Shown here: positions 1 through 32,484 of the stretch, in pieces
How the letters are laid out: the number at the start of each line of letters is the position of its first letter
How positions within the stretch are numbered: position 1 is the first letter of the stretch
Program-made: the position numbers and the translations under genes
Notes under the pieces: generated by a model
The model's database searches: none
The model's input: the letters and a program-made list of their open reading frames with translations, nothing else
Told to the model about the DNA's origin: nothing
Assembly: GCA_020832285.1 (NCBI GenBank)
Contig: JAFIFB010000117.1
Coordinates: 1 to 32,484, forward strand
Length of the DNA: 32,484 nt
Direction of reading: 5' to 3'
DNA from: Balneolaceae bacterium
GTDB lineage: Bacteria > Bacteroidota > Rhodothermia > Balneolales > Balneolaceae

Positions 1-91
1 CACCTCCCACAGAGTCGAATTGACAGGAGAAAGTCTTAGAAAAAAACTGTAATGTTGTCATAGAAATCCGTTCCTTGAAATCCAAAGCCAA

Positions 92-135
92 GGGGGGTCA
101 ATATGCCCGGAATGGGGGGTCAGTATCACCGGAAT
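92..135. repeat. Two tandem 22-bp repeats resembling IS21-family ends
   Basis: Two adjacent 22-bp units start at 92 and 114. Both begin with GGGGGGTCA and end in CCGGAAT, and they differ at only a few positions (AATATGC versus GTATCAC in the middle). Multiple repeated ~20-bp binding sites near the terminus are typical of IS21-family ends. No istA or istB coding remnant is visible in the window, so this is either an isolated end or the edge of an element lying to the left. Family assignment is inference from the pattern. Confidence 0.45.
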
Positions 136-507
136 ATCCAATTTGTTATCGTCAGCCTTAAATCGTTCACCGCTCTGGCCAGTCGTTGACACTCGATTAT
201 ACTTTACTCTCATGACGCCAAATATTGTTATCAATTTAATCTGAGAATTAATTTATAACAATAACATCAATTATGTTGCTTAAATCAAGAGGGGAGGGGT
301 GGATTTGTGTTACTAATTAAGTCATGATTAAAGTAGTATCAAGATATTTGGCAGGAATATTAAAATTCTTGTGAAATACCCTGCGGCACGGGCCGCAGAG
401 TGTTCATCCCGAAATCATTAATTCAAGGAATTAGATATTTATATTAAAATAAAATTTATGGAATCTAATTTTTCTTATGTAATTCAGCTCTATAGTCTAT
501 ATACTAA
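136..507. other. Gene-free AT-rich stretch with one GC hairpin
   Basis: No convincing coding frame is seen. The only structure noted is a perfect 7-bp GC-rich stem (CTGCGGC / GCCGCAG, 4-nt loop) at 381-398. It lies downstream of the leftward gene ending at 508 but has no T-tract on the minus strand, so I do not call it a terminator. Confidence 0.5.
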
Positions 508-918
508 TTATAATTGGTATTCTCCGGCCTTTTCAGGCTGGTAAATAATTCTCAATATTTTCATTTTCGTAAGGCCTGCCGGTACCAACCACTCTATTTC
601 ATCGCCTTCTTTATAACCAATCAATGCTGTTGCAATCGGTGAGAATATTGAAATTTTGTTGTTCCCTGAATCGGCATCTTCCGGGTATACAATCTGAAAT
701 TCGATTTCTTTATTTATGTTTAAAAAATTAAGTTTTACAATCGAATTCATAGTTACTATATCTGGAGGTATTTCATACGATTCAACTAGTTGTGCTGAAT
801 TTAGTTCATGAAGTAAAACATCTGCTTCCTTTTGATTGATAGTTTTTTCATTCAATGCTGTTTTAATGCTTTTTTTTATTCTTGTATAATCAAGTTTCGT
901 TAAAAGTATGGAGTTCAT
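508..918 (-). CDS. GreA/GreB-family (Rnk-like) elongation factor domain protein
   Basis: 136 residues starting at the ATG at 916-918; a TTG three codons upstream is also in frame but less likely. The C-terminal domain (about residues 53-127) has the GreA/GreB C-terminal FKBP-like pattern, with SIFSPIATALIGYKEGDEI matching the conserved SPIGxALLGxxxGD core. The N-terminal region is only about 45 residues, too short for the long coiled coil of GreA or GreB, which fits Rnk-type regulators of nucleoside diphosphate kinase or short RNA-polymerase-binding relatives. No Shine-Dalgarno sequence is visible, as is usual in Bacteroidota. It is solitary, with unrelated hypothetical genes upstream. The family is secure; the precise role (Rnk-like or transcript-cleavage antagonist) is not. 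Confidence 0.8.
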   Translation of the reverse strand: MNSILLTKLDYTRIKKSIKTALNEKTINQKEADVLLHELNSAQLVESYEIPPDIVTMNSIVKLNFLNINKEIEFQIVYPEDADSGNNKISIFSPIATALIGYKEGDEIEWLVPAGLTKMKILRIIYQPEKAGEYQL

Positions 919-1109
919 TATGTACAAATAAATTAATGTTAATATGTTATATATATATATGTGAATTTCTAAAGAAAATGAGGTTCATATTTTTTACTGA
1001 AAAACCAATTACCTATCATTTCGCCCTTCACTTCAATCAAAGCTTGGTGTGTTCCAAAACAATTGAAAATTAATAACAAATGTGGCTCTGGGTTCTAAAT
1101 AAATATAAA

Positions 1110-1544
1110 TTAGAAGTACAATGGAATTTGATAAGTTTTATTATCACTCTCTTCATCATCCCATAAGATTTCAATATAATCTGAGGGAAATAATTCAGTA
1201 TTTACACAGGCCTGTATAGCTAATGTACTCTTTGGTGGAATGGTATGACAATTCTTTTTAATTAACATACCTGGATATTTATTTGCTGGAATACCATCTA
1301 ATATAATTCGGACATTTTTGGCATCTGATTGCCCCGTGTTTTTAATGACAATTAATCCGGGATCAATAATCAATGTAATCCGTATGCAGGCTTTATTTTT
1401 CAATTGATTAATATCATGATTTATTTTCATCTTCTTCTCAGAAAACTTGTGATTATTATGATCATATGACTGCCAGTAATATTTTGTCCTGATCGTTGAT
1501 GTGATCGATTGAAAGAATGAACCGATTAAAAATAGATAAAACAT
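1110..1544 (-). CDS. Hypothetical protein with N-terminal hydrophobic segment
   Basis: I do not recognise this protein. The ATG at 1542-1544 gives 144 residues; a TTG at 1608-1610 would add 22. The first 15 residues (MFYLFLIGSFFQSIT) form a hydrophobic segment that could be a signal peptide or anchor. The rest is beta-rich, and IIDPGLIVIKNTGQSDAKNV followed by an IPPKSTLAIQ stretch looks like an immunoglobulin-like or CARDB-type fold. The leftward direction is shared with its neighbours, but the gaps are over 140 nt, so it may stand alone. Composition is AT-rich like the rest of the accessory part. Confidence 0.5.
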   Translation of the reverse strand: MFYLFLIGSFFQSITSTIRTKYYWQSYDHNNHKFSEKKMKINHDINQLKNKACIRITLIIDPGLIVIKNTGQSDAKNVRIILDGIPANKYPGMLIKKNCHTIPPKSTLAIQACVNTELFPSDYIEILWDDEESDNKTYQIPLYF

Positions 1545-1688
1545 AATAACTTGATTTAATGCTTTTCGTAGAATTGTATGAGTTGACCAAAGAACATTTC
1601 TCCTGATCAATTCGATTTAAAATAGTTTGAGTATAAATACATGAGGATAGATGCCCCTCTTTTCCTTAATTCAATTATTCATTAATAA

Positions 1689-1724
1689 AAGCGATCCATT
1701 TCAAATCAATGAAATGGATCGCTT
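1689..1724 (-). terminator. Intrinsic terminator for the leftward lysine-rich gene
   Basis: A perfect 15-bp inverted repeat (AAGCGATCCATTTCA and its complement) has a 6-nt loop. Read on the minus strand the stem runs into TTTTATT. It lies 48 nt downstream of the leftward gene ending at 1773. Confidence 0.7.
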
Positions 1725-1772
1725 AACGCGGGTTATTACCTACTATGCTAAGTCTCTCTAATGTTGCTCTTT

Positions 1773-1988
1773 TTAACTTAAAGCAGTTTTCTTTTGACGT
1801 GGTTTTTTACGCTTTTTCTTTATGGGAGTCTCTTCAACAGTTTTCTTCTTTTTTTGTTTTTTCTTTGGGGGTTTATTTGGGTTTTTATCACCCAATTGAA
1901 AAATCTCGTTAGATTTGTGTTCATTTAGTGATAAGTCAATCAGATAAATTGGCTTGTCGTAACCAATCAGTGTTTCTTGGCAAATCAT
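1773..1988 (-). CDS. Small lysine-rich hypothetical protein
   Basis: 71 residues from an ATG at 1986-1988. The first half is ordinary (ETLIGYDKPIYLIDLSLNE). The second half, residues about 37-68, is almost entirely K, P, R and T, with runs such as PPKKKQKKKK and KKKRKKPRQKK. Such tails usually contact nucleic acid or the ribosome. No family is recognised. A perfect terminator follows 48 nt downstream, which supports a real transcription unit. A low-complexity chance ORF in A-rich DNA remains possible, but the well-formed start and terminator argue against it. Confidence 0.45.
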   Translation of the reverse strand: MICQETLIGYDKPIYLIDLSLNEHKSNEIFQLGDKNPNKPPKKKQKKKKTVEETPIKKKRKKPRQKKTALS

Positions 1989-2756
1989 TTTAATATTAAT
2001 TTTTTTATTTAAGGGTGTAATTCAAAATTTTTTCAAATCAAATATTATTTACTGATTTATAGCTTATTTTAAGCTATTATTATCAATATCAAATAGATGA
2101 AATCGGTTCTGCAGGCCAGCTCATATTGAAAATGTAAGGAACTGATAATCAGTCCATTGTCATTTCTAGTTATCTGCAAATTGGGTATACAACACCCATT
2201 CTAACTGAACCGTGGAAACCGTACCCGATCGAATTTAATTACCGGGTACGGTAAAATTTAGGTAGGTTACAATCTCTCCAAGAAACCTTTTTGTCATACC
2301 AATCCCGTAACTGTCGTTTAACTCCTTAAACGAGGTTCGGTAATTGATCGATTGTACATAACAACCAATCAGAATTAATATTTGAACATTGGAAAGCATT
2401 TTATAATAAAACAAATATTTCACTTGAGATGAGTTTCTCTTCACCAATCATATCCCTATTTATGATAATAAGCAAGAGGTAACCGATTTCATCACCATGC
2501 AGCCTGATGCTGTACTTGCCGGTGATACAGATGAATTGGAAACATTCTGGCGGCGATCTATTTTGATCGAAGATGAGTACGAATCGTATTTTGACCAACA
2601 GTGTAACCTGCAAGAAATATATAGTTCTAAAAAGTGTTGAGCTCGGAAGGTATTTTTATTCAGAATTCATTTTTGGAATCGTTCCCAGGCTAGGTGTCTT
2701 ACAGGCTAGGCAGGACAACTTGTTTGGAATTTTTTGGAATAAAATCCGTGAGGTAG
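1989..2756. other. Gene-poor stretch with hairpin and degraded coding
   Basis: No intact gene is supported. A 10-bp inverted repeat (ACCGTACCCG / CGGGTACGGT) lies at 2218-2252 and is followed on the plus strand by AAAATTTA. A short plus-strand frame at 2497-2640 has protein-like composition and is listed separately. Short leftward frames at 2235-2613 overlap each other and the hairpin and look like noise. Confidence 0.4.
2497..2640 (+). pseudogene. Possible degraded coding fragment
   Basis: A 47-codon plus-strand frame starts MQPDAVLAGDTDELETFWRR and continues ILIEDEYESYFDQQ. The acidic, aromatic-rich composition is unlike random AT-rich DNA. The same frame stays open for about 15 codons upstream of the ATG (NHIPIYDNKQEVTDFIT), suggesting the 3' end of a decayed gene rather than a complete small gene. 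No family is recognised. Confidence 0.25.
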
Positions 2757-3518
2757 TTATGCTTTGATCACTTTTACATTCTTTCTTGATATTTGATTTT
2801 CAAATTGGCTTGATATTTGATCAGTGATAATCGTATTAATATCGTCGATACTGCAAACTGGGGAAAGTTCACGCCTTCCAAAAATATTTGATGTTGCTAT
2901 GACGATGATATTTTTCGCTCTCTGAAGCATTATTTTATTTAGCTGAGCTTCAAGCGGATTGGAAAGCGTTAAACCATATTTAGTATCCAGGCCATCTATA
3001 CCTAAAATTAGCTTGTCGAAATAAAAATTATTAATAGCATCTTCAGCTTCAGGCCCAAATAAAAAACCAGATTCTTTGTTTATGGTACCGCCTGTAAGCA
3101 TTAGAGTCAGATTTTCACAATTCCTAAGATTAAAAGCAATATTTAAGGAGTTGGTCATAACGAAAAGATTTTTTTTGCGGGTTATAAACTGATCAATGCT
3201 CATAAAATCTGCATATGAATCAAGGAAAACGTGATCACCATCTGTAATCATTTCAAAAGCTTTTTCTCCAATTCTGTTACTTGATTTGCTGGTAAATATA
3301 TTTTTCCTTTTCTGAGTTGAGATAATAAAATTATTATTCCGAATCTGTGCACCCCCGCGAGTTCGCTGGACAAATCCAATTTTCTCCAGGAAGCCAAGAT
3401 CGTTTCGTATAGTTACGCTTGAAACATTAAGCCGCCTGCTTAAATTGGTAACCCAAACGATTTTTTCTTTTAAAAGCAGCTCTTGAATCAGGTATCTTCG
3501 GTCTACAGTAGATATCAT
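2757..3518 (-). CDS. DeoR/GlpR-family transcriptional regulator
   Basis: 253 residues, the usual length for DeoR-family repressors. The N-terminus (residues 1-60) is the winged helix-turn-helix, with WVTNLSRRLNVSSVTIRNDL as the recognition part and the RTRGGAQI wing typical of the family. The C-terminal DeoRC sensor domain (about 75-240) contains MLTGGTINKESGFLFGPEAE, a phosphosugar-binding signature of the family. These proteins generally repress sugar-phosphate catabolic operons and bind a phosphorylated sugar. No sugar operon lies next to it here, so its target cannot be read from context; it sits alone between degraded stretches. The ATG at 3516-3518 is the obvious start. Confidence 0.88.
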   Translation of the reverse strand: MISTVDRRYLIQELLLKEKIVWVTNLSRRLNVSSVTIRNDLGFLEKIGFVQRTRGGAQIRNNNFIISTQKRKNIFTSKSSNRIGEKAFEMITDGDHVFLDSYADFMSIDQFITRKKNLFVMTNSLNIAFNLRNCENLTLMLTGGTINKESGFLFGPEAEDAINNFYFDKLILGIDGLDTKYGLTLSNPLEAQLNKIMLQRAKNIIVIATSNIFGRRELSPVCSIDDINTIITDQISSQFENQISRKNVKVIKA

Positions 3519-4180
3519 ACGGATATTCCAAATGTATTTGTTAGTTATCCATCTTGCTTGTTCATACCAATCATATTGATGTAATATGATAACAAAACAG
3601 AAAATATTGATAATGTATCAGGGTGGTGGATAGCCTTAAAACACCACATATATTTTATTATCTTATTTGTCTCACTGATTATTATTTTAGGCTTATATTT
3701 TAAATAATTTTCCTTTCATAAACTTACTAATTACAAATGTAACTGTAAAATAAAATGATAATTATTTACTGGTAAGTTATTTTTTATTGATTTATTCAAT
3801 CATTAGGGGATTCTATAAGACTTCCATGACCCCTTCTCGGTAAAGTCCACTTATTTACGCATCCCGAAAACCTTCCCTGGCCGCTTCAATACAAGCATTT
3901 TTAACTATTTCAGCAACTTCCAGGCTTGATTGTATATTACTCATTGGTTGCAGTTTAATACAGGTGTTAAACAGATGTCATATATCGCTGAGGGGGATCA
4001 TACCTGTACCTATAATTTTACTGCTTGAAGTTTTTCAATTCTATTATTAGTTGATATTAACGCCATAAACTTTAGAAACAAATCACATTGCATTGATAGT
4101 TCTGGGTTGTAAATCCTACTCTTGGACCAAGAAATATTAAGATTTTAAATAATGTGGTTTATAAACTCTTTAAGTCCAAT
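3519..4180. other. Gene-free stretch with one small pseudogene
   Basis: AT-rich DNA between deoR and marR. Apart from the small broken frame at 3813-3944 I see no coding signal, repeat or RNA gene. Confidence 0.5.
3813..3944 (-). pseudogene. Broken small gene, ISGLxxEG-type
   Basis: From an ATG at 3942-3944 the minus strand reads MSNIQSSLEVAEIVKNACIE, then AAREGFRDA and a TAA. In the same frame after the stop it continues ISGLYREGVMEVL before a TAG. Small Bacteroidota and proteobacterial proteins with a pattern of the type 'ACxxAAxxGxxDAxxSGLCxEGAxEAA' are familiar to me, so the stop appears to replace a serine codon inside a conserved motif. I cannot name the function. Confidence 0.4.
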
Positions 4181-4792
4181 TCACTCAACCATTTCATGCT
4201 CAGGACAATCAGCGCGGAGTTCGGTATTGTGCAGTTTTTGATTGAGCAGTTTGCAAAAGTGTTGCTTTCCGTCCTCTGTAGTCTCGTAGTACTTGCAGGT
4301 CATACACATCCGCTGAATAGTTATCACACCGGATCTGTTCAAATGCCTGATGATGTTCAGCAAGCTTAATAACAGGCTTTCTTTATCATCCGCACTCATG
4401 TTGTCTATTGGAGTACGGATTTCATTCGTGAACATCGAATTTTCTTCAGCAGTATTTGCACCTTCAGGGGTCAATTGGATGACATAGCTCCGCGAATCGT
4501 GCGGTTCAGGATCTTTTGTAATGAGCCCTTTTTTTTTCAATACTTTTATTGAATCGCTGATGGTCGCTTTTGTCATGTTAAACTCATCTGCCAAGTAGCT
4601 GACTTTCCGTTTTTCCTCACTATGATGTAACAGGAAAATCAACAACTGCACCTGAATAGGGCTGAGTGAATACTCTTTACTTTCCCGCCATAATAACACC
4701 CGGAACGCCTGTGAAATCCGCTCAAGTGATGCCACAATTTTGCTTTCTGCACTTTGGTTTTGGTGATTCAGATCAAAATCAGATTTACTCAT
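4181..4792 (-). CDS. MarR-family regulator with four-cysteine C-terminal tail
   Basis: 203 residues. Residues about 20-155 form a MarR winged helix: SYLADEFNMTKATISDSIKVL is the DNA-recognition region and DPEPHDSRSYVIQLTPEG is the wing with the conserved D-x-R. Beyond the usual end of a MarR protein there is an extra tail with Cys163, Cys166, Cys180 and Cys196 in a CxxC-x13-C-x15-CPEHE arrangement, suggesting a metal or redox centre. Its ATG overlaps the end of the broken globin frame upstream (stop at 4786-4788), so the two were once translationally coupled. It is the last gene of a leftward group including DUF2024 and the globin, and probably regulates that group in response to redox or nitric oxide (inference). 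Confidence 0.85.
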   Translation of the reverse strand: MSKSDFDLNHQNQSAESKIVASLERISQAFRVLLWRESKEYSLSPIQVQLLIFLLHHSEEKRKVSYLADEFNMTKATISDSIKVLKKKGLITKDPEPHDSRSYVIQLTPEGANTAEENSMFTNEIRTPIDNMSADDKESLLLSLLNIIRHLNRSGVITIQRMCMTCKYYETTEDGKQHFCKLLNQKLHNTELRADCPEHEMVE

Positions 4793-5158
4793 GAGCCTGT
4801 ATTTTATGTAGAATTAAACGGGCAATATTTAGTGCTTTGGTTTTGGTCTTCGTTGCTTTTTCTCCTTCAAACAATTGGTCTGTGGTTTAAAAAAAGCATC
4901 AGCCATTCGTTAAATTCTTGTCCGATAAATACGTTAATTTACTTAGTTCTAAGTGCTTTTGCATCGGATTTCCTTTAAATCCGCATCCCTTAAAAGCTAA
5001 GCCGCCCAGAAATTATACATACGGGATAAATGGGATTCCCAGTTTACTTTGGCAACATCATTAAAAACAGGCCTAAGAATTGGGTTGCCATTGACCTTAA
5101 CACAAAAGGTATTTACCAATAACTTGATATCCTGCCTGGTGGAAATGTATTTCTTCAT
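4786..5158 (-). pseudogene. Group III truncated hemoglobin, broken by stop and frameshifts
   Basis: The frame starts at ATG 5156-5158 with MKKYISTRQDIKLLVNTF and NDVAKVNWESHLSRMYNFW, the N-terminal half of a group III truncated hemoglobin. A TAG at 4997-4999 stops it. The protein resumes in other frames: KGNPMQKHLELSK (near 4945-4977), EFNEWLML (near 4890-4918) and DQLFEGEKATKTKTKALNIA onward (4786-4880). One stop and about three frameshifts are therefore needed. The ATG overlaps the DUF2024 stop as ATGA, and the old stop overlaps the marR start, so the gene was once the middle of a coupled operon. The family binds heme and deals with oxygen or nitric oxide; this copy cannot make a functional protein. 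Confidence 0.85.
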
Positions 5159-5421
5159 GATTCGCAGTTCTCCATTTCGAGGATGTAATAACTCTGCGAA
5201 TGAATGGATTTTTCCCACTCAGGCTTCACCGTTTCCGCATGGCAGAACCGACATTCACTGGAGGTGAGCGGCCGGCCGTCTTCTCCTTTTGTTTTTAGAT
5301 ATGCATTACCGTAGGCTTGTATAACGGAAGCGTCTTTGATTTCTTCGGGAGCGATGATGTCAAAATGCATCATACTTCCATCTTTTCTGGTCACCCAGGT
5401 GTCCCAAACGGATACTTTCAT
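5155..5421 (-). CDS. DUF2024 family protein
   Basis: 88 residues, full length for the family. It opens MKVSVWDTWVTRKDGSMMHFD and carries KTKGEDGRPLTSSECRFCHAE and a final ILEMENC, all hallmarks of DUF2024. Cys57, Cys60 and His61 (CRFCH) plus Cys86 could bind metal or take part in thiol chemistry; no biochemical role is established as far as I know. Its TGA overlaps the ATG of the following globin frame (ATGA), showing tight translational coupling. A CPVC thioredoxin-like gene lies 212 nt upstream on the same strand. Confidence 0.85.
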   Translation of the reverse strand: MKVSVWDTWVTRKDGSMMHFDIIAPEEIKDASVIQAYGNAYLKTKGEDGRPLTSSECRFCHAETVKPEWEKSIHSQSYYILEMENCES

Positions 5422-5633
5422 AATTTCAGGATATTAGTTTGATGTTACAGTGTTCTTTTAATTTAAAAATTGTCATTGTTGAAGCTTTACCATAATCTTA
5501 TACTTCGGTAGATTTTGTAAAAAGAGAAAATATTAGAAGTAAGGACAGGAGTTTTATTGTGTGATTATTTACGAATTCAGGGTTAAGTAGGAGACCTTAT
5601 AATCAGGACTCCTAACTATTATGAATAAAAAAA

Positions 5634-5867
5634 TCACCCTTTCACATCATCCATAGACGCGCCAAAATTGATGTGCAGCACATTTCCGTTTGGTGTAAGA
5701 AGTGCGGGAACAGATTTTACACCGGCTTTTTCTGCTTCTGCAATACGTGTACGGTCTTCTCCAATATGAACGACTTCCACATTACCTGTGCCAATTAGAT
5801 TTACGATGTCATGCTCTGCGCTTATACACACAGGGCATCCTGCATGATAGAAAATTGATTTTGTCAT
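5634..5867 (-). CDS. Small thioredoxin-fold protein with CPVC motif
   Basis: 77 residues. The fold pattern is that of a minimal thioredoxin or glutaredoxin: SIFYHAGCPVC at residues 5-14 with active-site Cys11 and Cys14, and a cis-proline signature KSVPALL with Pro54. Helix 1 carries another acidic/His pair (AEHD). It lacks a signal peptide, so it is probably cytoplasmic. A 212-nt gap separates it from DUF2024 on the same strand, so it may have its own promoter or share one. With the globin and MarR genes downstream it suggests a thiol-redox or nitrosative stress context (inference). Confidence 0.75.
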   Translation of the reverse strand: MTKSIFYHAGCPVCISAEHDIVNLIGTGNVEVVHIGEDRTRIAEAEKAGVKSVPALLTPNGNVLHINFGASMDDVKG

Positions 5868-6531
5868 AGTTTCAGATATTTATATGATTAAAAGCATAAT
5901 TACCACAATAAATATAGTAAGGATTCCTAACTAAACAAATCATTAACTAATTTTTTAAAAGGATGATTGCAATTATATACAAACATCATAATTCATCAAA
6001 ACATCTCTGGTTAAAATGAATATCTAAATGACAGATGTACATTTCTTCCTGTTGCCGGTATCGAGTTAACACTTAGATAATCGATATAAAAGGTGTTTAT
6101 TATGTTTTCAACACCCACCTGATCTGAATTTCCAATCCGATCCGTTCAGTCTGCCTGTGGAGCTGGAGAAAGACGGTTCCATTCATAGTTGGATAGTTGG
6201 TATCATTAGCAAAGTCTCAGCCAGTTCAGAATCCTTAACTTGTTTTTTCAAAGTTTATGACGACAAATGATCCGTATTACAATTTAAAGCTGATTGACGG
6301 TCATTTTTAGCGGCCAGGAATTTGATTATTATATTAAAAATATCTTAGGTATTTACACAATATTATCATTGTCGTATAATTAAAGATATGTAAAGTAAGG
6401 GGATAAATCACTCCCTCTCCAGGTTTCGGCTGTCAAATTTCGATTCTAAGGGCCGATCTCTTTTAAGTTTATCGTATGTGTCGTTCTGTTTGGATTAATT
6501 TGGGGTGATTGCCTGAAATTTTCTTGGTCTA
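5868..6531. other. Gene-free stretch with one decayed coding fragment
   Basis: AT-rich intergenic DNA between the thioredoxin-like gene and the AbiE toxin remnant. It holds the fragment at 6070-6270 and nothing else I can support. Confidence 0.45.
6070..6270 (+). pseudogene. Unidentified coding fragment without a start codon
   Basis: A 66-codon plus-strand frame opens after a TAA and ends at TGA 6268-6270, with no ATG in frame. The last 50 residues look protein-like, including PPDLNFQSDPFSLPVELEKD and GSIHSWIVGIISKVS. I read it as the tail of a decayed gene. No family is recognised. Confidence 0.3.
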
Positions 6532-6930
6532 TCAGGTCGCCCGGCTTTGCCATTCTTGAGCCTCTTTGTTCCAAATACGATTCATCGTTATTTCCTCAAG
6601 CTCAGCATCGATTACAGGTTTTAAAAAAATCCGGATTTTCTCAAAAACGGTCTTGAAATCAGCAGGATCTGTAAATTTCGTACGCTTTCTGAAAGCTACC
6701 CAACGTTGTTGAAATTTGGGTTGACTACCAAAATCGGAATCTATGATTTCTCGTGCTGAAGTCAGTCTTGTTTGCCTTCTTTCAAATGTATTTTTTATGG
6801 CCTGCTGTAGTGAGTTGCCTTCAAAGTCGCCTTCATGTGCCAGAAAGAAAAAATCCATTTGTTCATCACCGGCCAGGTTCTTAAGCCTGGCAAGCACAGA
6901 TGCCGAAATATTTGTAGGTTTGTTTTTCAT
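6532..6930 (-). CDS. AbiEii-type nucleotidyltransferase toxin, internally deleted
   Basis: 132 residues from the ATG at 6928-6930, against roughly 290 for a full AbiEii toxin. The first ~27 residues (MKNKPTNISASVLARLKNLA) are the standard AbiEii N-terminus. The sequence then passes straight into the C-terminal segment HEGDFEGNSLQQAIKNTFER and RAT at the end. The middle, with the GxD-DxD nucleotidyltransferase motif and the rest of the catalytic core, is missing in frame. The ATG overlaps the antitoxin stop (ATGA). The product cannot be an active nucleotidyltransferase. An alternative start at 6978 would run antiparallel to conserved antitoxin coding and is unlikely. Confidence 0.8.
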   Translation of the reverse strand: MKNKPTNISASVLARLKNLAGDEQMDFFFLAHEGDFEGNSLQQAIKNTFERRQTRLTSAREIIDSDFGSQPKFQQRWVAFRKRTKFTDPADFKTVFEKIRIFLKPVIDAELEEITMNRIWNKEAQEWQSRAT

Positions 6931-7520
6931 CCGATGATCCCCTTGACATACTGTGAAACCATTCCTTTCACCCGACATATTTCAGCAAATTCCATCAGCT
7001 TGTTCAGGTCCCGGTCAGCCTGTCGGAGATATTGCTTAAGCCCTTCAAGTGCCAGATCTTCCCCCAACTTGTTTCGATACCTGAACATGTCGCATACTGA
7101 TTTTTCCGGATGATATATCCGAATTGAACCGGTTTCTGCCTGATGATACTCAATGCCGTTTTTATATTGGTTTTCGGAAAAATAGTAAGCCTCATTTGGT
7201 ATATTGTAGAGTTTTACGGGCTTATCTGAGCGAGGGATTGCAAATGAAATGGCAGTCGGCATAAAGGTTGTCAGTTCATGAAATGCAAGTGCGGAGGTCA
7301 GGCAAATGACAGCTTTTGGCATGGCCATACAGATTTCAACCATCCCCGAGTCCGAGTCAAGAGGCATATCAGCAAGCCGGTACAGGCCTGGTTTTATCTT
7401 TTCCAGTTCTCCCTGGTCGTATAGTTTTCGGATATCGCGTGTTTGGAAGCCTTTGGCTTTAAGATCTTCCATCGTTGCATATCCCTTATTTTTTCTGAAA
7501 TAAGTAATCAGTGAAGTCAT
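6927..7520 (-). CDS. AbiEi-type antitoxin / transcriptional regulator
   Basis: 197 residues, full length for the family. The N-terminal winged helix (residues 5-60) reads YFRKNKGYATMEDLKAKGFQ then LEKIKPGLYRLAD, characteristic of AbiEi antitoxins that also repress their own operon. The C-terminal domain has ICLTSALAFHELTTFMPTAI and the SVCDMFRYRNKLGEDLALEG motif. It forms the first gene of a type IV toxin-antitoxin pair, overlapping the toxin start by 4 nt. As the toxin is gutted, this antitoxin may persist as a stand-alone regulator or as defence against an incoming AbiE (inference). Confidence 0.9.
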   Translation of the reverse strand: MTSLITYFRKNKGYATMEDLKAKGFQTRDIRKLYDQGELEKIKPGLYRLADMPLDSDSGMVEICMAMPKAVICLTSALAFHELTTFMPTAISFAIPRSDKPVKLYNIPNEAYYFSENQYKNGIEYHQAETGSIRIYHPEKSVCDMFRYRNKLGEDLALEGLKQYLRQADRDLNKLMEFAEICRVKGMVSQYVKGIIG

Positions 7521-7601
7521 GATCTTTGATTCTTTTATTCTGCAATGAATATATAGGTGCAGAAAATTAGAATCAACATGTTATCTATTAACGATTCAAC
7601 A
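7521..7601. other. Short gap before the direct repeat
   Basis: AT-rich DNA upstream of the AbiE operon, which is probably where its promoter lies; no clear promoter consensus could be picked out. Confidence 0.3.
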
Positions 7602-7991
7602 AACGGTGAAACAAGAAAACATAATTTTACCCCGAAATTCAGATTTTTGAGGTCCTTGAAGAAGTTTCTGTAAAAAGTGGCTTTCATATTTTCGATCTGA
7701 GCAACGAACGCAAGAACATAAGAGATCGAGACTGGAGGGATTTGGCCTTATCTAAACTTATCCCTTCCCTGTCTGCCAAAGGGTAAAAACTTGCATGAGC
7801 GCAGCGGTAAAAAACACCGCAAATCACAAGTCTAAAAGTTTGTAATAAATTCAAAGTCAGTCTCTCTCTTATTCTCTACATGGTGGTCAGTGTCACTTTT
7901 CCTTCAGTTTTGTCATTTTCAACTCGAGACAGTTGAGCTTGATTCATTCTTAATCCTTTAACCAGGTCAGTGGATTTCATATCAAGTACTT
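7602..7991. repeat. ~390-bp direct repeat, copy 1
   Basis: Aligns along its whole length with 10323-10708 in the same orientation, at roughly 80-85% identity by eye, starting at AACGGTGA and ending at ATCAAGTACTT. Within it, 7780-7845 is identical in both copies over 66 nt. The right part carries the remnant of a regulator gene on the minus strand, and the identical core holds a terminator-like palindrome. Confidence 0.85.
7789..7831 (-). terminator. Terminator-like palindrome in conserved repeat core
   Basis: On the minus strand ACTTG ... GCGGT / ACCGC ... CAAGT form a broken stem followed by TTTTTACCC. It lies just downstream of the decayed regulator frame. The same structure is present, base for base, at 10510-10552 in the second repeat copy. 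Confidence 0.5.
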
Positions 7992-8092
7992 TCAGGATGG
8001 TTTTCACCCACTCGGTAATTCCAGCGGTTGCAGCATACATTTTGAATGTTCGAGGTTGTCGCTGATCTGTTTGCGATGTAGTTTTTTGTCTC
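7832..8092 (-). pseudogene. Remnant of mobile mystery protein A-like HTH regulator
   Basis: The minus-strand frame reads EWVKTILKVLDMKSTDL, then RMNQAQLSRVENDKTEGKVT and LTTM before a TAG at 7876-7878, then continues as RI.ER and, after a shift, LDFEFITNF. The spacing W-x9-M, the E in the second helix, the EGxxxL stretch and the RxAExLDxxF tail match the XRE-type 'mobile mystery protein A' family, normally paired with a Fic-type mobile mystery protein B. One stop and one frameshift disable it. The frame is open upstream to about 8092 without a clear start. No partner is visible. Confidence 0.55.
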
Positions 8093-8098
8093 AGTAAT

Positions 8099-9763
8099 TC
8101 AATTTTTGTTTAAATATTTATCCAAAATATCAGTGAAATCATCCCCACTTCTTAATTCAGTTTGGTTATTAGATAAAACAGTTCGGTCCGGCCCCAAAAG
8201 TATATAATGCGGCACCCCAACAATTCCCATCTCTCTAATTACATTACTGCTTTGTTTTTGATGAGCATGATACCATGGCATTTCCCACTCATTGCGAAAT
8301 GAATGTACTCGTTCTGGGTTTTCATCAACAGATATACTGATAATGGCAAATTCAGAGCTATCATATTGTTCGTGCAAATCATGGAGTTTTGGCATTGCTG
8401 CAATACAGGGGCCACACCAGGTTGCCCAGAAATCTAAAAGCAGGTAAGGTTCATCAAGTTCATAAAGATTTAAAGTGCCAGAACCTTCTAAGGAAGTAAA
8501 TTCATTGTAAGGAAGCGGTTTGCCTTCGGCTATAGGCTGTTCTGGTGCATAATTTTGATATACATACGGGATACGATAAAAGTCAGGATAATTTGATGTT
8601 AGTTCGAAGAAGGTTTCATGCAATTTTTCTTCGTTTTCCTGATTTTGATAATATCGAACCAGGTTGTAAAGAGCTTCTCCACGAAGTGATTTGTAACTAC
8701 TTTCTTTTGCAATAGAGGAAACTTTCTCTATTTGGTTTTCCAATTCCGTAAAATTTAAAGCAGTTGTCAACAAACTGAAATCAATCATCCATAAGGGTGA
8801 GTCTGCTGGCATACTATCTATTAATCCATTTGCATCTTCCGCTGATAGATTTAGAGCAGAAGAAAATCTAAATTTTGCCATTTTAGCCGCTAATACAGTT
8901 TCAGATGACGGATATTCGTCAACCAACTTTTCAACATCGTTTAAAAAAGAGGAGAAATCATGATTATAAGAACCATATTCATTTCTTTGACGATGACTAA
9001 AAGCTGCAAATAGCTGATCCATATGCTCATCTGTCATTCTGGTATAAATCTTTGCTACTCCTTCTATATTGGATGGAGCATTATCCCCGATAGAGAGAAG
9101 GGACGAAGCCTTTTCAAAATTGAATTTATTCGTATCAAACTCAATTGAAATAACAGAGTTACCATCTTTATGTTTTTCAGTTAGAAAATTACGTTCAAAT
9201 CCATTTGGATTTTTATTAATAACCAACTTCCCATTAGTCCCCGGTAATGATGTTAAAGCATAATTATTAATGACATATTTTATAGTATCAAGTTCCGTCT
9301 CTATTTCTGCTACCCACACACCATTATCATCCTGTTTCATTTCGATTCCGCTCCTAACATCAAAATCATTAAATGAACCAATTACAACCGGATTTGGGTT
9401 AACTGCTTTAATTGGTGACTTCAGAGACACCTCAAATTCAAGATTTTCAAAACCGGGTGTAAGAAAAGTATATTTTGGTTGATAACCCGGTGCAATAAAT
9501 TTAACAATTATAGCTTTTTCATTGGGAATATTAGCAGTGATATGTTCATCTGAACTTCCCATAAAGGATTTATTTGGAGTGCCGAACCATCCATCATTTA
9601 CATCTATAAGATTCATCCCAAAGACAGATAATGACACCCCGCTTTCATCCACAATATTTACGGATAATTTACCAGTGTTCGATGTGCTGGAATTAGAACA
9701 ACTGATTAGCATTCCAAGCATAATAAAAACAAATATATATTTGAATAATAAAATTCTTTTCAT
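8099..9763 (-). CDS. TlpA-like thioredoxin-domain lipoprotein
   Basis: 554 residues. The N-terminus MKRILLFKYI...LGMLISC is a lipoprotein signal with the lipobox cysteine at residue 22. The middle (about 30-420) is a long substrate- or scaffold-type region common in Bacteroidota TlpA proteins, with helical TPR-like stretches around 230-400. The C-terminal thioredoxin domain (from about 415) has DFWATWCGPC, with Cys450 and Cys453, and the cis-proline in GVPHY (Pro518). Such proteins act in the periplasm as thiol-disulfide reductases. It lies 1.1 kb downstream of susD on the same strand, separated by a polymerase fragment and a repeat copy, and may once have been linked to that operon (inference). 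Confidence 0.88.
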   Translation of the reverse strand: MKRILLFKYIFVFIMLGMLISCSNSSTSNTGKLSVNIVDESGVSLSVFGMNLIDVNDGWFGTPNKSFMGSSDEHITANIPNEKAIIVKFIAPGYQPKYTFLTPGFENLEFEVSLKSPIKAVNPNPVVIGSFNDFDVRSGIEMKQDDNGVWVAEIETELDTIKYVINNYALTSLPGTNGKLVINKNPNGFERNFLTEKHKDGNSVISIEFDTNKFNFEKASSLLSIGDNAPSNIEGVAKIYTRMTDEHMDQLFAAFSHRQRNEYGSYNHDFSSFLNDVEKLVDEYPSSETVLAAKMAKFRFSSALNLSAEDANGLIDSMPADSPLWMIDFSLLTTALNFTELENQIEKVSSIAKESSYKSLRGEALYNLVRYYQNQENEEKLHETFFELTSNYPDFYRIPYVYQNYAPEQPIAEGKPLPYNEFTSLEGSGTLNLYELDEPYLLLDFWATWCGPCIAAMPKLHDLHEQYDSSEFAIISISVDENPERVHSFRNEWEMPWYHAHQKQSSNVIREMGIVGVPHYILLGPDRTVLSNNQTELRSGDDFTDILDKYLNKN

Positions 9764-9913
9764 AATATTTCGGATTTAAAAAAAGGAATGCACTTCGCAG
9801 CTTTACCTACTTTGATTGCGTTGTCCGATATTAATTTAATAATGGCAGTTTAACAAGTAAATCAATGATCCTGGCCGAATATATCACCATAGAAATGTTA
9901 TTTTTAAATAGCC
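9764..9913. other. Short gap upstream of the TlpA gene
   Basis: AT-rich DNA that should hold the promoter of the leftward lipoprotein gene; no clear consensus was identified. Confidence 0.3.
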
Positions 9914-10306
9914 CTATTCATTCCTCTCCAAAAAATGCGTATTCCCTTTTACCCGGTGAAGCGTACTGGCTTTGGTAATATACTGATGGCCAAACCGGTT
10001 TTTGATTTCATCGATCGCTTTATAGCGGGCCGTATGTTCTTCCTCGTCTGAGAAAAACAGGTTCATCTGATTGGTTTTATCAATCTGATGGGTCCCCAGC
10101 ACCAGGCTTCGGATCTGGATGTCTTTCTCTGCCGATTTTTCAATCAGCGGCATCACTTTTTCAATACAAGCGCTGAACACATAATTATCGATGTTAGTAT
10201 AAGCCGAAGTGATAAACCGGAAACTGACGGCCGGAAGGTCCTTGCGGTTAAATCCAATGGCCCTGACTGGGGAATACTCGTGACCTTTGACACAAGGATA
10301 AACTAA
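9914..10306 (-). pseudogene. C-terminal fragment of a Y-family DNA polymerase (DinB-like)
   Basis: The minus-strand frame is open from the repeat edge at about 10306 to TAG 9914-9916. It reads AIGFNRKDLPAVSFRFIT, then IQIRSLVLGTHQIDKTNQMN and LFFSDEEEHTARYKAIDEIK, then NRFGHQYITKASTLHRV. The 'IRxLxxxxxxI...QxxLF' and 'AIDxIxxRFG' patterns are those of the little-finger and C-terminal part of DinB/Pol IV. The palm and fingers are absent, so the gene has lost its N-terminal two thirds. A second, diverged fragment of the same region lies at 18405-18551 on the same strand. A different family is possible, but the pattern fits well. Confidence 0.6.
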
Positions 10307-10322
10307 CTTTTTGATAGAATAT

Positions 10323-10708
10323 AACGGTGAGACAAGAAAACATAATTCTATCCCACAATTCAGATTTTTGAGGTTCTTGGAGAAGTTTCTATAAAAGTGG
10401 CTTTCATATTTTCGTTCTAAGCACCGAACGCAAGAACATAAGATACAGGGTATTGGACGGATTAGGCCCTATCTAATCTTGCCCCTTTCTTGTCTGCCGG
10501 AGGGTAAAAACTTGCATGAGCGCAGCGGTAAAAAACACCGCAAATCACAAGTCTAAAAGTTTGTAACAAATTTAAAGTCAGCCATTCTACTATTCTCTAC
10601 ATAGTGGTCAGTGTTACATTTCCATCAGGTTTTTTCAATATGCAACAGTTCCACACCGACCCATATCTGAGCGTTTAGTCAAGTCAGCAGATCTCATATC
10701 AAGTACTT
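10323..10708. repeat. ~390-bp direct repeat, copy 2
   Basis: Second copy of 7602-7991, same orientation. The region equivalent to the mobile mystery protein A remnant is more decayed here: the minus strand still reads EVLDMRSADLTKRS and VTLTTM but with several stops and shifts. The stretch 10501-10566 is identical to 7780-7845. Confidence 0.85.
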
Positions 10709-10909
10709 CTTGTCTTTGGTAACATCAGTCTATTATTCAATAAGCTTTAGAACTTCTGATCGATATATTTTTATTTCTTCTTCAATATTTTGATCAGTTG
10801 TGTTTCGTACAGCTAATACCACCCCCGGATGATAGCATCCGGGGTTTCTACTTCACTGCTTTATCAAAGCCAAAAAATTTTGGCTGCGTAATACCCAATA
10901 GATTTAATA
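10709..10909. other. Gap between repeat copy 2 and susD
   Basis: No coding signal is seen. It holds the terminator-like hairpin at 10823-10844 downstream of susD. Confidence 0.4.
10823..10844 (-). terminator. Hairpin downstream of the SusCD operon
   Basis: A perfect 9-bp GC-rich stem (CCCCGGATG / CATCCGGGG) with a 4-nt loop sits 66 nt beyond the susD stop. The T-tract is poor on the minus strand (GGTATTAG) and better on the plus strand (TTTCT), so it may serve as a processing or stabilising hairpin rather than a classical terminator. Confidence 0.5.
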
Positions 10910-12511
10910 TCAATATCCGGGATTCTGATTTAAAGTTGGTTCTACTCTTAGACTGCTTTCATGAAAAGGCCATTTATATTGGTGAGACTGAAAGGATCGA
11001 TCCTCAATATGCAATGACTCTAATTGACCATCTACAAGCCTGGTATGGCCAAGAGCTGGCTGATTTAATACGTCTTCAGCAATTCTCCATCGAATAATAT
11101 CATCATAACGTAGACCTTCTCCCGCAAATTCAATTCTTCGTTCATTCTGTATCAATTCAAGCCAGTCTTGCTGTGAATAACTATCATATTGAGGTAATGT
11201 TACATCGGCAACTGACATATCGAGCCCGGCTCTTTCTCTAACCATATTTATATACTGCTTAGCGAGGTCATCAATGTCATTCATCATGATTTTTGCCTCA
11301 GCATATGTAAGCAGTACTTCGGCGTATCGTAACAGGCCAAAATGCATAGTACCATTTCGAAACGCATCATCGTCTGATACAAACTTTCTAAACCAGTACC
11401 CTGATGAACTTGCGCGTTGTTGATCATAGTAGAAGGGACTATTGCTATCGTATACATCGATAATATCATCAATAAATTGATCTCCATGACCAAAAATACT
11501 GGCTTCATACCGAGGGTCACGATTAAGGCGAGGGTTCAATTCATAGTCCTCTGCATCATAGATTGGACACTCATTAATAGGGTTGCCCTGCAATGTCCAG
11601 TACGCATCTACAAGTGATTTTAGGGGAACAGCATAGGATTCGCCACTGCCCGTTCTGTAATGCGGCCCTAAGTCCCGAAAGGAAAAAGTATTACTACCAC
11701 TAAAACTTTCATCATTCTGAATTATGATGAATTCGTTATTATTTGAGTGGGCTGTATATTGAAAAAGGTCTCCATAAGTAGGATGAAGTTCATATCTGCC
11801 ACTGTCAATAATTTCCTGAGCAAGACGCGAAGCCATTTCGTACCTGCCATGATATAGAGCATATCTCATGGTCAATGCCTTAAATGAATAACGATTAAAC
11901 ATAAATCGATTGGTTGTATATTCATCTGGCGGAAGACTTTCAGCAACCTGCTCTGCCATAGGGAAAATTATTTCCAAAATTTCTTCTTTAGGGGTAATTG
12001 GCTGAACAGCGTCTACAAGATCAGCAGGCTCCATATGAAATGATACATCACCCCACCTAAATGTAACCTCAAAATAGTGCCACAAGCGCAATCCTTTTAA
12101 GATATTCTCATATCTTGTACGAACATCTTCATTGTCGACATAAGGTGCGTTAATATTTGCAATAAATGTATTTAGTCTCCCAACATGTTTTAAATGAAGA
12201 GTATAGTAATACTCGGCTAAACTGGAAGTTGCATTCATATTACCATTGGCAATGATCTGATGATGATCTCCTTCCAGTCGTGCATAAGCGTTATCTGAAC
12301 GTCCGTCCTTCATATACAGCAAAAGTCTTCGATCAGACTGATGTGTAAATACATCCAAAAAACTACTATAAACTACACGTTGCAGATCTCCTTCGTCATT
12401 AAAATACTCGACAAATGTTGTTGCAGTAGGATCCGTTTTGTTCAAAAAGTCTTCACACCCAATCAAACCGATGGATATCAAAGCAACAAGGCAAACTATT
12501 TTCTTTTTCAT
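10910..12511 (-). CDS. SusD/RagB-family outer-membrane lipoprotein
   Basis: 533 residues, normal for the family. MKKKIVCLVALISIGLIGCED is a lipoprotein signal with Cys19. The mature start DFLNKTDPT is the classical SusD opening. TPR-like helices follow, with the conserved late motifs LLRYAEVLLTYAEAKI and WLELIQNERRIEFAGEGLRY near residues 400-470. SusD proteins sit on the outer face of the outer membrane as the substrate-binding lid of SusC. The gene follows susC by 52 nt and is the last gene of the operon. No glycoside hydrolase or other enzyme is encoded beside it, so the substrate cannot be deduced; the C-terminus (HESSLRVEPTLNQNPGY) is the usual SusD end. Confidence 0.95.
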   Translation of the reverse strand: MKKKIVCLVALISIGLIGCEDFLNKTDPTATTFVEYFNDEGDLQRVVYSSFLDVFTHQSDRRLLLYMKDGRSDNAYARLEGDHHQIIANGNMNATSSLAEYYYTLHLKHVGRLNTFIANINAPYVDNEDVRTRYENILKGLRLWHYFEVTFRWGDVSFHMEPADLVDAVQPITPKEEILEIIFPMAEQVAESLPPDEYTTNRFMFNRYSFKALTMRYALYHGRYEMASRLAQEIIDSGRYELHPTYGDLFQYTAHSNNNEFIIIQNDESFSGSNTFSFRDLGPHYRTGSGESYAVPLKSLVDAYWTLQGNPINECPIYDAEDYELNPRLNRDPRYEASIFGHGDQFIDDIIDVYDSNSPFYYDQQRASSSGYWFRKFVSDDDAFRNGTMHFGLLRYAEVLLTYAEAKIMMNDIDDLAKQYINMVRERAGLDMSVADVTLPQYDSYSQQDWLELIQNERRIEFAGEGLRYDDIIRWRIAEDVLNQPALGHTRLVDGQLESLHIEDRSFQSHQYKWPFHESSLRVEPTLNQNPGY

Positions 12512-12563
12512 AATTATTTATACTCTTATGTGTTAATATCTTTTAGGTTTATGATCGTCTAGA

Positions 12564-15500
12564 TTAGTATAGTGTGGTTCTAATTCCGATACTATATCTT
12601 GCCATTCTTGGGTAGTTACCATTGCCTCCATCCCTTTCTGGCTCTAAACCCTCCCAATTGGTAAATGTAAAGGCATCTTGTGCATTAAAATAGATTCGAA
12701 CATCTCTAAAGTTCGATCCAATACTAGGAATTGTATATCCTAGTTCTATTGTTTGAATCCTGAAAAAAGAAGCATCACTTAACCAAACATCACTTAATAC
12801 AGTATTTGGACTTGTTCCCGTCCAAACTCTCGGAAACCTACTTTCAGGATTATCAGGTGTCCACCTATTATCCATATATTCTTGGCGGGGAGCTCCCATA
12901 TCATTACTACCACCTGCATAGACTGGAAATCCCTCCTGTCCGTGAAGACGAGCAGTACGCCTTCCGACTCCTTGTCCGACTGCGGTGAAATCCCAGCGTC
13001 TAAACCAAAAATTCACATTAATCGAATAATTGTATCTTGGCAATGGATTTCCAAGATACACCCTATCCGCATCGTTAATTACACCATCTCCATTTTGGTC
13101 AACATATCGAATATCTCCTGGTACAGTATTTGGCAGTGACGCATGTGTGTCAATCTCATCCTGATTTTGAAAGTAGCCATTGCTTTGGAACCCATAATAA
13201 TTATCAATCGGTATTCCTCTGTACCAAATCATATCATTATTCCCTGTAAAATTAAGTGTATCAGAAGCAGAATAACCAGCCCGTAATACCTCGTTTTTAT
13301 TATCAAAAATCATCCCTCCAAAGCTGTATGAAAAATCACCAGCATTATCGCTCCAATTTGCTGATAGCTCCCAACCTGTATTTTTTACTTCTCCAATATT
13401 TACAGCAGATATCAGGCTATGAGATCCGGTTAATGGCGGAACAGAAAAATTAGCGTATATCAAATCATAAGAAAATTTGTTATATGCTTCTGCAGTTAGA
13501 TTTAATCTGGTATCAAGCAAAGTTAAATCAATACCGATATTTCCTTGTCTCTGTTTCTCCCAAGAAAAGCCAGGATTGGGAACACGCATTGTCCACCCCC
13601 AGTTATTAACAACTTCTTCCCACAGGTATGGGTCAACGTTTTCGTTGCCAATCAATCCATAAGAAACCCTCAATCTTAAATTATCAATTAACCCTCTATC
13701 GATCATACCTGACATAAAACCTTCATTATGCATATTCCAGGCTAAAGCTCCTGAAGGGAAGAAGCCCCATCTATGGCCGGGTGCAAATTTGCTGCTTCCA
13801 TCAGCTCTTCCGGTTGCTTCCAAAATGAAACGATCATCAAAAGAATAATTAATCTTACCAAAAAAAGAAGCCTTGGCAATCTCTCGATAATCTGTGTAGT
13901 TATGATTCATCAACTCCGTTCCGGTGGTGATATAAATTCTGTCTTGTCCTTGCCTTAAAGATGTTTCATAATTGGCAAGTGCCCGAGCTGTAAACTGACT
14001 AACACTTACTCCCTGGCTAGCGCCCACCGCATTATTCCAGACCTGAACAGGAACTCCTTCGGAATCATGGAACCGAAAATTTCGCCGTTCATGCTTATTC
14101 GCAGATTTATTTATCATGTAAGATACATTACCAGAAATATGAAAACTGTCACTAACGTGGAATATTGGTCGCAAATTAATGGTGCTTCTGTCGTACAGGT
14201 TATTTTGTATTCCCCCATGATTAATTGATGCCAATGGGTTCAAGTTGTTATGAAGCCTGTAATGGTTTTCCATATCTGAATCATAAAAGATTTCTTGCGT
14301 AGGATTCATTCTCCAGGCAGCTCGATAAAGCCCATGACCATCTGTATTTGCATATAATCGGTCAACTTGTAAACGATGCGCATAAAAATCAGCTAATAGA
14401 ACAAACCTGTCAGCAATATTAATGTTGGTATTGAATCGGGTGCTGAACCTATCTGAGCCTTCATAAGGGTTTAATCCTCCTTCTTGATTGTAACCAATCA
14501 TTAGGCTGAATGTACCAACCCCACCGCCACCAGAAATATTGGCTGATGTATTATGTGAATAGGCTTGATTCTGCATAATTGTATCCATCCAATCTGTATT
14601 AGGATAATATCCTGCAGAAGCTGAGTCTATTTGAGCTTGAGAGAAAAGTGAACTCTGCCCCTGAAAAGATCTTGCTTCATTCCGGAGAAGCATAAAGTCT
14701 CTATCGTTTACAAAGTTCGGTAAATCAATCGGAGAATTGATTGCTGTCCAGCTGTGAACATCCACTTTAAATCGATCTGACATACCTCTTTCGGTTTCAA
14801 TAATAATAACACCATTTGCCCCTCGCGATCCATACATAGAGGTTGAAGCTGCATCTTTTAAAACCGTAATGTTGCGAACCTGGTTGGGGTCTATATCTGT
14901 TAGTGACTGCTCCATCCCATCGACAATGACAAGTGGCTCCGCATTTTGCAGTGTACTAATCCCTCTGATCTGTATAGTTCCGGGCACTCCGCCTGGAATA
15001 TTAGTACCCTGCATCATCGTGACACCTGGAATTGCACCGCGAAATACTTCTTGCATTTTTCCAACTGGTCCTGACCTAACCCTGTCCATGTCCATGATTG
15101 ATACTGATGATGCCACATGCTGAGACTGTACTTCACTGTACCCAAGAACAACTAACTCTTCCATGCCAAGAGTTTGCTCACTAAGAACCACATCAAGTAC
15201 ACTTTCCCCTTCCAATGTCCGGGTGTTTATCTCCTTGCGCTGAAAGCCTATAAAACTGAATATCAGGGTAACATTACCAGAGTATGCTATTTCATAGTGC
15301 CCTTGTGCATTTGTTACCGTACCAATATTTGTACCCATTATCATCACATTCACTCCGGGTATAGGTTCTCCATCAGAATCTGTTACTGTACCCCGAACTC
15401 TGTCCTCATTTGGATTATCTGTATCTAGATCGCTTATTGAATATATACCATAGGTTTTCGGTGATAAGTACGAAAATTCTAAATTCAGATCATTGGATAA

Positions 15501-15797
15501 TACTTCCAAAGCCTGTTTTATACTTCCAGGAAGGCTAACAGCCCGTTGGACTTTATTATTTTCAACAACTTCAGTTCTATATAGAAATACGATATCAAAG
15601 CGCTCTTCCAACACAGAAAGTACTTCCCTCAGATACATTCCTTCTTCAAAATATAATTCTCTGTCCAAATTAGATGAAGTGTCATATAAATGGCCAACTT
15701 CTTGTGCTTTCAAGGCATTTTCGACGAAAAACAGAAACACTGCTCCGACAAATAAACCCACACTGATATACTTCACGAAAACTTTGATTGTATTCAT
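12564..15797 (-). CDS. SusC/RagA TonB-linked transporter with STN signalling domain
   Basis: 1077 residues from the ATG at 15795-15797, followed by a signal peptide (KVFVKYISVGLFVGAVFLFF). An in-frame GTG at 15837-15839 overlaps the fecR stop (GTGA) but would put 14 polar residues before the signal. Domains in order: STN secretin/TonB short N-terminal domain (about 45-100, YLREVLSVLEERFDIVFLYR); carboxypeptidase-like regulatory domain (about 130-210, VRGTVTDSDGEPIPGVNVMI); TonB-box-like EELVVLGY; plug (IRGISTLQNAEPLVIVDGME, SMYGSRGANGVIII); and a 22-strand barrel ending YSIGIRTTLY. It imports large nutrients with SusD. The STN domain is the part that contacts FecR, so it should report substrate binding to the sigma factor encoded upstream. 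Confidence 0.95.
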   Translation of the reverse strand: MNTIKVFVKYISVGLFVGAVFLFFVENALKAQEVGHLYDTSSNLDRELYFEEGMYLREVLSVLEERFDIVFLYRTEVVENNKVQRAVSLPGSIKQALEVLSNDLNLEFSYLSPKTYGIYSISDLDTDNPNEDRVRGTVTDSDGEPIPGVNVMIMGTNIGTVTNAQGHYEIAYSGNVTLIFSFIGFQRKEINTRTLEGESVLDVVLSEQTLGMEELVVLGYSEVQSQHVASSVSIMDMDRVRSGPVGKMQEVFRGAIPGVTMMQGTNIPGGVPGTIQIRGISTLQNAEPLVIVDGMEQSLTDIDPNQVRNITVLKDAASTSMYGSRGANGVIIIETERGMSDRFKVDVHSWTAINSPIDLPNFVNDRDFMLLRNEARSFQGQSSLFSQAQIDSASAGYYPNTDWMDTIMQNQAYSHNTSANISGGGGVGTFSLMIGYNQEGGLNPYEGSDRFSTRFNTNINIADRFVLLADFYAHRLQVDRLYANTDGHGLYRAAWRMNPTQEIFYDSDMENHYRLHNNLNPLASINHGGIQNNLYDRSTINLRPIFHVSDSFHISGNVSYMINKSANKHERRNFRFHDSEGVPVQVWNNAVGASQGVSVSQFTARALANYETSLRQGQDRIYITTGTELMNHNYTDYREIAKASFFGKINYSFDDRFILEATGRADGSSKFAPGHRWGFFPSGALAWNMHNEGFMSGMIDRGLIDNLRLRVSYGLIGNENVDPYLWEEVVNNWGWTMRVPNPGFSWEKQRQGNIGIDLTLLDTRLNLTAEAYNKFSYDLIYANFSVPPLTGSHSLISAVNIGEVKNTGWELSANWSDNAGDFSYSFGGMIFDNKNEVLRAGYSASDTLNFTGNNDMIWYRGIPIDNYYGFQSNGYFQNQDEIDTHASLPNTVPGDIRYVDQNGDGVINDADRVYLGNPLPRYNYSINVNFWFRRWDFTAVGQGVGRRTARLHGQEGFPVYAGGSNDMGAPRQEYMDNRWTPDNPESRFPRVWTGTSPNTVLSDVWLSDASFFRIQTIELGYTIPSIGSNFRDVRIYFNAQDAFTFTNWEGLEPERDGGNGNYPRMARYSIGIRTTLY

Positions 15798-15835
15798 ATT
15801 ACCATATTGATTTAGGTTGTTTGTGGTATTTAACT

Positions 15836-16909
15836 TCACTCATGACCGATATAAACTGTTTTTGTATCCTCAAATTGATAAATAGGAATTCCAGTTACTT
15901 CGGATACAGATCGCACTAATTCCTCTAATGAACGAAAGTAAATTGCGCCATCTATGGTGATAGATTTAAGGTTTGCGTTATTGATTTTTACTTTTACACC
16001 AAAAAGTTCTTCCACATATTCTGCAAATTCCATCATACCAGTTTGCTTAAATTCGACAAATTGAGTGGCCCAGGAGGAATAGAGTGTTGGGTTAACATTT
16101 ATTAACCTTATAATATTTGTACTGTTAAATTCTGCCATTTCGCCTTCTGAAATTCGAAATCTTTCTTCGCCTGTCTGGCCGTTTTCATTCGTACGTATTG
16201 ACAGCACTTCTACCATACCCTCTTGTAGTACAACTCTGGAATATTCATCTTTCACTGTTACCAAGAACTTGGTTCCGATATTTTTTATAATTCCATTTGG
16301 TGTTATAACCTCAAAAACCTGCCTGTTCTTTGATGTGCCCCCCTCTGTTTCAAACCAGGCCTCGCCTTCCAGTCTTATATCAATAGGTTGGTCCTGTAAA
16401 AGTCCTTCACTGTATGTAATTTTTGAATTGGCATTTAAAACTACTTTCGCACCATTGGAAAAAGATAGGACCTTGTTTTCTCCTTCACCTGTCTCTATGC
16501 TTACTTTTTCTACAACCTGTTCCAAAGTCGGAAAAGAATTTTCATCCATATTTTGATAAAAAACACCTATCCCTATTAAGCTGGCCAATAAAAAAATAGC
16601 TGCGATCTTAACTATCCAATTCAATCGATTCCCTTTGGTCTCTCTTCTATATCGATAGATTAATTTTTTTTCAATAGTTACACTCTTCAACTTTTCCCAC
16701 TCATGGGTTTTATCTTCAATTATAGGACCTATAAATTCAAACCCAATAATTTCAGACATAGCAATTTTTGCGATTTTTCTGTTGTCTTCACTCTTTCCCA
16801 TCCATTCACTCCACATCTTGATTTCATCAGTGCTTGCAGAGCCTTTTACCATACGGCGAAATGATGAGCTGCCAACTAAATCTTGAACACTATATTTTTC
16901 TTTTTCCAA
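15836..16909 (-). CDS. FecR-family anti-sigma factor
   Basis: 357 residues. No ATG is available near the N-terminus: an in-frame stop lies upstream, and the TTG at 16907-16909 gives EKEKYSVQDLVGSSSFRRMV, a typical FecR N-terminus, so I take TTG as the start. The cytoplasmic sigma-binding part covers about 1-95. One membrane span lies at about 98-118 (WIVKIAAIFLLASLIGIGVF). The periplasmic FecR domain covers about 140-250 (GEGENKVLSFSNGAKVVLNA, RLEGEAWFE, GIIKNIGTKFLV). A C-terminal DUF4974/STN-like domain covers about 280-355. It should hold the upstream sigma factor until SusC signals, and lies 38 nt upstream of the susC ATG. Confidence 0.92.
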   Translation of the reverse strand: MEKEKYSVQDLVGSSSFRRMVKGSASTDEIKMWSEWMGKSEDNRKIAKIAMSEIIGFEFIGPIIEDKTHEWEKLKSVTIEKKLIYRYRRETKGNRLNWIVKIAAIFLLASLIGIGVFYQNMDENSFPTLEQVVEKVSIETGEGENKVLSFSNGAKVVLNANSKITYSEGLLQDQPIDIRLEGEAWFETEGGTSKNRQVFEVITPNGIIKNIGTKFLVTVKDEYSRVVLQEGMVEVLSIRTNENGQTGEERFRISEGEMAEFNSTNIIRLINVNPTLYSSWATQFVEFKQTGMMEFAEYVEELFGVKVKINNANLKSITIDGAIYFRSLEELVRSVSEVTGIPIYQFEDTKTVYIGHE

Positions 16910-17140
16910 AAAGCTTCCGTTAATACTATTTACCTAACTCACTTGAAAGATCACCGTAAACCACTTTCGTACTCATTTTTTTTGAATTTATTTTCAAAAG
17001 AAAAAATTGAGCTCAAGAACTGAATCAACCTTGTTTAGAAAAAAAAAGAGAAATCCACTTGTGATCTTTCTTTTTTTTAACTCTGGAATTGAAAGAAAAA
17101 GTATAGAAAAGCTATTTGACCAAAAAAATGGCCTGATTTC
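16910..17140. promoter_or_regulatory. 231-nt gap between sigma and fecR, candidate autoregulated promoter
   Basis: This gap is very AT-rich, with poly-A/T runs around 16976-17060. In sigma/FecR/SusCD operons the ECF sigma commonly drives fecR-susCD from a promoter placed here. I could not pick out a specific -35/-10 pair, so this rests on position only. Confidence 0.3.
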
Positions 17141-17743
17141 TCACACCAGTAATTGAAATGCTACCAAAAAAGATATGACCAACCTCATAACATCCAAATC
17201 CAACACTGCACGAAGTGCTTGCATTGCTCTAAACATATGATTGCGAACAGATTGCCGGTTAATGGAGAGAATTTCTTCAATCTCTGCATAGCTCATACCA
17301 TTAAAATAGTGAAGATAGAGTACCTCCTTTTGCCTATTGGATAGTTGATTGAGTGCTCTTAATAAAGATTTCTTTTGATCTTTTCTAATTTCATTTCTAA
17401 TAAATATCTCTTCTTCACTAAAATCAATATCATAAATAGATTCAATGTCATAGGCACTTAAATTCGTTTCACGATCTTTTTTTAAAATTGCTTTTAAAAT
17501 ATTTTGGCGCAATGCTACAAACATATAAGAATTGGGGGATTTAATATTTTTTAAATTATTGCGCCTTTCCCATATCGACACAAAAATAGTTTGAATGCTA
17601 TCTTTTACCATGCCTGGATCGTTACACAGTTTACATCCGTAAGCATACAAGCTGTCGTAATACCCATTAAACAGACCCTCAAAGGCCGAGGAGTCTCCAT
17701 TAACAAATTTATCCCAATAATGAACAGGTAAATGTGTATTCAT
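17141..17743 (-). CDS. ECF sigma-70 factor (Bacteroidota FecI-like)
   Basis: 200 residues. Region 2 covers about 20-85 (FEGLFNGYYDSLYAYGCKLC, DSIQTIFVSIWERR) and region 4 about 130-178 (LSNRQKEVLYLHYFNGMSYA, then NRQSVRNHMFRAMQALR). The final 15 residues (VMRLVISFLVAFQLLV) are hydrophobic, a tail seen in many Bacteroidota expansion-family ECF sigmas whose role is unclear. It is divergent from nothing and heads the sigma, FecR, SusC, SusD set, with 231 nt between it and fecR, long enough for a second promoter recognised by this sigma (inference). The ATG at 17741-17743 is unambiguous. Confidence 0.95.
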   Translation of the reverse strand: MNTHLPVHYWDKFVNGDSSAFEGLFNGYYDSLYAYGCKLCNDPGMVKDSIQTIFVSIWERRNNLKNIKSPNSYMFVALRQNILKAILKKDRETNLSAYDIESIYDIDFSEEEIFIRNEIRKDQKKSLLRALNQLSNRQKEVLYLHYFNGMSYAEIEEILSINRQSVRNHMFRAMQALRAVLDLDVMRLVISFLVAFQLLV

Positions 17744-18004
17744 AATTGCTATTTACCACATACTGAAGTCCTGCTCATTATCTCAGCTATGCTGTAAACT
17801 TTTCATTATCTACTTATTTATATTTCAAATATTCACTCTAACTTTAGACAGTCATTCTCTATTAAGAAATAAAAAAAAACTTTAAATAAAAACTATTCGC
17901 ACTTCATTGGTCTCACATATTTCGTTTCTAATGACTGTACTCTCTTTTTAAGGTGGCATTTATACAACTGTATATACTATATTTATGAATTGATAAGTTA
18001 TTAG
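17744..18004. other. AT-rich stretch upstream of the sigma gene
   Basis: No coding signal. It includes an A9 run near 17871-17879 and should contain the sigma gene promoter and the left edge of the IS630-like remnant. No terminal inverted repeat could be recognised. Confidence 0.35.
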
Positions 18005-18370
18005 AGGCTAAACGAACAGGTATCTGGAGAACAAAGAAAAATTATTTGGAAAAGGACCTGGAACTTGCCATTTAAGACAGCCCCCGCTTAGACCAGCCCA
18101 CGAAATATCACCAAAAATATGAAACAAAAATTATTGAATTGGTCTGTAGTGATACACCAAAAGGTCGTCAAAGATGGACATTGGAATTACTTTCATGCGA
18201 TGAAAAAAAGAGTATAGGAATCCAGACCATAAATCGTGAAAGTATTCGATTGATACTAAAAAAAACGGATATGAACCTTGGTTGAAAAAGATGTGGTGCT
18301 CGGGGAATACACTCCGCAGTACAGGGAGCGTATTTATCGGCTGTTGGATTTTTATCAAGAAGAGAATATT
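18005..18370 (+). pseudogene. IS630-family transposase remnant
   Basis: The plus strand reads LEAKRTGIWRTKKNYLEKDL with a TAA at 18073, then DSPRLDQPTKYHQKYETKII and LVCSDTPKGRQRWTLELL. The latter matches the winged helix-turn-helix linker of IS630 transposases (RPGRP, then 'PPEGRxRWTLRLLA'), followed by NRESIRLILKK. After a TGA at about 18288 a shifted frame gives PWLKKMWC and another gives EYTPQYRERIYRLLDFYQEE. The DDE catalytic part is gone. Several frameshifts and stops are present. Confidence 0.7.
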
Positions 18371-18404
18371 CCAAAGATGTCTGGTTTGAAAATTAACCAA
18401 AATT

Positions 18405-18551
18405 CTACCAATTCCGCTGCAAAAAATGCATATTCACTTTTACCCGGTGAAGCGCACTGGCTTTGATGATATACTGATGTCCAAAGCGATTTTTGATTTC
18501 ATCGATAGACTTGTAGCGGGTCGCATGTTCTTCCTCGTCTGAGAAAAACAG
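18405..18551 (-). pseudogene. Second C-terminal fragment of a Y-family polymerase
   Basis: On the minus strand LFFSDEEEHATRYKSIDEIK then NRFGHQYIIKASALHRV ends at TAG 18405-18407. At the DNA level it resembles 9914-10056 at roughly 85% identity by eye, and it is in the same orientation. The frame is stopped by TGA just upstream of the matching part, and the sequence beyond 18551 is different. Confidence 0.6.
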
Positions 18552-18885
18552 ACAAAATCAAAGTGTAGATACAGGCTCTCTTTTTGTGATGCGTACTGAT
18601 GTTCCGGGTACACCGTGCTATAGAGGGTGATCCTGTGGACATCCCGGCAAACAGAAAGAAAAAAAGCAATTAACTCGTACAGTTTGCTCAAAATTGTTAT
18701 ACCTTATCCGCCTTCAAATTTCGACAAAATAATATTAGTCTGCAGTCAAGCTTAAAAATTATCGCACAACACAATTTCCCTTCTCAAGAAACTTATTTCT
18801 ACTCGGTTATTTGATTAACAGATTCCGGATTAAAGGCTGAGTTCTATCCTGTCGAAAAATATTTTATAAAAGTTTAAACCATTTT
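18552..18885. other. Gap before sulP
   Basis: A short leftward open frame (18552-18691) continues upstream of the polymerase fragment and reads DVHRITLYSTVYPEHQYAS; I do not recognise it and regard it as debris. The rest, 18700-18885, is AT-rich and should hold the sulP promoter. Confidence 0.35.
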
Positions 18886-20421
18886 ATGCTTCTAAGATTT
18901 TTAGAAAACCAGCAGTACAATATTAAAAATGAAGTTTTAGCCGGACTTACCGTATCCCTGGCCCTTGTACCCGAAGCCGTTGCTTTTTCACTCATTGCGG
19001 GCCTAAGCCCCTTAGTCGGGCTCTACAGCGCTTTTATCATCGGCTTGATCACTGCTGTAATGGGTGGCCGGCCCGGTATGATTTCCGGAGCAACCGGTGC
19101 AATTGCTGTTGTTATAGTGAGCCTTGTTATGGTTCATGGCCCGGAATATCTTTTTGCTGCGGTCGTATTAATGGGGCTAATTCAACTCGGGGTAGGATTT
19201 CTCAAACTTGGAAAGTTTATACGTCTGGTTCCTCACCCGGTTGTATTCGGTTTTGTAAACGGCCTGGCCATATTGATTTTCATGTCTCAGCTCAATGAAT
19301 TCAAATTTTCCAGTGGGGTTAATGAAGGTGAATGGCTTACCGGTTCCACTCTCTATTTAATGCTCGCGCTTGTAATAGGAACCATGGCTATTATCTACAT
19401 TTTGCCACGAATTACAAAAGCAGTCCCTCCGTCACTGGCCGCAATCGGGATTATTTCAGGAATCGTGATTATTTTTGGACTGCCTACAAGAAGTGTAGGC
19501 GATATAGCTTCCATTTCGGGAGGGTTACCCGATTTTCACATTCCAGTGGTTCCGCTTAGTTTAGAGACCCTGCTTATTATACTGCCCTACTCCTTTATTA
19601 TGGCAATGGTAGGCATCATTGAAAGCCTGCTGACTCTCACGGTTGTTGATGAGATGACAGAAACACGCGGAAGCGGAAACAAGGAGTGTGTAGCTCAGGG
19701 TACCGCTAACGTAGTAACCGGCTTTTTTGGCGGGATGGGTGGCTGTGCCATGATCGGCCAAAGTATTATCAATGTGAGTTCGGGTGGAAGAAGTCGCATC
19801 TCAGGAATTGTTGCAGCCGTTTCACTGCTCATTTTCATTCTGTTCGGAGCAGCTATTATTGAACAGATTCCTATGGCCGCGCTGGTTGGATTGATGATCA
19901 TGGTAGCCATCGGAACATTTGAATGGGCCAGCCTCAAAATTCTCGGGAAAGTTCCCATGACAGATGTGATCGTAATGGTTATGGTGATGTTTGTAACGGT
20001 AGTACTGCACAATCTTGCACTTGCTGTTTTGGTAGGAGTCGTTATTTCGGCCCTCGCATTCGCATGGGAGAACGCCAAAAGGATCCGTGCCCGAAAACAT
20101 ATGGATGAAGATGGTGCAAGGCATTATCAAATCTACGGGCCACTCTTTTTTGCATCTGTAGCCACCTTTCATGAGAAGTTTGATGTAAACGGAGATCCCG
20201 ATCACATCTATATCGATTTCCGGGAATCAAGAATCGCCGATCATTCCGCTATAGATGCCTTAAATAAGGTTACTCAGCGCTATCAACGGGTCGGAAAGAG
20301 GGTGAGTATTATCAATCTGGACAAAAACTGTAAGGAGATGCTCAACAAAGCCGGTAATATTATCGCACTTGACTATAACAGGAAAGTTGAATCTGTGAAG
20401 AAAGTCAGGCAATCTGCCTGA
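18886..20421 (+). CDS. SulP-family inorganic anion transporter with STAS domain
   Basis: 511 residues. Residues about 10-395 form the SLC26/SulP transmembrane core with about a dozen hydrophobic segments and the signature VLAGLTVSLALVPEAVAFSL near the start, plus SGATGAIAVVIVSLV. Residues about 400-500 form a cytoplasmic STAS domain (HYQIYGPLFFASVATFHEKF, DFRESRIADHSAIDAL). The family carries sulfate, bicarbonate or other anions, usually as a symporter or exchanger; the substrate cannot be told from sequence here. It is the first gene of the GC-richer part of the window and stands alone on the plus strand. A hairpin follows the gene. Confidence 0.93.
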   Translation: MLLRFLENQQYNIKNEVLAGLTVSLALVPEAVAFSLIAGLSPLVGLYSAFIIGLITAVMGGRPGMISGATGAIAVVIVSLVMVHGPEYLFAAVVLMGLIQLGVGFLKLGKFIRLVPHPVVFGFVNGLAILIFMSQLNEFKFSSGVNEGEWLTGSTLYLMLALVIGTMAIIYILPRITKAVPPSLAAIGIISGIVIIFGLPTRSVGDIASISGGLPDFHIPVVPLSLETLLIILPYSFIMAMVGIIESLLTLTVVDEMTETRGSGNKECVAQGTANVVTGFFGGMGGCAMIGQSIINVSSGGRSRISGIVAAVSLLIFILFGAAIIEQIPMAALVGLMIMVAIGTFEWASLKILGKVPMTDVIVMVMVMFVTVVLHNLALAVLVGVVISALAFAWENAKRIRARKHMDEDGARHYQIYGPLFFASVATFHEKFDVNGDPDHIYIDFRESRIADHSAIDALNKVTQRYQRVGKRVSIINLDKNCKEMLNKAGNIIALDYNRKVESVKKVRQSA

Positions 20422-20506
20422 AGATTATATTGATATATATCACTTAATAATCTAATCCTGGGATCATTGATACCCGGTGCAACTCCTTATAAAAATATCT
20501 GCCAAA

Positions 20507-20549
20507 CGGCTCTATCGTTGAAAATCATTTCAATTGATCTATAGAGCCG
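20507..20549. terminator. Hairpin between convergent sulP and osmC
   Basis: CGGCTCTAT and ATAGAGCCG form a perfect 9-bp stem enclosing an inner TTGAAA/TTTCAA stem. It lies between the convergent sulP and osmC genes, where a bidirectional terminator is expected. No strong T-tract follows on either strand. Confidence 0.45.
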
Positions 20550-20579
20550 CCAGACGGATGAGGATTTACCTGAACCTGA

Positions 20580-21011
20580 TCAATTGAGTGTATAATCCAG
20601 TGTAATTTCACAGCTCAGAACTTGTGAGACGGGACAACCGGCTTTTGCTCCCTGTGCCAGTTCATCAAACTCATCTTCAGAAATATCCGGCACATCAGCT
20701 TTCATCTTGAGCGCAATTTTGGTGATGGCCCAGCCATTTTCCACTTTATCAAGATCAAGCTCTGCTTTTACATCGAGTTTATCTGCAGTGTACCCGGCTT
20801 TTTCAAGCCCAACACTCAATGCCATGGCAAAACAGCCTGAATGTGCTGCAGCAATTAATTCCTCGGGATTGGTTCCCTTCTTCCCATCTTCATTTTCAAA
20901 CCGGAGTTTTAGCGAATAGGGCTGATCTTTAAAAGCACCACTTTGTGTGCTAAGTGTACCTGAGCCTTTCGTTCCGGCTCCTTTCCAAACGGCTTCTGCT
21001 GTTCTTTTCAT
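20580..21011 (-). CDS. OsmC-family peroxiredoxin
   Basis: 143 residues, full length for the OsmC subfamily. It opens MKRTAEAVWKGAGTKGSGTL, and the key motifs are TNPEELIAAAHSGCFAMALS with peroxidatic Cys60, and AGCPVSQVLS with resolving Cys126. OsmC reduces organic hydroperoxides with two cysteines across the dimer, in the cytoplasm. It lies 32 nt downstream of the phosphodiester glycosidase gene on the same strand and could be cotranscribed, although the two functions are not obviously linked. Confidence 0.93.
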   Translation of the reverse strand: MKRTAEAVWKGAGTKGSGTLSTQSGAFKDQPYSLKLRFENEDGKKGTNPEELIAAAHSGCFAMALSVGLEKAGYTADKLDVKAELDLDKVENGWAITKIALKMKADVPDISEDEFDELAQGAKAGCPVSQVLSCEITLDYTLN

Positions 21012-21043
21012 GATTTTTTAGATTTTTAAAATTGAGATTAAGT

Positions 21044-21919
21044 TTAGTTAGAAATTAAAAGCAATGCGTTCGATACTCCTCGTTCACCTTCATGATCGAA
21101 CTCAAAATTATCACTCGGGTAGTTTACAATTCCGTCCGTTTTTTTATCACGAACCCACATCGAAGTAGATCCGCCGCCATCAAGGTTCAGCGCATCTACA
21201 GCTCCGAGTTCCTGTAAAAACTGGGCCAATTCAGGGATTGTCATTCCGTAGGACTGGAATGAACGCCCATCCACAGCAGCCATAATTAATTGATTTTTAT
21301 CGGTTATTGCAACTGCTGTTCTGGGATGTCTGTTCTGGTTAAACGAATCATTGTTAAAATTCCTTACCTCATTCCGGTAAATAAGCAGCGGACCGGAACT
21401 CATTACATCGCTGAGCTCCACAGAATGCCATCCATCATCCGGTTTTTGTAAAATTTGCGGGATGCCCTCTTCATTCCAGCCGATTGCACCACTTTCGGTA
21501 AAGGGATTACGGCCCACAGCACCATCGGCAATCACCTCATCATCTACCTTCAAAAACACGACTGAACCCCCGATGTCCATATTAAAAAATGATCCGTTCA
21601 CCGCAGCGATGGCTCCATGATTTTCTGCAAACTCACTGGTTTTTATCAATTTATCGCTCACATGAGCAATTTTAAATTGAACGGATGTCCGGTCCAGATC
21701 AATTTCGAGCAGATTGATGCTCAGCCGCGCATCGAACATCTCATCACCGCGATAACTCTTCCAGGTAACACCCTCTGTGATTATTTCCGTTTCCCAGTCC
21801 AGCCCCGCGGAGGTAACTTCCGGGATTTCATCCTGAGCCAAAAGGCCGGGAGAGAGCAGAGTCAAAAATAAGATTCCGCTCAATAGAAAAAATTGAGCGC
21901 GGCTGTATCGCTTTTTCAT
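21044..21919 (-). CDS. Phosphodiester glycosidase (NAGPA/DUF2233) family, secreted
   Basis: 291 residues from the ATG at 21917-21919; a further start at 21988 adds 23 polar residues. The inner start is preferred because it puts the signal peptide (RAQFFLLSGILFLTLLSPGL, ending LAQ) at the N-terminus and has AAAGGTG a few bases upstream. Conserved NAGPA-domain motifs are present: AAVNGSFFNMDIGG, HPRTAVAITDKNQLIMAAVD, and DALNLDGGGSTSMWV. The family removes a sugar from a phosphodiester and in bacteria acts on exopolysaccharide or wall-linked groups. It is probably periplasmic or secreted. It lies 120 nt downstream of the S9 peptidase gene. Confidence 0.85.
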   Translation of the reverse strand: MKKRYSRAQFFLLSGILFLTLLSPGLLAQDEIPEVTSAGLDWETEIITEGVTWKSYRGDEMFDARLSINLLEIDLDRTSVQFKIAHVSDKLIKTSEFAENHGAIAAVNGSFFNMDIGGSVVFLKVDDEVIADGAVGRNPFTESGAIGWNEEGIPQILQKPDDGWHSVELSDVMSSGPLLIYRNEVRNFNNDSFNQNRHPRTAVAITDKNQLIMAAVDGRSFQSYGMTIPELAQFLQELGAVDALNLDGGGSTSMWVRDKKTDGIVNYPSDNFEFDHEGERGVSNALLLISN

Positions 21920-22039
21920 TCTAATCACCTTTTTGGTTTCAGATCGATATTCGGCATCCATGGTTTGCCTGCTTGTTCGAAGTATCAATAATATCTGTTG
22001 AACAGATAATTTACACCTTCTGAGAAAATCTGCAATAAA

Positions 22040-24361
22040 TTATCTGTTAAATTGATATTCAAATGGCGGTGTTTCTCCGACCAGGTGTTTTACGAAGTAG
22101 TCCCAGGTGCGGCGAACGTGATACGGTTCATTTGCGTAGCCGTGGCCGCGGTTAGGCATTACGATCAGATCGAAGTCTTTGTTTTGGCGAATCAGTTCAT
22201 CTATCACCAGCAGGGTCATGGACGGATGCACGTTCGTATCCATTGTGCCGTACGAAATGAGAAGTTTCCCTTCGAGGTTGCCCGCCATATTTTGAACGGC
22301 CTGGTTTTCGTAATTATCACTGAATTCATCGCGCTCGAGCAGTCCCTGGAACTTTTCTCCCCAGTAATAGGTGTACCCCCGGTTATCGTGATTCCCAGCA
22401 CTGGAGACACCCACTTTAAAAAATTCGGGATACTGAAACATCGCCGCAGCAGTTGCAAAGCCACCGCCCGAATGCCCGTAAATACCGGCCCGGTCCAGAT
22501 CGATAAATGAGTATTGTTCCGCAAGCTGCTCCATGCCCGCAATCTGATCAGGCAATCCGTTATCGGCCATATCTCCGCTGTAGTAGGTGTGAAAATCGCG
22601 GGATCGCATTGGTCCGCTGCCGAAAGCATCAATCGCTACAACCACAAAACCGAGTTCGGCCAGTGCGTGTGCCTGTCCGCGCTGAACGGCTGAAAAACTT
22701 CGCGATCCCAAACTGCCCGACTGCGGCCCCGGATAGATCGAATTGATGATTGGATACTGCTTATTTTCATCAAAATCGGATGGCAGAAGCATAATTCCGT
22801 AGAGATCGGTTTCACCATCCCTCGCTTTAACAGTAATCGGTTTTGGCTTTTGCCAGCCTGTTTCCAAAAGATCCTCAATATCGGCCTCATCCAGTTCCAT
22901 CAGAAGGTTTCCGTCTCGGTCGCGGAGCACAGTTTCAGGTGCCGATTCATACGTTGAGAAAGTATCCACAAACCAGGCAGCATCCTTACTCAGTGTTACG
23001 GAGTGATTGGCATCTTCAGGTGTGAGCAGCGTCAGGCCCGATCCGTCAAAATTCACGCGATAGAGATGGATAAAGTAAGGATCACGCCCCTCTTCACGGC
23101 CAACTCCGGTGAAAAAGATCTCGCGATTTTCCTTGTCGATGTGCAGGATATCAATCACATTCCAGTCGCCATCGGTGATCTGATTTTTGAGCTCACCGGT
23201 TTCCAGGTTGTGAAGGTAGAGATGACCCCAGTTGCTCTTTCGTGTAAACCAGATAAATTCGTCAGTATCATGTAAAATCCGCCAGTTTGGAATACCGCGT
23301 GAGGTGAGGTTCGATTCAAAGAAAATCTCGTCGTGCTCGTGATATATCTCTGTGACATTACCCGTCTCGGGATCTGCCATTCGCAGGTTCACATTTTTAT
23401 AATCTCTCGATGTGGATACAAACCCGAGCGTGCTGCTGTCTCTGCTCCATTCGATATCGGTCCAGTAGCCGTCGCGGATCAGTCCGCAGCAATTTGAAGA
23501 GCGGTGATGATCACGATCCATCTCCAAAAATGTAACGGAAGGTTCGGTCACATCAATCACAACTCGTTCAAGTTTCGTAACGATGGAATCTCCCGGAAGT
23601 GCATAGGGCCAGATATCTGCCTCGGGCCGGCCCACCCTGGTTCGCCAGAGAGTCATTTTACCCACATCGCGGTCATCCTGCCGAAAGGTTGCAATTTTGC
23701 GCGAATCTGGCGACCACTTCAAAATCGGGCGGTCGGAGCGTCTCCAGCCGTGATTGTCGGTCCCGTACCCGTAATTTTTTTCACCATCGGTGGTGAGCTG
23801 GGTTTGATCCCCCGTTTCAAGGTTCTGAACCCACAAATTATATTCGCTAATATAAACTGCTTTTTTTCCGTCCGGGGAAACGACAGAGTGGGAAGGCGGA
23901 TTTTGTACACTTTCCAAAATTTCACATTCGTAATGTACCAGTGAGCACTCCCATATTTTTTGCTCTTTTTCGAACTGAACTGATCGAAGCTGATCGTGAA
24001 AGGATAGATTTCTGAGAGCAAGATTCTTCGGGTCGGTTTCTGAGACTGCAGAGTCGTTAATTGCTTCCGCCAGTCGCTGATGATCAAAAGCGTGTTCTTT
24101 GTTTTGATCCGGTACATTCACGAGGAAATATTCGTTTCCGCTTCGTGTATTGAGCACGTACCAGAAGTGATCCTCATCAATTTGCTCAGGATTTACAGAA
24201 GAGTTGAATACCTTGCCGGACAGGTTCCAGCTCAGCATCTGTTCAGCTCTTTGATAGGCTTCTTCCATCTCCCGGTTCTGCTGGGAAAAAACGAGGCCTG
24301 AAGAGAAAAGAAATAAAAAAATAAAGATAACGAAAGAAGAAAGTGACTGTAATTTCGTCAT
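22040..24361 (-). CDS. S9 prolyl oligopeptidase / dipeptidyl peptidase IV-like
   Basis: 773 residues. The signal peptide is at 1-27 (FVIFIFLFLFSSGLVFSQ). The DPP IV N-terminal propeller covers about 110-490 (SPDGKKAVYISEYNLWVQNL, LKWSPDSRKIATFRQDDRDV). The alpha/beta hydrolase domain covers about 540-773. The catalytic triad is visible: Ser631 in GIYGHSGGG, Asp708 in GTMDTNVH and His740 in NRGHGYANEP. The nucleophile elbow is GHSGGG rather than the DPP IV-classical GWSYGG. The enzyme should cut small peptides, probably after proline, in the periplasm. It heads the leftward group with the glycosidase and OsmC. Confidence 0.93.
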   Translation of the reverse strand: MTKLQSLSSFVIFIFLFLFSSGLVFSQQNREMEEAYQRAEQMLSWNLSGKVFNSSVNPEQIDEDHFWYVLNTRSGNEYFLVNVPDQNKEHAFDHQRLAEAINDSAVSETDPKNLALRNLSFHDQLRSVQFEKEQKIWECSLVHYECEILESVQNPPSHSVVSPDGKKAVYISEYNLWVQNLETGDQTQLTTDGEKNYGYGTDNHGWRRSDRPILKWSPDSRKIATFRQDDRDVGKMTLWRTRVGRPEADIWPYALPGDSIVTKLERVVIDVTEPSVTFLEMDRDHHRSSNCCGLIRDGYWTDIEWSRDSSTLGFVSTSRDYKNVNLRMADPETGNVTEIYHEHDEIFFESNLTSRGIPNWRILHDTDEFIWFTRKSNWGHLYLHNLETGELKNQITDGDWNVIDILHIDKENREIFFTGVGREEGRDPYFIHLYRVNFDGSGLTLLTPEDANHSVTLSKDAAWFVDTFSTYESAPETVLRDRDGNLLMELDEADIEDLLETGWQKPKPITVKARDGETDLYGIMLLPSDFDENKQYPIINSIYPGPQSGSLGSRSFSAVQRGQAHALAELGFVVVAIDAFGSGPMRSRDFHTYYSGDMADNGLPDQIAGMEQLAEQYSFIDLDRAGIYGHSGGGFATAAAMFQYPEFFKVGVSSAGNHDNRGYTYYWGEKFQGLLERDEFSDNYENQAVQNMAGNLEGKLLISYGTMDTNVHPSMTLLVIDELIRQNKDFDLIVMPNRGHGYANEPYHVRRTWDYFVKHLVGETPPFEYQFNR

Positions 24362-24832
24362 AAAATTGATCTGTTTACCTGGTGAATGATTTTAAAGATT
24401 TACAAGAAACGGAAAAAACGAAAAGATTTCTCTGAAAAATGAACAGAGATTAATAAGAGTTCCGTGGCAAGCCTGAAGTTTCGCAAGCTCCGAGTACAGC
24501 GATTTCCGTGAAACAAAATAAATAAAGCAAAGTTTTTTTCAGAACATCTTTGCGCCACTATGTGAACCTTTGCCTGCCCCGACCGATTCAGGACGGTTTT
24601 CCCTCTTGCATCAATCCCGTCGCGGTTTTCCTTTCCGGGTTCCAACGACTACCCCTCGAAACTGTGTGCTGATTTTCAAATACACTCGCCTCTGGGTGTT
24701 TTATGTTACACTGTGCCCTGAGCGGTGTTATGACGCCCCTTCAGGGTTTGGTTAACCACCCCTAACCAGTCAATAAATCATTGAAATTACTTCAGATGAA
24801 TACATTGTCAACGAATCCACCCGCGATTTTTC
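24362..24832. other. Gene-free stretch between peptidase and MacA remnant
   Basis: About 470 bp upstream of two divergent genes. Short open frames are present on both strands but have no recognisable content or start signals. It should hold the peptidase promoter and, if one survives, the promoter of the export operon. Confidence 0.4.
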
Positions 24833-25189
24833 TTTGGCCATCTCTCCAAAGAGCTTGAGAGGATGCGTACCCTCCTGGAGAGAAATCTTGTTTCACAACA
24901 GGATTTTGAACAGCTTGAACAGCTTGAACAGCGTTACAACGATGTGAAAGTGCGTGCTCAAATTAACAAAGAGAGACTTGATCTACTGGAGTCTGGCCGG
25001 GTTTCCATCGGCGATACGGTGATAGAATCGGTGATTCGTGCCCCCATCAGCGGATATATCCTCGAAAAACGGGTGGAAAAAGAGGTGGAGCTGGGCTTGA
25101 GTGATGCCATCACCGTGGCTGTTACCGACGGTATTGAGGAAGGAGAAAAGGTTTTTGAGAAGCCTGTTCGCCAGCTCACAGTTCGATAA
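24833..25189 (+). pseudogene. MacA/HlyD-type periplasmic adaptor, internally deleted
   Basis: The open frame includes ELERMRTLLERNLVSQQDFE (hairpin coiled coil), then RAPISGYILEKRVEKE (lipoyl half-motif), then jumps directly to VELGLSDAITVAVTDGIEEG and EKVF (C-terminal membrane-proximal part). The beta-barrel between them, roughly 130-150 residues in the family, is missing in frame, and the N-terminal signal and first lipoyl half are also absent. A 9-nt unit (GAACAGCTT) is repeated in the coiled-coil part, giving EQLEQLEQ. The product cannot bridge a pump to an outer-membrane channel. It is followed 56 nt later by permease remnants. Confidence 0.8.
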
Positions 25190-25245
25190 TTTTTATAAAA
25201 TCCCCTGCCGAAACTATTCTGATCAATCATTTCCAGACATAATCA

Positions 25246-26044
25246 ATGTCCATTACAAACCTCATAACAGATCTTTACCGGAATCTGAGCAGTCAGAAAC
25301 TCCGCAGTTTTCTCACCATTTTCGGGATTATGTGGGGAACGGGTATTGGCAGGCGATACACCGTTTATCGTCATTGGCGTGATACAGGATAAAATTCAGA
25401 ATTCTTCCTACTCTCAGCGCGATTACGACCGGGCATTTATCCCCGCCACAACTATGTCGGCTATGACAGGCACCGACTTGATAAACAACCTGCTATACAC
25501 TCCCGCAGACCCGGCTCTCTCAGCTTCCATCCGCGACCAGGTTTATGAAGTAATGAGCACCCGGCACCGGTTTGATCCGTCGGACCGCGACGCCATTCAC
25601 ATCTGGGATACAAACGAATTCTGGACGTTCATCAACATGCTGTTTTTAGGGATCAACGGGTTTCTGGCACTGATCGGCTTTTTTACACTCGCGGTAGGGG
25701 GTATCGGTGTAGCCAATATCATGTTTGTGGTCGTGCAGGAGCGGATGAAAGAGATTGGTATCCGCCGGGCAGCCGGTGCAAAACGCCACCACATCATGAG
25801 CCAGTTTTTCCTCGAAACATTTATGATTGTGGGTATCGGAGCAGCAGCCGGTTACGCCACCGGCTGGGCGCTGATCCGGCTCACTCAAAACCTCCCGATC
25901 CAGAATTTTGTCGGATCACCTTACTTTTCGCCCGAAGTGGGACTTGTCGCTTTTGTGGTACTTAGCCTGGTGGGATTTACATCGGGGCTATTACCCGCAA
26001 TGCGCGCCTCCCGCCTCGATGTTGTTGAATGTTTACAGAGATAG
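25246..26044 (+). pseudogene. MacB-type ABC permease 1, large deletion with frameshift
   Basis: From ATG 25246 the frame reads MSITNLITDLYRNLSSQKLR then FLTIFGIMWGT, the first membrane segment of a FtsX/MacB permease, and then leaves its frame. In another frame (from about 25340) the sequence continues GDTPFIVIGVIQDKIQNSSY and reaches the normal C-terminus (FFTLAVGGIGVANIMFVVVQ, SGLLPAMRASRLDVVECLQR). About half of the periplasmic MacB core is missing at the junction (near 25338-25346), and the frames do not match. The FtsX-like C-terminal membrane domain is intact. Remnant of a lipoprotein/macrolide-type exporter permease. Confidence 0.85.
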
Positions 26045-26047
26045 ATC

Positions 26048-26995
26048 ATGTGGCTGACCATCATCAGAGAATTTTTTATCGACCTTAAAAATCAGAAGCT
26101 TCGCTCTTCACTCACCCTTGTGGCCATCTCCTGGGGAACCCTTTCCGTGATTCTGCTTCTGGCATTTGGCCGCGGACTGGGCACTTCACTGATGGAAGGA
26201 ATGCTGGGTGCAGGGAATCAGGTAATTATGATTTATGGCAGACAAACCAGCAAAGCCTACAAAGGCCACCCAGAAGGACAAACAATCCGTTTTACCGAAG
26301 AGGATATCCGGCTTATTGAACGGGCGGTTCCTGGCATTGCTTTTTCCAGCCCGCAGTATGGGCGGGGCGGCACAAGGCTGCAAACAGATCTTTCCACAAC
26401 CACCACCTACATGGAGGGTGTTAATCCTGATTTTGAAATTATGCGGACGATGTATCCGGCTGCCGGCGGTCGCTTTATCAATGAAAGAGATGTGGATGAG
26501 ATGAGGCGCGTCCTTTTTTTAGGTGATGAAATTGCCGGGCGCCTGTTTGGTGATGAAGATCCTATCGGACGGGAAGTAATGCTTGATAGTCAGCCCTTTA
26601 CGGTGATCGGAGTGATGAAATCCAAAATGCAAACTTCAATGAATAACGGCCCGGATGCCAACCGTGCCATCATTCCCTACACCACATTCCGTAATATTTA
26701 CGGACACCGCAATATCGGCTCTATATTGGTGCGTCCTTCAGATCCCGCTCTGCAGACAGAAATTATTACCGGAATCCGTTCGCTGATGGCCTCGAAATAC
26801 AAATTTCACCCTGATGACGACCAGGCCATGCCGATGTGGGATTTTATTGAAATGGAAGAGATGAACCAGAAAGTAGCGGTGGGACTGGAAATTTTTCTCT
26901 TTACCGTGGGCTTTTTTACCCTTATGATTGCCGGAATCTTCCCGGCTTTGAAAGCTTCGCGGGTTGACCCGGTGGAGTCGCTCAGGTATGAGTGA
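26048..26995 (+). CDS. MacB-type ABC permease 2, internally deleted near C-terminus
   Basis: 315 residues versus about 400-410 in the family. The N-terminal membrane segment (LRSSLTLVAISWGTLSVILL) and whole periplasmic MacB core are present, to GLEIFLFTVGFFTLMIAG. It then passes directly to IFPALKASRVDPVESLRYE, the normal end. The missing ~85 residues carry the coupling helix region (normally GVANIM...ERxxEIGxRxAxGA) and the last membrane spans, which contact the ATPase. The frame is kept. The start lies 3 nt after the stop of permease 1. No ATP-binding subunit is encoded nearby, so the transporter is very unlikely to work. A neighbouring intact sequence would be needed to define the junction. 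Confidence 0.85.
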   Translation: MWLTIIREFFIDLKNQKLRSSLTLVAISWGTLSVILLLAFGRGLGTSLMEGMLGAGNQVIMIYGRQTSKAYKGHPEGQTIRFTEEDIRLIERAVPGIAFSSPQYGRGGTRLQTDLSTTTTYMEGVNPDFEIMRTMYPAAGGRFINERDVDEMRRVLFLGDEIAGRLFGDEDPIGREVMLDSQPFTVIGVMKSKMQTSMNNGPDANRAIIPYTTFRNIYGHRNIGSILVRPSDPALQTEIITGIRSLMASKYKFHPDDDQAMPMWDFIEMEEMNQKVAVGLEIFLFTVGFFTLMIAGIFPALKASRVDPVESLRYE

Positions 26996-27042
26996 TCTTT
27001 CTGAAGTTTTCCCGATATCTCACCAAAAACACATCATTTCAT

Positions 27043-28299
27043 TTAATAGCGGTTCAAAAAAACGAACCCGCCTTTTTTGTTGCATGTCGCTAAATCGGGA
27101 TAGCCGTTGCCGGTGAGATCCCCGGCTGCTATCTGGGTACCCACACCAGAGTCATCATCAATCAAAACGGGAGTAAAATCGACGTTTCCGTCTGTATCCC
27201 GCTCCGGTTTGAACCCATAAATGACCGCTGGGGCATTGGGTTCGGGGTCTCCGTCTGGCCCGTGCGCCCAAAATCGTTTCCCGGTAACAATGCCTTTCTG
27301 GCCGCTGTTGTCAAGGTCAGCAAGGACCAGTGCATGAGGTTGAGAGAACCGTACACCGTAGGAATTATCATCATGGGATTCTCCCATTATGAGCTGCTTT
27401 TCTAAATGGATTTCACCGTCTGAACGAACCTGCCGGAACCAGGCAAGGCCCCAGCCGTGGGCTTCAAGCGATGTAATCACATCATTCAGTCCGTCGCCAT
27501 CCAGATCCATAGCATACATCTGAGCACCGCCGGGACCAAAATCAGCCGGATGATAGGTCCAGGGTTCACTGCTTTCGTAATGTCCCGGATTCTCCCACCA
27601 TCCCTCTTTCATCAACAGATCCGGCTGTCCGTTACCGGTGATATCACCCAGGCCCAGGCCGTGGTTATAGCGGCCCCACTCCCCTTGTTCAGAAATTTTG
27701 TTGAATGTCCAGGGATTGAACGGATTTTCCGGATCAGGGGCTGCATATCCAAGGTAGCCTTCCGTGTGAAAAATCAGTTCCGGTTTTCCGTTTCCTGTGA
27801 GGTCGGCAAAGGTCGGGGATTCGTTATCCACCCTTTCAAATATCAGGTGACGCTGCCAGTGTTCGCCGGCACCAGCACTGCCCGGATTTTCATACCACCA
27901 CGCTTCCTGGCCGGGAAACCCGACCACCAGGATATCATTTCGGCCGCTGTCATTTACATCGGCAACCGCCGTGATAAAGTGATCGGAATATTCGAGAGGA
28001 TCAAATTCAACGGGTTCATAGTAGGCATTCCGTTCTTCAAAATCAGGCCCTTCGTACCAGAAGGGACCGCAAACCACGTCCGAATTTCCATTTCCATTCA
28101 GATCCCCAATAGCTACACCCTCAGCATAAAAAGTGGTTGATAACTGGATCTTTTTGAAATTTTCGTTCCCGGGATCATCACTCCCGCAGGAGTTTATAAA
28201 AAATCCAACCATCAGAAGGCTTAGCAAAACTTTATAGTAAATACATTTCGACTTCACTTCGCTCCGCTTCGTTGCGCTCAATGTGACTTGAGGCGTCAT
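27043..28299 (-). CDS. VCBS/FG-GAP repeat lipoprotein
   Basis: 418 residues from the ATG at 28297-28299. That ATG lies inside a dispersed repeat, and the native start seems lost. The real signal peptide begins about 22 residues later (KVLLSLLMVGFFINSCGSDD) with lipobox Cys38. The body is a beta-propeller of FG-GAP/VCBS repeats: VAIGDLNGNGNSDVVCGPFW, VADVNDSGRNDILVVG, LGDITGNGQPDLLMKEGWWE, MDLDGDGLNDVITS, LADLDNSGQKGIVTG and AAGDLTGNGYPDLATC, each with the Asp-rich calcium-binding loop. Related proteins accompany PVC-type dehydrogenases. It lies 0.5 kb downstream of one on the same strand, so joint function in sugar or polyol oxidation is likely (inference). An upstream start at 28413 is possible. 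Confidence 0.75.
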   Translation of the reverse strand: MTPQVTLSATKRSEVKSKCIYYKVLLSLLMVGFFINSCGSDDPGNENFKKIQLSTTFYAEGVAIGDLNGNGNSDVVCGPFWYEGPDFEERNAYYEPVEFDPLEYSDHFITAVADVNDSGRNDILVVGFPGQEAWWYENPGSAGAGEHWQRHLIFERVDNESPTFADLTGNGKPELIFHTEGYLGYAAPDPENPFNPWTFNKISEQGEWGRYNHGLGLGDITGNGQPDLLMKEGWWENPGHYESSEPWTYHPADFGPGGAQMYAMDLDGDGLNDVITSLEAHGWGLAWFRQVRSDGEIHLEKQLIMGESHDDNSYGVRFSQPHALVLADLDNSGQKGIVTGKRFWAHGPDGDPEPNAPAVIYGFKPERDTDGNVDFTPVLIDDDSGVGTQIAAGDLTGNGYPDLATCNKKGGFVFLNRY

Positions 28300-28347
28300 G
28301 CCGGGCACTAAGAGAAGTAAAGCGACGAATGAAGTCGAAGAATTCCC
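28244..28347. repeat. REP-like palindromic element at the 5' end of the VCBS gene
   Basis: A ~100-bp element with outer arms TTCGACTTCA (28247-28256) and TGAAGTCGAA (28330-28339), and CGCTCC/GCTTCG/GCGCTC triplet runs. Elements of the type 'TTCGACT..GCTCAATGTGAC' are widely dispersed between genes in Bacteroidota. It lies immediately upstream of, and partly in frame with, the signal peptide of the VCBS lipoprotein. Confidence 0.55.
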
Positions 28348-28510
28348 ACGCTTTACAAATCCTTCCCTCAGTATTTCTGAAATATAAATGGCTGATTCGG
28401 TTAGTTCTTTCATAGTAGGAGTTACCCCGGTATTTTGGTAATAAAACTTTAAGTATTGTAATATTAAAAAGTTACGGATTTCGATAAATGAAATTCATTT
28501 GAAATATATT
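28348..28510. other. Gap between two repeats
   Basis: AT-rich DNA holding the possible upstream ATG of the VCBS frame at 28413, with GGGGTAACTCCT just before it. The related GGAGTTACCCC occurs at 28765-28775. Confidence 0.3.
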
Positions 28511-28745
28511 TTAACCGGCCTTGAATCAGTTGGCGGGAACAGGGTGTTTTCAGCGACGCGGCACCATTTCACACCGGCTCGGTCTAAGTTTACGGTCAAT
28601 GAGCGGGATGGACCATTGCTCATTTTTTGAACGCGTAAGCGAAATGGTGCCGCGTCGATGAAAAGCCCGCCGCCAACCCCGACCGCCGTCGGGGCTTGAT
28701 TTTTTGGTTCTTTTGCATCAAGGCAAAAGAACAAACAAACTTGTT
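28511..28745 (-). repeat. Structured dispersed repeat, copy A
   Basis: About 235 bp. Read on the minus strand it begins with a TTGTTCTTTTGCCTTGATGC and AAAAGAACCAAAAAATCAAG segment and ends with ACCCTGTTCCCGCCAACTGA then TTCAAGGCCGG. Both ends match copy B at 31901-32107, which is in the opposite orientation. The centre holds a perfect 16-bp inverted repeat, GACGCGGCACCATTTC at 28555-28570 and its complement at 28641-28656, with an inner AATGAGC/GCTCATT stem. A 96-codon leftward open frame (28495-28785) lies across it but looks incidental. Confidence 0.75.
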
Positions 28746-28848
28746 TGGGAAATGTTTTAAAAAATGGGGTAACTCCTTTTTTCATAGTGCCTGATATTTT
28801 GGTGAATATTACAGGTTAATCCATTGAATTGCCTCCATCAACCCGGAT

Positions 28849-31734
28849 CTATTGGCCATCTTTCATTCTATCAATTTCAGCGGTAATGATATGGCGATGG
28901 TCATGGCTGTCAATGCGATCGTGGAAGCGTTCAAGTGCAGTTACGGCTTCATCGGTTCCAATAACGGCTACACGCCGGATGGTGTATGTCAGGATATTGG
29001 GCAATTCAGTCTTTTCTGCAAGTTCAAGTACGCGGTTCATGTCCACTTCGGCCAGCGGCTCGGCAGCATACCAGAACATCAGGGGCAGATTCTGATCGCC
29101 GGCATCCTCATCTTTTTGGGAAAGCTCTTCCAGAACTTCCCATCTCCGTTCCGGGGCCACACGCTGCATCGCCGAAGCCAGATTGAGCCGGACCAGTGCC
29201 GATTCATCCGTTCGTGCCATCTCCACAAAACGGTCCAGAAGCTGATCGGAGGGGTTTGCCATATCCATCAGCAGTTGAATGGCCCAGCCCCGGATATACT
29301 CGCTGCTATGAATCAATAATTCCTGAAGGTCATTTTCAGTCACCCCTCCGGTAACATGCAGTGCCCAGAGCGCCCGAAGCTTCCGCGGTACCTCCGGATG
29401 GTTTTCCAAAATATCCTTCAGCGCATCATGAACCTCCTCATCGGGCCCGCGTTCCTGCAGTATGCGCCGGGCATGGCGTACATAAAAATCATTCTGATGA
29501 AGCTGAAGTTCAGCCAGTTCCGGGCTGGATTTCTGCGACAAGTCCACTTTCACCCACTCATCTTTCTCATGAGTGATGTTGAAAATGCGGCCCAGCGTTT
29601 TTTCGTGCACATCCGGGTTAGGGCTGTGACACTGGTTTTTGTCGTACCAGTCGATGGCGGTCACCGAACCGTCAGGGCCGATCCTGTAATTGAGCCATTG
29701 CGACCAGGAGTCGTGTGTCTTCAAAAAATCCTCTCCGTGGGAGGCTGTGTAGCCCGATCCATCCCGCCAGATATGATCGGTATTGACCCTGTATCCATGA
29801 ATGTTGTTCATGAAAATGGCGTCGCGATCCATGCCCCAGTGATCATTGCCGAGATAGAACATCGCCCCGGCATGGGCGTGGCCTCCGCCTGTTTCATCCG
29901 ACCGGAAATTTCCTGCATGGGGACCCCTGTTACCCACATAGTGCACATGATCGGCAATGGTTTTGATATCATCGAAAGTGTACGGATTGAAGTGCTCACC
30001 GGCCTGCCGATGGTACCGGGCTCCCGGAATCACATGAAACAGATGGGGAATCACACAGACGGTTGTAAAAGCGTGACCCACATCATTAAAATCGATCCCC
30101 CAGGGATTGCTGGTTCCATGAGCAACCACGTCAAATTCGTGCTGTGTCGGGTGGTAGCGCCAAATTCCGGCGTTGATGCGCTGCCGCTCGTTATCCTGGA
30201 CTCCCGGTTTGCCTACATTCGAATGAGTGAAAATCCCTTGCACACCATAGAGCCAGCCGTCTGGCCCCCAGCGAAAACTGTTGAGGGTTTCGTGAGTGTC
30301 CTGGTAACCCCAGCCATTGAGCAGTATCTCGGGATCTCCTGCGGGTTGGTCGGTATCTGCATCAATGGGAATAAACATCAGGTAAGGAGCCGCTCCGACC
30401 CAAAGGCCGCCAAAGCCCACTTCAATGCCGCTGACAAGATTCAGCCCTTCTGTAAATATCTTTCTGTTGTCAAGCTTTCCGTCACCGTTCGTATCTTCAA
30501 AGATGAGGATGCGGTCTTTCCCTTCGCCATCAGACGCGCGCTGCGGATAGGTATGTCCTTCGGCAATCCACACCCGCCCCCGATCGTCCATGGCCATCGC
30601 AATGGGCCGCACCACATCCGGTTCAGCCGCTGCCAGGCGAACCTCAAAACCCTCCGGCAGTTCCATGGCACGGGCGGCATCTTCTCCGGAAAGGCCGTCC
30701 CTGTTTCTCACGATATCCCGCACCGGCAGGATTACGATATCATCCGGCCGCAGTTCATTCACAAAGAAGGGACGCTCATCGTAAAACCGGAAATCATCAA
30801 AATTGATATGTGCCCAAATATTCCCCGGTATGTACGGGATATCAGATTCGCCGGTCTCGCTGTCGATGATCCGGATAAAGATTCTTTCTCCCAGGTACGG
30901 TTCCAGATCAACAACAACGGGCCGAAGTGTTGCATGATTATTCCCGGTAATCTGAAAAAAGACTTCCTCTGTGTCTGCCCGTACCAATTCAACCCGTGTT
31001 TCCTGTAATGCACCGCCTGAAACCATAAATGCAGCATAAGGATGTGTTACTTCAAATGATACGGATGTAAGTGTTCCGGTTGCTTCATGGTTTTCAGTGC
31101 CCCCGCTGCTTAGAAAATAGTCACCGCTATGACCAATATTCATCTCTTCACTGTGCAGAGGAGAAGGGTCCTTTTGAACGGGCTGATCTGCAAAAGCATT
31201 ACCTGAGGCGGTCCAGTCGTCGAGGGTTCCGGTTTCAAAATCGAGATTTAACGGACGGCCTTCTTTTTCGGGCAACACGCCTACAACGAGTACCTCGCCG
31301 GCAAACTCCTCAACCACCTCAAACTGTCCGGCCATTCCGGCTTCGCGGTGGCCCGGTATGGTGCAATAATATATATCATTTTCGATGGCTTCGAACTCAA
31401 TGCTGGTTGAATCTCCCGGATCGATGATCACATCACTGGCTATTCCGAGACTTTCCAGTGCGATATCGTGTGGCATCAGTTCACCGTTGATGATGGTGAT
31501 TTTCACGATTTCACCTTTTTTTGCCTGCAGAACGGGATTCAGAACGCCGTCAATCACCCCGCCGATTCCCGTATAGCCGATCATTGTTGATTGAAGCCTG
31601 TATTCGCGGTCAACATCTTCGAAGGAAACCGAAACTCCGTGTTGATCTGATGAATGACCGGAATCGTCGCTTCTGCAGCTCAGAAATGATAGAAACAACA
31701 CTGTAATCGTAAGCGCGGTTTTTGAAAGTTTCAT
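28849..31734 (-). CDS. Cupredoxin fused to PVC-type dehydrogenase, lipoprotein
   Basis: 961 residues. The lipobox is at Cys20 (FLSFLSC). Residues about 45-142 are a cupredoxin with all four type 1 copper ligands visible: His89 (MPHDI), Cys124 (YYCTIPGHR), His129 and Met134. Residues about 165-330 form a beta-sandwich opening LNLDFETGTLDDWTASGNAF, common as a leading domain in PVC-associated proteins. Residues about 345-730 are the PVC-type dehydrogenase propeller (ELPEGFEVRLAAAEPDVVRP, VWIAEGHTYPQRASDGEGKD, VGNRGPHAGNFRSDETGGGH). From about 740 HEAT-like helices run to the end. No CxxCH heme motif is found, so the C-terminal cytochrome of many relatives is absent and the cupredoxin may pass the electrons instead (inference). 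Substrate unknown, probably a sugar or sugar alcohol. Confidence 0.88.
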   Translation of the reverse strand: MKLSKTALTITVLFLSFLSCRSDDSGHSSDQHGVSVSFEDVDREYRLQSTMIGYTGIGGVIDGVLNPVLQAKKGEIVKITIINGELMPHDIALESLGIASDVIIDPGDSTSIEFEAIENDIYYCTIPGHREAGMAGQFEVVEEFAGEVLVVGVLPEKEGRPLNLDFETGTLDDWTASGNAFADQPVQKDPSPLHSEEMNIGHSGDYFLSSGGTENHEATGTLTSVSFEVTHPYAAFMVSGGALQETRVELVRADTEEVFFQITGNNHATLRPVVVDLEPYLGERIFIRIIDSETGESDIPYIPGNIWAHINFDDFRFYDERPFFVNELRPDDIVILPVRDIVRNRDGLSGEDAARAMELPEGFEVRLAAAEPDVVRPIAMAMDDRGRVWIAEGHTYPQRASDGEGKDRILIFEDTNGDGKLDNRKIFTEGLNLVSGIEVGFGGLWVGAAPYLMFIPIDADTDQPAGDPEILLNGWGYQDTHETLNSFRWGPDGWLYGVQGIFTHSNVGKPGVQDNERQRINAGIWRYHPTQHEFDVVAHGTSNPWGIDFNDVGHAFTTVCVIPHLFHVIPGARYHRQAGEHFNPYTFDDIKTIADHVHYVGNRGPHAGNFRSDETGGGHAHAGAMFYLGNDHWGMDRDAIFMNNIHGYRVNTDHIWRDGSGYTASHGEDFLKTHDSWSQWLNYRIGPDGSVTAIDWYDKNQCHSPNPDVHEKTLGRIFNITHEKDEWVKVDLSQKSSPELAELQLHQNDFYVRHARRILQERGPDEEVHDALKDILENHPEVPRKLRALWALHVTGGVTENDLQELLIHSSEYIRGWAIQLLMDMANPSDQLLDRFVEMARTDESALVRLNLASAMQRVAPERRWEVLEELSQKDEDAGDQNLPLMFWYAAEPLAEVDMNRVLELAEKTELPNILTYTIRRVAVIGTDEAVTALERFHDRIDSHDHRHIITAEIDRMKDGQ

Positions 31735-31900
31735 GGTGTGACTTCAGTTTTGTGACCGATACCGCATTATTCGTATAGTTACGTTTGTATAGAAAAATGG
31801 CATGGGTTGACCACCCTCAGGCTCTGACATTACGCATGTAATAATATTATTTAAAACAAAATATGTTATAGCTCAATGATTTAAAGCCCTAAGTAAATAT

Positions 31901-32107
31901 GTTGTTCATTTTGGCTTGATCCAAAACGAACCAAAAGATCAAGGCGGTGAATCACTTGACGGCGGGTGCTGCCGGGCGACGGAAAAATTTCAAGGCCGAT
32001 TTAGTTTCAATCCCTTCATTACATCAATTTACGGCTGATGAAATTTTTCTATACGTCACCCATCAGCCACCCTGTTCCCGCCAATTGATTCAAGGCCGGG
32101 CAAAATT
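31901..32107 (+). repeat. Structured dispersed repeat, copy B
   Basis: About 207 bp in the opposite orientation to copy A. It opens with GTTGTTCATTTTGGCTTGAT and AACCAAAAGATCAAG and closes with ACCCTGTTCCCGCCAATTGA then TTCAAGGCCGG. Its centre holds an 11-bp inverted repeat (GAAAAATTTCA at 31982-31992, complement at 32039-32049), different in sequence from the stem of copy A but in the same place. The two copies flank the cupredoxin-dehydrogenase gene. Confidence 0.7.
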
Positions 32108-32367
32108 CAATCAAAAACTTTAACTATACCAAAATTCTATGGGACAGCCCCCCTGCTCCTCCCTGAATGATCGGGGCAGGCTCTTAATATGGAGGTGAAT
32201 CTTTAGCTCGACACATAACCTTAAAATTTACACATAGACAAAACAATCGTTGTTATTCAGTCAGTTTTAATGATACAGTGTGTCAGTTAATAAGACCTGA
32301 CAGGTTTTACTCGGTATTTCATACATAATCTCAGCATGCTATATTGAAACCTGATATTTACAAAAAG
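32108..32367. other. Leader region of an IS110-like element, candidate guide RNA
   Basis: About 260 nt of non-coding DNA directly upstream of an IS110-like transposase start. In IS110-group elements this position holds the bridge RNA that pairs with donor and target DNA. I see short inverted segments (for example around CCTGACAGG near 32306-32314) but cannot define the element's left end or fold the RNA by eye. Confidence 0.3.
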
Positions 32368-32422
32368 GACGTCCTCGCTTAGATTAGAGTTTTATCCACT
32401 AACAAAATCTAAGGAGGACGTC
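32368..32422 (+). promoter_or_regulatory. Hairpin that masks the transposase ribosome binding site
   Basis: GACGTCCTCGCTTAGAT (32368-32384) pairs with ATCTAAGGAGGACGTC (32407-32422) over about 16 bp with one bulged base; the loop is 22 nt. The right arm contains AAGGAGG and ends at the base before the ATG at 32423. In a transcript that includes both arms the ribosome binding site would be double-stranded. Confidence 0.7.
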
Positions 32423-32484
32423 ATGATACATGTAGGAATTGATTTACATTTTACAAATATGGTAAATTCAGCAATAAACGACAA
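32423..32484 (+). CDS. IS110-like transposase, 5' end only
   Basis: The frame starts MIHVGIDLHFTNMVNSAIND and runs off the window after 62 nt. A start with VGIDLH within the first ten residues is the DEDD-type opening of IS110/IS1111-family transposases, the Asp being the first catalytic residue. The strong Shine-Dalgarno sequence AAGGAGG five bases before the ATG contrasts with most genes in the window and fits foreign origin. Identification rests on only 20 residues. Confidence 0.5.
   Translation, partial: MIHVGIDLHFTNMVNSAIND

Follow-up and report, generated by a model that had tools for sequence, protein, structure and literature searches.

Organization of the Locus

The window, i.e., the whole stretch of 32,484 nucleotides of Balneolaceae DNA analysed here, harbors two copies of a repeat, A and B, in inverted orientation (Table 1). 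The pair had been pointed out in an earlier note and its presence was confirmed, with the correction that the elements overrun the interval originally assigned to them (28511–32107), most of which is taken up by an ordinary gene between the copies. The left direct repeat of A extends into the FG-GAP gene 27043–28413(-) at its start codon. The ends common to A and B comprise 39 nt, and the opposite ends of both carry the motif GAACCAAAA-ATCAAG, which is a shared terminus, as noted before, and actually one half of a pseudoknot.

The central stems were likewise found to be self-complementary, but that of A is not a 16-bp stem: it is built of 24-nt arms matching at 96%, and the inner stem of B contains an internal bulge. 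They represent two different inner modules, and the earlier argument that a single stem had changed in a compensating way does not hold; changes that truly compensate are seen in the pseudoknot and at some pairs of the hairpin. Each copy folds far better than expected by chance: z is -7.1 in A and -6.2 in B, and for neither copy did any of 200 shuffles do as well.

Table 1. Features of repeat copies A and B in the window (TIR, terminal inverted repeat).
Feature	Position	Strand	Basis or remark
Entire copy A, a MITE-like element of 363 bp	28417–28779	+	TIRs, direct repeats, same-genus locus without it, family members
Left direct repeat TTTCATAGT, target duplication	28408–28416	.	Sequence; same-genus locus L202 without the element
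Right direct repeat TTTCATAGT	28780–28788	.	Sequence; separated from the TIR by two extra T
Left TIR of A, AGGAGTTACCCC	28417–28428	+	Sequence
Right TIR of A, GGGGTAACTCCT on the + strand	28766–28777	-	Sequence
Shared end of A, 5' strand of outer stem	28508–28546	+	92% inverted match to 32068–32106
Inner hairpin of A, arms 28547–28570 and 28641–28664	28547–28664	+	Some covarying pairs in a 21-copy alignment
Mini-palindrome CCCCGACCGCCGTCGGGG	28677–28694	+	Some copies have this module in place of the 3' outer arm
Pseudoknot of A, folded (RNA-orientation) strand	28695–28732	+	Covariation, model match
Pseudoknot of A, stem 1	28695–28700 with 28717–28722	+	
Pseudoknot of A, U-rich loop	28701–28706	+	
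Pseudoknot of A, stem 2	28707–28716 with 28723–28732	+	
Copy B, whole element, about 324 bp	31824–32147	-	Right end degenerate (ATGGGACAG)
Left TIR of B, CTGACATTACGCATGTAAT	31824–31842	+	17/19 like one end of IS4-family element G000:C68:686-1891
Pseudoknot of B, 11-bp stem 2, folded strand	31904–31943	-	Model match
Hairpin of B	31949–32091	-	Outer stem 31949–31969 with 32070–32091; inner stem 31974–31991 with 32040–32061

The Common Core and Its Pseudoknot

The core shared by A and B consists of a long hairpin with a differing inner stem followed by an H-type pseudoknot, the consensus of which is CUUGAY-YUUUUS-GUUC(N)UUUUGn-RUCAAG-nCAAAA(N)GRAC. This pseudoknot is widespread in Bacteroidota: the model search, whose filters lose weak matches, retrieved it at E ≤ 0.01 in 44 of 148 genomes, and at least 116 stretches of the phylum display the pattern; no match was obtained in E. 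coli, taken as an outside control.

Covariation was assessed in several sets of sequences. The 142 copies found by the pattern end stem 1 with T-A (91), C-G (49), or T-G (2). From these matches, 105 distinct sequences (at most two per locus) were aligned together with four from this genome; two further alignments retained 76 of the 109, leaving out members with an 11-bp stem 2, since the aligner failed to place the extra base. In the 76 sequences, which have a 10-bp stem 2, 89 cells were changed on both sides vs. 32 in shuffles (0 of 500 reaching that value). Two of the five covariation measures, i.e., double-change pairs (4 vs. 3.6) and further pair types (13 vs. 13.2), did not rise above shuffles because few pairs vary. 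A gapless set of model matches (46 kept of 59, 23 of them distinct, after removal of weak and opposite-strand matches and of gapped ones, some of which are real pseudoknots with a longer stem, e.g., at locus L188) has Watson–Crick pairs in 356 of 368 cells, a count leaning toward stem 2, since the search model already holds it as pairs; pair 13–38 takes all four pair types.

From the G.U wobbles, one strand can be recognised as the one that folds. In the 76-sequence alignments, 29 G.U cells fall on one strand and 3 on the other over all 16 pairs (29 vs. 1 in stem 2 alone), and the 23 distinct model-found sequences display 6 vs. 1. Since the pseudoknot covaries and its wobbles mark one strand, the structure is probably selected on that strand, so the selection on structure proposed earlier is supported.

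A competing scenario dispenses with selection: template switching and gene conversion between the arms would make and keep perfect inverted repeats, and the likeness of copies would reflect their recency. Certain features are consistent with it, e.g., the 5' inner arm of A looks rewritten from the 3' arm when compared with sister copies, mini-palindromes come and go, and the long hairpin of B exhibits almost no covariation. However, arm correction is strand-symmetric and hence does not predict the 29 vs. 3 wobbles; moreover, distant families retain the pseudoknot despite changes at several pairs, and its U-rich loop is conserved. This scenario is already weakened, and we consider it very unlikely.

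The earlier note had also envisaged that other copies might lack a self-complementary centre, the two stems then being chance. Overall, this was not what we found: in a test with one copy per locus from other genomes (109 of at least 116 loci, those with short or N-holding flanks being dropped), a helix scoring 10 or more lay beside the pseudoknot in 36 of 109 loci vs. 22 of 327 shuffles. Still, the score was below 10 in 73 of the 109 loci (below 7 in 12), so a strong helix by that measure is not universal.

Dispersal and Terminal Inverted Repeats

About 40 copies (40–41 model matches), A and B among them, reside in this genome; the 28 genomes of the genus compared, this one included and some of them incomplete, carry between 0 and 50 copies each. 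Judging by their sequences, A and B look like non-autonomous terminal-inverted-repeat elements (MITEs). Such ends were found in A (AGGAGTTACCCC at both ends), in B-type copies (CTGACATTACCCATGTAAT; in B itself one end is degenerate), and in the genome G017 (ACTGACTATCCGC). Copy A is flanked by a 9-bp direct repeat, and in another genome of the genus the same two genes lie close together with no element between them, the junction there being resolved less finely than to the base. Target duplications were also found in G017: of its 28 copies examined, 14 had both ends located, and 9 of these 14 display a direct repeat of at least 7 nt vs. 12 of 182 mismatched pairs. By eye, a shared stretch of 7 bp was seen at the B-type copy L032 and no clear duplication at several copies of the A type.

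No transposase is encoded inside the elements. For the B type, a relative with the same ends was found in the same genome, the IS4-family element listed in Table 1, which is flanked by a 10-bp duplication. The best NCBIfam match of its transposase is IS4 NF033591 (E 6.5e-36; 124 bits, below the 152-bit cut-off), and PF01609 is matched above its cut-off (28 vs. 23 bits); from these matches, the candidate parent of B-type copies carries an IS4-type DDE transposase. This transposase was not detected at E ≤ 1e-5 in G171, G017, G068, and G095, which bear copies. No parent was found for A or for the G017 copies; the arm of A matches mostly other copies and weak fragments, and two other IS4-like elements were rejected as its parent since their ends differ. 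Collectively, the inverted repeats, the duplications beside some copies, the same-genus locus devoid of A, the variable copy number, and the IS4-family relative bear out the non-autonomous mobility suggested previously.

The core occurs under at least three different sets of ends and, by eye, also without obvious ends. MITE ends are not universal, since in some genomes (Parabacteroides, L082) the core measures only ca. 80–90 bp and no inverted repeats were seen by eye. Clusters of copies, present in several genomes, were considered as possible integron attC arrays, in which folded sites lie between same-direction cassettes and an integrase is present; in two of the clusters the ORFs look like ordinary genes. 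A phage or plasmid origin was rejected (one exact match in viral contigs, none in phage records, and one plasmid).

Gene Context

At 78 loci (one row per locus out of 142 rows, after removal of rows that lacked a neighbour, had an ORF covering the element, or came from a locus already represented), the folded strand has the direction of both flanking genes in 36 cases and is opposed to both in 15, loci from shared genomes being taken as independent and genes called with a simple ORF caller. Convergent spacers hold 20 and divergent spacers 7 of these loci vs. 27 and 34 in control spacers (Fisher p 0.012). With every row having both neighbours, the ratios are 52:18 (with:against) and 21:7 (convergent:divergent). 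In this genome there is no such bias: of 29 copies examined, 10 run with both genes and 11, like copy A, against them, which weakens the bias as a general rule. In G017, 15 of the 26 copies with both neighbours called lie in convergent spacers, and 7 run against the genes vs. 3 with them. The orientation evidence is mixed, with a bias across the phylum and none in this genome.

The mini-palindrome of A followed by CTTGATTTTT resembles an intrinsic terminator; the terminator scan as a whole stayed at chance level (5 found vs. 5.0 expected). Promoter-like sites in the region are also near chance (10 vs. 6.9, sd 3.1), which counts against the possibility that the cargo is an independent small RNA with its own promoter, acting in trans with a protein partner on the pseudoknot and using the MITE ends as a mere vehicle. 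The wide conservation of the pseudoknot in sequence as well as in structure and the variety of ends around the core would suit such an RNA, but tens of near-copies per genome would be unusual for it, and the model search, whose filters lose weak matches, found nothing at E ≤ 0.01 in 104 of 148 genomes; on balance, it seems unlikely.

Alternatively, the structure could operate as single-stranded DNA (in a cruciform or at a replication fork), e.g., as a binding or transposition site, RNA being irrelevant. G.T wobbles would equally mark a folded DNA strand, this genome lacks the orientation bias, and REP and attC are examples of elements folding as single-stranded DNA. By contrast, the lower number of copies in divergent spacers and the bias outside this genome speak against it, and terminal inverted repeats with 8–10-bp duplications are as expected of a DDE transposase, an enzyme that works without a folded strand. 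We regard this possibility as quite unlikely.

Relation to Known Elements

The folded structure with the pseudoknot has no name in the databases searched. No Rfam family matched in the window at the gathering score; copy A gave ten matches at E ≤ 5, all sub-threshold, with the best E value (0.004) for the plant precursor MIR172 (24.8 bits vs. a cut-off of 70) and the most bits for rli34 (26.9 vs. 48). At 18 loci in other genomes, only Acido-Lenti-1 was matched, about 5 kb from the pseudoknot. A literature search found no publication describing the element or the pseudoknot, and a term search of PMC2267715 gave no matches.

The repeats resemble MITEs of IS4-family insertion sequences in that the B-type terminal inverted repeat is that of an IS4-family element of the same genome, an internal gene is lacking, and direct repeats are present (10 bp beside the insertion sequence and 9 bp beside A). 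Unlike such MITEs, they carry an unrelated structured core recurring in distant families under different ends. MITEs are usually short-lived derivatives of a single insertion sequence; an ordinary one has little beyond its ends in common with the parent and does not persist across a phylum.

The REP/BIME, ERIC, and BOX elements are also intergenic, dispersed imperfect palindromes of mosaic modules with a variable inner part, but their sequences differ, we know of no H-type pseudoknot in them, and terminal inverted repeats with target duplications distinguish the family described here. REP sequences with RAYT, i.e., tetranucleotide-tagged palindromes of 20–40 bp with a cognate Y1 transposase, differ from it in sequence and size. 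The telomerase RNA core contains an H-type pseudoknot with a U-rich loop 1, and here the predicted L1 U-run similarly lies opposite a UUUU/AAAA stem; no homology is claimed, and the triple helix is putative. In Bacteroidota, a MITE with predicted long stem-loops, for which empty and filled sites were reported, is BrickBuilt, described in Porphyromonas (P. gingivalis); it differs by IS5-like terminal inverted repeats and 23-nt tandem repeats, and a pseudoknot is not mentioned in the portion of the article consulted (PMC4596501).

A Possible Role of the Cargo

The sequences show that the element is dispersed and that its fold is conserved, covaries, and prefers one strand. We infer transposition of the B type by an IS4-family enzyme, action as RNA, a triple helix, and a role at the 3' end. 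The explanation that we favor, with a probability of roughly 0.5, is that the repeats are MITEs with a structured cargo under one-strand selection, most likely an RNA 3'-end or termination structure. Specifically, A and B would be short elements mobilised by a transposase encoded elsewhere. The cargo, a predicted long hairpin with an exchangeable inner stem followed by the H-type pseudoknot with its U-rich first loop and near-invariant UUUU/AAAA stretch in the long stem, would act most likely in RNA, within readthrough transcripts from neighbouring genes. By forming a stable structure for 3' ends or termination, it would let the element be tolerated in intergenic space at little cost. It may also be a regulatory RNA, the other option raised in the earlier note.

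More tentatively, the core may represent an undescribed, widespread structured RNA of Bacteroidota, combining a pseudoknot, in which a U.A-U triple helix may form, and an exchangeable stem; carried by MITEs whose ends differ, it would place a ready-made RNA 3'-end element next to many genes. If so, a cargo recurring throughout the phylum under different transposon ends and covarying on one strand would amount to a mobile RNA module and would offer a means of studying the influence of repeats on transcript ends in Bacteroidota. The element may also explain many small repeats that are unannotated in the genomes of this phylum.

Copies A and B and Their Family in the Genome

The common termini ascribed to the two copies in the earlier note are borne out, since positions 28508-28546 and 32068-32106 are complementary (92% over 39 nt). 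The span named there (28511-32107) is mostly occupied by a gene, 28849-31734 on the minus strand, encoding a DUF7133 protein (Pfam match), and the elements proper are the two copies.

Positions of the two elements in the window
Feature	Type	Position	Remark
Copy A	element	28417-28779	coordinates rechecked
Copy B	element	~31824-32147	coordinates rechecked

The inner arms of copy A (24 nt) match at 96%, and both cores fold far more stably than shuffled sequence (z -7.1 for A and -6.2 for B, each equalled by 0 of 200 shuffles). Near copy B, an ORF start at 32423-32484 (MIHVGIDLHFTN...) presumably resembles an IS110-type transposase. The window also holds two pairs of similar stretches: 7602-7991 and 10323-10708 (four matched blocks, 83-94%, ~2.7 kb apart), and 9920-10060 and 18411-18551 (89%).

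Searched with copies A and B, the own genome yielded 66 and 58 matches, respectively, including fragments and overlaps; R1, the covariance model built for the pseudoknot end, yielded 40 or 41, depending on the filter. The copies form two subfamilies sharing the outer stem and the pseudoknot and differing in the inner stems. The A-type core is combined with two or more sets of outer ends, two copies (L037 and L038) are apparent A/B hybrids, and at several hairpin sites small palindromes were inserted or exchanged. Three A-type half copies at contig ends (L021, L022, L025) are broken in the loop hairpin, and the sequence outside them is alike (CCATATGGCA), as if the loop were an insertion site of another element.

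At 109 loci of other genomes, taking one copy per locus, a helix adjoining the pseudoknot reached a score of at least 10 in 36 (vs. 22 of 327 shuffles) and of at least 12 in 19 (vs. 3 of 327). Because of this excess, and because stem sequences vary from genome to genome, the swapping of stems proposed from copies A and B is a general tendency, although not a universal one.

The Pseudoknot and Its Distribution

At the common end of the elements, the loop of a hairpin pairs with bases outside the stem, the order on the folded strand being CUUGAY-YUUUUS-stem 2-RUCAAG-stem 2'. A pattern search with no constraint on the outer strand of stem 2 found at least 116 stretches in genome contigs; among the matches listed, the record titles are nearly all Bacteroidota, Balneolota, and relatives, with one MAG labelled Chlorobiota and one Patescibacteria (labels as recorded). 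There was no match in E. coli or in phage records, and one each in plasmids and in viral contigs. At E<=0.01, R1 has matches in 30 of the 82 genera and 44 of the 148 genomes of the phylum set; 41 genomes are left on omission of the three whose top hit falls short of 1e-4.

Near-tandem arrays were seen in Mesonia hippocampi (L129), Chryseobacterium gregarium (L114), and Kaistella antarctica (L146), the last with a run of five and a run of three copies, eight in all, spaced at 355-383 bp. An uncultured Parabacteroides locus (L082) carries five bare ~80-90-bp copies in 7 kb, each a pseudoknot plus one hairpin, all oriented like the genes called around them and with no terminal repeats seen.

Covariation and Strand Preference

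Both the structure and a single preferred strand are evident from sequence comparison. The last pair of stem 1, unconstrained in the search pattern, is T-A in 91, C-G in 49, and T-G in 2 of 142 pattern matches. For 76 sequences, the numbers of cells paired and of cells doubly changed, as well as the covariation score, were each reached by 0 of 500 shuffles; the other two of the five measures (pairs doubly changed, further pair types) did not surpass the shuffles. In 23 distinct sequences found with a model trained on pattern-found sequences, with stem 2 but not stem 1 given as pairs, 356 of 368 cells are Watson-Crick. Of the long hairpins, that of A shows a double change in 7 of 42 predicted pairs (alignment of 21 cores from the own genome and relatives), and that of B in 1 of 55 (11 such cores). 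The covariation term for B is unfavourable (+0.19), so its hairpin is supported by folding rather than covariation.

Over the 16 pairs in the set of 76 sequences, G.U cells number 29 on the CUUGAY strand, all in stem 2, vs. 3 on the opposite strand (one in stem 2, two in stem 1); the model-found sequences give 6 vs. 1. This asymmetry is inflated by relatedness, since sequences and not events were counted. A folded DNA strand would produce the same asymmetry.

Mobility and a Candidate Parent

As judged from their sequences, the elements are dispersed and mobile. Copy A is flanked on both sides by TTTCATAGT, and in a genome of the same genus (G158) its two flanking genes (DNA identity 86% and 81%) adjoin with the element absent, the matched parts lying 89 bp apart vs. 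633 bp in the window. Approximately 372 bp of this difference represents the element and one direct repeat; the remainder includes the FG-GAP ORF start and another hairpin, the junction being approximate. The predicted FG-GAP ORF (27043-28413) holds a further hairpin-like insertion (CGACTTCACTTCGCTCC...GAATGAAGTCGAAG) in its N-terminal part, at 28246-28346, a region without a match in L202, a same-genus locus lacking element A. Of 28 genomes of the genus, not all of which are complete, 24 have R1 matches, with 0 to 50 copies per genome over the whole set. In a distant genome (G017), the copies are ~480 bp long with the terminal inverted repeat (TIR) ACTGACTATCCGC; of 28 examined, 14 had both ends found, and direct repeats of 7-9 nt accompany 9 of these vs. 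12 of 182 mismatched left/right pairs. Some copies there (e.g., L230, L249) display a second, inverted pseudoknot-like hairpin toward the other end.

The likely parent of B is an element at 686-1891 of C68, another contig of the own genome, with the ends CTGACATTACCCATATAAT and CTGATATTACCCATATAAT and ggatgccttc on both sides. Its 368-aa transposase has IS4 as the top NCBIfam match (E 6.5e-36, under the curated cut-off) and a PF01609 match exceeding the cut-off. The sequence of the B-type end is CTGACATTACCCATGTAAT at locus L032 and, for the copy in the window, CTGACATTACGCATGTAAT. The TIR pattern (<=2 mismatches) matches the own genome 17 times in each direction, vs. 0 (forward) and 5 (reverse) for the reversed-pattern control. 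B would be transposed by this IS4-family enzyme. Searches for a parent of A and for one in G017 found none.

Genomic Setting and Possible Function

Of 78 loci, 36 have the folded strand in the direction of both neighbouring genes and 15 have it opposite to both (p 0.005); 20 spacers are convergent and 7 divergent, vs. 27 and 34 among element-free spacers of the same loci (Fisher p 0.012). Among the 30 copies of G017, 15 are convergent, 1 divergent, 3 with the genes, and 7 against; among the 29 of the own genome, the numbers are 4, 1, 10, and 11, respectively. Thus, divergent (promoter) spacers hold few copies in each set, but the orientation bias is not general.

The folded molecule is probably RNA, and it may act as a 3'-end element or terminator. 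In copy A, a terminator-like hairpin precedes CTTGATTTTT on the folded strand; the terminator scan overall was at chance level. The pseudoknot may contain a U.A-U triple: in the 23 model-found sequences the central UUUU/AAAA pairs are nearly invariant and the outer pairs vary, a constancy partly fixed by the pattern behind the model.

Rfam returned no family at its threshold and, for copy A at a relaxed threshold, no credible one; full-text searches of mainly open-access literature with the motifs and descriptive terms found no account. As a mobile element, the family is of a known kind (MITE); its new feature is the conserved pseudoknot carried as cargo.
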